From positions 5,251,803 through 5,315,802 of the forward strand of contig NZ_CP049780.1 of NCBI RefSeq assembly GCF_011193355.1: a DNA stretch of 64,000 bases, written 5' to 3'. Of the stretch, positions 1 through 64,000 are shown one piece after another; position 1 is the first letter of the stretch; every line of letters begins with the position of its first letter. Source of the DNA: Streptomyces sp. JB150 (GTDB taxonomy: Bacteria; Actinomycetota; Actinomycetes; Streptomycetales; Streptomycetaceae). The notes under the pieces are model-generated. The model searched no databases. It saw nothing but the letters and a program-made list of their open reading frames with translations, and was not told the DNA's origin. The translations under genes and the position numbers were made by a program.

Positions 1-1225
1 CCGCACAACGCCGCCCGCGAGCACTTCGAGGGCCACATCCTCAACACCCTCACCGAGCTGTACGCCGAGCGCATCGGCACCGACCCCTACGACGGCTCCA
101 GCCTGCTGGACGCCGCCGACATCACCCAGATCCGCGACGACCTCGCCGAGAACCCCGAGGTGTGGGCCGCGATCGATCAGTTGTGGCCGGTGCTCACCCC
201 GCAGCGGCTGGTCGCCGACTTCCTCGCCGACCCGGAGGGCTACGTCTCCGACGAGGACGCCGCCGCCATCCGCCGCCCGGTCACCCGGGCCTGGACGGTC
301 GCGGACGTACCCCTGCTGGACGAGGCGGCCGAACTCCTCGGCGAGGACGACCGCGCGGCCCGCGCCCGCGCCGAGCGGGAGCGGGAGACCCAGGTCGCCT
401 ACGCGCAGGGCGTGCTGGACGTGTCGTACGCCTCCCGGACGTACGAGTTCGAGGACAAGGAGGAGGACGACCCGGAGGCCTCCGAGGTGCTGTCCGCGCA
501 CGACATCATCGACGCCGAGCGGTTCGCCGAGCGGCACGAGGAGGCCGACCACCGCAGCGCCGCCGAGCGCGCGGCGGCCGACCGCACCTGGGCGTTCGGG
601 CACATCATCGTCGACGAGGCGCAGGAGCTGTCGCCGATGGCGTGGCGGCTGCTGATGCGGCGCAGCCCGACCCGCTCGATGACCCTGGTCGGCGACCCCG
701 CGCAGACCGCCGAAGCGGCCGGCGTCGGCTCCTGGCGGGAGATCCTCCAGCCGTACGTCGAGGACCGCTGGGAGCACACCCGGCTCCGCGTCAACTACCG
801 CACCCCTGCCGAGATCATGGACCTCGCGGCGGCCGTCGTCCGGGCCGTCGACCCGGACTTCGAACCGCCGAGCTCGGTCCGCTCCACGGGCGTACGGCCC
901 TGGGTGCGCGCCACCGACGACCTGCCCGGCGCGGTCGCGAAGGCGGTCGCCGAACTCACCCCCGCCGAGGGACGCCTCGCCGTCATCGCCCCGCGCGACC
1001 TGCACCGCAGCCTCGCCGCCCGGCTCGACGGGGTGACCGCCGGCGCCGAACCCGACCTGACGCGGACCGTCGTCCTGCTCGACCCGCGCCAGGCCAAGGG
1101 CCTGGAGTTCGACTCCGTCCTGGTCGTCGAACCCGCCCGGTACGGCACCAGCGACCTCTACGTCGCCCTGACCCGCGCCACCCAGCGGCTCGGCGTCCTG
1201 CACACCGGGGCCCTCCCGGACGGGC

Positions 1226-1251
<26 letters not shown>
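1..1251 (+). CDS. helR: HelR-type RNA polymerase recycling ATPase (UvrD-like helicase fold), 3' part
   Basis: The gene enters the window already open; the reading frame runs from base 1 without a stop, so the 5' end lies outside and the GTG at 160 is internal. About 416 C-terminal residues are seen. Superfamily 1 helicase motifs are present: the Walker B-like [14 protein letters not shown], then GDPAQT, then NYRTPAEI, then [14 protein letters not shown] and finally [11 protein letters not shown]. The wording of these motifs and the acidic insert before DEAQ fit the HelD/HelR group, which removes stalled RNA polymerase from DNA and in Streptomyces can protect against rifamycins (family knowledge), rather than a DNA repair UvrD or PcrA. 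Its stop lies inside the end of glgB on the other strand, a 26-bp convergent overlap. Without the N-terminal coiled coil, the split between HelR and other UvrD-like proteins is not certain. Confidence 0.75.
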
Positions 1252-4141
<2,890 letters not shown>

Positions 4142-4173
4142 GGGCGGAGCCTCCTGGGAGGGATCAGGGAAGG

Positions 4174-5571
4174 TCAGGTCGATGGGGTCGAGGCCAGGCG
4201 CCGTATCGCCGACAGCGGTACCGGGAGCCAGTCGGGACGGTGCCGGGCCTCGTAGACCACTTCGTACACCGCTTTGTCGGTTTCGTACGCGCGCAGCAGC
4301 ACCGGGTCGTGGCGCGGGTCGCTCCCGCCGGCCTCCGCGTACCCGGAGCAGTAGGCGGCCCGGCAGGTCTCCGCCCAGCCCGGCACGCCCGGCTGTACGG
4401 AGTGCGCGGCGTAGTCGAAGGAGCGCAGCATCCCGGCGACGTCCCGCACGGTCGGCTGCGGCATCCGCCGCTCCGCGAGGGACTTGGCCGGCTCGCCCTC
4501 GAAGTCGATCAGCGTCCACTGCCCGGCGGGCGAGCGCAGGCACTGCCCGAGGTGCAGATCGCCGTGGACGCGCTGGGCGGTCCAGGTGCGGCCCTCCGCG
4601 CCGAGCTGCGCCACCGCCTCGAAGGCGCTGCGCAGACGCGGCGCGTACGGGCGCAGCGCGGGCACCGCCTGGGCGGCGGCGTCCAGCCGCTCGACCATGG
4701 CGTCGACCAGCGGCTGGAGCTGGGCCGGACCGAGGGTGACGGTCGGCAGGGCGCGGGCCAGCGCGGTGTGCACCTCGGCGGTGGCGCGCCCGAGCGCCCG
4801 CGCCTCGGCACCGAAGTCCTGGCCCTTGGCCAGCTCCCGCAGGGCCAGCTCCCAGCCGTCGGCCGCGCCCTGGACGTAGGGCTGGAGCACACCCAGGACG
4901 TACGCCTCACCGCCCAGCTCGGCGCGCAGCCACGCGGTGGGCGCGGGCACCCGGGGGCAGCCCTCGCGGGCCAGCGCCAGCGGCAGCTCCAGGTCGGGGT
5001 TGACGCCGGGGACGATCCGGCGCAGCAGCTTGAGAATGAACGTATCGCCATAGACGACCGACGAGTTGGACTGCTCGGCCGTCACCGCGCGGGCGACGAG
5101 ACCGGGCCGGATCTCCTGGCCGGGGTCGCGCTCGAAGCGCAGTCCGCCGATGCGGGCCTGGGTGCGCAGCGCCTCCAGGAGCAGGTCGGCGGGGCGGGTG
5201 TCGTACAGGGCCTCGTAAACCGTGTGCCCGGCGAGGGGGCCCTCGGTGACATGGCCGATCAGCGCGGGCGCCAGCCGCGGCGGCAGCGCCTCGCGCACGC
5301 CTATCAGCAGCTGGTAGCAGTCGCCGGGGGCGGTGGCCGCGCCCGGCACCGGGGTGAGCGGCTGGTGAACCTGGACCAGCAGGTGGTACAGGCCCAGCCG
5401 GCCACCGGGCGGCATGAGTTCGGTGGCCGCAACCAGCGTGAACCCGGTCACCGGGCGCCCTTTGCCCGCGAACCACCGCTGGCGCGGCAGCCACTGGCTC
5501 AGCAGGGGCTCCAGTGACGCGAGCAGGCCGGGGCCGGCCGAGAGGACGGGGCGGGTGACGGCTTCCGACAT
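4174..5571 (-). CDS. mak: maltokinase (Mak/Pep2)
   Basis: Phosphorylates maltose with ATP to give alpha-maltose 1-phosphate, the donor substrate of GlgE. The 465-residue protein begins [10 protein letters not shown] and has the usual N-terminal cap motif with [10 protein letters not shown] near residue 33. The eukaryotic-type kinase core follows, including [11 protein letters not shown] (catalytic loop) and [18 protein letters not shown] (metal-binding Asp and the family-specific tail). An ATG start with a GGAAAGGAC ribosome-binding site at suitable distance supports the start. The length is that of other actinobacterial Mak proteins and no key residue is missing. It lies between treS (108 bp upstream) and glgB (32 bp downstream). 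In the family, Mak forms a complex with TreS, so trehalose is turned to maltose and directly phosphorylated. With the neighbouring glgE lacking its active site, the maltose 1-phosphate made here would need another GlgE elsewhere. Confidence 0.93.
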
Positions 5572-5679
5572 GGGCTGCGTCCTTTCCCCGGAAGAGGTTT
5601 CGGGGGTTGCCCGGAGTGTTCGGGGGGTTACGGCATGCGTGCCCCGGGCGGGGCGGAGGAAACCGCCCCGCCGCGGGTT

Positions 5680-7376
<1,697 letters not shown>

Positions 7377-7380
<4 letters not shown>

Positions 7381-8672
7381 GGTGTGGGTGACCCTCCGAT
7401 CTGCGGGTTGGACGGTCGCAGGACGGTGAGGACGTGTGCCGGCCGGAGGCCCGGTTCCAGGCGCACGTAGTTGGCCCTGCCCCAGTGATAGGTCTCGCCG
7501 GTGAGCTCGTCGCGCACCGGCACCGACTCGTGCCAGTCCAGGCCGAGTTGCGGCATGTCCAACGAGACCGTGGCCTCCTGGGTGTGGTGAGGGTCGAGGT
7601 TCGCGACCACCAGAACCGTGTTCGAACCGTGCCGCTTCGAGTACGCGATCACCGCTTCCTGGTCCGCGTGGTGGAAGTGGAGATCGCGCAGCTGCCGCAG
7701 GGCCGGGCTCCGTCGCCGGATCTCGTTCAGGCGGGTGATGAGCGGGGCGATGCTGTGCGGGGCGTCCCAGTCGCGGGGCCGCAGCTGGTACTTCTCCGAG
7801 TCCAGGTACTCCTCGCTGCCTTCCCGCAGGGGGGTGTTCTCGGGCGGCAGGTAGACGACGTCGAACCCCATCCCCGCGATCGCCGGGAGACGCCGGGCGG
7901 CCGTGCGGAACGTACCGTGCGGACGCTCCGGCGTGCCCTCCGAACGGGGGAAGAACTCGTACCACGAGCCGTACAGCGCCCGCTCCCGCTCCACCAGCAG
8001 GGGCAGCGGATCGGACGCGGTGACCAACTCCCGCAAGGGGTGGCGGGCGAGCGCCGCCTCCACCTCCGGGGTGAGCGCCGCCGCCAGGCGGGCCGCGGCC
8101 GGGCGGGACTCGTCGCGCAGGGCGTCGACGGCGGCGAGCACCGGGCCGCGCTCCCCGGCGGGCATGCCCTCGGCGGCCCGTTCGTACAGTCGTGCGCCCT
8201 CCTCCAGGACGAGCCCGGTGTCGATCCCGGCCGGGATCTTGATGCGGGCGTGGTGGTGCCAGGTGGTGACCGGGTCGGCCCACGCCTCGACCGTGTAGGT
8301 CCAGCGGCCGGGCGCGCCCGCAATCACGGTGGCGCCCCAGCGGTCGGTGCCGGGGGCGAGTTCGCGCATCGGCGTCCACGGGCCGGGCCGGCCGTCCGGG
8401 TCCCGCAGGACGACATTGGCGGCGACCGCGTCATGGCCCTCCCGGAACACGGTGGCCGAGATCTCGAAGCTCTCGCCCGTCACCGCCTTCGCGGGCCGGC
8501 GGCCCTGCTGGACCAGCGGACGGACGTCGAGAACCGGTATGCGTCCGACGGCGGTGGCCTCGCGGCCCGCGGAAGCCAGCTCCGCGGTCGTCGGGCCCGT
8601 GTCGGCGCGGTGCGCGAGGGGTGTACCGGTACGGGGGGTCGGGGGTGCTGACGAGTGGTGCTTGGCGGGCAT
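7377..8672 (-). CDS. glgE: GlgE-derived protein: maltosyltransferase lacking its catalytic core through an in-frame internal deletion
   Basis: An intact frame of 431 residues; start ATG at 8672 with an AGGAG box. The N-terminal half is ordinary Glg[13 protein letters not shown], the Ig-like domain, then [20 protein letters not shown] and [13 protein letters not shown]. Immediately after that motif the sequence jumps to [19 protein letters not shown], which in known GlgE proteins lies about 250 residues later, and the C-terminal domain ([20 protein letters not shown]) is complete. Usual GlgE length is about 660-675. The missing part carries the nucleophile Asp, the acid/base Glu (Asp394 and Glu423 in S. 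coelicolor GlgE) and most of the GH13_3 barrel, so transfer of maltose from maltose 1-phosphate cannot be expected. The junction is near 7842. The reading frame, the codon bias and the coupling to treS are kept. It could be a true deletion or an assembly collapse; see findings. Confidence 0.85.
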
Positions 8673-9729
8673 CACCGCTCCTGTCCGCGTCAACGTGGGT
8701 GGGCGGATTGCTTGTGGGGAGGTGGGTTCTGCGTGAGGTGCCTGTGAGGTGTACCGCAGGAGCCTTCCCACACTGTTCGGGTGGGCAATCCGGCACTTTG
8801 TTAACTACTCACGCGTATGTCTGCGCACAAGACCGGCCCCGTCCGGGAGTGGCGGGACCGGTGCCCGGACCGTGGTGCCGGGAACGCGGCGCCCGGCGCG
8901 GCCGGTTCGGCGGACCGGGCCCGCGCGCGCTCACCGCACCGGTCGCCCGGCCCGCTGCCGCAACCCGCGCGACCTGCGCCGGACCGGTCTTCCGGCGCTC
9001 GGCGGGGTGCGGTGGCGCGACGCTCGCGACGGGTGCGCAGGAGAAGGACACATGAGTGCCGGGGCGGCATGCGGCGGCGACCGTGAGGGCCTGTCCCGGA
9101 CCCGCGAGGGAGAAAAGTCTGGCTGGAAACGCCCCGTTGCCCACGACGACCGGATACGGCACAACGGCGGCACGAAGTCGTGCATCCCGCGCCCCGGTTG
9201 GGCGCCGCGGCCGCCGAAGTACCCGCCCCGCGCCGTCCACAGCCGTGCCGCGGGCCGGGCTGACACGCGCCCCGCTTCTCGGCGACCTGCCCTCCTGCCG
9301 TCGGCGCAGCGCCTGTTCCCCCTTTCGGCGTCACCGGGGACCTGCCGCTGACGCAGCCCGGGTCACGCGCTTCCGGTATCCGCCCTTCCGCACGGCGCCC
9401 GCGTCCGCGCGGCTGCCCGAAGCCCCCCAAGGTGACCCAGGGGTGCGGAATCGGCCATACCGGTCAGGGTGGGGTGACGGTGACGGTCCGACGAGCCGGG
9501 CGCGGCGCTCGCGGAGTCGGCCACGGCGCGGCCGGGTAGCCACTACCGTCGACAGAGACAACTCCGTCGAGAAGGACAACACCATCCAGAACGACAGCAC
9601 ACAGAAGAACGGCAGACCCCACACGTACGGCAGCACCCACGAAGTCCGCAGCACCCACAAGCACGGCAGCACCCCGAAGAACGGCAACAACGCACACCGC
9701 GTCCGTCAGCGCACCGACAAGGTGGAACC
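8673..9729. other. divergent intergenic region glgE/glgP, 1.06 kb
   Basis: This long spacer separates the leftward glgE operon from rightward glgP, so it must hold promoters for both. An AT-richer patch around 8793-8818 (TTGTTAACTACTCACG) is a natural place for glgE-side promoter elements, but I cannot assign exact boxes. The middle is featureless GC-rich DNA apart from one weak small frame (listed separately). The last 190 bases before glgP are A-rich and show coding-like three-base periodicity (listed separately). Confidence 0.6.
9052..9351 (+). CDS. possible small hypothetical protein (99 residues), weak
   Basis: An ATG at 9052 preceded by a very good ribosome-binding sequence, AGGAGAAGGACAC, opens a 99-residue frame starting MSAGAACGGDREGL. 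The product is basic, rich in Arg, Pro and Gly, without a recognisable domain, signal peptide or membrane segment. The third-base G+C bias is only moderate compared with the real genes around it. It lies between the divergent glgE and glgP genes. The ribosome-binding site is the only positive evidence; it may equally be a chance frame in GC-rich DNA. Confidence 0.2.
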   Translation: MSAGAACGGDREGLSRTREGEKSGWKRPVAHDDRIRHNGGTKSCIPRPGWAPRPPKYPPRAVHSRAAGRADTRPASRRPALLPSAQRLFPLSASPGTCR

Positions 9730-9733
9730 GTGA
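9548..9733 (+). other. A-rich, three-base-periodic segment overlapping the glgP start
   Basis: In the frame ending with the TGA at 9731-9733, almost every codon from about 9555 ends in C or G although the segment is A-rich for this genome, which is the pattern of translated Streptomyces DNA. The product would be rich in Asn, His, Thr, Lys and Ser with a repeated GST/RSTH word (QKNGRPHTYGSTHEV, then RSTHKHGSTPKNGN). The TGA overlaps the GTG of glgP as GTGA, which would allow translational coupling. However, no ATG, GTG or TTG lies in frame close upstream; the frame is open back to 9056 through non-coding-like sequence. It may be a leader peptide with an unusual start, a decayed gene end, or a repeat-derived stretch. 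Confidence 0.35.
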
Positions 9734-12348
9734 AGGCGATCCGTCGATTCACCGTCCGTCCCGTTCTCCCCGCACCCCTCCGGCCGCTGAGCGACCTGGC
9801 GCGCAATCTGCGCTGGTCCTGGCACGCGGAGACGCGCGACCTGTTCCAGTCCGTCGACCCCGACCGCTGGGCCGCCTCGGGCGGCGACCCGGTCCGGCTG
9901 CTGGGCAGCGTGCCGCCCGCCCGGCTCGCCGAGCTGGCCGAGGACCGCCGCTTCCTGCGCCGGCTGACCACGGTCGCCGACGAGCTGCACGACTACGTCA
10001 CCGGCGACCGCTGGTACCAGACCCAGCCCGGCGAACTCCCCGCCGCCATCGCCTACTTCTCCCCCGAGTTCGGCATCACCGCCGCCCTGCCGCAGTACTC
10101 CGGCGGTCTCGGCATCCTCGCCGGCGACCACCTCAAGGCGGCCAGCGACCTCGGCGTCCCGCTCATCGGCGTCGGCCTGCTCTACCGGCACGGCTACTTC
10201 CGCCAGACCCTCTCCCGGGACGGCTGGCAGCAGGAGCACTACCCCGTCCTCGACCCCAACGAGCTGCCGCTGGCCCTGCTGAAGGAGCCCGACGGCACCC
10301 CCGCCCAGGTGACCCTCGCCCTGCCCGGCGGCCGCTCGCTGCGCGCCCGGATCTGGCTCGCCCAGGTCGGCAGGGTGCCGCTGCTGCTGCTCGACTCGGA
10401 CGTCGAGGAGAACGACCACGGCGAACGCGGCGTCACCGACCGGCTCTACGGCGGCGGCAGCGAACACCGGCTGCTCCAGGAGATGCTGCTCGGCATAGGA
10501 GGGGTACGGGCGGTGCGCACGTACTGCCGGCTCACCGGCCACCCCGCCCCCGAGGTGTTCCACACGAACGAGGGACACGCGGGCTTCCTCGGCCTGGAGC
10601 GGATCGCCGAACTGTGCGCGGACGGCCTCGACTTCGACTCGGCGCTGGAGGCGGTGCGGGCCGGCACCGTCTTCACCACGCACACGCCCGTCCCCGCCGG
10701 CATCGACCGCTTCGACCGGGAGCTGGTCGCCCGCCACTTCGGCCCCGACGCCGAACTGCCCGCCATCGACGTGCACGGCGTCCTCCAGCTCGGCGGGGAG
10801 AGCTACCCCGGCGGCGAGCCCGGCCTGTTCAACATGGCCGTGATGGGCCTGCGGCTGGCCCAGCGCGCCAACGGCGTCTCGCTGCTGCACGGCAGGGTCA
10901 GCCGGGAGATGTTCTCCGGGCTGTGGCCGGGGTTCGACCCGGAGGAGGTGCCGATCACCTCCGTCACCAACGGGGTGCACGCCCCCACCTGGGTCGCCCC
11001 GGAGGTGCTCCGGCTCGGCGCCCGGCAGATCGGCCCCCAGCGCACCGAGGACGCCCTGACGATCGGCGGCTCGGAGCGCTGGGACGCCGTCGCCGACATC
11101 CCCGACCAGGACATCTGGGACCTGCGCCGGTCGCTGCGCGAACAGCTGGTGCAGGAGGTCCGCGAGCGGCTGCGCACGGCGTGGCGGCAGCGCGGCGCCG
11201 GCACGGCGGAGCTGGGCTGGATCGACGGGGTGCTCGACCCGGAGGTCCTCACCATCGGCTTCGCCCGCCGCGTGCCGTCGTACAAGCGCCTGACGCTGAT
11301 GCTGCGCGACCGCGACCGGCTCAGGGAACTGCTCCTGCACCCCGAGCGGCCGGTCCAGATCGTCGTCGCCGGCAAGGCGCACCCGGCGGACGACGGCGGC
11401 AAGCGCCTCATCCAGGAGCTGGTCCGGTTCGCCGACGACCCGCGCGTGCGCCACCGGATCGTCTTCCTGCCCGACTACGGCATGGCGATGGCGCAGAAGC
11501 TCTACCCCGGCTGCGACATCTGGCTGAACAACCCGCTGCGCCCGCTGGAGGCCTGCGGCACGAGCGGCATGAAGGCGGCGCTCAACGGCTGCCTGAACCT
11601 GTCGGTGCTGGACGGCTGGTGGGACGAGTGGTTCCAGCCGGACTTCGGCTGGGCCATCCCCACCGCCGACGGCCACGGCACCGACCCCGACCGCCGGGAC
11701 GACATCGAGGCCGCCGCGCTGTACGACCTGCTGGAGCAGCGGATCACCCCGCGCTTCTACGAGCGCGGCCAGGGCGGGCTGCCGGACCGCTGGATCGAGA
11801 TGGTCCGCCAGACGCTCACCCTGCTCGGCCCCAAGGTGCTGGCGGGCCGGATGGTCCGGGAGTACGTGGAACGCCTCTACGCCCCCGCGGCCCTCGCCCA
11901 CCGCTCCATGGACCCGGACGCGGCGCGGGAGCTGGCCGAGTGGAAGGCCCGCGTCCGCGCGGCCTGGCACCGGGTGACGGTGGACCACGTCGAGACCTCC
12001 GCCACGGCGGCCACCGCCGAGCTCGGCACCACCCTCACCCTGCGGGTCCGCGTCAATCTCGGCGACCTCGCCCCCGAGGACGTCGAGGTCCAGGCGGTCT
12101 CCGGCCGCGTCGACTCCGAGGACCGCATCGCCGACGCCTCCGCCGTCCCCCTCAAGGCGGCCGGCGGACCCGACATGGAGGGCCGGTGGGTCTACGAGGG
12201 CCCCCTCTCCCTGGACCGCACCGGCCCCTTCGGCTACACCGTCCGCATCCTCCCCGCCCACCGCCTGCTGGCCTCGGGCGCGGAACTCGGCCTGCTGACG
12301 GTCCCGGCGGACGAGGTGCGGGAGGCGGCGGGGGTGCTGATGAGGTGA
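9730..12348 (+). CDS. glgP: alpha-1,4-glucan (glycogen/maltodextrin) phosphorylase, GT35
   Basis: Releases glucose 1-phosphate from the non-reducing ends of glucan with inorganic phosphate and a PLP cofactor. The 872-residue protein begins MKAIRRFTVRPVLP (GTG start with AAGGTGG upstream) and is of the actinobacterial alpha-glucan phosphorylase type with an N-terminal DUF3417-like part. PAAIAYFSPEFGI and GGLGILAGDHLK are typical of the N-lobe. FHTNEGHAGFLGLERI and FTTHTPVPAGIDRF follow. The C-lobe has GFARRVPSYKRL and the PLP lysine region EACGTSGMKAALNG. It is transcribed away from the glgE operon, giving the window both glucan building and breaking activities. The gene ends 42 bp from the convergent DUF1990 gene. 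Confidence 0.94.
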   Translation: MKAIRRFTVRPVLPAPLRPLSDLARNLRWSWHAETRDLFQSVDPDRWAASGGDPVRLLGSVPPARLAELAEDRRFLRRLTTVADELHDYVTGDRWYQTQPGELPAAIAYFSPEFGITAALPQYSGGLGILAGDHLKAASDLGVPLIGVGLLYRHGYFRQTLSRDGWQQEHYPVLDPNELPLALLKEPDGTPAQVTLALPGGRSLRARIWLAQVGRVPLLLLDSDVEENDHGERGVTDRLYGGGSEHRLLQEMLLGIGGVRAVRTYCRLTGHPAPEVFHTNEGHAGFLGLERIAELCADGLDFDSALEAVRAGTVFTTHTPVPAGIDRFDRELVARHFGPDAELPAIDVHGVLQLGGESYPGGEPGLFNMAVMGLRLAQRANGVSLLHGRVSREMFSGLWPGFDPEEVPITSVTNGVHAPTWVAPEVLRLGARQIGPQRTEDALTIGGSERWDAVADIPDQDIWDLRRSLREQLVQEVRERLRTAWRQRGAGTAELGWIDGVLDPEVLTIGFARRVPSYKRLTLMLRDRDRLRELLLHPERPVQIVVAGKAHPADDGGKRLIQELVRFADDPRVRHRIVFLPDYGMAMAQKLYPGCDIWLNNPLRPLEACGTSGMKAALNGCLNLSVLDGWWDEWFQPDFGWAIPTADGHGTDPDRRDDIEAAALYDLLEQRITPRFYERGQGGLPDRWIEMVRQTLTLLGPKVLAGRMVREYVERLYAPAALAHRSMDPDAARELAEWKARVRAAWHRVTVDHVETSATAATAELGTTLTLRVRVNLGDLAPEDVEVQAVSGRVDSEDRIADASAVPLKAAGGPDMEGRWVYEGPLSLDRTGPFGYTVRILPAHRLLASGAELGLLTVPADEVREAAGVLMR

Positions 12349-12390
12349 CCCGGCAGGGGCGGGGTCGGGGCCGAAGTCAGCTCTGCGAGA

Positions 12391-12906
12391 TCACTCCGGG
12401 TTCCGGTCGCACAGGGCCCGCAGCGCCTTCCCGCACCGCTTGGCGTAGGCGTGCTGGAAACCGCGGGTGGCCGGGCCGCCGGCCCTGGCGTACCAGCGGG
12501 CCGCGCGGCTGAAGGCGGAGACGGTCAGCCAGACCGTGCCGTCGCCGGTGCGGTTCACGACGAACGACTCCTCGCCGCACTCGGGGTGGCCGGGCAGGGT
12601 GCCGTAGGCCCAGCCGGCGCGGCGGGGCTCGTCGACGGTCCAGACGATCCGGCAGGGCGCCTTGACCAGTCCGGCGAGGATGACGGTGACCGTCACGTCG
12701 GGGGCGGCGCGGTCGGCGCTCGCGTCGATGCCGACGCCGATGGCGCGGTGCATCTCCCAGGTGCACACCGCCTCGGCGGCCCGGCGGAAGACCTCGTGGC
12801 CTTCGCCGATCCGGGTGCGGACGTCCATGCGGTGGAAGCCGGGCGGGCAGAAACCCGGCTCACGGGTGCCGCCGACGTCCGCGTACGTGAATTCCCCAGG
12901 AGACAT
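12391..12906 (-). CDS. DUF1990 family protein
   Basis: A soluble protein of 171 residues starting MSPGEFTYADVGGTREP at an ATG. The opening TYADVGGTR, followed by PPGFHRMDVRTRIGEG and later YGTLPGHPECGEESFVV, is the pattern of the DUF1990 family, which has no established activity in bacteria (an uncharacterised plant relative exists). No signal peptide or membrane segment is visible. It is convergent with glgP and separated by 66 bp from the first metalloprotease gene, on the same strand and downstream of it, so it could be cotranscribed with that gene, though no functional link is apparent. The domain assignment rests on motif memory; function unknown. Confidence 0.8.
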   Translation of the reverse strand: MSPGEFTYADVGGTREPGFCPPGFHRMDVRTRIGEGHEVFRRAAEAVCTWEMHRAIGVGIDASADRAAPDVTVTVILAGLVKAPCRIVWTVDEPRRAGWAYGTLPGHPECGEESFVVNRTGDGTVWLTVSAFSRAARWYARAGGPATRGFQHAYAKRCGKALRALCDRNPE

Positions 12907-12972
12907 GTGCCCCAGCGTAGGGCGGCACCCGGCGTCGCCTTCCCGCCGGGTGCCGCCCCTCGGTCGAGCGGG

Positions 12973-14616
12973 TCAGTTGACGTTGACGGCCGCCCAGGCC
13001 GCCGCCACCGCCTTGTACTCGGTGCTCGACGCGCCGTACAGCGCCGACGCCGCGTTCAGGGTCGCCGTACGGGCGCCCTTGTAGTTGGTCGTCGAGGTCA
13101 TGTACGTGGTGAGCGCCTTGTACCAGATCGCCGCGGCCTTGGTCCGGCCGATGCCGGTGACCGCGGTGCCGTTGTACGTCGGCGAGTTGTAGGCGACACC
13201 GTTGATGGTCTTGGCGCCGCTGCCCTCGCTGAGCAGGTAGAAGAAGTGGTTCGCCGGGCCGGAGGAGTAGTGGACGTCCAGGCCGCCCAGCGAGGACGAC
13301 CAGTAGTCCGCGGACGCGCCGTCCTTGCTCGGCTTGTCCATGTACCGCAGCGGGGTGCCGTCGCCGTTGATGTCGATCTTCTCGCCGATGAGGTAGTCAC
13401 CGGGGTCGGCGGGGTTGTTGGCGTAGAACTCGACCGCCGCGCCGAAGATGTCGGACGTGGCCTCGTTCAGGCCGCCGGACTCGCCGGAGTAGTTGAGCCC
13501 GGCCGTGTTCGAGGTGACGCCGTGGGTCATCTCGTGGGCCGCCACGTCGAGCGAGGTGAGGGGCTTGGTGTTGCCCTCGCCGTCGCCGTACGTCATGCAG
13601 AAGCAGCTGTCGGACCAGAAGGCGTTGACGTAGGCGTTGCCGTAGTGGACGCGGGAGTACGCGGCCTTGCCGTCGTTCTTGATGCCGTTGCGGCCGAAGG
13701 TGTTCTTGTAGTAGTCCCAGGTCGTCTGCGCGCCGTACGCGGCGTCGACGGCTGCGGTCTGGTCGGTGGAGGAGCCGGACGCGGTGCCGGTGCCCCAGAC
13801 GTCGTCGGCGTCGGTGAACAGGGTGCCGGCCGAACCGCTGGTCGAGCGGGCCTTGTTGTACGTCTTGTGGCCGCCGCGGGCGGTGTCGTAGAGCTGGTAC
13901 GACGACCCCGACAGGTAGGTGCCGAGGGTGACCGTCCCGTTGTAGAGGCCCTTGCCGGTGCCGGTTTCGATGCCCTGGTACTCGTAGAGCTTCTTGCCGG
14001 TGGCGGCGTCGGTGATGACGTGCAGCTCGTTGGGGGTGCCGTCGTCCTGGAAGCCGCCGACGACGGTCTCGTAGGCGAGGACGGGCTTGCCGCCGGCCGC
14101 CCAGATCACCTTGCGGGGGGCCTTCGCCGCGTCGGACTCCGTCCCGCCGAGGGCCTTGGCGCGCTTGACGGCCTGGGTCTCGGCGGCGGCCGCGGTCACC
14201 TCCGGGGTGAGGTCGGCGACCGCGATTCTCGCCTTGGTCGCCTTGGTGACGCCCTCGGTCTTCCCGGCCGGGCTCTCGTGCACGACGAGGTCGCCGCCGA
14301 GGACGGGAAGGCCGGCGTAGGTGCGCTCGTAACGGATGTGGAGGCTGCCGTCGGCGTCCTTGACGACGTCGCGGACGACCAGCTCCTCCTTGGCGCCGAG
14401 GCCTATCTCGCCGGCGGTCCGCTCGGTGGCCGCGTCGGCCTCGCGGATCAGGGCGGTGCGGGTGGCGGGGGAGAGGGCGAGCGGGGTGGCGGCGCGGGCG
14501 GCCGGACCCTCGGCGGGGGTCTGGGCGGTGGCCGGGCCGGTGGTGAGGCCGGTGGTCAGGAGGGCGCCGGCGGCGATGGCGGTGGCCAGCGCGAGAGTGC
14601 TGCGCGTGGGGGACAC
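12973..14616 (-). CDS. secreted M4 family neutral zinc metalloprotease (thermolysin-like)
   Basis: A secreted endopeptidase precursor of 547 residues. The GTG start at 14616 has AAGGAG upstream. Residues 1-31 form a Sec signal (LALATAIAAGALLTTGLTT, then PATAQ). The propeptide has the FTP and PepSY pattern (KEELVVRDVVKDADGSLHIR and GLPVLGGDLVVHE). In the mature enzyme VAAHEMTHGVTS supplies two zinc His and the catalytic Glu, GGLNEATSDIFG the third ligand, and VHYSSGPANHFFY the transition-state His. All active-site residues are present. The C-terminal M4 domain ends the protein, with no accessory module, unlike the paralogue just upstream (14826-16874). The two genes are separated by a terminator and share an upstream module, so they are probably co-regulated but separately transcribed. 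Confidence 0.93.
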   Translation of the reverse strand: MSPTRSTLALATAIAAGALLTTGLTTGPATAQTPAEGPAARAATPLALSPATRTALIREADAATERTAGEIGLGAKEELVVRDVVKDADGSLHIRYERTYAGLPVLGGDLVVHESPAGKTEGVTKATKARIAVADLTPEVTAAAAETQAVKRAKALGGTESDAAKAPRKVIWAAGGKPVLAYETVVGGFQDDGTPNELHVITDAATGKKLYEYQGIETGTGKGLYNGTVTLGTYLSGSSYQLYDTARGGHKTYNKARSTSGSAGTLFTDADDVWGTGTASGSSTDQTAAVDAAYGAQTTWDYYKNTFGRNGIKNDGKAAYSRVHYGNAYVNAFWSDSCFCMTYGDGEGNTKPLTSLDVAAHEMTHGVTSNTAGLNYSGESGGLNEATSDIFGAAVEFYANNPADPGDYLIGEKIDINGDGTPLRYMDKPSKDGASADYWSSSLGGLDVHYSSGPANHFFYLLSEGSGAKTINGVAYNSPTYNGTAVTGIGRTKAAAIWYKALTTYMTSTTNYKGARTATLNAASALYGASSTEYKAVAAAWAAVNVN

Positions 14617-14661
14617 ACAAGCTCCTTGGGTGGGGCTGCTGGGACGTCGTGCGGCGGGTGA

Positions 14662-14720
14662 GGGAAGAGTGGCACCCGTGGTGCGTACATGTCAGGAGCC
14701 CCACGTGATGTTGGCCGAAA
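14662..14720 (-). promoter_or_regulatory. three-box upstream module of M4 protease gene 1
   Basis: Read leftward, the region contains CGGCCAA (14711-14717), CCTGACA (14690-14696) and TGCCACTCTTCCC (14662-14674). The same three boxes occur in the same order and almost the same spacing upstream of the second M4 protease gene (17006-17060). CTGACA with a 17-nt gap to CCACTC could act as a -35/-10 pair, but this is a guess; the shared boxes are what is seen. Confidence 0.6.
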
Positions 14721-14732
14721 ACCAACTCCCAA

Positions 14733-14744
14733 GAAAACGTTTCC
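14733..14744. promoter_or_regulatory. palindrome GAAAACGTTTCC, LacI-type operator look
   Basis: GAAAACGTTTCC is symmetric at 10 of 12 positions around a central CG, like operators of LacI/GalR family repressors. It sits just upstream of the three-box module of protease gene 1 and in AT-rich surroundings for this genome. No such palindrome is seen at the second protease gene, so if functional it would be specific to gene 1. Confidence 0.3.
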
Positions 14745-14768
14745 GAAAGGTAAAGCGGGGCAGCGAAA

Positions 14769-14808
14769 GGGGCGCCGCCTCGGGGGAGTTGCCCCGGAGC
14801 GGCGCCCC
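14769..14808 (-). terminator. hairpin terminator after M4 protease gene 2
   Basis: GGGGCGCCGC at 14769 pairs with GCGGCGCCCC at 14799-14808, and the inner CTCGGGG/CCCCGGAG extends the stem. It lies 17 bases beyond the stop of the leftward gene ending at 14826. There is no U-run, as is common for Streptomyces terminators. Confidence 0.65.
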
Positions 14809-14825
14809 GCGCCTGCGAACCCGGT

Positions 14826-16874
14826 TTACGGGAAGGTCAGCTTCCAGCTGTTGATGTAGCCGGTGTCCTGCGCCGCCTGGTCCTGCACCCGCAGCTGCCA
14901 GGTGCCGTTGGCGGTCTCGGAGGAGGCGTTGACCGTGTACGTGGTCTGCACGTTGTCCGCCGAGTCGGACGAGCTGAAGTTCTTCAGCCGGTACGCCGTC
15001 CCGTCGGGCGCCACCAGGTCGATCACCAGGTCACCGCGCCAGGTGTGGATGATGTCCACGCCCACCTGGAGGTTGGACGGCGCGTTGCCGGCCCGCCCGG
15101 TCACGTTCACCGACGAGGTCACCGCGGCGCCGTTGTCCGGGATGGACACGTCGGTGGTGTTCTCGAACGACGTGCCGCCGCCGCCCCCGCCCGAGCGGGA
15201 CCCGACCGCCACACCGGCCCACGCGTCCTGCACCGCCTTGTACTCGGCGCTGGTGGTGCCGTACAGCTCACCGGCGACCGCCAGCGTGCCGGTGCGGGCG
15301 CCCGCGTAGTTGGTGGTGGAGGTGAACTTGGTGGTGAGCGCCTTGAACCAGATCTGCTCCGCCTTGGCCCGGCCGATGCCGGTGACCGGCAGCCCGTCCG
15401 CGGTGGGCGAGTTGTAGCTGACGCCGTTGATGGTCTTGGCGCCGCTGCCCTCGCTCAGCAGGTAGAAGAAGTGGTTCGCGGGGCCGGAGGAGTAGTGCAC
15501 GTCGATGGAGCCGATACCGGAGTACCAGTTGTCCTTCGACGAGCCGTCCTTGCTCGGCTTGTCCATGTAGCGCAGCGGCGTGCCGTCGCCGTTGATGTTG
15601 ATCTCCTCGCCGATGAGGTAGTCACCGACGTCGGAGGAGTTGTTCGCGGCGAACTCCACGGCCGCGCCGAGGATGTCGGACGTCGCCTCGTTCAGGCCGC
15701 CCGACTCGCCGCTGTAGACGAGCTTCGCGGTCACCGACGTCAGACCGTGCGTCATCTCGTGCGCGGCCACGTCGATCGAGGTCAGCGGGTTGGCGTTGCC
15801 GGAGCCGTCGCCGTACGTCATGCAGAAGCAGCTGTCCGACCAGAACGCGTTGACGTAGTTGTTGCCGTAGTGGACCCGCGAGTAGGCGCCGACGCCGTCG
15901 CCGCGGATGCCGTTTCGGCCGTGCACGTTCTTGTAGTAGTCCCAGGTCAGCGCGGCCCCGTAGTGGGCGTCGGCGGCGGCCGACTCCAGGTTGGACGGGC
16001 TGCCGTTGCCCCACACGTCGTCCGGGCCGGAGAACAGCGTGCCGGTGCCGGAGGTGCCGCGGTTGAGGTTGTACGTCTTGTGGCCGCCGCGGGCGCCGTC
16101 GGTGAGGTTGTACGTCGAGCCCGTCTGGGTGGTGGTCAGCGGGACGGTGCCGCTGTACACGGTGTGGCCGGTCCCGGTGTGGACGGCCTCCCACTCGAAC
16201 AGCTTCTTCCCGGTCGCGGCGTCGGTGACGACGTGCAGCTCCTGCGGCGTGCCGTCGTGCTGGAGACCGTCGACGACGGTCTCCCATGCCAGGGTCGGGG
16301 TGCCGTTCGCCGCCCAGATCACCTTGCGCGGGGCGCGGTCCACGTCCGGGTTCTTCGCCTTCTCCGCCTTCGCGGCGGCCAGCGCCTGCCGCTCGGCGCG
16401 CTCGGCGGTGATCGCCGGCGTGAGGGTGGCGGGCTTGACGGCGGCCCGGGTGGCCCGCACGACTCCCTCGGTCTCACCGTCCTTCGCCGCCTTCACGACC
16501 AGGTCGCCGCCGAGCACGGGCAGACCGTCGTAGGTGCGCTCGTAACGGGTGTGCGTGGTGCCGTCACGGTCCTGGACGACGTCCCGGACGACCAGCTTCT
16601 CCTTGGCGCCGAGACCGAGTTCGCGGGCCGTCGCCGCCGTGTCCGCCTGGGCCTCGCGCATCAGCTCGGCGCGCTGGGCGGGGGTGAGCTTCTTGGGCAG
16701 GGCGCCCGGGTCCGCCTGGGCCGACGCCGACGGTGCCTTCTCCGGGGCGGCGGTCGCGGCACCGGACTGCACGGCTGCGGCGACGAGGGCGGCGACACCG
16801 ACCAGCGCGACGGCCGCCGCCCGGCGGCGGGGGGTGTGGGAGGTGCGTCTGTGAGAGGGACTGCTGCTCAACAC
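14826..16874 (-). CDS. secreted M4 family metalloprotease with C-terminal P (Homo B) domain
   Basis: A 682-residue precursor. The start is a GTG at 16874 with AAGGAG 6 nt away. An Arg-rich n-region (HRRTSHTPRRRAAAVAL) leads into a hydrophobic signal core ending near GAATAAP. FTP/PepSY propeptide motifs (KEKLVVRDVVQDRDG, GLPVLGGDLVVKA) are followed by the M4 domain with VAAHEMTHGLTS, GGLNEATSDILG and VHYSSGPANHFFY, all catalytic residues present. A GSRSGGGGGGTS linker near residue 560 joins a P/Homo B beta-sandwich (FENTTDVSIPDNGA, then HTWRGDLVIDLVAPDGT and TANGTWQLRVQD), a module that in other secreted proteases helps folding or substrate binding. It is a close paralogue of the 12973-14616 protease; the P domain is the main difference. 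Likely role: extracellular protein degradation (inference from family). Confidence 0.93.
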   Translation of the reverse strand: MLSSSPSHRRTSHTPRRRAAAVALVGVAALVAAAVQSGAATAAPEKAPSASAQADPGALPKKLTPAQRAELMREAQADTAATARELGLGAKEKLVVRDVVQDRDGTTHTRYERTYDGLPVLGGDLVVKAAKDGETEGVVRATRAAVKPATLTPAITAERAERQALAAAKAEKAKNPDVDRAPRKVIWAANGTPTLAWETVVDGLQHDGTPQELHVVTDAATGKKLFEWEAVHTGTGHTVYSGTVPLTTTQTGSTYNLTDGARGGHKTYNLNRGTSGTGTLFSGPDDVWGNGSPSNLESAAADAHYGAALTWDYYKNVHGRNGIRGDGVGAYSRVHYGNNYVNAFWSDSCFCMTYGDGSGNANPLTSIDVAAHEMTHGLTSVTAKLVYSGESGGLNEATSDILGAAVEFAANNSSDVGDYLIGEEININGDGTPLRYMDKPSKDGSSKDNWYSGIGSIDVHYSSGPANHFFYLLSEGSGAKTINGVSYNSPTADGLPVTGIGRAKAEQIWFKALTTKFTSTTNYAGARTGTLAVAGELYGTTSAEYKAVQDAWAGVAVGSRSGGGGGGTSFENTTDVSIPDNGAAVTSSVNVTGRAGNAPSNLQVGVDIIHTWRGDLVIDLVAPDGTAYRLKNFSSSDSADNVQTTYTVNASSETANGTWQLRVQDQAAQDTGYINSWKLTFP

Positions 16875-17005
16875 TGACTCCTTCTGCGCGGCCGCGGATC
16901 ACGCGGCCAGGGGAGACCGGACGGCGGGTGGGCCGTCCGGGCGTGCGTGGAGCTGGGCCGCACCACAGCGGCGAAGGTCTGTGGGGTTGCTGTGAGGTGG
17001 CCGTG

Positions 17006-17060
17006 GGAAGAGTGGCAGCACCGCGCCCTTTCTGTCAGGGGCGCGTCAGAAACTTGGCCG
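17006..17060 (-). promoter_or_regulatory. three-box upstream module of M4 protease gene 2
   Basis: Leftward boxes CGGCCAA (17054-17060), CCTGACA (17034-17040) and TGCCACTCTTCCC (17006-17018) match those of protease gene 1 with 16 and 20 nt offsets (16 and 21 in gene 1). Here the module is 132 bp from the GTG, against 46 bp in gene 1, so the 5' untranslated leader is longer if the start site is at the same place in the module. Confidence 0.6.
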
Positions 17061-17151
17061 GAAATCGTTCGTTGACCGGGAGTTCACGTTCGATATACGG
17101 ACTCGCCAGATCCGCCCCAGCAGCTTGCGCGGCGGCCGGCCGCCGGTCAGC

Positions 17152-17500
17152 GGCTGTCGCGGCAGCCTGCCGCCGGCCCGCGGCGAGGGCCGTGGCGAGG
17201 TCCGCCGCCACTCTGTGGCCCGCAGCGGCCCGGCGCCGGCCCGCGGCTGTCGCGGCAGTCTGCCGCCGACCGGTGGCGAGGGCTGTGGCGATGCCCGCTG
17301 CCACCCCGTGGCCCGCGGCGGCCCGCCGCCACCCCGTGGCGAGGCCCGCTGCCGCCGGTCCGCGCCTGTCGCGGCAGCCTGCCACCGGGCCACGGTGAGG
17401 GCTGTGGCGAGGCCCGCTGCCACCCCGTGGCCCGCGGCGGCCCGGCGCCGGCCGGCGGCTGTCACGGCAGCCCTGCCGCCGGCCCGCGGCGAGGGCCGTT
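17152..17500. repeat. degenerate tandem repeat, 93-bp period, about 3.5 units
   Basis: The word GGCTGTCGCGGCAG(C/T)CTGCCGCCG recurs at 17152, 17245, 17364 (as GCCTGTCGCGGCAGCCTGCC) and 17457. Units 1 and 3 are 93 bp; unit 2 is 119 bp because it holds an internal duplicate of CCACCCCGTGGCGAGGCCCG. The last, partial unit runs into the stop codon of the ABC transporter gene at 17500. 93 is a multiple of three, so frames stay open on both strands across the array, but no start with a ribosome-binding site is seen and I do not call a gene here. Confidence 0.8.
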
Positions 17501-19353
17501 CAGGCCAGGCTGTCCCGCCAGGCGCGGTGCAGGGCCGCGAACCGGCCCGTGCCCGCGATCAGTTCCGCCGGGGTGCCGTCCTCCACGATCCGGCCCCGCT
17601 CCATCACCAGCACCCGGTCCGCGATCTCCACGGTGGACAGGCGGTGCGCGATCACCACCGCCGTACGGCCGTTCAGCACCGTCGCCATCGCCCGCTGCAC
17701 CGCCCGCTCGCCGGGGATGTCCAGCGAACTGGTCGCCTCGTCGAGGATCAGCACCCCGGGGTCGGCGAGCAGCGCCCGCGCGAACGCCACGAGCTGGCGC
17801 TGACCGGCCGAGATACGGCCGCCCCGCTTGCGGACGTCCGTGTCGTAGCCCTCGGGCAGCGCGCTGATGAAGTCGTGCGCGCCGATCGCCTTCGCCGCCC
17901 GCTCGATCTCCTCGCGGCTCGCGTCCGGGCGGCCGATGGCGATGTTCTCGGCGACCGTGCCGGAGAACAGGAACGCCTCCTGCGTCACCATCACCACGCC
18001 GCGCCGCAGCTCCGCCGTGGACAGCTCGCGCAGGTCCACCCCGTCCAGCAGCACCCGGCCGTCCGTCGGGTCGTAGAACCGGGCGACCAGCTTGGCCAGC
18101 GTGGACTTGCCCGCGCCGGTGGAGCCGACCACCGCGACGGTCTGCCCGGCCGGCAGGGTCAGATCGAAGCGGGGCAGCACCTCGCCGCCCGTGCGGTAGG
18201 CGAACCGGACGCCGTCGAAGACGACCTCGCGGCCGGGGCGGTCCGCGTCCGTCAGCGGCGGCAGGGGCCTCGGCGCGGACGGCTCGGGCACGGACGGCGT
18301 CTGCGCCAGCAGCCCGGCGATCTTCTCCAGGGAGGCCGCCGCCGACTGGTACGAGTTGAGGAACATCCCGAACCGGTCGATCGGGTCGTACATCCGCCGC
18401 AGGTACAGCACCGCCGCCGCCAGCACGCCCAGCGCCAGGGTGCCCTCCGCCACCCGCCAGGCGCCCCACAGCACGAGCAGCGCGACCGCCGTGTTGCCCA
18501 CGACCCGCGAGCCGACGACATAGCGGGCCATCTCCAGCAGCGCGTCGCCGTTGGTGCGCTCGTGGCGCCGGTTCAGCTCCCGGAACTCGGCGTCGTTCGC
18601 GGCCTCCCGGCGGAACGCGCGCACCGGCCGGATGCCGTTCATCGTCTCCACGAACTTCACGATCACCGCGGCGATGGCGCTCGACCGCCGCAGGAACACC
18701 CGCTGCACCCGGCGCCGGTACATCCGCACCAGCCACCACAGCGGCACGAACGACGCCACCGCCAGCCCGCCCAGGCCCAGATCCAGCCACAGCAGCAGCA
18801 CCGCCGTGTACACACACGACAGGATCACCATCACCAGCTCCTGGAGGCCGTCCTCCAGCAGCTCGCGCAGCGACTCCACGTCGCTCGTGGAGCGGGAGAT
18901 CAGCCGGCCCGAGGTGTAGCGCTCGTGGAAGTCGATGCTGAGCGCCTGCGCGTGACGGAAGATCCGGCCGCGCAGGTCCAGCAGCACGTCCTGGCTGACC
19001 CGGGCGGAGGCCCGCACGAACCCGTACTGCAGCACCCCGGCCGCCAGCGCGCACACCAGATAGCCCGCCGCCACCGCGACCAGCGGCCCGCGGTCGTCCG
19101 CGCGCAGCGCCGGCACGGCGTGGTCGATGGCATACGCCACCAGCAGCGGGCCGGCCTGCACCGCCGCCTGCTGGAGCAGCAGCAACAGGGTGGTGAGCGC
19201 GACGCGCGCCTTCATCGGGGCGAGCAGGGACCGCAGCAGGGCGGCGGTGGCGCCGGGCGGGGTGGGCAGCACGTCCTGGTCGAAGGGGTCACCACCGGGC
19301 GCGCGCCGCTCCTCCGGCTCGTCCTTGGCGGGGGCCGTGGTGGTGGCCGTCAT
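17500..19353 (-). CDS. ABC exporter half-transporter, consensus ATP site subunit
   Basis: An integral membrane ABC half-transporter of 617 residues. Its ATG at 19353 overlaps the stop of the partner gene as ATGA. The N-terminal tail (PAKDEPEERRAPGGDPF) precedes six predicted membrane helices (for example ALTTLLLLLQQAAVQAGPLL and VILSCVYTAVLLLWLDLGL). The nucleotide-binding domain has Walker A VVGSTGAGKST, Q-loop VMVTQEAFLFSGT, a signature ISAGQRQLVAFARAL that departs from LSGGQ, Walker B GVLILDEATSSLD with the catalytic Glu, and the switch His in VIAHRLST. With the partner (degenerate Glu, canonical signature) it should form a heterodimer with one competent site. The substrate is unknown. It is the last gene of the pair and its stop abuts the 93-bp repeat. 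Confidence 0.9.
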   Translation of the reverse strand: MTATTTAPAKDEPEERRAPGGDPFDQDVLPTPPGATAALLRSLLAPMKARVALTTLLLLLQQAAVQAGPLLVAYAIDHAVPALRADDRGPLVAVAAGYLVCALAAGVLQYGFVRASARVSQDVLLDLRGRIFRHAQALSIDFHERYTSGRLISRSTSDVESLRELLEDGLQELVMVILSCVYTAVLLLWLDLGLGGLAVASFVPLWWLVRMYRRRVQRVFLRRSSAIAAVIVKFVETMNGIRPVRAFRREAANDAEFRELNRRHERTNGDALLEMARYVVGSRVVGNTAVALLVLWGAWRVAEGTLALGVLAAAVLYLRRMYDPIDRFGMFLNSYQSAAASLEKIAGLLAQTPSVPEPSAPRPLPPLTDADRPGREVVFDGVRFAYRTGGEVLPRFDLTLPAGQTVAVVGSTGAGKSTLAKLVARFYDPTDGRVLLDGVDLRELSTAELRRGVVMVTQEAFLFSGTVAENIAIGRPDASREEIERAAKAIGAHDFISALPEGYDTDVRKRGGRISAGQRQLVAFARALLADPGVLILDEATSSLDIPGERAVQRAMATVLNGRTAVVIAHRLSTVEIADRVLVMERGRIVEDGTPAELIAGTGRFAALHRAWRDSLA

Positions 19354-21161
19354 CGGCCTTCCTCCTCTTCGCCAGACATCAGATGGGCGTACTCGGCGTG
19401 GGAGCGCAGCAGTTCCTGATGGGTGCCCACGGCGGTGATCCGGCCGCCGGAGAGGAGGGCGACCCGGTCGGCGAGCAGCACCGTGGAGGGGCGGTGCGCC
19501 ACGATCAGCGCCGTGGTGCCGGCGAGCACCCGGCGCAGCGCGGCCTCCACCGCGGCCTCCGTGTGCACGTCCAGCGCGGACAGCGGGTCGTCCAGGACCA
19601 GGAAGTCCGGCCGGCCCACCACCGCGCGGGCCAGCGCGAGCCGCTGCCGCTGCCCGCCGGACAGGCTCAGCCCCTGCTCGCCGACCTGGGTGTCCACGCC
19701 CTGCGGCAGCGCGTGCACGAAGTCCGCCTGCGCAACCGCCAGCGCGCGCTCCACCGCGTCCGCGTCCGCGCCGCCGCCCGCGCCCATCCGGACGTTCTCG
19801 GCGACGGTGGCCGAGAACAGCGTCGGCTCCTCGAAGGCGACGGCGACCCGTGTCCGCAGCTGCTCGCGGGACATGGCGGTGATGTCCACCCCGTCGAGGG
19901 TGATCCGTCCCTGTGTCACCTCGTACAGCCGCGGCACCAGCGCGGTCAGCGTCGTCTTCCCGCTCCCGGTCGCCCCCACCAGCGCCATCGACTCCCCCGG
20001 CCGGATCCACAGATCGATCCCCTCCAGCACGGGCGGGGAACCGGGCGGCGCGTCCGGATACCGGAAGCCGACGCCGTGGAAGCGCAGGCCCCGGTCGCCG
20101 TCACCGCTCACCGCCGTCGCTGGGGTGGACGACTCCGGATGTGCGTCCATGACCTCGAAGTAGCGCTCCGTGGCCGTCGCGGCCTCCTGGCTGAGGGCGA
20201 GGAGGAAGCCGATGGAGTCGACCGGCCAGCGCAGGGCGAGGGCGGTGGAGAGGAAGGCGACGAGGGTGCCGGCGGACAGGTCGCCGTCGGCGACGCGCAC
20301 CGCGCCGAGCACGAGGGCCGCCCCGATCGCCACCTCGGGCAGCGTCATCATGGCGACCCAGATGGTGGCCAGCAGCCGCGCCTTGTGCAGCTCGGTGCCG
20401 CGCAGGGTGCGCGACAGCTCGCGGAAGGCGCGCGCCTGGCTGCGGTGGCGGCCGAACCCCTTGACGATCCGGATGCCGAGCACGCTCTCCTCGACGACCG
20501 TGGTCAGATCGCCGACCTGGTCCTGCGCCCGCCGCGCGGCATGGGCGTACCGCTTCTCGAAGACGGCGCAGACCACCATCACCGGCACGGCCGGCCCCAG
20601 GATCACCAGCCCCAGCGTCCAGTCCTGGACCAGCATGATGCCCACACCGACGAGGATCGTCACCCCGTTGACCAGCAGGAAGGTCAGCGGGAAGGCGAGG
20701 AACATGCGCAGCAGCGCCAGATCGGCGGTCCCCCGGGACAGCAACTGCCCCGAGGGCCACCGGTCGTGGAACGCCACCGGCAGCCGCTGGAGATGCCGGT
20801 ACAGGTCCGCCCGCATCGCCGCCTCGACCCCGGCCAGCGGCCGGGCCACCAGCCACCGCCGCAGCCCGAACAGCAGGGCCTCGGCGAGCCCGAGCAGCAG
20901 CAGGTACAGCGCCCCCAGCCACACCCCCGCCGGGTCCCGCTCGGCGACCGGCCCGTCCACCAGCCACTTCAGGACCAGCGGAATGACCAGGCCGGCACAC
21001 GAGGCGACGATCGCGACGAGCGCGGCGGCGGCCAACCGCGCCCGCACCGGCCGCACGTACGGCCACAGCCGCAGCAGGGTCCGTACGGCGGAGCGCCCGG
21101 CGGGCGGTTCGGCAAGCTGGTCGGGACCGGCTTCTTCGGTGGTGGCACGTGTCGTCGGCAT
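19350..21161 (-). CDS. ABC exporter half-transporter, degenerate ATP site subunit
   Basis: An inner-membrane half-transporter of 603 residues starting MPTTRATTEEAGPDQ. Six helices are expected in residues 30-320 (LAAAALVAIVASCAGLVIPL, TLGLVILGPAVPVMVVCAVF). The nucleotide-binding domain has Walker A LVGATGSGKTT, the Q-loop VAFEEPTLFSAT where Glu replaces the usual Gln, signature LSLSGGQRQRLALARAV, and Walker B FLVLDDPLSALD in which Asp stands where the catalytic Glu is expected, followed by VAHRPST. A canonical signature with a catalytic Glu-to-Asp change is the mark of one half of heterodimeric exporters such as BmrCD or TM287/288. It is coupled to the next gene by ATGA. Substrate unknown; drug or lipid export is typical for the family. 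Confidence 0.9.
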   Translation of the reverse strand: MPTTRATTEEAGPDQLAEPPAGRSAVRTLLRLWPYVRPVRARLAAAALVAIVASCAGLVIPLVLKWLVDGPVAERDPAGVWLGALYLLLLGLAEALLFGLRRWLVARPLAGVEAAMRADLYRHLQRLPVAFHDRWPSGQLLSRGTADLALLRMFLAFPLTFLLVNGVTILVGVGIMLVQDWTLGLVILGPAVPVMVVCAVFEKRYAHAARRAQDQVGDLTTVVEESVLGIRIVKGFGRHRSQARAFRELSRTLRGTELHKARLLATIWVAMMTLPEVAIGAALVLGAVRVADGDLSAGTLVAFLSTALALRWPVDSIGFLLALSQEAATATERYFEVMDAHPESSTPATAVSGDGDRGLRFHGVGFRYPDAPPGSPPVLEGIDLWIRPGESMALVGATGSGKTTLTALVPRLYEVTQGRITLDGVDITAMSREQLRTRVAVAFEEPTLFSATVAENVRMGAGGGADADAVERALAVAQADFVHALPQGVDTQVGEQGLSLSGGQRQRLALARAVVGRPDFLVLDDPLSALDVHTEAAVEAALRRVLAGTTALIVAHRPSTVLLADRVALLSGGRITAVGTHQELLRSHAEYAHLMSGEEEEGR

Positions 21162-21236
21162 CAGGTCGAGATTACGGACAGCGACGGACGACGCCCACCG
21201 AGTTTTCCGGCCCCGGCGGTTCGGCCGGGAGCGTGC

Positions 21237-22637
21237 TCAGGCGCGCGGGTAGGGCAGCAGCCCCCGCGCGACCGCCTCCCACGCCCCCTTCAGTTCGGCC
21301 AGCAGCTCCGGCCGCTGGGCGGCGAGGTCGGCCTGTTCGCGCAAATCCTCGGCGAGGTGGTAGAGGTGGTCCCGGCCGGCCGCGTCCTGGTAGTACTTGA
21401 AGTCCCCGCGCCGCAGCGCCCGGTTCCCCCGCACCCGCCAGAACAGGTCCCGCTCGGGCAGCGCCTCGCCGCGCAGCAGGTATCCGGCCAGGCTGTGGCC
21501 GTCCAGCGGATAGGCCGGGTCGGGTCGCGCGCCCCCCAGCTCCAGCAGCGTCGCCGTCCAGTCCGGGGAGTACACGGGCTCGTGGCTGACCTGGCGGCCG
21601 TCGATCCGGGCCGGCCAGCGCAGGATGGTCGGCACCCGGATGCCGCCCTCCAGCAGCTGGGACTTCTCCCCGCTCAGCGGCCACTGGTAGGAGAACCGCT
21701 CACCGCCGTTGTCGCTGGCGAACACGACGACCGTGTCCCGTTCCTGCCCGGAGCGGCGCAGCGCGGCCAGCACCCGGCCGACCGCCGCGTCCAGGCTCTC
21801 CACCAGCTGCGCGTACTTCGCCACCGAGCCGCCGTCGTCGTGCCGCAGCGCCGGCAGCACCTGCCCCGCCCGGATCCGCGCCGCGATCTCGGCTCCGGTC
21901 TCCTCGTCGCCCTCCGCGAGCCACGGCCAGTGCGGGGTGGTGAAGTTGAGGTTGAGCAGCCAGGGCCGCTCGTGGTCCCGGCCGACGTACTCGACGGCGC
22001 GCTCGGTCAGCACGGTCGTGTAGTAGCGCAGGTCCTGGTAGGTCGCGTCCCCCTCGTAGAGGTCGTACTCGCCGAGCTGGCCCAGCTTGGAGAAGTACTC
22101 CAGCGCGCCGCCGAAGTTGCCGAAGAACTCGTCCCAGCCGGAGCGCGTGGGGCTGTAGTCGGGCAGGAAGCCGCAGTGCCACTTGCCGATCAGCGCGGTG
22201 GCGTAGCCCGCCTCCTTCAGCAGGGACGCGAGGGTGGGATGGTCCGGGTCGAGGCCCTGCGTGCGGTTGCCGATGGGTTCCGCCAGCCCGCCCGGCGTAC
22301 GGCCGGGGAAGCGCCCGGTGTAGAGGCTGAACCGGGTGGGGGAGCAGGTCGCCGAGCCCGCGTAGCCGTCGGTGAAGCGCACGCCCTGCGTGGCGAGCCG
22401 GTCCAGGTTCGGCGTCCTGATGTGCGGGGCGCCGTACACCGACAGGTCCGCCCAGCCGAGGTCGTCGGCGAGGATGAACAGGACGTTCGGCCTGCGGTGG
22501 CCGCCCGCGGCGGGGCGGGCGCGGAACGGGCGTTCGGCGGGAGCGGCGGCCTCGGCGGTGGGGGCCGTCGCCGCGAACGCGGTCGCGGCACCGCCGCCGA
22601 CGAGGCCGCCGAAGGCGCGGCGGGATATCTGGGGCAT
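21237..22637 (-). CDS. Tat-exported sulfatase (arylsulfatase family)
   Basis: A 466-residue exported hydrolase. The N-terminus MPQISRRAFGGLVGGGAATA carries the twin-arginine motif SRRAF and a hydrophobic core with cleavage near AEAAA. The alkaline phosphatase-like fold begins with NVLFILADDLGWADLSVYG, whose two Asp bind the metal. CSPTRFSLYTGR is the formylglycine motif C-x-P-x-R, so a maturation enzyme (formylglycine-generating enzyme) is expected elsewhere. ALIGKWHCGF and VFASDNGG supply further metal and sulfate ligands. Substrates in this family are sulfate esters, sometimes phosphonates or carbohydrate sulfates; which one cannot be read from the sequence. It is 75 bp downstream of the ABC exporter's start on the same strand and 285 bp from glgX, with no clear operon partner. 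Confidence 0.9.
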   Translation of the reverse strand: MPQISRRAFGGLVGGGAATAFAATAPTAEAAAPAERPFRARPAAGGHRRPNVLFILADDLGWADLSVYGAPHIRTPNLDRLATQGVRFTDGYAGSATCSPTRFSLYTGRFPGRTPGGLAEPIGNRTQGLDPDHPTLASLLKEAGYATALIGKWHCGFLPDYSPTRSGWDEFFGNFGGALEYFSKLGQLGEYDLYEGDATYQDLRYYTTVLTERAVEYVGRDHERPWLLNLNFTTPHWPWLAEGDEETGAEIAARIRAGQVLPALRHDDGGSVAKYAQLVESLDAAVGRVLAALRRSGQERDTVVVFASDNGGERFSYQWPLSGEKSQLLEGGIRVPTILRWPARIDGRQVSHEPVYSPDWTATLLELGGARPDPAYPLDGHSLAGYLLRGEALPERDLFWRVRGNRALRRGDFKYYQDAAGRDHLYHLAEDLREQADLAAQRPELLAELKGAWEAVARGLLPYPRA

Positions 22638-22756
22638 GCCCAGGGACGCTGTCAGCGGGCGCCGGACAGGGTCAACGATTCACCGCGGGACTTCACGCAC
22701 CGGCAACACCTTCACGCTCCCGCAACACGCACGTCAGCCGCCGACACACACGCCAC

Positions 22757-22922
22757 GCGCTCCGGCCACCGTCCCGACACACCGGCCGGCCACCGTCCCG
22801 ACGCACCGGCCGGCCACCCTGGCGCCCCCTCGGCCGGCCGACTCCACGCCACCCCGGCCGGCCACCGCCACGCCCCCTCGGCCGGCCACCGCCACGCTTG
22901 CGGCCGCCGCCCTCACGCCCCC

Positions 22923-22928
<6 letters not shown>
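22757..22928. repeat. 24-bp tandem repeat after glgX, six in-phase units plus decayed ones
   Basis: The pentamer GGCC(A/G) of the core CCGGCCGGCCACC falls at 22764, 22788, 22812, 22836, 22860 and 22884, an exact 24-bp period. A decayed unit follows, and the last copy (around 22926) contains the glgX stop region itself. Read leftward in one frame the units encode VAGRGGV or VAGRCVGT words (8 codons), resembling the VAG at the end of GlgX. No gene start with a ribosome-binding site is evident, so this is listed as a repeat only. Confidence 0.85.
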
Positions 22929-25154
<2,226 letters not shown>

Positions 25155-25308
25155 CAGTACGCCTCCCACGGCTCATGGAACGACGCGCACAACAAGGCCT
25201 GTGGCGTCCCGGCCCGGCTCCCCGCCGCGTCGTCCTCCCCACTGTTCTGCCCAGAGCTTGGGTCGCACTCACGTTTCCCCAGGGCGGGCGCCGTCGTTGG
25301 ACGTGTTT

Positions 25309-26556
25309 GTGAGGCACGTACAAGGGCGCGCGCGGCGCGCGAGGGCCGCACTGGCCGCCGTAATGACATGGGCAGGACTACTGGCCGGGGCCGCCGGCTG
25401 CACCGGGGACTCCACCGGCGGGACCGGCTTGTCCGGGCCCGGCAAACCCCGGCCCCCCGAGGACGTCATCCGGGTCTTTCCGGCCGACGGCAGCAAGAAC
25501 GTCCGGCCGGACACCGACCTGGCCGTCCGGGTGCCCGTCGGGCGTTTGGAGACGGTGAAGGTGACGAAGTCCCAGGACGCGCAGGAGACCCGGGTGCCGG
25601 GCCGGATCTCCGCGGACGGACGGCGGTGGGAACCCCACGACGATCGCCTGGCGCTCGCCGCCAAGTACACGGTCGACGTGGTCGCCGTCGACGGCGACGG
25701 CCGCCGCTCCGCCCGGCACACCACCTTCACCACGCACGTCCCCGGGGAACGCTTCATCGGCTACGTCAGCCCCGAGAACCGCGCCACGGTCGGCACCGGG
25801 ATGATCGTCTCGATGGTGTTCAACCGGGAGATCGAGCACCGCGCGGCCGTCGAACGCGCCATCCGCGTGACCGCGAAACCCGCCGTCGAGATCCGCCCCC
25901 ACTGGTTCGGCGACGACCGCCTCGACTTCCGCCCGCGCTCCTACTGGAAACCCGGCACCGAGGTCACCGTCGACCTGCGGCTGCGGGACGTCGAGGGCGC
26001 GCCCGGCGTCTACGGCCTGCAGCACAAGACCTTCACCTTCACCGTCGGCCGCAGCCAGGTCTCGCGCGTCGACGCCGCCCGGCACACCATGGAGGTGCGG
26101 CGCGACGGCGACCTGGTCGCCACCGTCCCCATCACCGCGGGCGCCCCCAAGACGACCACGTACAACGGCAAGATGGTGGTCACCGAGATGTACGAGGTGA
26201 CCCGGATGAACGGCGCCACGGTCGGCTTCAAGAAGAAGAACGGCAAGGGCGAGTACGACATCCCGGACGTCCCGCACGCCATGCGGCTCACCGACTCCGG
26301 CACCTTCCTGCACGGCAACTACTGGGCGGACCCCAGCGTCTTCGGCCGGGCCAACGTCAGCCACGGCTGTGTCGGCCTGCGCGACGACAAGGGCGGCGGC
26401 GCCGACACCCCGGCCGGCTGGTTCTTCGACCGCAGCCTCATCGGGGACGTCATCGAGGTGGTCAACAGCAACGACAGAACGGTTGATCCGGCCAACGGGC
26501 TCGGCGGCTGGAACATGAGCTGGAACCAGTGGAAAGCGGGCAGCGCGGTGAGCTGA
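25309..26556 (+). CDS. L,D-transpeptidase lipoprotein 1 (YkuD domain with Ig-like repeats)
   Basis: A cell-envelope enzyme that makes 3-3 peptidoglycan cross-links (family role). The start is uncertain: GTG codons at 25303 and 25309 are in frame, both with a weak ribosome-binding site; from 25309 the product is 415 residues. A basic n-region (RHVQGRARRARAAL) and LLAGAAGC form a lipoprotein signal with the lipidated Cys near residue 30. Two bacterial Ig-like domains follow (PEDVIRVFPADGSKNV and ERFIGYVSPENRATVG). The YkuD domain has HAMRLTDSGTFLHGNYW and the active-site SHGCVGLRD. The C-terminal GLGGWNMSWNQWKAG is typical of LdtMt2-like proteins. Its paralogue lies 186 bp downstream, so this is a tandem duplication. 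Confidence 0.9.
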   Translation: MRHVQGRARRARAALAAVMTWAGLLAGAAGCTGDSTGGTGLSGPGKPRPPEDVIRVFPADGSKNVRPDTDLAVRVPVGRLETVKVTKSQDAQETRVPGRISADGRRWEPHDDRLALAAKYTVDVVAVDGDGRRSARHTTFTTHVPGERFIGYVSPENRATVGTGMIVSMVFNREIEHRAAVERAIRVTAKPAVEIRPHWFGDDRLDFRPRSYWKPGTEVTVDLRLRDVEGAPGVYGLQHKTFTFTVGRSQVSRVDAARHTMEVRRDGDLVATVPITAGAPKTTTYNGKMVVTEMYEVTRMNGATVGFKKKNGKGEYDIPDVPHAMRLTDSGTFLHGNYWADPSVFGRANVSHGCVGLRDDKGGGADTPAGWFFDRSLIGDVIEVVNSNDRTVDPANGLGGWNMSWNQWKAGSAVS

Positions 26557-26742
26557 CCGGACAGGGGGGAACGGTTGGGACCGAACAGTGACATTTCCCG
26601 GGCGCTCGCCGCGCTGACCTTGTGGTTAATATGCGCCGAGCGCGCGGGACGCGCTGGGGAGCGGGCCCCGGGGAGTCCGCTGAGGGTCCGGTCGCGGGCC
26701 CGGTGAGGGTCCCGGCTTCGGGCCCATGGAGGGGAGAACAAG

Positions 26743-27993
26743 GTGAACGTGCGACCGATATCGGGGGCGTCGGTTGACGCGCGCGGGGGGCGCGGACGCG
26801 GCAGGGGGCCGCTCGCGCTGATAGTCGGAGCGTTGCTGCTGACGGCCACCGCGTGCGGCGGCGGCTCGGAGGCCGGGTCCTCCGACCCGGGCGAGGGCAA
26901 GGGCAAGGACTCGGCCACCGCCGTGAGCGGGCAGTCGGAGGCGGTCGTCTCCATCGCCCCGAAGGACGGCGCGAAGTCCGTCGACACCAGCGGCGCGCTC
27001 AAGGTGACCGCCGCGAAGGGCAAGCTCACCGAGGTCGTCGTCAAGGACGCCAAGGGCGGGAAGGTCGACGGGAAGATATCCGGGGACGGCGCCACCTGGA
27101 CGCCGTCCACCCATCTGGCCGCCGCCACCACGTACTCGGTGCACGCGGTCGCCAAGGACTCCGCGGGGCGCACCGCCGCCGAGGACTCCCGCTTCACCAC
27201 GCTGACGCCGCAGAACACGTTCATCGGGCACTTCACCCCCGAGGACGGCTCCACGGTCGGCGTCGGAATGCCGTTCTCGCTCCGCTTCACCCGGGGGATC
27301 ACCAACCCGGAGGACGTCGAGAAGGCCATCAGGATCAGGACCGAGCCGGCCGTCGAGGTCGAGGGCCACTGGTTCGGCAACGACCGCCTCGACTTCCGGC
27401 CCGAGAAGTACTGGAAGGCCGGCACCAAGGTCACCGTCGACCTCAACCTGGACGGCGTCGAGGGCCGCGACGGCGTCTACGGCGAGCAGGACAAGACCAT
27501 CTCCTTCACCATCGGCCGCGAGCAGGTCTCCGTCGTCGACGCGAAGAAGCTGACGATGAAGGTCATGCGGGACGGCAAGGTCCTCAAGACCATCCCCGTC
27601 ACCACCGGCGCCCCGGGCTACGAGACCTGGAACGGCCAGATGGTCATCAGCGAGAAGCTGACGGTCACCCGGATGAACGGCGAGACGGTCGGCTACGGCG
27701 GCGAGTACGACATCAAGGACGTCCCGCACGCCATGCGGCTGTCCACCTCGGGCACCTTCATCCACGGCAACTACTGGGGCGGCGACGCCTTCGGCAACCG
27801 CAACGTCAGCCACGGCTGCGTGGGCCTGCGCGACGTGCGCGGCGGCTGGGACAAGGACGCGCCCGCCGCCTGGTTCTTCGACAACTCGATGATCGGCGAC
27901 GTGGTCGTCGTGAAGAACAGCGACGACCGGATCATCGACCCGGACAACGGCCTCAACGGCTGGAACATGTCGTGGGAGAAGTGGAAGGCGTGA
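26743..27993 (+). CDS. L,D-transpeptidase lipoprotein 2 (YkuD domain with Ig-like repeats)
   Basis: A 416-residue paralogue of the preceding protein. The GTG start has GGAGGGGAG upstream. The signal region has RGGRGRGRGPLALIVGALLL and the lipobox LTATAC, so a lipoprotein is predicted. Two Ig-like domains (VSIAPKDGAKSV and FIGHFTPEDGSTVG) lead to the YkuD catalytic domain, with GTFIHGNYWGGDAFGN and the catalytic SHGCVGLRD, ending GLNGWNMSWEKWKA. All catalytic residues (His, Ser, His, Gly, Cys) are present. Compared with the first copy it is richer in Lys in the Ig domains. A good terminator follows the stop, and 186 bp separate the copies, so each may have its own promoter. L,D-transpeptidases are relevant to polar growth and beta-lactam tolerance in actinobacteria (family knowledge). 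Confidence 0.92.
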   Translation: MNVRPISGASVDARGGRGRGRGPLALIVGALLLTATACGGGSEAGSSDPGEGKGKDSATAVSGQSEAVVSIAPKDGAKSVDTSGALKVTAAKGKLTEVVVKDAKGGKVDGKISGDGATWTPSTHLAAATTYSVHAVAKDSAGRTAAEDSRFTTLTPQNTFIGHFTPEDGSTVGVGMPFSLRFTRGITNPEDVEKAIRIRTEPAVEVEGHWFGNDRLDFRPEKYWKAGTKVTVDLNLDGVEGRDGVYGEQDKTISFTIGREQVSVVDAKKLTMKVMRDGKVLKTIPVTTGAPGYETWNGQMVISEKLTVTRMNGETVGYGGEYDIKDVPHAMRLSTSGTFIHGNYWGGDAFGNRNVSHGCVGLRDVRGGWDKDAPAAWFFDNSMIGDVVVVKNSDDRIIDPDNGLNGWNMSWEKWKA

Positions 27994-28008
27994 CGCGCTG
28001 AGCGCGTC

Positions 28009-28040
28009 CGGGCCCGGTGTGAGCTACGGCACCGGGCCCG
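28009..28040 (+). terminator. intrinsic terminator after L,D-transpeptidase 2
   Basis: CGGGCCCGGTG at 28009-28019 pairs perfectly with CACCGGGCCCG at 28030-28040 (11-bp stem, 10-nt loop) and is followed by TTGTCGTT. Confidence 0.85.
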
Positions 28041-28069
28041 TTGTCGTTAGTCCCCGTTAACCTGCCTCC

Positions 28070-28837
28070 ATGACCGTACATCTGGAAGTCGCGGACGGGG
28101 TCGGCACGCTGCGCCTGGACCGTCCGCCGATGAACGCGCTGGACGTGGCCACCCAGGACCGCCTCAAGGAACTCGCCGAGGAGGCCACGCGCCGCGACGA
28201 CGTGCGCGCCGTGGTGATCTACGGCGGGGAGAAGGTGTTCGCGGCCGGCGCGGACATCAAGGAGATGCAGGAGATGGACCACACCGCGATGGTCCTGCGC
28301 GCCCGCGCCCTCCAGGACTCCTTCACGGCGGTGGCCCGCATCCCCAAGCCGGTGGTCGCCGCGGTGACCGGGTACGCGCTGGGCGGCGGCTGCGAGCTGG
28401 CGCTGTGCGCGGACTACCGGATCGCCGGGGAGAACGCCAAGCTGGGCCAGCCGGAAATCCTGCTCGGCCTGATCCCCGGCGCGGGCGGCACCCAGCGGCT
28501 CGCCCGGCTGATCGGCCCCTCCAAGGCCAAGGACCTCATCTTCACCGGCCGTCAGGTCAAGGCCGACGAGGCGCTGGCGCTCGGCCTGGTGGACCGGGTG
28601 GTGCCGGCCGGAGAGGTGTACGAGACGGCTCGTGCCTGGGCGGCGAAGCTGGCCCAGGGGCCGGCGATCGCGCTGCGCGCGGCCAAGGAGTCGATCGACA
28701 CCGGCCTGGAGACCGACATCGACACCGGCCTGGCCGTGGAGCGCAACTGGTTCGCGGGGCTGTTCGCCACCGAGGACCGGGCGATCGGCATGCGCAGCTT
28801 CGTGGAAGAGGGCCCCGGCAAGGCGAAGTTCCGCTGA
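28070..28837 (+). CDS. enoyl-CoA hydratase/isomerase family protein
   Basis: A soluble crotonase-fold enzyme of 255 residues, likely hydrating 2-enoyl-CoA in fatty acid or related CoA-ester breakdown. Motifs: PPMNALDVATQDRL, AAGADIKEMQEM (oxyanion hole loop), GYALGGGCELALCADYRIAG (second oxyanion segment), and GQPEILLGLIPGAGGTQRL with the first catalytic Glu. In the helix after GTQRL I see SKAKDLIFTGR, with Asp where many hydratases have the second Glu, so hydratase activity is likely but not certain. The ATG has no Shine-Dalgarno; TAACCT ends 6 nt before it, so a leaderless transcript is likely. Neighbours give no pathway context. Substrate not assignable. Confidence 0.88.
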   Translation: MTVHLEVADGVGTLRLDRPPMNALDVATQDRLKELAEEATRRDDVRAVVIYGGEKVFAAGADIKEMQEMDHTAMVLRARALQDSFTAVARIPKPVVAAVTGYALGGGCELALCADYRIAGENAKLGQPEILLGLIPGAGGTQRLARLIGPSKAKDLIFTGRQVKADEALALGLVDRVVPAGEVYETARAWAAKLAQGPAIALRAAKESIDTGLETDIDTGLAVERNWFAGLFATEDRAIGMRSFVEEGPGKAKFR

Positions 28838-29101
28838 AGCGTCCGCGCGGCTGAGCCTCGTCGTTGACCCGGTGTCCGGTCCGGGTCCCCCGAAGGGGCG
28901 GTTCGCGGAGCCCTGGGGCGACCGTGAGCCGCTCCGGCGAGGGTACCCGCCCGGTATGCCCGATCGAGCGGTCTTCGCAGGTCGGCCGGGGCCTGTTCGG
29001 ATTTTCTCTGCCTGTGGCATATGCCGGACGGATGGCCGGGAGCGAAGGTGCACCGGGGGCGTATTCCCGCGGAACGGCCCCGGAGGGCGCGCCGGGCGGC
29101 C

Positions 29102-29617
29102 ATGATGGGGGGCATGGCGGGGCTGGAGGGCATCGAACAGCCGCGAGGACGCGGCCGTGCCACCGCGGCGCGCTGGTCGCCCGCGGTCGAGGACGAACTG
29201 GCGCTCAGGGCACTGGAGTTGTTCGGCAACCCCACCGAAGGCGAGGTCGCGCTGCCGTCCCGTGCGGAGTCCGCGGCGACGGCCCGCCGGCTGGCCCAGG
29301 TGGTGGTCCTCCGCCAGTGGGGACTGACCCCGAAGCTGACCGAGGACGCGGTCCTGCTCGTCTCCGAGCTGGTCGGCAACGCCGTCCGCCACACCGGGGC
29401 GCGGATCTTCGGGCTCCGGATGCGCCGTCTGCGCGGCCGGATCCGCATCGAGGTCCGCGACCCGTCCCGCGGCCTGCCCTGCCTGATGCCGGTCCAGGAG
29501 ATGGACGTCAGCGGGCGGGGCCTCTTCCTCGTCGACAAGCTCTCCGACCGCTGGGGCGTCGACCTGCTCCCGCGCGGCAAGACGACCTGGTTCGAGATGC
29601 GGGTGGCGGACCGCTGA
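29102..29617 (+). CDS. ATP-binding protein of the anti-sigma/histidine kinase-like ATPase fold
   Basis: A small soluble protein of about 171 residues (start taken at the first ATG of MMGGMAGLEG; ATG codons at 29105 and 29114 are alternatives and no ribosome-binding site decides). After an Arg-rich N-tail the HATPase_c_2 pattern appears: LPSRAESAATARRLAQVVV, LTEDAVLLVSELVGNAVRHTG (the N-box with Glu and Asn), RIEVRDPSRGLP (G1 box Asp) and VSGRGLFLVDKLSDRWGV (G2 box). This is the fold of SpoIIAB/RsbW serine kinases, a very numerous family in Streptomyces that often regulates sigma factors or acts without a known partner. No anti-sigma antagonist or sigma gene is adjacent. Regulatory role is inference. 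Confidence 0.85.
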   Translation: MMGGMAGLEGIEQPRGRGRATAARWSPAVEDELALRALELFGNPTEGEVALPSRAESAATARRLAQVVVLRQWGLTPKLTEDAVLLVSELVGNAVRHTGARIFGLRMRRLRGRIRIEVRDPSRGLPCLMPVQEMDVSGRGLFLVDKLSDRWGVDLLPRGKTTWFEMRVADR

Positions 29618-29704
29618 ACCCCGTCGCGCGGGCGGCCGAGGGCACCGCACCGCCAGATGGGTCAATCGCCCGATTTCGTCCGTGACCCCCCTATAAATGG
29701 CCGC

Positions 29705-30520
29705 GTGACCACGACCGACCGTCGCGCGGCGCTGCGTACCGGCGCGGGCCTCGTCGCCGCGGGTGCCCTGACCGCCGCCTGCACCTCCGGCGGCGCCGTC
29801 GCCCACCCCGAGCCCGCCTCCGCGCCCTCCGGGACCACGCCCGCCCCCGCGACCTCCGGGCGCGCCCCCGCGCTCCCCTCGCTTTCCGAACCCGCCTCGC
29901 CCCCGCACCGCTTCCCCGGCCGTCCCGGGCAGATCGCGCACGGACCGCGCGGTCACCCGCGGGTGGCCCTCACCTTCCACGGCGACGGCGACCCCGCCAC
30001 CGCCCACGCGCTCCTCACCCAGGCGGAACGCCGCGGCGCCCGGGTCACCGTGCTCGCCGTCGGCAGCTGGCTCGACGCACACCCGCGGCTGGCCCGCCGC
30101 ATCCTCGACGGCGGCCACGAACTCGGCAACCACACCCAGCATCACCTGGACGTCAACGCCCTGCCGGAGGCGCGGGCGCACGCCGAGATCGCCGACTGCG
30201 CCCACCGCCTGAAACGGCTCACCGGCTCGATCGGCAGCTTCTTCCGCCCCTCCCGCGCCGCCCGCGCCTCTCCCCTCGTCGAACGCCTCGCCCACCGCGC
30301 GGGCTACCCGCACCTGCTGTCGTACGACGTCGACTCGCTCGACTTCACCGGACCCGGCGCCCCCGCCGTCACCCGCACGGTGCTCGCCCAGGTCCGCCCC
30401 GGATCGATCGTGAGCCTGCACTTCGGTTACGCGGACACGGTCGCCGCCCTCCCCGCCGTACTGGAAGAACTCGACCGCCGCGGGCTCACCGCGGTGACCG
30501 CCACGGAGCTGATCCGCTGA
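29705..30520 (+). CDS. polysaccharide deacetylase-family lipoprotein with altered first motif
   Basis: A 271-residue surface lipoprotein with a NodB-type domain. The GTG at 29705 follows TATAAA by 7 nt, consistent with a leaderless start. The signal RRAALRTGAGLVAAGALTAAC has an RR pair and a lipobox, and a Pro/Ala/Ser-rich linker follows. Domain motifs: VALTFHGDGDPATAH stands where active enzymes have TFDDG, so the catalytic Asp position is changed; GHELGNHTQHHLDV keeps the metal His pair; FFRPSRAARASPLV is motif 3; LSYDVDSLDF is motif 4. Such TFHGxGD variants may bind glycan without ordinary deacetylation (inference). The last base of its TGA is the first base of the next gene's ATG, so it is coupled to the beta-propeller lipoprotein. 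Confidence 0.83.
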   Translation: MTTTDRRAALRTGAGLVAAGALTAACTSGGAVAHPEPASAPSGTTPAPATSGRAPALPSLSEPASPPHRFPGRPGQIAHGPRGHPRVALTFHGDGDPATAHALLTQAERRGARVTVLAVGSWLDAHPRLARRILDGGHELGNHTQHHLDVNALPEARAHAEIADCAHRLKRLTGSIGSFFRPSRAARASPLVERLAHRAGYPHLLSYDVDSLDFTGPGAPAVTRTVLAQVRPGSIVSLHFGYADTVAALPAVLEELDRRGLTAVTATELIR

Positions 30521-31698
30521 TGCCACGCACCCTCGCCACCCGCGCCCTCGTCGCCGGTGCCGCACTCGTCGCCCTCGCCGCCTGCGGCACCGACACCCGC
30601 ACCGAGACCCGCACGCCCCGCAGCCCGCAGGCCGCGGTGCCCGCCCCGCCGAAGAAGCCGGAGGTCAACGGCCTGCCGGGGATGCCTCCGGTGCTCGACC
30701 CGAAGGACGTCTACGCCGCCGACCGCCCCAACAGGCTCTCCCCGGTCGTCAAGGACTTCCCGTCGCGGGTCTACGTCCCCAACACCGAGTCCGACACGGT
30801 CTCCGTCATCGACCCGAAGACGTACGAGATCATCGACACCATCCCCGTCGGACGGCAGCCGCAGCACGTCGTGCCGTCCTGGGACATGAAGACGCTGTGG
30901 GTCAACAACAACCGCGGCCACACCCTCACCCCGATCGACCCGAGGACCGGCAAGGCGGGCAAGCCCGTCGAGGTGCACGACCCGTACAACCTGTACTTCA
31001 CCCCCAACGGCAAGTACGCCGTCGTGATGGCCTCCCTCGACCGCGAACTCGTCTTCCGCGACCCGCACACCATGAAGCGGGTCAAGACCGAGCCGGTCAC
31101 CTGCTACGGCGTCAACCACGCCGACTTCTCCCTCGACGGCCGCTACTTCATCGTCTCCTGCGAGTTCAGCGGCGAACTGCTGAAGGTCGACACCGAGAGG
31201 ATGGAGGTGGTCGGCCAGCAGAAACTGCCGTTCGAGGGCGCCATGCCGCAGGACGTGAAGATCTCCCCGGACGGCAAGCGGTTCTACATCGCCGACATGA
31301 TGGCCGACGGCATGTGGGTCCTGGACGGCGACACCTTCGACCAGCCGAAGCTGCTGCCCACCGGCAAGGGCTGCCACGGCCTGTACGTCAGCCGCGACTC
31401 CCGCGAGATGTACGTCTCCAACCGCGGCGAGGGCTCGGTCTCCGTCTTCGACTTCGCCCAGAACAAGGTGACCAGGAAGTGGCACCTGCCCGGCGGCGGC
31501 AGCCCCGACATGGGCGGCGTCTCCGCCGACGGCAAGGTGCTGTGGCTGTCCGGGCGTTACGACGCCGAGGTGTACGCCATCGACACCCGCACCGGCACCC
31601 AGCTCGCCCGCATCCCCGTCGGCAATGGCCCGCACGGCCTTGCCGTCTACCCGCAGCCGGGCCGCTACTCGCTCGGCCACACCGGCATCTTCCGCTGA
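30520..31698 (+). CDS. YncE-like beta-propeller (YVTN repeat) lipoprotein
   Basis: A 392-residue exported lipoprotein, translationally coupled to the deacetylase gene (TGATG). The signal LVAGAALVALAAC ends in a lipobox. The rest is a beta-propeller of YVTN type with repeated strands such as SRVYVPNTESDTVSVIDPKT, TLWVNNNRGHTLTPIDP, RYFIVSCEFSGELLKVDT, RFYIADMMADGMWVLDGDT, EMYVSNRGEGSVSVFD and LWLSGRYDAEVYAIDTRTG. About seven blades would fit this count. No catalytic motif is visible; relatives are thought to be binding or scaffold proteins at the cell surface. Pairing with a carbohydrate-active domain suggests that the two act on, or bind, the same envelope glycan (inference). It ends 3 bp from the convergent GNAT gene. 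Confidence 0.85.
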   Translation: MPRTLATRALVAGAALVALAACGTDTRTETRTPRSPQAAVPAPPKKPEVNGLPGMPPVLDPKDVYAADRPNRLSPVVKDFPSRVYVPNTESDTVSVIDPKTYEIIDTIPVGRQPQHVVPSWDMKTLWVNNNRGHTLTPIDPRTGKAGKPVEVHDPYNLYFTPNGKYAVVMASLDRELVFRDPHTMKRVKTEPVTCYGVNHADFSLDGRYFIVSCEFSGELLKVDTERMEVVGQQKLPFEGAMPQDVKISPDGKRFYIADMMADGMWVLDGDTFDQPKLLPTGKGCHGLYVSRDSREMYVSNRGEGSVSVFDFAQNKVTRKWHLPGGGSPDMGGVSADGKVLWLSGRYDAEVYAIDTRTGTQLARIPVGNGPHGLAVYPQPGRYSLGHTGIFR

Positions 31699-31701
31699 CC
31701 C

Positions 31702-32343
31702 CTACCGCCGGTGGGCGCGGCGCAGCAGCACCTCCGCGCCCACCTGCCGGTAGCCCGCCGCCTGGAACGCCCGGATGCTGCGGGCGTTCCCCGGCGCCAC
31801 CTGCGCCCACAGCGGCTCGCCGGCGAGCCGGCGGGCCGCCGACACCAGCGCCCGCCCCAGCCCCCGGTGCCGTACGTCCTCGTCCACCTCCACGGACACC
31901 TCCAGCCGCCCGGCGACCCCGCGCCCCATCACCAGCACCGCGCCCTCGGCCGCCCAGGCGCGCACGTCGTCGCGGCGGGCGCGGGCGTAGGCGACGCGCG
32001 GATGGCGGGAGTCGATCTCCTCCAGCGCGAGCGACGGCTCGCCCGGCAGGGGAGTGGCCACCAGGACCGCGTCGACGGTGTCCGTCGTCCGCCCGGTGCG
32101 CTCCAGGAAGGCCGTCAGGAAGCGCGGGTTCAGCGTCGCGGCGAGCGCGTCGCAGTCCAGGGCGGCCAGTGTGCCGTACACCCACCGCGGGTCCTCGTCC
32201 GTGAAGACCACCGAGTGCGCGGTGAACGACAGGACACCCGCGTCCCGGTCGCAGGGCTGCGGCACCACGGTCGTCCCGCCGTCCGCCGGAGGGAAGACGC
32301 CCCGCGCCGCCGCGTCCAGAATGTCCCGCAGAGTCTGCCCCAC
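31702..32343 (-). CDS. GNAT family N-acetyltransferase
   Basis: A soluble 213-residue protein. The GTG at 32343 (MGQTLRDILDAAARG) is preferred because AAGGAG lies 6 nt upstream; an ATG 21 bp earlier has no such site. The first half (VFPPADGGTTVVPQP, HSVVFTDEDPRWVYGTL) is an N-terminal extension seen in actinobacterial GNAT proteins. The acetyl-CoA binding part is LEVSVEVDEDVRHRGLGRAL, with the R/Q-x-x-G-x-G/A P-loop form RHRGLG, followed by PLWAQVAPGNARSIRAFQAAGYRQVG, the usual helix and final strand. The substrate is unknown. It is convergent with the propeller gene and divergent from the MerR gene, with 47 bp between starts, so the MerR protein could regulate it (inference). Confidence 0.85.
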   Translation of the reverse strand: MGQTLRDILDAAARGVFPPADGGTTVVPQPCDRDAGVLSFTAHSVVFTDEDPRWVYGTLAALDCDALAATLNPRFLTAFLERTGRTTDTVDAVLVATPLPGEPSLALEEIDSRHPRVAYARARRDDVRAWAAEGAVLVMGRGVAGRLEVSVEVDEDVRHRGLGRALVSAARRLAGEPLWAQVAPGNARSIRAFQAAGYRQVGAEVLLRRAHRR

Positions 32344-32390
32344 GCCGGCTCCTTGAGTCTCCACCCACGGGAAGGCCCAGACTCCCAGAC

Positions 32391-33302
32391 ATGAGCGATC
32401 ACGGCACCGGACTCCTCACCATCGGCGAGCTGGCACGGGCCACCGGACTGACCGTGCGCACCATCCGCTACTGGTCCGACGAGGGCATCCTGACCCCGGT
32501 GGCCCGGACGGCCGGCGGCTACCGGCTCTACGACAGCGCGTCCGCCGCCCGCCTGGACCTGATCCGCACCCTGCGCGAACTGGGCCTCGGCCTGGACGAC
32601 GTACGCCGGGTGCTGGCCGGGGAGCGGACGGTCGCGGAGGTCGCGGCGGCCCACGTGGCGGCCCTGGACGCGCAGATCCGGTCGCTGAAGGTGATCCGTG
32701 CGGTGCTGTCGAACGTGGCGCGACGCGGTTCCACGGCGGAGGAGACGACCCTGATGAACAAGCTGGCACGGCTGTCGGCGGCGGAACGGCAGCGGATCAT
32801 GCGGGAGTTCACGGAGGAGGCGCTGCACGGGCTCGACAACGTCGACCCGGACGTCCGGGAGCGGATCCGGCAGACCTCCGTCGACCTCACCGACGATCCC
32901 ACCCCCGAGCAGGTCGACGCCTGGGTGGAACTGGCCGGGATGCTCCAGGACCCGGACTTCCGGGCGCAGATGCGGCGGGCCGTGGAGTACAACGCGGCCG
33001 ACCGGGACCCCGACGCGCCGCCCGGCCGGTCCCTGTGGTTCGCCAAGCGCCTGGTGGAGCTCGTGGGACCGGTCCGGCGGCGCGGGGTCGCCCCCGAGGC
33101 GCCCGAGGCGCAGGAGGTGCTGCGGGAACTGTTCGGTGACGCCGACCGCGGCGCCGTCCTCGCCCGCATGACGGCCGGCTTCGACGACCGGGTCGCCCGC
33201 TACCGGGAACTGCTGGCCGTCGTCAACCGGCAGCCCGCGCCACCGCACACCGAGGACTTCGCCTGGGTGGTCGCCGCACTGCGCGCGAGCGCGGGCAGCT
33301 AA
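32391..33302 (+). CDS. MerR family transcriptional regulator
   Basis: A 303-residue regulator. The N-terminal winged helix is LLTIGELARATGLTVRTIRY followed by WSDEGILTPVARTAGGYRLYD, and a coiled dimer helix follows (LDLIRTLRELGLGLDDVRRV, then LDAQIRSLKVIRAVLS). The roughly 180-residue C-terminal part is helical with no known effector-domain motif; no Cys cluster for metals is seen. CAGACT lies 7 nt before the ATG, so the transcript may be leaderless. It is divergent from the GNAT gene, whose start is 47 bp away; MerR proteins commonly control such a neighbour, but no inverted repeat in a 19-bp spacer was recognised. Effector unknown. Confidence 0.88.
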   Translation: MSDHGTGLLTIGELARATGLTVRTIRYWSDEGILTPVARTAGGYRLYDSASAARLDLIRTLRELGLGLDDVRRVLAGERTVAEVAAAHVAALDAQIRSLKVIRAVLSNVARRGSTAEETTLMNKLARLSAAERQRIMREFTEEALHGLDNVDPDVRERIRQTSVDLTDDPTPEQVDAWVELAGMLQDPDFRAQMRRAVEYNAADRDPDAPPGRSLWFAKRLVELVGPVRRRGVAPEAPEAQEVLRELFGDADRGAVLARMTAGFDDRVARYRELLAVVNRQPAPPHTEDFAWVVAALRASAGS

Positions 33303-33362
33303 TCTGACCTGCGTCAGTGCGACAGCATCACAGAACAGAGCAGGACGAAGAGGGGCGGGCCG

Positions 33363-33575
33363 GTGGCCGACATAGAGGAAGCACGCAAGCAGTTCGAGCG
33401 GATCGACACGGACGGGGACGGCCAGATCACCGCTGCCGAGTTCAAGGCCGCCCTGGCCCAGGGCGGCGACTGGAACGTCACGGAGGCGGTCGCCGAGGCG
33501 ATCATCGCCAGCCGTGACCTCAACGGCGACAAGCTGCTGTCGTTCGACGAGTTCTGGGCCCACCTGAACAAGTGA
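33363..33575 (+). CDS. EF-hand calcium-binding miniprotein
   Basis: A 70-residue cytoplasmic protein (GTG start with AGAGGGG upstream) made of two EF-hands and little else. Hand 1 has the loop DTDGDGQITAAE and hand 2 the loop DLNGDKLLSFDE; both have the Asp/Asn ligands at positions 1, 3 and 5 and Glu at 12. The helices are Phe-rich as in calmodulin-like proteins (QFERI and DEFWAHL). Streptomyces carry several such proteins as calcium buffers or sensors affecting sporulation (family knowledge). No partner is adjacent; a strong terminator follows, so it is its own transcription unit's end. Confidence 0.9.
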   Translation: MADIEEARKQFERIDTDGDGQITAAEFKAALAQGGDWNVTEAVAEAIIASRDLNGDKLLSFDEFWAHLNK

Positions 33576-33587
33576 CGCGTGCCGCAC

Positions 33588-33624
33588 AGGGGCGCCCGTA
33601 TCCCGCCCGGGATGCGGGCGCCCT
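33588..33624 (+). terminator. hairpin terminator after the EF-hand gene
   Basis: AGGGGCGCCCGTATCCC at 33588 pairs with GGGATGCGGGCGCCCT ending at 33624 with one wobble and one bulge, a stem of about 16 bp with a 4-base loop. It begins 13 bases after the stop. Confidence 0.75.
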
Positions 33625-33712
33625 CGTTCGCGCCCGGAATAGCGCCGGCCGGCGCGGGGTTGTCGCCCCTCGCAACGGCACGTCAGCAACCACGACTTGG
33701 GAAGGGCCGGCC

Positions 33713-34375
33713 ATGAAGATCGGCATCATCGGCGCGGGCAACATCGGCGGCAACCTCACCCGGCGGCTCACCGCGCTCGGGCACGACGTCTCGGTGGCCA
33801 ACTCGCGCGGACCGCACACGCTCACGGCGCTCGCCGAGGAGACCGGGGCGACGCCAGTGCGGGTGGAGGAGGCGGCGCGCGGCGCCGAGATCGTCGTCGT
33901 CACCGTCCCGGTGAAGGCGGTGCCGGACCTGCCGTCCGGCCTGTTCGACGAGGCGGCCGACGGGGTCGCCGTCATCGACACCGGCAACTACTACCCGCGC
34001 GAGCGCGACGGGCGGATCGCGGGCATCGAGGACGAGGGGCTGACCGAGAGCCGCTGGACCGAACGCCACCTCGGGCACCCGGTGATCAAGGCGTTCAACG
34101 GCACCTACGCCCAGGACCTCCTCGACCGCCCGCGCCCGGCCGGCGACCCCGGCCGGCTGGCCGTGCCGGTGGCGGGCGACGACGAGGCCGCCAAGCGGAA
34201 GGTGCGGGCGCTGATCGACGAACTCGGCTTCGACACCGTCGACGCCGGCGGCCTCGACGACTCCTGGCGCCAGCAGCCCGGCACGCCGGTCTACGGTCTG
34301 CGGGGCGGCGTGGAGGAGGTGCGCAAGGCGCTGGCGGAGGCGTCGCCGCAGCGGGCGCCGGAGTTTCGGGGCTGA
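33713..34375 (+). CDS. NADP-binding oxidoreductase, F420-dependent reductase-like
   Basis: A soluble protein of 220 residues. The ATG at 33713 has GAAGGG upstream; the frame is open earlier but the Rossmann fold starts here. MKIGIIGAGNIGGNLTRRL is the dinucleotide-binding motif (G-x-G-x-x-G), VSVANSRGP indicates NADP preference in strand 2, and AEIVVVTVPVKAVPDLP, AVIDTGNYYPRERDG and HPVIKAFNGTYAQDL follow the NADPH:F420 oxidoreductase/YqnN-like pattern. Near the end DAGGLDDSWRQQPGTPVYG matches the same family. Whether the other substrate is F420 or another compound is not clear. It is convergent with the MOSC gene (1 bp apart). Confidence 0.82.
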   Translation: MKIGIIGAGNIGGNLTRRLTALGHDVSVANSRGPHTLTALAEETGATPVRVEEAARGAEIVVVTVPVKAVPDLPSGLFDEAADGVAVIDTGNYYPRERDGRIAGIEDEGLTESRWTERHLGHPVIKAFNGTYAQDLLDRPRPAGDPGRLAVPVAGDDEAAKRKVRALIDELGFDTVDAGGLDDSWRQQPGTPVYGLRGGVEEVRKALAEASPQRAPEFRG

Positions 34376-34376
34376 C

Positions 34377-34922
34377 TCAGACGAGGGCCAGGGGCGTGTG
34401 CGGTCCGTCCGGCAGCTCGACGCGCACCGCGTCGCCGGGCCGCACCACGCCCCCGGTGAGCACGACGCTCATGACCCCGGACCTGAACCGCGCCGCGCCG
34501 TCGGCGCCCCGCCCGACGACCTGCTTCAGCAGGCCCTTGCGGAACCGGTCGATCTGCGCGCACGGGTTGCGCAGCCCGGTCACCTCGACCACGGCCTCGT
34601 CCCCGAGGTGCAGCCGGGTGCCCGTCGGCAGGCCGAGCAGATCGACCCCGCGGGTGGTCACGTTCTCCCCGAGCTGCCCGGCGGCGACCTCGAAACCGGC
34701 GGCGCGGACCTCGTCGAACAGCTCCTCGTGCAGGAGGTGGACCTGCCGCAGATTCGGCTGTGCCGGATCCTGCGCCATCCGGAACCGGTGCTGCACCGTC
34801 GCGCCGGCGTGCACGTCGCCCTCGACGCCGAGGCCCGCGACGAGCGTGACGCTCGCGCGGTTCGGCTTGCTGAAGGAGTAGGTGCCGCTGCTGCTCACCG
34901 CGCTGATCGTCATCTCGCTCAT
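34377..34922 (-). CDS. MOSC domain-containing protein
   Basis: A soluble protein of 181 residues (MSEMTISAVSSSGTYSF; ATG at 34922, a second Met at 34913 is possible and the ribosome-binding site is weak). MOSC domains bind molybdenum cofactor or sulfur groups. Motifs are GLGVEGDVHAGATVQHR, LRQVHLLHEELFDEVRA, GQLGENVTTRGVDLLGLP, EVTGLRNPCAQIDRF (the conserved Cys) and GVMSVVLTGGVVRPGD. This is the short, stand-alone type (about 160-220 residues) related to YiiM. No molybdopterin gene is nearby. Role in sulfur transfer or detoxification of N-hydroxylated compounds is known only for relatives. Confidence 0.88.
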   Translation of the reverse strand: MSEMTISAVSSSGTYSFSKPNRASVTLVAGLGVEGDVHAGATVQHRFRMAQDPAQPNLRQVHLLHEELFDEVRAAGFEVAAGQLGENVTTRGVDLLGLPTGTRLHLGDEAVVEVTGLRNPCAQIDRFRKGLLKQVVGRGADGAARFRSGVMSVVLTGGVVRPGDAVRVELPDGPHTPLALV

Positions 34923-35044
34923 GACCGCAGCGTATCCACCGGCCGGCGCCACCACAGACGCGGTTTTCCCCTCGTCGTCGCTTCCAAGCTGTCACGCCAC
35001 CGCCGGTAGCGGAGCGCACCACTCCAGTGACGCCGAGTGGCGCA

Positions 35045-36412
<1,368 letters not shown>

Positions 36413-36477
36413 GTCAGACTCCTCGCAATACGGGTGGTGGCGGGGCACCCGGTGGGGTGCCCCGCACGGGGTGGTGC

Positions 36478-37743
36478 TTACTTGCCGACGCTCGGGTAGA
36501 GCGGGTGCTTGTCCGCCAGGGCGGTGACCCTGGACTTCAGTGCCTCGATGTCGCAGGCCGGCTTGAGCGCCTGCGCGATCACGTCCGCGACCTCGCGGAA
36601 GTCCTCGGCCGTGAAGCCGCGGGTGGCGAGCGCGGGCGTGCCGATCCGCAGGCCGGACGTCACCATCGGCGGACGCGGGTCGTTGGGGACCGCGTTGCGG
36701 TTGACGGTGATGCCGACCTCGTGGAGCCGGTCCTCGGCCTGCTGCCCGTCCAGCTCCGACTCACGCAGGTCGACCAGGACCAGGTGGACGTCGGTGCCGC
36801 CGGTGAGGACGTTGATCCCGGCCTCGCGCGCGTCCGGGGCGGTCAGCCGCTCGGCGAGGATCCGCGCGCCTTCCACTGTACGGCGCTGGCGCTCCTTGAA
36901 CTCCTCCGAGGCGGCGATCTTGAAGGAGACCGCCTTGGCCGCGATCACGTGCTCCAGGGGGCCGCCCTGGAAGCCCGGGAAGACGGCGGAGTTCAGCTTC
37001 TTCGCGAACTCCTTGCCGCGGGCGAGGATGATGCCGCCGCGCGGGCCGCCCAGCGTCTTGTGCGTGGTGGACGTCACGACGTCGGCGTACGGCACCGGGT
37101 TCTCGTGCAGCCCGGCGGCGACCAGACCGGCGAAGTGCGCCATGTCGACCCACAGGTACGCCTCGACCTCGTCCGCGATCCGGCGGAACTCGGCGAAGTC
37201 GAGCCGGCGCGGGTACGCTGACCAGCCCGCGATGATCACCTTGGGGCGGTGCTCCTTGGCGAGCCGCTCGACCTCGGCCATGTCGACCAGGCCGTTGTCG
37301 TCCACGTGGTACGCGACCACGTCGAACTGCTTGCCGGAGAAGTTCAGCCGCATCCCGTGGGTGAGGTGACCGCCGTGCGCCAGGTCCAGGCCCAGGATGG
37401 TGTCGCCGGGCTGGGCCAGGGCGAACAGCGCGGCCTGGTTGGCGGAGGCGCCCGAGTGCGGCTGCACGTTGGCGTACTCGGCGCCGAACAGCTCCTTGAC
37501 CCGGTCGATGGCGAGCTGCTCGGTGACGTCGACGTGCTCGCAGCCGCCGTAGTAGCGGCGGCCCGGGTAGCCCTCGGCGTACTTGTTGGTCAGGACCGAG
37601 CCCTGGGCCTCCATGACCGCCAGCGGGGCGAAGTTCTCGGAGGCGATCATCTCCAGGGTGGACTGCTGGCGGCGCAGCTCGGCGTCGACGGCGGCCGCGA
37701 CCTCCGGGTCCAGCTCGTGCAGGGGCGTGTTCAGGACAGTCAT
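36478..37743 (-). CDS. glyA: serine hydroxymethyltransferase
   Basis: Interconverts serine and glycine with tetrahydrofolate, using PLP. The 421-residue protein starts [36 protein letters not shown] and [20 protein letters not shown] are the N-terminal signature, [18 protein letters not shown] follows, and [17 protein letters not shown] holds the PLP Lys. All expected residues are present and the length is normal. It is the third gene of the riboswitch-headed gcvT-gcvH-glyA cluster, only 14 bp after gcvH, and lets the cell channel glycine carbon to serine. Confidence 0.97.
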
Positions 37744-37757
37744 CGGTGGCGGGCTCC

Positions 37758-38135
37758 TCAGCCGGCGGAAAAGGCGGTGTACTCGTCGGCGGAGAGCAGG
37801 TCGGACGGCTCCTCCGTGACGCGTACCTTGAACAGCCAGCCGCCCTCGAAGGGCGCGGAGTTCACCAGCGACGGGTCGTTGACGACGTCCTCGTTGACCT
37901 CGGTGACCTCGCCGGACACCGGGGAGTACAGGTCGCTGACCGACTTGGTCGACTCCAGCTCGCCGCAGGTCTCGCCCGCGGACACGGTGTCACCGACCTC
38001 CGGGAGCTGCACGAAGACGACATCGCCGAGCGCGTTGGCCGCGTGCTCCGTGATGCCGACCGTCGCGACGCCGTCCTCGGCGGCCGACAGCCACTCGTGC
38101 TCCTTGCTGTAGCGCAGCTGCTGGGGGTTGCTCAT
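37758..38135 (-). CDS. gcvH: glycine cleavage system H protein
   Basis: Lipoyl carrier of the glycine cleavage complex. The start ATG at 38135 has AGGAG in front; the product is 125 residues, the usual size. The lipoylated Lys lies in [27 protein letters not shown] at the N-terminus and [19 protein letters not shown] agree with GcvH. It is between gcvT (110 bp upstream) and glyA (14 bp downstream). The P protein (gcvP) is not in this window, so the complex needs gcvP elsewhere. Confidence 0.97.
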
Positions 38136-38245
38136 GGCCTGAATTCTCCTGTACGCGGGGGAGTGCTGATGAATGGGGGACTGCCGGAACCGTGCGTGAG
38201 CAGCGCGAAGGTGCGCGGTGTCACGTACGGGACCGCGCTCGGTGG

Positions 38246-39373
38246 CTACTTCTGGCGCTTGTAGAAGGGGAGCGCGACGACCTCGTACGGCTCGTGACTG
38301 CCCCGGATGTCCACGCCCACGCCCGGCGTGCCCGGAGCGGCGTGCGCGGCGTCCACGTAGGCCATGGCGATCGGCTTGCCCAGCGTCGGGGAGGGCGCGC
38401 CGGAGGTGACCTCGCCGATGACCTCGCCGTCCGCGACGACCGCGTACCCGGCGCGCGGGACCCGGCGGCCCTCGGCGACCAGCCCGACGAGGACGCGCGG
38501 CGGGTTCTGCCCGGCGCGCGCGGCGGCCTCGGCGAGCGCCTCGCGGCCCACGAAGTCGCCCTCCTTGTCGAACTTGACCACCCGGCCGAGCCCGGCGTCG
38601 AACGGGGTCAGCGAGGTCGACAGCTCGTGCCCGTACAGCGGCATGCCCGCCTCCAGGCGCAGGGTGTCCCGGCAGGACAGGCCGCACGGCACCAGGCCCG
38701 CGCCCTCGCCGGCCTTGGTCAGCGCCTGCCACAGCTCCACGGCGTGCTCCGGCCTCACGAACAGCTCGAAGCCGTCCTCGCCGGTGTAGCCGGTGCGGGC
38801 GATCAGCGCGGGGACACCGGCGACGGTGCCGGGCAGCCCGGCGTAGTACTTCAGGCCGTCGAGGTCGGCGTCGGTGACGCTCGCCAAAATCTGCGGGGAC
38901 GCCGGGCCCTGGACGGCGATCAGCGCGTACGCGTCCCGGTCGTCGCGCACCTCGGCGTCGAAGCCGGCGGAGCGCTCGGTGAGCGCGTCGAGCACGACCT
39001 GGGCGTTGGAGGCGTTGGCCACGACCATGTACTCGGTCTCGGCCAGGCGGTAGACGATCAGGTCGTCGAGGATGCCGCCGTCCTCCTGGCAGATCATGGT
39101 GTAGCGGGCGCGGCCCACGCCGACGGAGGCGATGTTGCCGACCAGGGCGTAGTTCAGCAGCGCGGCGGCCTGGGGACCGGTCACGGTGATCTCACCCATG
39201 TGGGAGAGGTCGAAGAGACCGGCCCTGGTGCGCACGGCGTGGTGCTCGTCGCGCTCCGAGCCGTAGCGCAGCGGCATGTCCCAGCCGGCGAAGTCGGTCA
39301 TCGTCGCGCCCAGCGAGCGATGCACGGCATCGAGCGCGGTGTGACGCTTCTGCGAGGGTTCGGTACTGCTCAT
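38246..39373 (-). CDS. gcvT: aminomethyltransferase (glycine cleavage T protein)
   Basis: Transfers the methylene group from aminomethyl-lipoyl H protein to tetrahydrofolate. The ATG at 39373 ([20 protein letters not shown]) gives 375 residues; longer frames upstream enter the riboswitch. Typical motifs are [50 protein letters not shown] and [18 protein letters not shown]. The catalytic Asp lies in [13 protein letters not shown] context and the fold is complete. It is the first gene after the tandem glycine riboswitch and thus its primary target. Confidence 0.96.
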
Positions 39374-39432
39374 CGGTCGGTCGTCTCCCAGGGCATGAAC
39401 GCATGCGGGCGAGGGCAGGTCCTCCCCATCTG

Positions 39433-39645
39433 TCATCGGAACCTGAGAGGTTCGCCGCGACCGCCAGAGGGACGATCACGGCTTGCACCTTGGGTGGGGC
39501 CGGATCTCCTCGCCGAGGACGGGAGCGGCCCGCTTTTCAGATGTGCCTCGCCCGCGCGGTAACGGGGCCTGAGAGATTCAAGGGAGGGACTTGCTCCTTC
39601 GGCGCCCCGGCGACACGGTGGCCGGGGACTCTCCCGCGCGGATTC
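39433..39645 (-). promoter_or_regulatory. tandem glycine riboswitch
   Basis: Read leftward from 39645 there is GCGGGAGAGTCC, a P2/P3 region, GGCGCCGAAGGAGCAA and AATCTCTCAGG, the full signature of one glycine aptamer. After a short linker the second aptamer shows GGTGCAAGCCGTG, a long P3 and GAACCTCTCAGG at about 39440-39451. Two such aptamers in series just before gcvT is the classic arrangement in which glycine turns on its own cleavage. The riboswitch ends about 60 bases before the gcvT ATG. Only one CAGG/GAGAGG core each is seen, so both aptamers look intact; the second has a shorter start helix. Confidence 0.92.
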
Positions 39646-39824
39646 AAACGGCCGGTATGCAGTTGGCGCGCACATCATTGCACGCCGGGCCGGATCGTGG
39701 CAGACCACATCTGTAACCGGGCTGTGGCGGTACGAGAACGAAAACACGAGACATCGCGGATTACCTTCTCTTTACACTCGATGGGCATGGGAACACGTGA
39801 ACCGCCCCAGGGAGGACGATCACG

Positions 39825-40496
39825 GTGAACAGGACCAGGGCCTACGCGACCACCACCGGCATCGCGGTGCCCGGCCGGCCGGGCGTCCCGGTGAAGGAGG
39901 CCTGCCACTCGCTGCCCGCACCCGTCGTCCGCGACCTGCGCGAGCGCGGCGGCCGCAGCCCGCACGCGCTGCTCTTCGGACCCCGGGACCTCGCGGTCGT
40001 CACCGGACTGCCCGGCAGCGGCAAGTCGACCCTGATGCGCCGCACGGTGCGCGGCGCCCGGCGCGTCGACTCCCAGGACACCCGCGACCGCTTCGACCGC
40101 CGGACGCCGCCCTGGCTGCCGTACGCGGTCTACCGCCCCCTGGTCCGCCTCGCCCACTACGCCGGTCTGCGCCGCGCCCTGCGCACCGGCGAGGGCGTCG
40201 TCGTCCACGACTGCGGCACCCAGGCCTGGGTGCGCCGCTGGCTGGCCCGCGAGGCCCGCCGCCGCGGCGGTACCCTCCACCTCCTGCTCCTCGACGTCAC
40301 CCCCGAACAGGCGCTGGCCGGCCAGCGCGCCCGCGGCCGCGGCGTCTCGCGGTACGCCTTCCTCCGCCATCGCACCGCCGCCACCCGCCTCCTGCACGCC
40401 ATCGAACACGGCCGGCTCCCGCACGGCTGCACCTCCGCCGTCCTCCTCGACCGCGACGCCGCGAACACCCTCCGCCGCATCGGCTTCACCGGCTGA
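39825..40496 (+). CDS. P-loop NTPase/kinase-like protein
   Basis: A 223-residue soluble protein (GTG start with GGAGGAC upstream). Walker A is VVTGLPGSGKSTLMRRT near residue 60; VVVHDCGTQAWVRRWLARE and LHLLLLDVTPEQALAGQRAR are compatible with a zeta-toxin/AAA_33-like kinase, with Arg residues in the helical lid. TFDRRTPPWLPYAVYRPLVR follows the first strand. There is no signal or membrane segment. No function can be named. It is divergent from the riboswitch-controlled glycine operon and 94 bp upstream of the first sseB gene on the same strand. Confidence 0.8.
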   Translation: MNRTRAYATTTGIAVPGRPGVPVKEACHSLPAPVVRDLRERGGRSPHALLFGPRDLAVVTGLPGSGKSTLMRRTVRGARRVDSQDTRDRFDRRTPPWLPYAVYRPLVRLAHYAGLRRALRTGEGVVVHDCGTQAWVRRWLAREARRRGGTLHLLLLDVTPEQALAGQRARGRGVSRYAFLRHRTAATRLLHAIEHGRLPHGCTSAVLLDRDAANTLRRIGFTG

Positions 40497-40590
40497 GCGG
40501 ACGGGCCGCGCGGGCGGCACGGGGCCCGGACGCACCCGTTAGCCTGGGCGGGCACAGGCAGTGCAGTGTTCTTGAGCAGGCGGTAGGCAG

Positions 40591-41382
40591 ATGGACTTCC
40601 CGGCGGGTTTTTCCGCGGACTTCCCGGCGCAGACGCACCCGCAGCCGCACGGCGGCTGGCCCGGCAACGAGTTGGAGGAGGTGCTGTCCGCGTCCCTCGG
40701 GGCGGGCCCGTCGGCCGGCGGGCGGATCGTCGAGGTGCTCGGCCGCAGCTTCGTGTGGGTGCCGCTGCCGCAGGGCGGCGGTCCGGACAGCGGCTCGCTC
40801 GACCTGCCGGCCATGGAGATCGAGGGCCAGGCCTACGTCCCGGTGTTCAGCTCCGAGGAGCAGCTGCGCCAGGTCGCCGGCGCCCACATGGCGTACACCA
40901 TCGCCCCGGCCGTGGAGTTCGCGCGCGGGCTGCCGCCGCAGGCCGGCATCGCCCTGAACCCCGGCGGTGTGGTCGGCGTCCCGCTGCCCCCGCCCGCCGT
41001 CGCCGAGCTGTGCCGGGCCGGCCGCACCCCGCTGGACGGGCCCGCGAGCGGCGGCCGCGTCCGCCTCTTCGAGCCGGACTGGCAGGACGACCCGGTCGAC
41101 TTCCTCTCCGCCGCCTCCGCCGAGTTCGACGGCACCGCGGCCGTGCTCACCGCCCGCCGCTGCCTCGCGGCCATCGAGACCGCCGACCCGGTGATGTTCG
41201 TCGGCGTCGAACTCGCCCAGTGGGAGGGCGACGCCCGCGCCCTGCCCCTGGACGCCCTCGGCCGGGCCCTGGCCAGGGTCCCCGTGCGGTGGCCCGTCAA
41301 CCTGGTCCTCCTCGACGTGGCGGAGGACCCGGTGGGCCGCTGGATGCGCGAGCGGGTCCGCCCCTTCTACACCCGGGGCTGA
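40591..41382 (+). CDS. SseB family protein (enhanced serine sensitivity), copy 1
   Basis: A soluble protein of 263 residues starting MDFPAGFSADFPAQTHPQPH. The SseB pattern is seen in ELEEVLSASLGAGP, RSFVWVPLPQGG, YVPVFSSEEQLRQVAG and ALNPGGVVGVPLPPPAVAEL, with the C-terminal SseB domain (ARRCLAAIETADPVMFVGVE, then VRPFYTRG). In Escherichia coli extra SseB makes cells sensitive to serine; the molecular role is unknown. A paralogue follows 178 bp downstream, and serine-handling genes are close by on the other strand, which makes this the most suggestive context of the region. Function itself is not established. Confidence 0.85.
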   Translation: MDFPAGFSADFPAQTHPQPHGGWPGNELEEVLSASLGAGPSAGGRIVEVLGRSFVWVPLPQGGGPDSGSLDLPAMEIEGQAYVPVFSSEEQLRQVAGAHMAYTIAPAVEFARGLPPQAGIALNPGGVVGVPLPPPAVAELCRAGRTPLDGPASGGRVRLFEPDWQDDPVDFLSAASAEFDGTAAVLTARRCLAAIETADPVMFVGVELAQWEGDARALPLDALGRALARVPVRWPVNLVLLDVAEDPVGRWMRERVRPFYTRG

Positions 41383-41421
41383 AGCGCCTCCAGGGACGCG
41401 GGGCGGTGCCGGGACGCGGCT

Positions 41422-41445
41422 GCGCCCCATGGGCCCCTGGGGCGC
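41422..41445 (+). terminator. hairpin terminator after sseB copy 1
   Basis: GCGCCCCA at 41422-41429 pairs with TGGGGCGC at 41438-41445, with an 8-base GC-rich loop. No U-run follows. It separates the two sseB genes. Confidence 0.55.
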
Positions 41446-41560
41446 GACCGGCCGTGCGCCGGCCGCGGCCGCGATGCGGCACCGGCTCCCGACCCGGCGA
41501 GCACCCTTAAGCTAGGGCACGGCTCGAAAAACAGGGCGTTATACGAAGGGGCGTTGAAGA

Positions 41561-42376
41561 GTGAGCGCTGGCACGGCCGCCGCAGGCCAGGTCGAGCACA
41601 TGCTGCGCCAGGTCACCCCCGGCCGCTACGACGCCTACGAGGCCCTGCTGCGCGCCCTCGCGACCCCCTCGTCCGGCCAGGTCTGGATGCTGCTGTGGCA
41701 CGGCCAGGCCGGCAGCCCCGACGCCCAGTACGGCACGATGGAGGTCGACGGCCACGGGTACGCCCCCTGCGTCACCTCCGCCCAGGAGCTGTCCGCCAGC
41801 GGCTGGAACCGCAGTTACGAAGTGGTCGACGGCGTCGACGTGGCCCGCACCCTCTACCCCGAGCACTACGGCCTCTGGCTGAACCCGCACGCCCCCGGCG
41901 GCGGCGTCGGCATCCCCTGGCTCGACCTGCGCCGGATCGCCACGGGCCTGGACCGCCAGCCCGCCGGGCCGCTGCGGCTCGCCGAGCCGACCATCGAGAT
42001 CCCCGCGTTCTACGCCCTGCTCACCCAGAACGCCCATCGCACCCCCGCGGTGCGCTCCCTGCGCCGCGCCTGGGTGCAGCCCGCGCTCGGCGCCCCGTAC
42101 CTCGCCATCGGGCTGGACGTGTACGACACCTCCCCGGCCGCCGTCGACTCGGTGCGCGCGATGATGCAGCAGTCCATCGGCGCCGTACCGGACGGCCTGC
42201 CGGTGTCGACGGTCGCGATGTCCGACCCGTACGACCCGGTCGCGATGTGGCTGCGCGCCCACGCCCGCCCGTTCTACGACCGCGAGGCGCACGCGGTGCC
42301 CGCCCAGCCGCCCGCGCAGGCCCCGGCGGCCGGCTACGGCTACCCGCCGGCCCCGCCGGTCCAGGGCCGCTACTGA
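41561..42376 (+). CDS. SseB family protein, copy 2
   Basis: A 271-residue paralogue of the preceding SseB protein, GTG start (MSAGTAAAGQVEHML). VEHMLRQVTPGRYDAYEALL replaces the shorter N-terminus of copy 1. The core has YAPCVTSAQELSASGWNRSY, LNPHAPGGGVGIPWLDLRRI, and the C-terminal SseB region RRAWVQPALGAPYLAIGLDV plus ARPFYDREAHAVP. The last 25 residues are Pro/Ala-rich (QPPAQAPAAGYGYPPAPP) and probably disordered. Upstream are A/T-rich elements (TTATACG, TTAAGCTAG) so a separate promoter is likely. Role as for copy 1, unknown. Confidence 0.85.
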   Translation: MSAGTAAAGQVEHMLRQVTPGRYDAYEALLRALATPSSGQVWMLLWHGQAGSPDAQYGTMEVDGHGYAPCVTSAQELSASGWNRSYEVVDGVDVARTLYPEHYGLWLNPHAPGGGVGIPWLDLRRIATGLDRQPAGPLRLAEPTIEIPAFYALLTQNAHRTPAVRSLRRAWVQPALGAPYLAIGLDVYDTSPAAVDSVRAMMQQSIGAVPDGLPVSTVAMSDPYDPVAMWLRAHARPFYDREAHAVPAQPPAQAPAAGYGYPPAPPVQGRY

Positions 42377-42713
42377 CCGCCCGCGGACGCCGTCCGCATC
42401 CCGGTCGGGTGCGGGTCCCCGGCGCCTCTTCGCGCGTAGAGGCAGGGCAGAAAAGGCAGTTCTGTCCTGATTGCCCCAACTGGTCCGCGTCCGGCCCGCG
42501 TTACACACCGTTCGGATAACGGAACCCGGCAGACAGCATCACGGTTACGCATCCATTCACCGCCAAGTCTGGCAACAGATCGCCAAAGCGTTGAAGACTC
42601 CCGCACCAGGGGTGTTCGCCCGGGTGTTCGCCCCTTGTGTACGACGGACTGATCACGCCGCTACAGCGGCAAGTGCGGGCCGGCTACCGCCGGTTGAGAG
42701 GGGTCCCTGCCAG
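42377..42713. other. promoter region of the opp operon, 337 bp, no gene
   Basis: After the sseB copy 2 stop there is a small hairpin (GCGGAC/GTCCGC, 42383-42397). The remainder holds the only AT-richer patches of the area (GCGTTACACACC, ACGGTTACGC) and an exact 12-bp tandem duplicate GGGTGTTCGCCC at 42610-42621 and 42622-42633, then a GCCGCT/AGCGGC inverted repeat near 42657. This is where opp promoters and operators must lie; no certain -35/-10 pair was recognised. Confidence 0.5.
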
Positions 42714-43721
42714 ATGACGGCACCATTGCACGAGCCGACCGCGGAAGCGGCTCCGAGTGCGGCCGAGGAAGCGGCGCTGGCCGGCGGCGAGGCGAAGGCC
42801 GTACAGGGACGTTCCCTGGGGCGCATCGCCTGGGAACGGCTGAAGCGCGACAAACTGGCCCTCGCGGGCGGCATCGTGGTGCTGTTCCTGATCCTGGTCG
42901 CCGTGCTCGCGCCGGTGATCACCGGACTCGCCGGACAGGACCCCGAGGCCCACCACGAGGACCTCATCGACCCGCTGTTCGGCACCCCGGTCGGCTCCTT
43001 CGGCGGCATCAGCGGTGAGCACTGGCTCGGCGTCGAGCCGGTCAACGGCCGCGACATCTTCGCCCGTATCGTCTACGGCGCCCAGATCTCGCTGCTCGTC
43101 GGCTTCCTGTCGGCGATCGTCGCCGTCGTCATCGGCACCGTCCTCGGCATCCTCGCCGGCTTCTTCGGCGGCTGGGTCGACACCGTCATCAGCCGGGTCA
43201 TGGACGGCCTGCTGGCCTTCCCCCAGCTGCTGTTCATCATCGCGCTCGTCTCGGTGATGCCGAGCGAGATGCTGGGCCTGACCGGCACCGGCGTGCGCCT
43301 GTTCGTGATGATCCTGGTCATCGGCTTCTTCGGCTGGCCCTACATCGGACGCGTGGTGCGCGGCCAGACGCTCTCGCTGCGCGAGCGCGAGTACGTCGAG
43401 GCGGCCCGCTCGCTGGGTGCCGGGCGGTTCTACATCCTCTTCAAGGAGCTGCTGCCCAACCTGGTCGCGCCGATCATCGTGTACACGACGATGATGATTC
43501 CCACCAACATCCTCACCGAGGCGGCGCTCAGCTTCCTGGGCGTCGGTGTCAAGCCGCCGACGCCGTCCTGGGGGCAGATGCTCTCGAACGCGATCGACTA
43601 CTACGACTCGGACCCCATGTACATGGTGATCCCGGGCGTGGCGATCTTCATCACCGTTCTTGCCTTCAACCTCTTCGGCGACGGCGTCCGCGACGCGCTC
43701 GACCCGAAGGGCTCCCGCTGA
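42714..43721 (+). CDS. oppC: oligopeptide ABC transporter permease (OppC/DppC type)
   Basis: An inner-membrane permease of 335 residues. The ATG at 42714 has GAGAGGGG upstream; the frame is open earlier. A cytoplasmic N-tail with many Glu/Ala precedes LALAGGIVVLFLILVAVLAP (TM1), SLLVGFLSAIVAVVIGTVLG, LLFIIALVSVMPSEMLGL and later helices. SLGAGRFYILFKELLPNLVA is the EAA-type loop that contacts the ATPases, and LSFLGVGVKPPTPSWGQML is the C-type permease signature. It is the first gene of the operon, followed by the binding protein 70 bp later. Peptide import is the family role; the exact peptide is unknown. Confidence 0.92.
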   Translation: MTAPLHEPTAEAAPSAAEEAALAGGEAKAVQGRSLGRIAWERLKRDKLALAGGIVVLFLILVAVLAPVITGLAGQDPEAHHEDLIDPLFGTPVGSFGGISGEHWLGVEPVNGRDIFARIVYGAQISLLVGFLSAIVAVVIGTVLGILAGFFGGWVDTVISRVMDGLLAFPQLLFIIALVSVMPSEMLGLTGTGVRLFVMILVIGFFGWPYIGRVVRGQTLSLREREYVEAARSLGAGRFYILFKELLPNLVAPIIVYTTMMIPTNILTEAALSFLGVGVKPPTPSWGQMLSNAIDYYDSDPMYMVIPGVAIFITVLAFNLFGDGVRDALDPKGSR

Positions 43722-43791
43722 CCTGCCGTACCCCAAGCGACCCGTGGCGCAAGGCACGGGGTCTCTCATCAATTCCGGAGGATCCGAGATC

Positions 43792-45591
43792 GTGACTACC
43801 CAACGCACCTCAGGGCGGCGCAAGCAGGCCATGGCCGCTGCCGCGGTGGTCGCCGCGCTGCTGACCACGGCGGCGTGCGGCGGCGGCGGTGGCAAGGACA
43901 GCAACAACGGGTCGAAGAACGGCGCGGCCGGCTTCGACGCGGCGAACAACAAGGTCGCCCAGGCCGACCTGGCGAAGAAGGGCGGCACCCTGAAGTTCGC
44001 CGCCCCGCAGGACGCCGACTCGTGGGACACCACCCGCGGCTACTACGGCTTCATGTGGAACTTCGCGCGCTACTACAGCCGCCAGCTCGTCACGAACAAG
44101 ACGGAGCCGGGCAAGGCCGGCACCGAGCTGACCCCGGACCTCGCCACCGGTCTCGCCAAGATCAGCGACGACGGCAAGACCTACACGTACACCCTGCGTG
44201 ACGGCATCACCTGGGAGGACGGCAAGCCGATCACCTCCAAGGACATCAAGTACGGCATCGAGCGCGTCTGGGCGCAGGACGTGCTGTCCGGCGGCCCGAC
44301 GTACCTCAAGGAGGTGCTCGACCCCAAGGGTGAGTACGAGGGCCCGTACAAGGACAAGTCCAAGGACAAGCTCGGCCTGAAGGCCATCGAGACCCCGGAC
44401 GACAAGACCATCGTCTTCAAGCTGCCCGAGGCCAACTCGGACTTCGAGGAGATGCTGGCGCTCATCTCGGCCTCCCCGGTCCGCCAGGACAAGGACACCA
44501 AGTCCAAGTACGGCCTGAAGCCGTTCTCCTCCGGCCCGTACAAGTTCGAGTCGTACAGCCCGGGCAAGGACCTGACGCTGGTCCGCAACCCCGAGTGGAA
44601 GCAGTCCTCGGACCCGATCCGCAAGGCCTACCCGGACAAGATCACGGTCAAGTTCTTCTCGAACGCCAACGACCTGGACGCCCGTCTGATCGCCGGTGAC
44701 TACGACCTGGACCTGGCCCAGACCAGCCTCTCCCCGCAGGGCCGCGCCACCGCCCTGAAGGAGCACAAGGCCAACCTGGACAACCCGGTCTCCGGCTACA
44801 TCCGGTACGCGGCCCTCGCGCAGAACGTGAAGCCGTTCGACAACATCCACTGCCGCAAGGCGGTCCTCTACGGCGCCGACCACGTCTCGCTGCAGACCGC
44901 GCGCGGCGGCCCCGTCGCCGGCGGTGACATCGGCACCAACATGCTGCCTCCGGGCATCCCGGGCGGCGAGGGCCAGAAGTACGACCCGTACGGCATGGCC
45001 GGTGAGAACAAGAAGGGCAACGTCGCCAAGGCCAAGGAAGAGCTGAAGGCCTGCGGCAAGCCGAACGGCTTCAAGACCAAGATCGCGGTCCGCAACAACA
45101 AGCCCGCCGAGGTCGCCACCGCCGAGTCCCTCCAGGCCTCGCTGAAGAAGGTCGGCATCCAGGTCGAGATCGACCAGTACGACGGTGCCCAGAACTCCAG
45201 CGTGGTCGGCAGCCCCTCCAACGTGGAGAAGAAGGGCTACGGCATCATCATCATGGGCTGGGGCGCGGACTTCCCGTCCGTCCAGGGCTTCGGTCTGCCG
45301 CTGTGGCACAGCAAGTACATCCTCGAGAGCGCCAACAACAACTACGCGCTGATCGAGGACAAGGAGATCGACGGCCTCTTCGCCGACTACACGAAGACGC
45401 TGGACGAGGCCGAGAAGGTCGAGATCGCCAAGCAGATCAACCACAAGGTGATGGAGGGCGCGTACTACCTGCCCTTCGTCTTCGAGCGGTTCCTGAACTG
45501 GCGCTCGGACCGGCTGGCGAACGTGTACACCACCGACGCGTACAGCGGTCAGTACGACTTCGTCAACCTCGGTCTGAAGAACACGAAGTAA
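43792..45591 (+). CDS. oppA: peptide ABC transporter substrate-binding lipoprotein
   Basis: A 599-residue surface lipoprotein (GTG start, GGAGGAT upstream). The signal QAMAAAAVVAALLTTAAC has a lipobox, followed by a Gly/Asn/Lys-rich linker. The SBP_bac_5 fold is shown by GGTLKFAAPQDADSWDTTRG, DGITWEDGKPITSKDIKYG and ERVWAQDVLSGG, then FSSGPYKFESYSPGKDLTLV and DKITVKFFSNANDLDARLI. Codon bias is very strong, suggesting high expression. Peptide binding is inferred from the family and from the neighbouring permeases. The hairpin after the stop (45644-45679) is the sort that protects or attenuates such messages. Confidence 0.92.
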   Translation: MTTQRTSGRRKQAMAAAAVVAALLTTAACGGGGGKDSNNGSKNGAAGFDAANNKVAQADLAKKGGTLKFAAPQDADSWDTTRGYYGFMWNFARYYSRQLVTNKTEPGKAGTELTPDLATGLAKISDDGKTYTYTLRDGITWEDGKPITSKDIKYGIERVWAQDVLSGGPTYLKEVLDPKGEYEGPYKDKSKDKLGLKAIETPDDKTIVFKLPEANSDFEEMLALISASPVRQDKDTKSKYGLKPFSSGPYKFESYSPGKDLTLVRNPEWKQSSDPIRKAYPDKITVKFFSNANDLDARLIAGDYDLDLAQTSLSPQGRATALKEHKANLDNPVSGYIRYAALAQNVKPFDNIHCRKAVLYGADHVSLQTARGGPVAGGDIGTNMLPPGIPGGEGQKYDPYGMAGENKKGNVAKAKEELKACGKPNGFKTKIAVRNNKPAEVATAESLQASLKKVGIQVEIDQYDGAQNSSVVGSPSNVEKKGYGIIIMGWGADFPSVQGFGLPLWHSKYILESANNNYALIEDKEIDGLFADYTKTLDEAEKVEIAKQINHKVMEGAYYLPFVFERFLNWRSDRLANVYTTDAYSGQYDFVNLGLKNTK

Positions 45592-45643
45592 CCGGCACAC
45601 CCGCCGTACGGCACGAAAGGCAGGTGAAGGCCGGCGCGGCGTG

Positions 45644-45679
45644 ACCGCGGGCCCCGGAAGACCTCCGGCGGCCCGCGGT
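45644..45679 (+). promoter_or_regulatory. intercistronic hairpin between oppA and oppB
   Basis: ACCGCGGGCC (45644-45653) pairs with GGCCCGCGGT (45670-45679); inside, CCGG/CCGG extends it to about 14 bp with one bulged C. It lies 19 bases before the oppB GTG. There is no U-run, so a stabilising or partial-termination element that lets more binding protein than permease be made is likely (inference). Confidence 0.7.
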
Positions 45680-45698
45680 CCGCGGCGGGCCGTTAGCT

Positions 45699-46697
45699 GT
45701 GCTCGCTTACCTCATCAGGCGGTTGTTCGCCGCCGCAGTGATGCTCGTGGTCATCGTCGTGGTGGTCTTCAGCATCTTCTTCCTCATCCCCAAGTGGGCG
45801 GGCGTCGACGTCGCCCTGAACTTCGTGGGCAAGCAGGCCGACCCCGCCGCCGTCGAGGGCGTGCGGGAGAAGCTGGGCCTCGGCGACCCGATCTACTCCC
45901 AGGTCTGGGAGTTCTTCAAGGGCATCTTCGTCGGCCGCACCTACGCCGGCGGCGGTGACATCACGCAGTGCGCCGCGCCGTGCTTCGGCTACTCCTTCCG
46001 CAGCGAACAGGCCATCTGGCCCGTGCTGACCGACCGCTTCCCGGTGACCCTGGGCCTGGCGCTCGGAGCGGCCGTACTGTGGCTGATCTTCGGCCTGGCC
46101 GCGGGTGTGCTCTCCGCCCTCAAGCGGGGCAGCTTCTGGGACCGCGGCGCGATGATCGTCGCCCTGGCGGGTGTCTCCCTCCCCATCTACTTCACCGGTC
46201 TGCTCAGCCTCGCGATCTTCTCCTACGGACTGGGCTGGATCAACGGTGAGTTCGTCCCCCTGGAGGAGAGCTTCACCGGCTGGCTCGGCGGCATGATCCT
46301 GCCGTGGGTCACCCTCGCCTTCCTCTACGCGGCGATGTACGCCCGCATCACCCGCGCCACCATGCTGGAGATCCTCGGCGAGGACTACATCCGCACGGCG
46401 CGCGCCAAGGGTCTGCGGGAGCAGGTCGTCATCCGCAAGCACGCCATGCGCTCGACGATGACGCCCATCCTCACCATGCTCGGCATGGACCTGGGCGCCC
46501 TCATCGGCGGGGCGATCCTGACCGAGACCACGTTCTCGCTGCCCGGCCTCGGCCAGGCCGTGCTGAACGCGATCAAGAACCAGGACCTGCCCGTCATCCT
46601 GGGCGTCACCCTGATCACTTCTCTCGCGGTGCTCATCGCCAACCTCGTGGTGGACGTCCTGTACGCCGTGATCGACCCCCGAGTGAGGCTCACATGA
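45699..46697 (+). CDS. oppB: oligopeptide ABC transporter permease (OppB/DppB type)
   Basis: An inner-membrane permease of 332 residues (GTG start, poor ribosome-binding site right after the hairpin). [20 protein letters not shown] is the N-terminal helix of B-type permeases, [20 protein letters not shown] and [20 protein letters not shown] follow, and the contact loop is [41 protein letters not shown] is near the end. Its TGA overlaps the oppD ATG as ATGA. Compared with usual B permeases it has a longer periplasmic loop with a Cys pair ([12 protein letters not shown]). Confidence 0.92.
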
Positions 46698-47794
46698 CCG
46701 AACTCAGCAAGACGGGCGCGGCCGTGGGCGAGCCCACTTCCGCCACCGGCCCCGCCCCGACCGCCTTCCTCGAAGTGCGCGACCTGAAGGTGCACTTCCC
46801 CACCGACGACGGCCTGGTGAAGTCCGTCGACGGGCTCAGCTTCCAGCTGGAGAAGGGCAAGACCCTCGGTATCGTGGGCGAGTCCGGCTCCGGCAAGTCG
46901 GTGACCTCGCTGGGCATCATGGGCCTGCACACGGCCGGCAACTACGGCAAGCGCAAGCCGCGGATCTCCGGCGAGATCTGGCTCAACGGCACCGAGCTGC
47001 TGACGGCGGACCCGGACCACGTGCGCCGGATGCGCGGCCGCGAGATGGCGATGATCTTCCAGGACCCGCTGTCCGCGCTGCACCCGTACTACACGATCGG
47101 CCAGCAGATCGTGGAGGCGTACCGGATCCACCACGACGTCGACAAGAAGACCGCCAAGCGCCGCGCGGTCGAGATGCTGGACCGGGTGGGCATCCCGCAG
47201 CCCGACAAGCGCGTCGACAGCTACCCGCACGAGTTCTCCGGCGGTATGCGCCAGCGCGCGATGATCGCGATGTCGCTGGTCAACAATCCCGAACTGCTCA
47301 TCGCGGACGAGCCGACCACCGCCCTGGACGTCACCGTCCAGGCGCAGATCCTCGACCTGATCCGGGATCTGCAGAAGGAGTTCGGCTCGGCGGTCATCGT
47401 CATCACCCACGACCTGGGCGTCGTCGCCGAGCTGGCCGACGACCTCCTGGTGATGTACGGCGGCCGGTGCGTCGAGCGCGGCCCCGCCGAGAAGGTGTTC
47501 TACGAGCCCCGCCACCCCTACACCTGGGGTCTGCTCGGCTCGATGCCGCGCCTCGACCGCGACCAGCAGGAACGGCTGATCCCGGTCAAGGGCTCCCCGC
47601 CCTCCCTCATCAACGTCCCGTCCGGCTGCGCCTTCAACCCGCGCTGCCCGTACGCGGACCTGCCGAAGGACAACGTCACCCGCACGGTCCGCCCGGAGCT
47701 GACCGAGGTCGGCAGCCGGCACTGGGCCGCCTGCCACATGACGCAGGAGCAGCGGGAGCGTATCTGGACCGAAGAGATTGCGCCGAAGCTGTGA
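46694..47794 (+). CDS. oppD: oligopeptide ABC transporter ATP-binding protein (OppD/DppD type)
   Basis: A 366-residue ATPase coupled to oppB by ATGA. Walker A is [18 protein letters not shown], the Q-loop [19 protein letters not shown], signature [17 protein letters not shown], Walker [20 protein letters not shown] and the switch His in [13 protein letters not shown]. The C-terminal region with [16 protein letters not shown] and ACHM holds the oligopeptide transporter C-terminal cluster (Cys residues that bind Fe-S or metal in some relatives). It overlaps the following ATPase gene by GTGA. Confidence 0.95.
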
Positions 47795-49026
47795 GCGACG
47801 AGAAAGCAGTGACGATCCCCGCGCAGAGCGCGTCCGGCGGGGAGGCCGACGGTGACGTGCTGCTCAAGGTCACCGGCCTGCAGAAGCACTTCCCGATCAA
47901 GAAGGGGCTGCTGAAGCGGCAGGTCGGCGCGGTCCACGCGGTCGACGGCATCGACTTCGAGGTGCGCCGGGGCGAGACCCTGGGCGTCGTCGGCGAGTCC
48001 GGCTGCGGCAAGTCGACGATGGGCCGGCTGATCACCCGGCTGCTGGAGCCGACCGGCGGCACGGTCGAGTTCGAGGGCAAGGACATCACGCACCTCGGGG
48101 TGGCGGGCATGCGTCCGCTGCGCCGCGATGTGCAGATGATCTTCCAGGACCCGTACTCGTCGCTGAACCCGCGCCACACCATCGGCACGATCATCGGCGC
48201 CCCCTTCCGGCTCCAGGGCGTCGAGCCCGAGGGCGGCATCAAGAAGGAGGTGCAGCGGCTGCTGTCGGTGGTCGGGCTCAACCCCGAGCACTACAACCGC
48301 TACCCGCACGAGTTCTCCGGCGGTCAGCGCCAGCGCATCGGCATCGCCCGCGCGCTCGCGCTGAACCCGAAGCTGGTCGTGGCCGACGAGCCGGTCTCCG
48401 CGCTGGACGTGTCGATCCAGGCGCAGGTGGTGAACCTGCTGGACGACCTCCAGCAGGAGCTGGGCCTGACGTACGTGATCATCGCGCACGACCTCTCGGT
48501 GGTCCGGCACGTCTCGGACCGGATAGCGGTGATGTACCTCGGCAAGATCGTGGAGCTGGCCGACCGTGACCTGCTCTACAAGACGCCGATGCACCCGTAC
48601 ACCAAGGCGCTGATGTCAGCGGTGCCGATCCCGGACCCGAAGCGCAAGAACGCCAAGAGCGAGCGGATCCTGCTCAAGGGCGACGTGCCCTCGCCGATCT
48701 CCCCGCCGAGCGGCTGCCGGTTCCACACCCGGTGCTGGAAGGCGACGGAGATCTGCAAGACGACCGAGCCGCCGCTGCTGGAGCTGCGCCCCGGCCAGCG
48801 GGTCGCCTGCCACCACCCGGAGAACTTCGAGGACCAGGCCCCGCAGGACACGGTCCTGCTGAGCGCCGCCAAGGAGGCGGGCGAGCTGGTGCCGGACGCG
48901 GTGCTGGAGGAGTCGGCGGAGACGTCGGCGGCGGTGAAGAAGGCCGTTGCGAAGGACGCCGGGAAGGCCGTCGAGAAGGACGTCGCGAAGGCGTCCGACG
49001 ACGGGGCCTCCACCGAAGAGAAGTAA
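47791..49026 (+). CDS. oppF: oligopeptide ABC transporter ATP-binding protein (OppF/DppF type)
   Basis: The second ATPase of the importer, 411 residues. It starts with GTG ([16 protein letters not shown]) in a GTGA overlap. Walker A is [17 protein letters not shown], then [53 protein letters not shown] and [15 protein letters not shown]. The Cys-rich C-terminal motif [18 protein letters not shown] follows. An unusual 45-residue tail rich in Lys, Ala and Glu ([18 protein letters not shown]) ends the protein, in character like the GlgB tail but shorter. An excellent terminator follows the stop. Confidence 0.95.
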
Positions 49027-49030
49027 ATGA

Positions 49031-49073
49031 TCAAGGGGGGTACGCCTGCGTTTGCCAGGTGCACCCCCCTTGA
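49031..49073 (+). terminator. strong intrinsic terminator of the opp operon
   Basis: TCAAGGGGGGT (49031-49041) pairs with ACCCCCCTTGA (49063-49073), and the inner GCCTG/CAGGT extends it. It begins 4 bases after the stop of oppF. It lies just upstream of the next gene's start. Confidence 0.9.
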
Positions 49074-49090
49074 CGCGTCAGAATGTTCGG

Positions 49091-49768
49091 GTGCTCCAGC
49101 AACTGTTCACCCCGTCCGTCCAGCACACCCTGGATCTGGTCGGCATCTTCGTCTTCGCGATCTCCGGCGCGCTGCTGGCCGTCCGCAAGAACTTCGACGT
49201 CTTCGGCATCGCCGTCCTCGCCGAGGTCACCGCGCTGGGCGGCGGGCTCTTCCGTGACCTGATCATCGGCGCCGTACCGCCGGCCGCCTTCACGGACCTG
49301 GGGTACTTCCTCACCCCGCTGCTCGCCGCGCTGCTCGTCTTCTTCCTCCACCCGCAGGTCGAGCGCATCCAGACCGGGGTGAACGTCTTCGACGCCGCCG
49401 GGCTCGGCCTGTTCTGCGTCTCCGGGACGATAAAGGCCTACGAGTACGGTCTCGGCCTGACCGCCTCCGCGACCCTCGGCCTCGCCACCGCGGTCGGCGG
49501 CGGTGTGCTGCGCGACGTGCTCGCCAACGAGGTGCCCTCGCTGCTGCGCTGGGACCGGGACCTGTACGCGGTGCCCGCGATGGTGGGCGCCACGATGGTG
49601 GCGCTGTGCATCCGCTTCGACGCGCTGACCACGGTGACCTCCGGGGCCGCCGTCGTCACCGCCTTCGCGCTGCGGCTGCTCGCGATGCGCTTCAACTGGC
49701 GCGCGCCGCGGGCGTGGAACCGGCGGTCCACGGTCCGGGAAGAGGACCCCTCAAAAGCTACCGCTTAG
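49091..49768 (+). CDS. TRIC/UPF0126-type membrane protein (cation channel family)
   Basis: An integral membrane protein of 225 residues with seven predicted helices built from two similar halves. Half one: LDLVGIFVFAISGALLAV, then ALGGGLFRDLIIGAVPP; half two: NVFDAAGLGLFCVSGTIKAY, then AVGGGVLRDVLANEVP. The GGG-x-x-RD repeat is the mark of the prokaryotic TRIC/YadS family, which are homotrimeric potassium-type channels in animal relatives and are thought to move glycine in some bacteria. The GTG at 49091 lies exactly 7 nt after CAGAAT, so the message is probably leaderless; it starts only 18 bases after the opp terminator. Confidence 0.88.
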   Translation: MLQQLFTPSVQHTLDLVGIFVFAISGALLAVRKNFDVFGIAVLAEVTALGGGLFRDLIIGAVPPAAFTDLGYFLTPLLAALLVFFLHPQVERIQTGVNVFDAAGLGLFCVSGTIKAYEYGLGLTASATLGLATAVGGGVLRDVLANEVPSLLRWDRDLYAVPAMVGATMVALCIRFDALTTVTSGAAVVTAFALRLLAMRFNWRAPRAWNRRSTVREEDPSKATA

Positions 49769-49793
49769 TAGTTTCTTGTTGTACCGTACCGCC

Positions 49794-50636
49794 ATGGCTC
49801 AGGCATCCCAGGCGACGATCGGTGACAGCGAGTTCGACCGCGACACGGCCGTCACCCGCCGCGCGGACGGCGTCTACGACATCGACCTCTCCGCCGGCTG
49901 GACCATCATCAGCGCCGTCAACGGCGGCTATCTGCTGGCCGTCCTGGGCCGCGCGCTCGCCGACGCCCTGCCGCACCCGGACCCGTTCACCATCTCCGCG
50001 CACTACCTGACCGCCTCCCAGCCGGGCCCCGCGGTCGTCCGCACCGACGTGGTCCGCACCGGCCGCACCCTCTCCACCGGCCAGGCCTCCCTCTTCCAGT
50101 ACGACGAGCAGGGCGACGAGGTCGAGCGGATCCGCGTCCTCGCCTCCTACGGCGACCTGGACACCCTCCCCGACGACGTCCGTACGACGGCGAAGCCGCC
50201 CGCGATCCCGCCGATCGAGCAGTGCTTCGGCCCCGACGACGCGCCCGCCCCCGTGCCCGGCAGCTCCGCCATCACCGACCGGCTGATGCTCAAGCTGGAC
50301 CCCGCCACCCTCGGCTGGGCGCTCGGCGCGCCCTCCGGCAAGGGCGAGATGCGGGCCTGGTTCGGCCTCAAGGACGGGCGCGACGCCGACCCGCTCTCCC
50401 TGCTGCTCGCGGTGGACGCGCTGCCGCCCACCGCCTTCGAACTGGGCCTCTCCGGCTGGGTGCCCACGGTCGAACTCACCGTCCACGTCCGCTGCCGCCC
50501 GGCTCCGGGACCGCTGCGCGTCTCCATCACCACCCGCAATCTCGCGGGCGGCTTCCTGGAGGAGGACGCGGAGGTCTGGGACAGCGCCGACCGCCTGGTG
50601 GCCCAGTCCCGCCAACTGGCGAGGGTCCGGCTGTAG
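49794..50636 (+). CDS. acyl-CoA thioesterase-family (hotdog) protein
   Basis: A soluble 280-residue protein with two hotdog folds in one chain, TesB/4HBT_3 type. The ATG at 49794 is preferred over an upstream one because TACCGT lies 6 nt upstream, giving a leaderless message. Sequence marks: FDRDTAVTRRADGVYDIDLS, GWTIISAVNGGYLLAVLGRA (first hotdog helix), PDPFTISAHYLTASQPGPA and a second half with PSGKGEMRAWFGLKDGRD and VPTVELTVHVRCRP, GGFLEEDAEVWDSADRLVAQ. The likely action is hydrolysis of acyl-CoA esters; the natural substrate is unknown. It is followed by the WYL regulator 168 bp downstream. Confidence 0.85.
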   Translation: MAQASQATIGDSEFDRDTAVTRRADGVYDIDLSAGWTIISAVNGGYLLAVLGRALADALPHPDPFTISAHYLTASQPGPAVVRTDVVRTGRTLSTGQASLFQYDEQGDEVERIRVLASYGDLDTLPDDVRTTAKPPAIPPIEQCFGPDDAPAPVPGSSAITDRLMLKLDPATLGWALGAPSGKGEMRAWFGLKDGRDADPLSLLLAVDALPPTAFELGLSGWVPTVELTVHVRCRPAPGPLRVSITTRNLAGGFLEEDAEVWDSADRLVAQSRQLARVRL

Positions 50637-50699
50637 GGGGCCCTTCCGGGGTACGGACCTCCGGGGACTTGCAGGGCTCTCGGTGACGGCAAGGCCTTC

Positions 50700-50733
50700 A
50701 GGGGCGCGGGGAACCGCGCGACCAGCCCCCACG
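50700..50733. repeat. Streptomyces-type dispersed palindrome (terminator-like)
   Basis: AGGGGCGCGGGGAACCGCGC and the following GACCAGCCCCCA is the extremely common intergenic palindrome of Streptomyces genomes (I know it by sight from many loci). GCGCGG/CCGCGC with a GGAA loop and outer GGGG/CCCC form a strong hairpin. It lies between the thioesterase and the WYL regulator and may end the former. Confidence 0.75.
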
Positions 50734-50803
50734 ACCCGCACCCGCCGACGAACCGCAGAGTCAAACCCAGTAGGCGCTTGGGACCCACCCCTACCCTGAC
50801 TCC

Positions 50804-51808
50804 GTGAAGTCGGACCGCCTCCTCTCCATCCTCCTCCTGCTGCAGACCCGCGGCCGCGTCACCGCCACCGAACTCGCCGAACGGCTCGAAGTCTCCGTCC
50901 GCACCATCTACCGGGACATCGAGTCCCTGTCCGCCGCCGGCGTCCCGGTCTACGCCGAACGCGGCCGCCACGGCGGCATCGAACTGCTCGCCGGCTTCCG
51001 CACCGACGTCACCGGACTCACCGCGGACGAGTCCCGCGCCCTGTTCGTCCTCGCCGCACAGGGCGCCCACGCGGCCCTCGGCCTGGACGCCGCCCTCGGC
51101 TCCGCCCTGCGCAAGGTGATGGCCGCCCTGCCCGCCCCGCACCGCCCGGCCGCCGACGTCATCTCCCGCCGCGTCCTCGTCGACGCCACCCGCTGGAAGG
51201 GCGGCCCGGGCCCCGCCGCCGATCTCGACGTGCTGCGGGACGCGGTCTTCGCCGACCGCCGGCTGCGGCTGCGCTACCGGCACGGCGGCACCGGTACGCC
51301 GCGCACCTACACCGTCGACCCGTACGGCCTGGTCGCCAAGGCGGGCGTCTGGTACCTCGTCGCCGACCGGCGGGGACGGCCGCGGCTGTTCCGCGCCGAC
51401 CGGGTGCGGTCCGCGCAGGTTCTCGACGACCCGGTCCGGCGTCGCGCGGGCGTCGGACTGACCGACCTGTGGGAAGAGTTGCGCCGGCGGGTCGAGGAGC
51501 GGCCGGGCGGCCTGGAGGTCACCGCCAGGGTCCGCCGCGACCGCCTCGGCCTCTTCCTGCGCATCACCGCGCCCTGGCTCGTCGAGCGACCCGAGGACCC
51601 CGAGAGCAAGGAGGAATGCGAGGACCCCGAGAACCAGGGGCGATCCGAGGACGGCGACTGGGTCACCGTACGGCTGGCGTTCGGCGTCCTCGGCGAGACC
51701 CGCGTGCTGCTCCAGTTCGCCGACCGGGTGGAGGTCGTGTCACCGCCCGAGGTGCGCGCGGAAATCGCGCGGGCGGCGGCGGCCGTGACCGCGCTGTACG
51801 GGGACTGA
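50804..51808 (+). CDS. WYL-domain transcriptional regulator (HTH_11/DeoR type)
   Basis: A 334-residue regulator. The GTG lies 7 nt after TACCCT, so the message is probably leaderless. The N-terminal helix-turn-helix is LLSILLLLQTRGRVTATELA and RLEVSVRTIYRDIESLSAAG. The WYL domain has DAVFADRRLRLRYRH, TVDPYGLVAKAGVWYLVADR and GRPRLFRADRVRSAQVL; the signature is WYLVADR. Near residue 260 an acidic insert with two DPE words (PEDPESKEECEDPENQGRSE) interrupts the C-terminal WCX part, where ligands may bind in relatives. Some WYL proteins sense nucleic acid or nucleotides (family knowledge). It is convergent with the TetR gene. Confidence 0.88.
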   Translation: MKSDRLLSILLLLQTRGRVTATELAERLEVSVRTIYRDIESLSAAGVPVYAERGRHGGIELLAGFRTDVTGLTADESRALFVLAAQGAHAALGLDAALGSALRKVMAALPAPHRPAADVISRRVLVDATRWKGGPGPAADLDVLRDAVFADRRLRLRYRHGGTGTPRTYTVDPYGLVAKAGVWYLVADRRGRPRLFRADRVRSAQVLDDPVRRRAGVGLTDLWEELRRRVEERPGGLEVTARVRRDRLGLFLRITAPWLVERPEDPESKEECEDPENQGRSEDGDWVTVRLAFGVLGETRVLLQFADRVEVVSPPEVRAEIARAAAAVTALYGD

Positions 51809-51819
51809 ACCGGCGGCCG

Positions 51820-52458
51820 TCACGGGGCGGTTCCGTCCCGCCAGTGCGCGCGGCCGAGGCCGATCAGCCGGAGCCGGCGGATGGCGAGCCGGGTGACGCG
51901 CCGGCGCTCCTCCTCCGGGGCGTCCAGGGTCTCCAGGAACTGCGAGGCGGTGACGAGCATCTGGTCGACGTAGAGACCGGCGAGCATCAGCAGGTCGTCG
52001 TCGCTCCAGCCCTCCGACTCCCGGTCCTTGGCCAGCTCGGTCCTCACCTCCTCGGTGAACCGGGCCAGTTGCTCCCGGATCGCCTCGCGCACCGGCTGCA
52101 CCCCGCCGTGGCGCTCGCGGGCGATGAACCTCACGTGCGCGGGGTACGCGTCCACATGACGGGCGATCAGTTCGACGGCGCGCGTGGCGCGTTCGTCGTG
52201 GTCGTCCACCGCGGACACCGTCGTCCGGATCATCGGGTGCAGGCTGCCCAGCGCCTCCTCGACCAGGGTCACGCCGAGGTCCGCCGTGGAGCGGAAGTGC
52301 CGGTAGAAGGCGGTCGGGGCGACACCGACGGCGCGGGTGACCTCACGCAGGCCCAGGCTGCTCAGGCTCTGCTCCTCCAGCAGCCGCAACGCCGCGTCGA
52401 GGAGCGCCTGCCGGGTCTTCTGCTTCTGGGCCTGCCGGATACCGAGGGTGTGACTCAT
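51820..52458 (-). CDS. TetR family transcriptional regulator
   Basis: A 212-residue repressor-type protein. MSHTLGIRQAQKQKTRQALL begins the N-terminal helices; the helix-turn-helix is SLGLREVTRAVGVAPTAFY and RHFRSTADLG. The C-terminal effector domain (HDERATRAVELIARHVDAYP, then LAKDRESEGWSDDDLLMLAG) has the look of the FabR/YhjR group that senses acyl-CoA or fatty acids (memory only). The ATG is 7 nt from TTAACT, and the operator-like site ACAACTGTTC overlaps that promoter, so autorepression is probable. Divergent gene: a tiny membrane protein. Confidence 0.9.
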   Translation of the reverse strand: MSHTLGIRQAQKQKTRQALLDAALRLLEEQSLSSLGLREVTRAVGVAPTAFYRHFRSTADLGVTLVEEALGSLHPMIRTTVSAVDDHDERATRAVELIARHVDAYPAHVRFIARERHGGVQPVREAIREQLARFTEEVRTELAKDRESEGWSDDDLLMLAGLYVDQMLVTASQFLETLDAPEEERRRVTRLAIRRLRLIGLGRAHWRDGTAP

Positions 52459-52466
52459 GCCATGCA

Positions 52467-52480
52467 GTTAACAACTGTTC
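52467..52480. promoter_or_regulatory. TetR operator-like site 1
   Basis: GTTAACAACTGTTC lies 9 bases upstream of the TetR ATG and overlaps TTAACT (read leftward), a plausible -10. The same word, inverted, is at 52525-52537. Confidence 0.6.
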
Positions 52481-52524
52481 TCCATAAGGGGGAAGAGATG
52501 AAGCGGGTTAGACTGGGTAGTCAG

Positions 52525-52537
52525 TGAACAGTTGTAC
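52525..52537. promoter_or_regulatory. TetR operator-like site 2
   Basis: TGAACAGTTGTAC is the inverted copy of the first site (shared ACAACTGTT core), 35 bases upstream of the small membrane protein gene, downstream of a TAGACT hexamer at 52509-52514 that could be its -10. Confidence 0.6.
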
Positions 52538-52571
52538 TCGCGATCGTTCACCGAGAGAGGGGGGAACCCTC

Positions 52572-52739
52572 ATGCTCTTCCTCGTCGCGGCCCTGCTCCT
52601 GCTGGGCGTGGTCCTGGGCACCGTCGCCCACGCGCCGCTCACCTTCTCCGTCGCGATGGGCGCGGTCATCGCCGTCTGGCTCGGCGTCTTCGCCGTCCGC
52701 GAGCGCCACGCCCGCCGCCGGGGCACACCGTCCCACTGA
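52572..52739 (+). CDS. small two-helix membrane protein (55 residues)
   Basis: A short protein starting MLFLVAALLLLGVVLGTVAH with a GAGGGGG box upstream. Two hydrophobic segments (residues 1-17 and 24-42, the second SVAMGAVIAVWLGVFAV) are followed by a basic tail RERHARRRGTPSH, which predicts an inner-membrane hairpin with the tail in the cytoplasm. No family is recognised. It faces the TetR gene across the paired operator-like sites and is the natural target of that repressor; membrane proteins of this kind often accompany TetR-controlled stress responses (inference). Confidence 0.7.
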   Translation: MLFLVAALLLLGVVLGTVAHAPLTFSVAMGAVIAVWLGVFAVRERHARRRGTPSH

Positions 52740-52743
52740 GCCC

Positions 52744-52803
52744 CGCTCAGTCCCGCCGAGTCGCGCTCGGTCCCACCGAGCCGCGCTCGGTCCCACTGAC
52801 CGG
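52744..52803. repeat. three 20-bp tandem units
   Basis: CGCTC(A/G)GTCCC(G/A)CCGAG(T/C)CG is repeated at 52744, 52764 and 52784 with 2-4 changes. Each unit contains CTCGGTCCCACCGAG, a small palindrome, so the stretch can form a row of hairpins, between the small membrane protein stop and the DUF4190 gene. Confidence 0.75.
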
Positions 52804-52831
52804 ATCAACCGACCGTCGGGAGCTGACCGAC

Positions 52832-53098
52832 ATGCATCTCACCGCACCGGCAACCCGTCGCACCGGCATCCGCGACACCGACGGCATGGCCGTCGCGTCC
52901 TTCGTCCTCGGACTGCTCGGACTGCTCGTCTTCAACATCTTCCTGGGGCCCGTCGCCATCACCTTGGCGGGGATCGCCCTGTGGCGCGGCACGCGGCGCC
53001 GCGGCCGCGCCCTGCTCGGCCTCGGGCTGGGCGTCGCCGACCTGGTGGTGCTGCTCGCCTTCGTGCAGGCCGACAACACCGTCTCGTGGAGCTTCTGA
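52832..53098 (+). CDS. DUF4190 domain membrane protein (88 residues)
   Basis: A small protein starting [38 protein letters not shown] followed by [20 protein letters not shown] and [19 protein letters not shown] is the DUF4190 pattern, a two- or three-helix membrane domain common in actinobacteria with unknown function. GGAG lies 10 nt upstream of the ATG. It may be transcribed with the 55-residue protein under TetR control, the 20-bp repeats lying between. Confidence 0.8.
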
Positions 53099-53179
53099 GC
53101 GAGCCGCCGAGGGGACTGCCGGGCGGGCTCGCGGGCCCGCCCGCCGACCGGGCGCCGAGGGGCGCGGGGGAGCGCGCCG

Positions 53180-53185
53180 TAGAAT
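53180..53185 (+). promoter_or_regulatory. -10 element of the cysteine desulfurase gene
   Basis: TAGAAT at 53180-53185, 10 bases before the ATG. With a start site about 7 nt on, the leader would be only about 4 nt, so an almost leaderless transcript is expected. No good -35 box is seen. Confidence 0.45.
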
Positions 53186-53195
53186 CGGGCTCACC

Positions 53196-54359
53196 ATGGC
53201 ATACCTCGACCACGCCGCGACCACCCCGATGCTCCCGGAGGCGGCAGAGGCACTGACCGCCCATCTGGGCGTCACGGGCAACGCCTCCTCCCTGCACGCG
53301 TCCGGCAGACGGGCCCGCCGCACCGTCGAGGAAGCCCGCGAGACCCTCGCCGAGGCCCTGGGCGCCCGCCCCAGCGAGGTGGTCTTCACCTCCGGCGGCA
53401 CCGAGGCGGACAACCTCGCCGTCAAGGGCCTGTACTGGTCCCGGCGCGCCGCCGACGACCGCCGCACCCGCGTCCTCGCCAGCCCGGTCGAGCACCACGC
53501 GGTCCTCGACGCGGTCCACTGGCTCGGCGAACACGAGGGCGCCGTGGTCGAGTACCTGCCCGTCGACGCCTACGGCCGGGTCCACCCCGACGCGCTGCGC
53601 GAGGCCATCGCCCGCGACCCGGACGACGTCGCCCTCGCCACCGTGATGTGGGCCAACAACGAGATCGGCACCGTCCTGCCGGTGCGCGAACTCGCCGCCG
53701 TCGCGGCCGAGTTCGGCGTCCCGCTGCACGCCGACGCGGTCCAGGCGGTCGGCCAGCTCCCGGTCGACTTCGGCACCTCGGGCCTCGCCGCGATGACCGT
53801 GTCCGGCCACAAGATCGGCGGCCCGTACGGCATCGGCGCGCTGCTGCTGGGCCGCGAGCACAGTCCCGTACCGGTGCTGCACGGCGGCGGCCAGGAACGG
53901 CACGTGCGCTCCGGCACCCTCGACGTCCCCGCCATCGCCTCCTTCGCCGTCGCCGCCCGGCACGCCGCCGAGCACCGCGAGCGCTTCGCCCGCGAGATCG
54001 GCGCCCTGCGCGACGACCTGGTCACGGCGGTCCGTGCGGCGGTCCCGGACGCGATCCTCGGCGGCGACCCGGTCGACCGGCTCCCGGCCAACGCCCACTT
54101 CACCTTCCCCGGCTGCGAGGGCGACTCCCTGCTGCTGCTCCTCGACGCGCAGGGCATCGAGTGCTCCACCGGATCCGCCTGCACCGCCGGCGTCGCCCAG
54201 CCCAGCCATGTCCTGCTCGCCACCGGCACCGACCCGGACCTGGCCCGCGGCACCCTGCGCTTCTCGCTCGGCCACACGTCCACCGCGGCCGACGTGGAGG
54301 CGGTCGCCAAGGCGATCGGGCCGGCGGTGGAGCGGGCGCGCGCGGCGGGGCTGACGTAG
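53196..54359 (+). CDS. cysteine desulfurase (IscS/NifS family)
   Basis: Removes sulfur from cysteine as enzyme-bound persulfide, using PLP, for Fe-S clusters, tRNA thiolation and thiamine. 387 residues, start ATG ([20 protein letters not shown]). Motifs: [77 protein letters not shown] with the PLP Lys, and the sulfur-carrying Cys in [12 protein letters not shown]. All key residues are present. Next sulfur-using gene is mnmA, 1 kb downstream. A TPP riboswitch reads toward this gene from the opposite strand, which is unusual, because thiamine synthesis needs sulfur from such enzymes (see findings). Confidence 0.95.
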
Positions 54360-54397
54360 CGCGCCGGGGTTCTCGGGGCACGAAAAAGGACCTACGA

Positions 54398-54483
54398 GAC
54401 GGGTTCCCTTCGCCGGTATTGCCCGGATCAGGTGGCTGGGGGTCGCCTTCCGGTCTTGCGACCTTCCGGCCTCTCAGCCCGTC
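54398..54483 (-). promoter_or_regulatory. TPP (thiamine pyrophosphate) riboswitch, orphan, facing the cysteine desulfurase gene end
   Basis: Read leftward from 54483: GACGGGCTGAGAGG (P1 and the conserved CTGAGA), then a variable P3 hairpin, then ACCTGATCCGGGCAATACC and GGCGAAGGGAA, then CCCGTC closing P1 at 54398. This is the THI-box pattern almost letter for letter. The strand is minus, whereas the gene to the left (cysteine desulfurase) is plus, so no sense gene follows. 11 bases beyond P1 is a run of five U (54383-54387) that could end a short RNA, though no stem right before it was found. Confidence 0.9.
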
Positions 54484-54575
54484 CGTCGACGTCGGCCATG
54501 GCGGAGGCGTCAGCGTCTCGCCACAGTCGGCGACTCCGGTCCGGACTCCCTCACTCGTCCCGTAGGCCTGCTCCC

Positions 54576-54603
54576 AGGATAGGACGCCCAGGCTGGGATG
54601 TAA
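54576..54603 (-). promoter_or_regulatory. possible promoter of the TPP riboswitch RNA
   Basis: Leftward reading gives TTACAT (54603-54598), a 16-nt gap and TATCCT (54581-54576). A start site near 54569 would lead straight into the riboswitch 86 nt later. It lies beyond the amidase stop (54628), so the riboswitch RNA need not be the tail of the amidase message. Confidence 0.4.
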
Positions 54604-54627
54604 CCGGTCGAATGCCGCTTTTTTCGG

Positions 54628-55305
54628 CTAGGCCGGTCCGGGTGACGCCGCCGCGGACACCGCCTGCCGCACCAGCCTCAGATACCGCTCCCAGTCCCAG
54701 TGCGGCCCCGGATCGGTGTGGTCCGTGCCCGGCACCTCCACGTGCCCGATGATGTGCTCCCGGTCCACCGGGATGCCGTACCGCCGGCAGATTCCCGCCG
54801 TCAGCCGGGCCGACGCGGCGTACATCGCGTCCGTGAGGTCCTGCGGGCGGTCGACGAAGCCCGCGTGCTCGATGCCGATGCTGCGCTCGTTGTACTCCCG
54901 GTTGCCCGCGTGGTACGCCACGTCCAGCTCGCGGATCATCTGCGCGATCCGGCCGTCCTGCCCCACGATGTAGTGCGACGCCGCGCCGTGACCGGGGTCC
55001 TGGAAGACCTTCACCGCGCTGTCGAAGCTGCCCTGCGTGACATGGACGATCACCATGTCTATCGCGTAGTCGTCGGGCCGGTCCGCCCACCGGAAGTTGG
55101 CCGAGGAGGCCGCCACCCACCGTGCGCCCCGGTAGTCGACCGCGCCCTCCTCGCGGGGCTTGCGCACGCCCGGCACCTGCCACCACAGCCGCGACAGCTC
55201 GTCGCGCGCCAGCACCGCCCCGGTGCCGAGCACGGCCGCCGCGCCGCCCACGATCAGCGAGCGGCGCCCGATCCGCCGGCGTGAGCCGTCCCTCGTCTGC
55301 TCCAT
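54628..55305 (-). CDS. Tat-exported N-acetylmuramoyl-L-alanine amidase (Amidase_2/PGRP fold)
   Basis: A secreted or periplasm-like cell-wall hydrolase of 225 residues starting [20 protein letters not shown]; twin Arg before a hydrophobic core ([17 protein letters not shown]) suggests Tat export. The amidase fold starts [20 protein letters not shown] (first zinc His), followed by [58 protein letters not shown] and the last zinc ligand in [12 protein letters not shown]. The length fits a single domain. The start has a poor ribosome-binding site; a GTG 12 bp upstream (VLADMEQ) is an alternative. It is divergent from mnmA. Confidence 0.88.
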
Positions 55306-55365
55306 GTCAGCCAGAACGGATACTCGCGGGCCGCGGTTCCCGCGCCCCCGTACCCTGGAGGGGTT

Positions 55366-56502
55366 ATGACTGACACCCCGCAGCGCTCCCGCCCGCTCCG
55401 CGTCCTCGCCGCCATGTCCGGCGGTGTCGACTCCGCCGTCGCCGCCGCCCGCGCGGCCGAGGCCGGCCACGACGTGACCGGCGTCCACCTGGCGCTCTCC
55501 GCGAACCCCCAGTCGTTCCGTACCGGCGCGCGGGGCTGTTGCACCATCGAGGACTCCCGGGACGCCCGCCGCGCGGCGGACGTCATCGGCATCCCGTTCT
55601 ACGTCTGGGACCTCGCCGACCGCTTCCGCGAGGACGTCGTCGAGGACTTCGTCGCCGAGTACGAGGCCGGCCGCACCCCGAATCCGTGCCTGCGCTGCAA
55701 CGAGAAGATCAAGTTCGCCGCGCTCCTCGACAAGGCGCTCGCCCTCGGTTTCGACGCGGTCTGCACCGGCCACTACGCCAAGGTGATCGTCCGCGAGGAC
55801 GGCACCCGCGAGCTGCACCGCGCCTCCGACATGGCCAAGGACCAGTCGTACGTCCTCGGCGTCCTCGACGACAGGCAGCTCGCCCACGCGATGTTCCCGC
55901 TCGGCGACACGGTCACCACGAAGGAGGAGATCCGCGCGGAGGCCGAGCGGCGCGGGCTGGCGGTCGCCAAGAAGCCCGACTCGCACGACATCTGCTTCAT
56001 CGCCGACGGCGACACCCAGGGCTTCCTGGCGAAGCGCCTGGGCAGGTCCGAGGGCGACATCGTCGACGAGGCCGGCAACAAGCTCGGCACCCACGAGGGC
56101 GCCTACGGCTTCACCATCGGCCAGCGCAAGGGCCTGCGGATCGGCACGCCCGCCCCCGACGGCAAGCCGCGCTACGTCCTCGACATCTCGCCCGTGAACA
56201 ACACCGTCACGGTCGGCCCCGCGGAGGCCCTGGACGTCACCGCCCTCACCGCGATCAAGCCCCGCTGGTGCGGCGCCGCCCCCGCCGGCCCCGGCACCTA
56301 CACCGCCCAGCTGCGCGCCCACGGCGGCGAGACGCCGGTCACCGCGGAGCTCGTCGACGGCGAACTGCGCGTCGAGTTCACCGAGCCGGTCCGCGGCGTC
56401 GCCCCCGGCCAGGCGATCGTCCTGTACGACGGCACCCGCGTGGTGGGCTCGGCGACCATCGCGTCGACGGTACGGGCGACGACGGCGGCCGGAGCGGCCT
56501 GA
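55366..56502 (+). CDS. mnmA: tRNA 2-thiouridylase
   Basis: Adds sulfur to U34 of tRNAs for Lys, Glu and Gln. 378 residues, ATG start just after GGAGGGG, with TACCCT 9 nt upstream so that the leader is a few bases. Motifs: [20 protein letters not shown] (PP-loop), [16 protein letters not shown] with the first catalytic Cys, [25 protein letters not shown], and [18 protein letters not shown] with the second Cys. The sulfur donor is a cysteine desulfurase, very likely the one encoded 1 kb upstream. It is separated from that gene by the antisense amidase and the TPP riboswitch. All expected residues are present. Confidence 0.96.
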
Positions 56503-56544
56503 GCCGGCCCGCACGGCACGAATGGCACACGCGCGGACGCGTCC

Positions 56545-56570
56545 CGCCCGGCGCGCTCGGGTGCCGGGCG
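56545..56570. terminator. hairpin between mnmA and the convergent hydrolase
   Basis: CGCCCGGC (56545-56552) pairs with GCCGGGCG (56563-56570), loop of 10. Located between two convergent stops, it can serve both directions. Confidence 0.6.
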
Positions 56571-56589
56571 TCCTCCGCGCGGTGCCTGG

Positions 56590-57393
56590 TCACCCCGCCG
56601 AGAAGAACTCCGCCAGCACCGGCCCCAGCACCTGCGGGTCCACCATGTGCGTCTGGCCCTCCAGCGTGCGGTGGATGCCCCGGGGCGCCGCCTCCGCGAC
56701 CGCGCGCACCGCCTCGCGGGCCCAGGCGGGGCTCTCCGCGCCCGCCACGGCGAGGACGGGCACCGACAGGGCGGCGAGCCGTTCCCGGGGGAGGAGTCCG
56801 TCGCCCATCACGGCGTCGTCGTAGGCGAGGCTGGGGGCGATCGCCTCCATCTCGGCCCACATGGGGGAGCGCCGCGCGCCCGCGATCATCTCCGGGGCCA
56901 TGCCCGTCAGGCGCAGGAACAGCTCGACGGCGTCCCCGCGCCGCCCCTCCGCCAGCGCGCGGGTCAGCCGCTCGGTGTAGCGGGCCCGGTCCCGCGCCCC
57001 GCCGGCGGCGAAGTCCACGTACGGCGGCTCGTACACCGCGACCCGCTCCACCGGCAGGCCGCTCGCCGCCGCCTCCAGGGCCAGCGCACCGCCCGACGAC
57101 ATGCCGTACAGCGACGCCTCGCCGCCCACCGTCTCGATCAGCGCCGCCAGGTCCTCGACCTCGCGGGCCACCGCGTACGGCGCCGTGTCGCCGCTGGCGC
57201 CGCGGCCCCGGCGGTCGTACACGACGACGTCGAAGCGCTCGCCGAGGACGGCGGCCAGCGGCGCCATCGTGTGCCCCGTCGACATGGCCCCGCTGATCAG
57301 GACGAGCGCGGGGCCCTCACCGGTGCGCTGGTACGCGAGGGGCGTGCCGTCGCGCGAGATGGTCTCCTTGTCCATGCCCATGGAGACTGCCAC
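56590..57393 (-). CDS. alpha/beta hydrolase
   Basis: A soluble 267-residue protein starting at GTG 57393 (MAVSMGMDKETISRDG) with GAGGTG upstream; an ATG four codons later is possible. The fold shows VLISGAMSTGHTMAPLAAVL (oxyanion region), VVVYDRRGRGASGDTAPYAV, and the nucleophile elbow LYGMSSGGALALEAA (G-x-S-x-G). Asp and His of the triad are expected in VLAVAGAESPAW and GQTHMVDPQV. Substrate unknown. It follows the DUF427 gene by 19 bp, so they probably form an operon. Confidence 0.87.
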   Translation of the reverse strand: MAVSMGMDKETISRDGTPLAYQRTGEGPALVLISGAMSTGHTMAPLAAVLGERFDVVVYDRRGRGASGDTAPYAVAREVEDLAALIETVGGEASLYGMSSGGALALEAAASGLPVERVAVYEPPYVDFAAGGARDRARYTERLTRALAEGRRGDAVELFLRLTGMAPEMIAGARRSPMWAEMEAIAPSLAYDDAVMGDGLLPRERLAALSVPVLAVAGAESPAWAREAVRAVAEAAPRGIHRTLEGQTHMVDPQVLGPVLAEFFSAG

Positions 57394-57412
57394 GGCGCGC
57401 GCACCTCATCGG

Positions 57413-57736
57413 TCACAACACTTCGACGTCGTAGAAACACAAGTGCCCCTTGATCGCGGCGACGTCCGGCCTGGGGTCCGGGTAGGACCAGACGAGGTCC
57501 GGCGCGTCCGGCAGCGACCAGTACGACGCGGTGCCCTTGAAGGGGCAGTGGGTGTGCGTGTCGGACGGGGTCAGCAGGTCGAGCCGGACGTCCTCGGCGG
57601 GGAGGTAGTAGCGCACCGGGCAGCCGGTCTCGCGCAGCACCAGGGGCCGCTCGCTCTCGGCCAGCACCTGCCCGCCGTGCACCACGCGCACGTGCTGGGT
57701 GCCCCGCTCGACGGTGATCGTGTGTCCATGGGCCAT
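57413..57736 (-). CDS. DUF427 domain protein
   Basis: A small soluble protein of 107 residues, ATG at 57736 (MAHGHTITVERGTQHVRVVH). RYYLPAEDVRLDLLTPSDTH, then THCPFKGTASYWSLPDAPDL and VWSYPDPRPD are the DUF427 marks; the CPFKG pattern with the preceding His may bind a ligand. Function unknown. It precedes the hydrolase in the same direction and diverges from the LOG gene, its ATG being 51 bp from that start. Confidence 0.85.
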   Translation of the reverse strand: MAHGHTITVERGTQHVRVVHGGQVLAESERPLVLRETGCPVRYYLPAEDVRLDLLTPSDTHTHCPFKGTASYWSLPDAPDLVWSYPDPRPDVAAIKGHLCFYDVEVL

Positions 57737-57787
57737 ATCCGGACAGCGCCCGCGGGACGGCGGATGTTCCCGCGTACGGTGGGCGCC

Positions 57788-58327
57788 ATGAACATCTGCG
57801 TCTTCCTCTCCGCAGCCGACCTCGACGACCGCTACACGCGCCCCGCGCGGGAGTTCGCGAAGCTGCTCGGCAAGGGCGGGCACACGCTCGTCTGGGGCGG
57901 CTCCGACGTCGGCCTGATGAAAGTCGTCGCGGACGGCGTGCAGGAGGCGGGCGGCCGGCTCGTCGGGGTCTCCGTCGACTTCCTGGCCGCGAAGGCGCGT
58001 CCCGGCGCCGACGAGATGGTGATCGCGCGGGACCTCGCCGAGCGCAAGCGGCTGCTGCTGGAGAAGTCGGACGCCGTGGTGATCATGGTGGGCGGGACCG
58101 GCACGCTGGACGAGGCCACCGAGATTTTGGAGCTGAAGAAGCACGGCAGGACCGACAAGCCGGTCGTGCTGCTGAACACCGCGGGCTTCTACGACGGCCT
58201 GAAGGAGCAGTTCCGGCGGATGGAGGACGAGGGCTTCCTGCCCCGCCCGCTGACCGACCTGGTGTTCTTCGCCGAGGAGCCGGTCGGGGCGCTGGCGTAC
58301 CTGGAGGAGAGCCAGGGCGTGGCCTGA
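57788..58327 (+). CDS. LOG family protein (nucleoside monophosphate phosphoribohydrolase)
   Basis: A soluble 179-residue Rossmann-like protein. LOG proteins remove ribose phosphate from nucleotides, in plants and some bacteria yielding free cytokinins. MNICVFLSAADLDDRYTRPA is the N-terminus, then LVWGGSDVGLMKVVADGV, ADEMVIARDLAERKRLLLEK and the signature VGGTGTLDEATEIL, where the plain family motif is PGGxGTxxE; the Pro is replaced by Val here. TACGGT ends 7 nt before the ATG, so a leaderless message is likely. It is divergent from DUF427 and 18 bp from an SDR gene. Confidence 0.85.
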   Translation: MNICVFLSAADLDDRYTRPAREFAKLLGKGGHTLVWGGSDVGLMKVVADGVQEAGGRLVGVSVDFLAAKARPGADEMVIARDLAERKRLLLEKSDAVVIMVGGTGTLDEATEILELKKHGRTDKPVVLLNTAGFYDGLKEQFRRMEDEGFLPRPLTDLVFFAEEPVGALAYLEESQGVA

Positions 58328-58345
58328 CCGCGCGGTGATGCGAGC

Positions 58346-59044
58346 ATGGCGGGCATGGCTACACATGTGATCACCGGAGCGGGTTCCGGCATCGGCGCGG
58401 CCGTCGCCCGCCGTCTGCACGCGCGCGGGGACGAACTGGTCCTGCACGCGCGGGACGCCGCCCGTGCCAAGGAGCTGGCCGCCGAGTTCCCCGGCGCGCG
58501 CACCCTGGTCGGCGACCTCTCCGACCCCGACAGGCTGAGCTGGGCCTTCTCCCACCAGTCGCTCCCGGACCGGGTGGACTCGCTGCTGCACATCGCGGGC
58601 GTCGTCGACCTGGGCCGGGTCGGCGACCTGAGCGTGAAGTCCTGGCGCCACCAGCTCAACGTCAACCTCATCGCCCCGGCCGAGCTGACCCGCCACTTCC
58701 TGCCCCAGCTGCGGGCCGCGCGCGGCCACGTCCTCTTCGTCAACTCCGGCGCCGGCCTGAACGCCCACGCCGAGTGGTCCGCGTACGCCGCCTCCAAGCA
58801 CGGTCTGAAGGCCCTCGCGGACTCCCTGCGCCACGAGGAGCACGCGAACGGCGTGCGGGTCACCACCGTCTACCCGGGCCGCACCGCCAGCCCCATGCAG
58901 GCCAAGGTGCACCAGCAGGAGGGCAAGGAGTACGACCCGGCGCGCTGGATCGACCCGGAGTCGGTCGCCACGACCGTCCTGATGTGCCTCGACCTGCCGA
59001 GGGACGCCGAGGTCAACGACCTCACGGTGCGACCGGGGCGCTGA
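58346..59044 (+). CDS. short-chain dehydrogenase/reductase
   Basis: A 232-residue oxidoreductase. THVITGAGSGIGAAVARRLH is the cofactor motif; DSLLHIAGVVDLGRVGDL follows; the active site is LFVNSGAGLNAHAEWSAYAA and ASKHGLKALADSLRHEE with the Y-x-x-x-K as YAASK. Cofactor is probably NADP by the Arg residues (LHARDAARAKEL). Substrate unknown. ATG codons at 58346 and 58355 are both in frame; the first is weakly preceded. It is 18 bp after the LOG gene and 30 bp before the MetE-like gene, perhaps one operon. Confidence 0.88.
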   Translation: MAGMATHVITGAGSGIGAAVARRLHARGDELVLHARDAARAKELAAEFPGARTLVGDLSDPDRLSWAFSHQSLPDRVDSLLHIAGVVDLGRVGDLSVKSWRHQLNVNLIAPAELTRHFLPQLRAARGHVLFVNSGAGLNAHAEWSAYAASKHGLKALADSLRHEEHANGVRVTTVYPGRTASPMQAKVHQQEGKEYDPARWIDPESVATTVLMCLDLPRDAEVNDLTVRPGR

Positions 59045-59074
59045 CCGCGCCGGGCGGTTCCGTAGGCTGCTGCG

Positions 59075-60082
59075 GTGAGCGAAAACAGCCAGTTCAGCTT
59101 CGGTGCCGCCACCGGCGTCGGGTCCCTGCCCGGCGGCGACGCCCGGGAGGCCGCCAAAACCGTCACCGGGTCCTTCGAGGACTTTCCCTTCCTGGCCGAA
59201 CTGCCCGCCCGCGGCCCCGGCGCGGACATGATCGGCCGCACCGCCGGGATGCTCGTCGAGCTGTACGCGCGCGTGGAGCCCAGCGGCTGGCGGATCGGCG
59301 ACCGGCCGGGACGGGACACCCGGCGGGCCCGCTCCTGGCTCATCGAGGACCTGGACGCCCTGGAGGAGTTCACCCAGGGGTACGAGGGCCCGCTGAAGGT
59401 GCAGGCCGTCGGCCCCTGGACGCTCGCCGCCGCGCTGGAGCTGAGGAACGGCGAGGCCGCCCTCTCCGACCTCGGCGCCTGCCGTGACCTCGCCGCCTCG
59501 CTCGCCGAGGGCCTGCGCCTGCACCTGGCCGAGGTCCGCCGCCGCGTCCCCGGCGCCAGCCTCGTCCTCCAGCTCGACGAGCCGTCCCTCACCGCCGTCC
59601 TGCGCGGCCGGGTGAGGACCGCCAGCGGCTACCGCACCCACCGCGCCGTGGACCGCCAGCTCGTCGAGGCCACCCTGCGCGAGGTGACCGGCGTGCACGA
59701 CGGCGGCCCGGTCGTCGTCCACTCCTGCGCCCCGGACGTGCCGTTCGCCCTGCTGCGCCGGGCCGGCGCGGCGGCCGTCTCGTTCGACTTCTCGCTGCTC
59801 ACCGAGCGTGACGACGAGGCGATCGGCGAGGCGGTGGAGGGCGGCACCCGGCTCTTCGCCGGTGTCGTCCCGAGCACGGACGGCCGATTGTCAGACCCTG
59901 CCGGTAGCGTCATGGGTGTCAGGACGCTGTGGCGCAGACTGGGGCTGTCACCAGCGCTTCTCGCGGAGGCGGTCACGATCACGCCGACGTGCGGACTCGC
60001 CGGTGCTTCCCCTGAGTACGCGCGCCGGGCCCTCGCCCACTGCGTCCGGGCGGCGAGATCCCTCGCGGACAACCCTGAGTAA
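59075..60082 (+). CDS. MetE-like (cobalamin-independent methionine synthase) family protein
   Basis: A 335-residue protein, shorter than MetE (about 750), equal to its C-terminal barrel only. GVGSLPGGDAREAAKTV is the N-terminal strand, LVLQLDEPSLTAVLRGRV the Asp/Glu strand, GGPVVVHSCAPDVPFALL the H-x-C zinc ligands, and VTITPTCGLAGASPEYARRA the last zinc Cys. The GTG lies 7 nt after TAGGCT, so leaderless. Such short proteins may use methylcobalamin or other methyl donors in methionine formation (family knowledge, not shown). It is 15 bp from ligA. Confidence 0.82.
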   Translation: MSENSQFSFGAATGVGSLPGGDAREAAKTVTGSFEDFPFLAELPARGPGADMIGRTAGMLVELYARVEPSGWRIGDRPGRDTRRARSWLIEDLDALEEFTQGYEGPLKVQAVGPWTLAAALELRNGEAALSDLGACRDLAASLAEGLRLHLAEVRRRVPGASLVLQLDEPSLTAVLRGRVRTASGYRTHRAVDRQLVEATLREVTGVHDGGPVVVHSCAPDVPFALLRRAGAAAVSFDFSLLTERDDEAIGEAVEGGTRLFAGVVPSTDGRLSDPAGSVMGVRTLWRRLGLSPALLAEAVTITPTCGLAGASPEYARRALAHCVRAARSLADNPE

Positions 60083-62290
<2,208 letters not shown>

Positions 62291-62560
62291 CGGTTGAAGG
62301 CCACCCGATCGGCGCATATCAGATGCATACGGGCGGCCGGGGCGCATTCGGGCAACCGTCGACGACCGCTGCCCGTGGAAGGCTTCCGCGGCCTACTGTT
62401 GGGATGTGCGCCTGCCGTGCCCAGCTGCGGTCGGGGCATCCCCCGCTCTTGAGGGTCACCTCTCCGAGGGCGCGGGGACGGTTTCCGCAGCGGCGCCGCT
62501 GAAGGTTGTCGGGCATCGGGCCGCGTGGCGTGGGCACCGCCGGCTGTGAGAGGGACGGGA

Positions 62561-64000
62561 ATGGAACCGACCGAGAGCGCCGCCCCGGATGCATGGCTGC
62601 GCCGGTTGGCCGGCGTCTGGCGAGGGAGCCGCCGGCCGGACCGGGGCGCGGGCACCCGGGAGCGTGCCGTCAAAGCCGCCGCGGCCGCGGACGGCCCCGG
62701 CGCCGCGCCCCTGACCGGCGGGCGCGCCACCGGCCTGCCGGGAGGCGATCCCGGAACCGACGGGGAGCGGCACCTGTCCTGGCCCGCGCTGCCCGCCGGC
62801 GTCGTCGCCGCCGCCGGCTTCGCGCTCGGCGCCGGCTTCCTGCGGGCCTTCACCGGTCACGACGCGCTCTTCCCGTCCGGCACGGCCGGCTGGTCGCTGG
62901 CCGTGCTGACCGGCATCATCGTCGGCCACCTGGTCATGCTCGGCCGCGCCCGCTGGTGGGGCGGCACCGGCTCCGGCGCCGCCCTCACCCTCGCCGTGCT
63001 GCTGCTGTACGGCTGGGTGCCGGCCGGCATGGTCAGCCTCACCGTCGTCGTCCTGGTCGGCATAGCCCGGCGGCACCGCTGGCGGCAGGGCGTCCTGCAC
63101 GGCGCGGTGGACATCCTCGGCATCGGCGCCGGCGCCCTCGTCCTCGCCGCCTTCGGCCGGGTGCCGTCCGTCGGCACCCCCTGGAACCCGGACACCTGGG
63201 ACCTGTACACCGCCCCCGAGGTGGTGGTGGTCGCGGCCGCGTATCTGCTGGTCACCCGGATTCTGCTGTGGTACCTGAACGCGCCCCGCGCCGGCGGCCT
63301 GCCCACCGTCGCCCGCACCGCGCTGGTCCGCCAGGGTCTGCTCGCGGTGGCGCTGCTCGGCATCGCCCCGCTGGTGTGCGTGGTCGCCGTGTCCAAGCCG
63401 ATTCTGCTGCCGCTGTTCTCCATCCCGCTCATCGCGCTCGACTCCACCCTGTGGATCGCCCGGGCCCGCGCCGAGGAGCAGCTGCGCGACCCGCTCACCG
63501 GGCTGCCCAACCGGCTGTGGCTGCTGGAACGCATCTGGACCGCCCTCGACGACGCCGAGCGCATCGGCGCCCGTGCCGCCCTCGTGTTGATCGACCTCGA
63601 CCGTTTCCGGTCGGTCAACGACACCCTCGGTCATCCGGCCGGTGACCGGTTGCTGCTGCAGACCGCCGACCGGCTGCGGCTGGCCCTCCCCCGCGGCGCG
63701 GAGGCCGCCCGGCTGGGCGGGGACGAGTTCGCCGTCTTACTTCCGGTGGCCGACTCCACCACCTCGGCCACCCGCATCGCCCGCGGCCTGGTGGCCGCCC
63801 TCAGCTCCCCGCTCGACCTCGACGGACTCACCCTCGTCCTGGAGGCCAGCGCCGGCGTCGCCGTCTTCCCCGACCACGCGCTCGACGCGGAAGGTCTGCT
63901 GCGGCGCGCGGACGTCGCCATGTACCAGGCGAAGCGGGACCGCACCGGCGTCGAGGTCTACGAGTCCAAGCGCGACTCCAACACCCCCGACCGGCTCGGC
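62561..64000 (+). CDS. membrane-bound GGDEF protein (diguanylate cyclase), 3' end outside the window
   Basis: The frame opens at the ATG 62561 with GAGAGGGAC upstream and runs to the window end: 480 residues with no stop. A disordered Arg/Gly-rich start of 75 residues is followed by about eight membrane helices (SWPALPAGVVAAAGFALGAG, SLAVLTGIIVGHLVML and GLLAVALLGIAPLVCVVAV among them). The GGDEF domain begins RDPLTGLPNRLWLLERIW, has LVLIDLDRFRSVNDTLGHPA, the intact active site ARLGGDEFAVLLPV and VAVFPDHALDAEGLL. No canonical RxxD inhibitory site is seen five residues before it. Codon 393, right after GGDEFAV, is TTA (63737-63739). An EAL domain may follow beyond the end; S. coelicolor RmdB has that layout (memory). 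Confidence 0.9.
   Translation, partial: MEPTESAAPDAWLRRLAGVWRGSRRPDRGAGTRERAVKAAAAADGPGAAPLTGGRATGLPGGDPGTDGERHLSWPALPAGVVAAAGFALGAGFLRAFTGHDALFPSGTAGWSLAVLTGIIVGHLVMLGRARWWGGTGSGAALTLAVLLLYGWVPAGMVSLTVVVLVGIARRHRWRQGVLHGAVDILGIGAGALVLAAFGRVPSVGTPWNPDTWDLYTAPEVVVVAAAYLLVTRILLWYLNAPRAGGLPTVARTALVRQGLLAVALLGIAPLVCVVAVSKPILLPLFSIPLIALDSTLWIARARAEEQLRDPLTGLPNRLWLLERIWTALDDAERIGARAALVLIDLDRFRSVNDTLGHPAGDRLLLQTADRLRLALPRGAEAARLGGDEFAVLLPVADSTTSATRIARGLVAALSSPLDLDGLTLVLEASAGVAVFPDHALDAEGLLRRADVAMYQAKRDRTGVEVYESKRDSNTPDRLG

Follow-up and report, generated by a model that had tools for sequence, protein, structure and literature searches.

A candidate family of free-standing RNA genes with a TPP aptamer in Streptomyces and related genera

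Few RNAs have been studied as closely as TPP riboswitches, which are regarded as cis switches and, in bacteria, as switches of vitamin B1 genes. The stretch of DNA analysed here, called the window (64,000 nucleotides of Streptomyces sp. JB150, contig NZ_CP049780.1), carries on its minus strand a TPP-type aptamer with no gene of the same strand behind it, which raises the question of what such an aptamer controls. A sequence-only reading had suggested that the aptamer, read from a plausible promoter of its own, could form a free RNA of about 190 nt or, by reading on, could exert antisense control over the cysteine desulfurase gene that it faces. Comparison of copies from other genomes supports the first of these possibilities and speaks against the second. 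On balance, and with some reserve, we favour the view that the element belongs to a new family of free-standing non-coding RNA genes in the order that holds Streptomyces, which would act in trans with TPP as the input and the P1 and P3 helices as the output.

Scanning the whole window at the Rfam cut-off yielded a tandem glycine riboswitch as the only match and missed the TPP aptamer, because its 30.6 bits lie below the RF00059 gathering cut-off of 54.3 bits. The glycine riboswitch is at 39420-39646 on the minus strand (70.0 and 37.3 bits, both above the cut-off). A cmscan search of the RNA stretch matched RF00059 at 54388-54562 (30.6 bits, E 3e-4) and found nothing else besides one chance-level miRNA match. 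By the cut-off the copy thus falls outside RF00059 (30.6 vs 54.3 bits); the alignment spans all 105 model positions (54562-54388) and contains the five-helix TPP layout with CUGAGA and the P4-P5 core. Both the letters and this alignment confirmed the minus-strand THI-box motifs where the sequence-only reading had placed them (CTGAGA at 54477-54472, ACCTGATCCGGGCAATACC from 54433 and GGCGAAGGGAA ending at 54404), and the part that is kept on the 3' side (CUGAGA, then ACCUGAUCCGG..AAU.CCGGCGAAGGGA) agrees with the TPP core. P3 has 58 extra bases in the Rfam alignment. The sequence-only reading had missed that the ends of the RNA pair over 13 bp (54568-54556 with 54401-54389; GGCCUACGGGACG with CGUCUCGUAGGUC), as well as the upstream amidase gene on the same strand and mnmA. 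One C and then UUUUU follow P1 on its 3' side. Folding z-scores of the RNA were -3.0 and -3.3, and a covariance model built from 24 sequences (R1) matched the window copy over its whole length with 190.4 bits. The TPP core of this copy is intact, and its P3 loop has one change, GUC for GUA. The features of the RNA are as follows:

54383..54569, minus strand: stand-alone RNA of about 187 nt with predicted ends (R1 match, folding z-scores, covariation in the family)
about 54569, minus strand: predicted start of the RNA, on the side of its GGCCUACG end
54556..54568, minus strand: 5' strand of P1, GGCCUACGGGACG, closing the RNA (pairing with 54401-54389, covariation)
54525..54537, minus strand: 5' strand of the P3 internal loop, GGAGUCGCCGACU (consensus GGAGUAGCCGACU), near-invariant in 80 full copies
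54483..54497, minus strand: 3' strand of the P3 internal loop and of P3, GGCCGACGUCGACGG (conservation across typed copies)
54472..54477, minus strand: CUGAGA of the TPP aptamer (J3-2), which we take to be its pyrimidine site (Rfam alignment; 100% in 80 full and 32 other-type copies)
54404..54433, minus strand: P4-P5 arm of the TPP aptamer, which we take to be its pyrophosphate site (Rfam alignment; missing by deletion from 8 of 122 copies and decayed in 2 others)
54389..54401, minus strand: 3' strand of P1, CGUCUCGUAGGUC (pairing with the 5' strand, covariation)
54383..54387, minus strand: terminator-like run of U, one base past P1 (weak or absent in many relatives)
54388..54562, minus strand: sub-threshold RF00059 (TPP) match (cmscan)

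We rejected a hidden small protein in the RNA, judging by eye that one-base indels between copies (CCGACC vs CCGAACC) break the frame.

A promoter had been proposed at 54576-54603, and its -10 box is indeed found there. Generic sigma-70 and terminator consensus scans gave no match at the element; we call the promoter because the box is conserved across copies, and not from a consensus scan. Its parts are:

54576..54624, minus strand: promoter of the RNA gene (conservation across copies)
54624-54619, minus strand: A-tract of the promoter
54605-54600, minus strand: GGTTAC, at the place of the -35-like GGGGGTTC of other copies
54581-54576, minus strand: -10 box TATCCT

For each copy we looked for TAnnnT in a 13-base window from 17 to 5 bases 5' of the GCCUACG of the RNA, using 120 of 122 distinct copies (one copy without this anchor and one too close to a contig end were omitted). 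The box was found at a near-fixed distance in 118 of the 120, against 7 of 1200 control windows, which is what a free-standing RNA gene with a promoter of its own should display. An upstream A-tract and a G-run with TTC are also conserved (88 upstream stretches). Transcription would start at about 54570-54568 and the transcript would end at about 54383, where the window offers P1 and the U run as a possible terminator; the U run is weak in many copies. Downstream, conservation fades about 13 nt past P1, beyond a weak UUUCGUGCCC (86 stretches). A weakly kept CGUGCCC is seen about 8-13 nt past P1 in the window (54382-54376, minus strand) and in relatives at different sites, and may be a true 3' end marker or a pause site.

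Control of the gene read behind it, as is usual for a TPP riboswitch, is not seen in the window, where the next gene is convergent. This gene is nifS (53196-54359, plus strand, Aminotran_5), and there is no sense gene leftward, as had been stated. The U run at 54387-54383 was also correctly placed, with 23 nt between it and the stop codon of nifS. Upstream, on the same strand as the RNA, is a gene for an N-acetylmuramoyl-L-alanine amidase (54628-55305, minus strand), with mnmA further out. The product of mnmA acts in tRNA thiolation; the suggestion that this nifS provides sulfur for the thiazole of thiamine is weak for a gene located near mnmA.

To see whether nifS or any other gene accompanies the RNA elsewhere, we pooled 124 copies, 122 of them distinct. 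The same RNA occurs in many unrelated neighbourhoods. The most frequent, site A (67 of 124 copies), has the order aldehyde dehydrogenase - ferredoxin - RNA - convergent TetR - glycosyltransferase, and was assigned when any of the four neighbour genes was found by tblastn; TetR was found in 62 copies and was inverted once. Site B, that of the window with nifS, accounts for 13 copies, site C for 3, and other places for 41. The genome of the window has a site A of its own, with the TetR and glycosyltransferase genes and without aldehyde dehydrogenase, ferredoxin or RNA, and no remnant of the RNA was seen there in the stretch examined. In one locus (L028) a tRNA gene at 1320-1404 on the plus strand precedes the RNA by about 110 nt, in the same orientation.

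These counts bear directly on antisense control of nifS, in which TPP would set either a stop at 54383 or read-through into nifS. Riboswitch-controlled antisense RNA is known (AspocR, a B12 case in Listeria; PMC8079631, in part), and the RNA converges with nifS in all 13 site-B copies, in the window with only the 23 nt mentioned above in between. However, the 111 other copies are not beside nifS and a conserved antisense partner was thus not found, the gap between the RNA match and the nifS match at site B varies from 9 to 110 nt, and little is conserved more than about 13 nt past P1. We dropped this reading because the location beside nifS is not conserved, and regard it as very unlikely.

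A second possibility is that the element is a cis TPP riboswitch that has decayed or been orphaned by loss of the gene it regulated, as the sub-threshold Rfam score and the missing sense gene in the window would suggest. Against this, the promoter, P1, P3 and TPP core are kept in many species and at different sites, the helices show compensatory changes, and the low Rfam score is common to all 11 core-bearing relatives tested. Conservation across sites contradicts decay, and we give this explanation hardly any credence. The sequence-only reading had itself named decay of the element in other species as an outcome that would count against it; the comparison across genomes that it had called for showed instead that the RNA and its promoter are conserved at different loci, with little kept more than about 13 nt beyond P1.

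The RNA could also be a cis element of a neighbouring gene, either as the 3' UTR of a same-strand gene that precedes it or, at some loci, as a leader of the downstream gene. Gene orientations were called with home-made rules on GC at codon positions, so that the following counts are crude. In 71 of 124 loci the upstream gene shares the strand of the RNA (for example ferredoxin at site A), and the next downstream gene is in sense orientation in 28, within 100 nt in 12 of these (for example L031-L033 and L148). Against a general role of this kind, in 118 of 120 copies the promoter separates the RNA from the gene before it, the genes upstream vary from locus to locus and are read from the opposite strand in 49 of 124, and the downstream gene is convergent in 92 of 124 (none was called in 4). 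As a family-wide explanation we consider this very improbable. Two recurrent cases in which the RNA directly precedes a gene of the same strand were noted, the gene looking by eye SDR-like in one (L031-L033) and aldehyde-dehydrogenase-like in the other (L097 and L148), and cis control looks possible at these loci.

We then return to the reading preferred here, that of a free-standing RNA gene, and to its distribution. By DNA search, 32 of 101 Streptomyces genomes contain a homologue, although in four of them the match is limited to 36-44 bases. With R1, 49 of 150 Streptomyces genomes had a match of at least 64 bits, one copy per genome, the next score being 42.5 bits, which is the level of ordinary thi riboswitches; the RNA is thus absent from about two thirds of the 150 genomes searched. 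An exact pattern search in named genomes gave at least 120 stretches, of which 80 were used, and among the 80 matches listed all were from Streptomyces except one from Actinacidiphila. In a sample of the family, 23 of 121 genomes had the RNA at 92 bits or more, in 25 places and in 8 of 17 genera. Among order-mates outside the family, 5 of 12 genomes had it (6 places, 92-131 bits), all in one family (f41), and in a class-wide sample of 148 genomes only two, both of the window's genus, exceeded 50.3 bits. We discarded a phage- or plasmid-borne element as an explanation: an exact 5' pattern had no match in viral contigs, phage records gave none, and the single plasmid match was on a 5.7-Mb Embleya replicon without an annotated feature at that place.

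The proposed fold was examined in two alignments to R1: A2, with 90 sequences, which includes 10 loci used to build R1 and further loci of the same species, and A3, with 35 matches, none of which was used to build R1 (L084 is in both). In A2, pairing holds in 95.9% of cells and both partners vary in 25 of the 57 pairs, a number reached in 0 of 500 shuffles, and sliding the partners by 1-3 columns reduced pairing to 34-48%. In A3, both partners vary in 25 of the 45 pairs, a number likewise reached in 0 of 500 shuffles. Within P1, 6 of 15 pairs in A2 and 7 of 14 in A3 change on both sides; one P1 pair in A3 is A-U in 19, G-C in 13 and G-U in 3 of the 35. Comparative evidence thus gives good support to the closing stem P1 and to the long P3 arm, whereas the pairs of P4-P5 hardly vary and thus give little information on their pairing.

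The same alignments touch on another explanation, in which the RNA is a trans-acting base-pairing sRNA, a free relative of Listeria SreA, whose P1 or P3 loop would pair with mRNAs while TPP only tunes it. The sequence of P1 and of the P3 loop is kept beyond what pairing needs, 6 of 15 P1 pairs being invariant across the 90 sequences of A2, as this explanation would predict; P1 is, however, very stable, and the conserved loop lies inside a structured arm. We hold base pairing of this kind to be rather unlikely, though worth keeping in mind.

The conserved positions fall into two parts of the RNA. Copies were assigned by hand to types (intact, lost, and other, the non-Streptomyces type). The TPP core motifs are complete in 111 of 122 distinct copies, the window included. 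The 80 full copies show almost no variation in either the TPP core or the P3 internal loop (GGAGUAGCCGACU / GGCCGACnnCGACGG), the intact set's own agreement being high by construction because conserved positions were defined on it. Strains with a full copy include S. griseofuscus DSM 40191 (L135) and S. viridochromogenes DSM 40736 (L100). The P4-P5 arm is deleted in 8 of the 122 copies and decayed in 2 more:

Site B, P4-P5 arm deleted: L084
Site A, P4-P5 arm deleted: L239; the pair L241/L242; L029/L209/L030/L238
TPP arm decayed: L140/L113

In these ten copies, agreement in P4-P5 falls to 17.5%, against 99% for the 5' strand of P1, 96% for the 5' strand of the P3 loop and 100% for its hairpin; the 3' strands are lower (P1 86%, P3 91%), perhaps in part as an alignment effect at the edge of the deletion. 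The 32 other-type copies, many of them from other genera, have CUGAGA in 100%, P4-P5 at 98% and the 5' strand of the P3 loop at 44%. On a tree of the TetR gene the arm losses at site A fall into three groups (three changes), with site B as a fourth, and the lesions differ; a single origin of the site-A loss is not rejected (p-AU 0.285). This pattern suggests two modules, a TPP core kept across genera and a P3 loop kept in most Streptomyces copies, including those without the arm.

OsdR is the Streptomyces counterpart of DevR, the dormancy regulator of M. tuberculosis, and its published box is AGGGCCGATCGGCCCT (PMC5069765, in part). We built a matrix from 25 published sites (PMC5069765, in part), which themselves score 11.2-18.9. 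Among 26 other-type copies, mostly from other genera, 8 have an OsdR/DevR box with a score of 7 or more, which in six of these is 11.2 or higher, while a score of 7 is reached by 1.55% of 2640 control windows, whose maximum is 11.5; the eight boxes represent fewer than eight independent events because several come from one genome or from near relatives. Relative to the -10 box, the position is -37 or -38 in each of the eight. L206 and L270 are among the other-type copies with a promoter box. Two further copies have weaker boxes at -37 (scores 4.7 and 4.1), and the other 16 have none. In the Streptomyces-type promoters, 0 of 101 reach a score of 5, and the window copy scores -6.3. The A-tract and G-run with TTC 5' of the -10 box in Streptomyces-type copies (54600-54624 in the window) are unlike the OsdR box and are perhaps the site of some other regulator.

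Stress-type genes were found by Pfam in 6 of 14 neighbourhoods examined, among them those of some other-type copies; ten neighbour proteins had been picked by eye for a stress-family look, of which nine matched a Pfam family and one none. S30AE ribosome-hibernation proteins are near four copies (L265, L266, L267 and L271), Usp near L265 and L268, baeRF near L265 and L271, and CBS-BON near L263. One genome of genus g14 (G228) has three copies (L253, L254 and L255) within about 76 kb of one chromosome; one of these copies is close to what looks by eye like a cold-shock gene, and another is close to genes for baeRF and S30AE. In the window's genus, genome G143 carries a copy of the g14 type (L247 / L268) with an OsdR-like box scoring 10.1, near PspA-like (by eye) and Usp genes. 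Finding this type in the window's genus suggests horizontal transfer, and this copy has probably moved between genera.

The scores against RF00059 are low throughout. Eleven core-bearing relatives scored 32.1-46.1 bits and all 12 core-bearing copies tested, window included, 30.6-46.1 bits, below the TPP cut-off in every case; three relatives without the TPP arm gave no RF00059 match at E 1. Annotation based on the cut-off would therefore miss the family. The genome of the window has cis TPP riboswitches at three loci, with genes named by eye as thiC, thiO and a thiamine transporter, and thus the free RNA is not needed as their only switch. The thiC riboswitch (L004, 1503-1692, minus strand; G000:C1 from about 3717565) is also below the Rfam cut-off at 37.3 bits and carries in P3a about 86 inserted nt, a stretch which holds ATGTTTCACATGAAACAT and a second similar stretch; we take ATGTTTCACATGAAACAT to be close to the parS site of ParB.

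Compared with RF00059, the free RNA shares the P1-P5 layout, P3a, CUGAGA and the ACCUGA...P4/P5 part with AGGGA. It differs, also from the cis copies of this genome, in having its own promoter and no gene behind it, in a 13-bp P1 conserved in sequence, in a P3 about 58 nt longer with a conserved internal loop, and in scoring below the Rfam cut-off. EutX is a cofactor-aptamer RNA similar to Rli55. Rli55 itself, a B12 aptamer RNA that sequesters EutV, is likewise a free RNA gene with a cofactor aptamer and an output part, but its aptamer controls transcription of the ANTAR-binding part, whereas here the aptamer encloses the P3 part (PMC8079631, in part). Listeria SreA and SreB (SAM) are also metabolite aptamers freed as sRNAs and thought to act in trans, but SreA is the terminated leader of genes controlled in cis, and the window has no such gene (PMC8079631, in part). 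AspocR is an aptamer RNA convergent with a gene, as in the window, but the present RNA has no conserved antisense target (PMC8079631, in part). The HMP-PP riboswitch also has its aptamer within a terminator-like stem, but is of another aptamer class and often beside thiS (PMC6478431, in part). DrrS, a DosR-controlled sRNA of M. tuberculosis, resembles the other-type copies in the DosR/DevR-type control proposed for them, but the abstract part of its report mentions no TPP aptamer (PMC5360333).

Trans-acting riboswitches and riboswitches as RNA genes are thus already known for SAM and B12 in Listeria (PMC8079631, in part). No free-standing TPP RNA gene was found in the sections covered of PMC8079986, PMC8780764, PMC11109978, PMC2258182, PMC11678152, PMC8269248 and PMC8388888. 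Published Streptomyces sRNA lists may contain the transcript unrecognised.

Comparison of sequences defines the gene boundaries and the fold, and shows that the TPP core is intact in most copies, that the arm has been lost in some and that no neighbour is fixed; from these results we infer transcription, binding of TPP and action in trans. In the known TPP fold, the ligand brings the P2-P3 and P4-P5 arms together. We propose that the RNA would be read from its own promoter into a TPP aptamer closed by the long P1, with transcription probably ending at the foot of P1 and, at most loci, no gene read behind it. Binding of TPP would dock the P4-P5 arm against the P2-P3 arm, and docking would alter access to, or the stability of, an output part made of P1 and the long P3 arm, whose near-invariant internal loop may bind a partner, protein or RNA. 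Lineages without P4-P5 would retain this output in a form that does not sense TPP. Such a free-standing TPP sensor probably acts at a distance on some target. More tentatively, and as a speculation that we do not expect to hold in full, the aptamer would gate a second module in the P3 arm that binds a partner in trans, and the RNA would have originated in a dormancy regulon under an OsdR/DevR box, coupling the TPP level to entry into or exit from dormancy, before it was moved and rewired in Streptomyces, where several lineages shed the sensor and kept the effector.

If free TPP-aptamer RNA genes do occur across an order of antibiotic producers, TPP would also steer something remotely in these bacteria, through a family that cut-off-based annotation has missed, since every tested copy scores under the Rfam cut-off. 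Species that have naturally lost the sensor arm would offer a ready-made experiment in which sensing and output are separated, and the dormancy boxes of sister genera point to a condition in which to look for the RNA.
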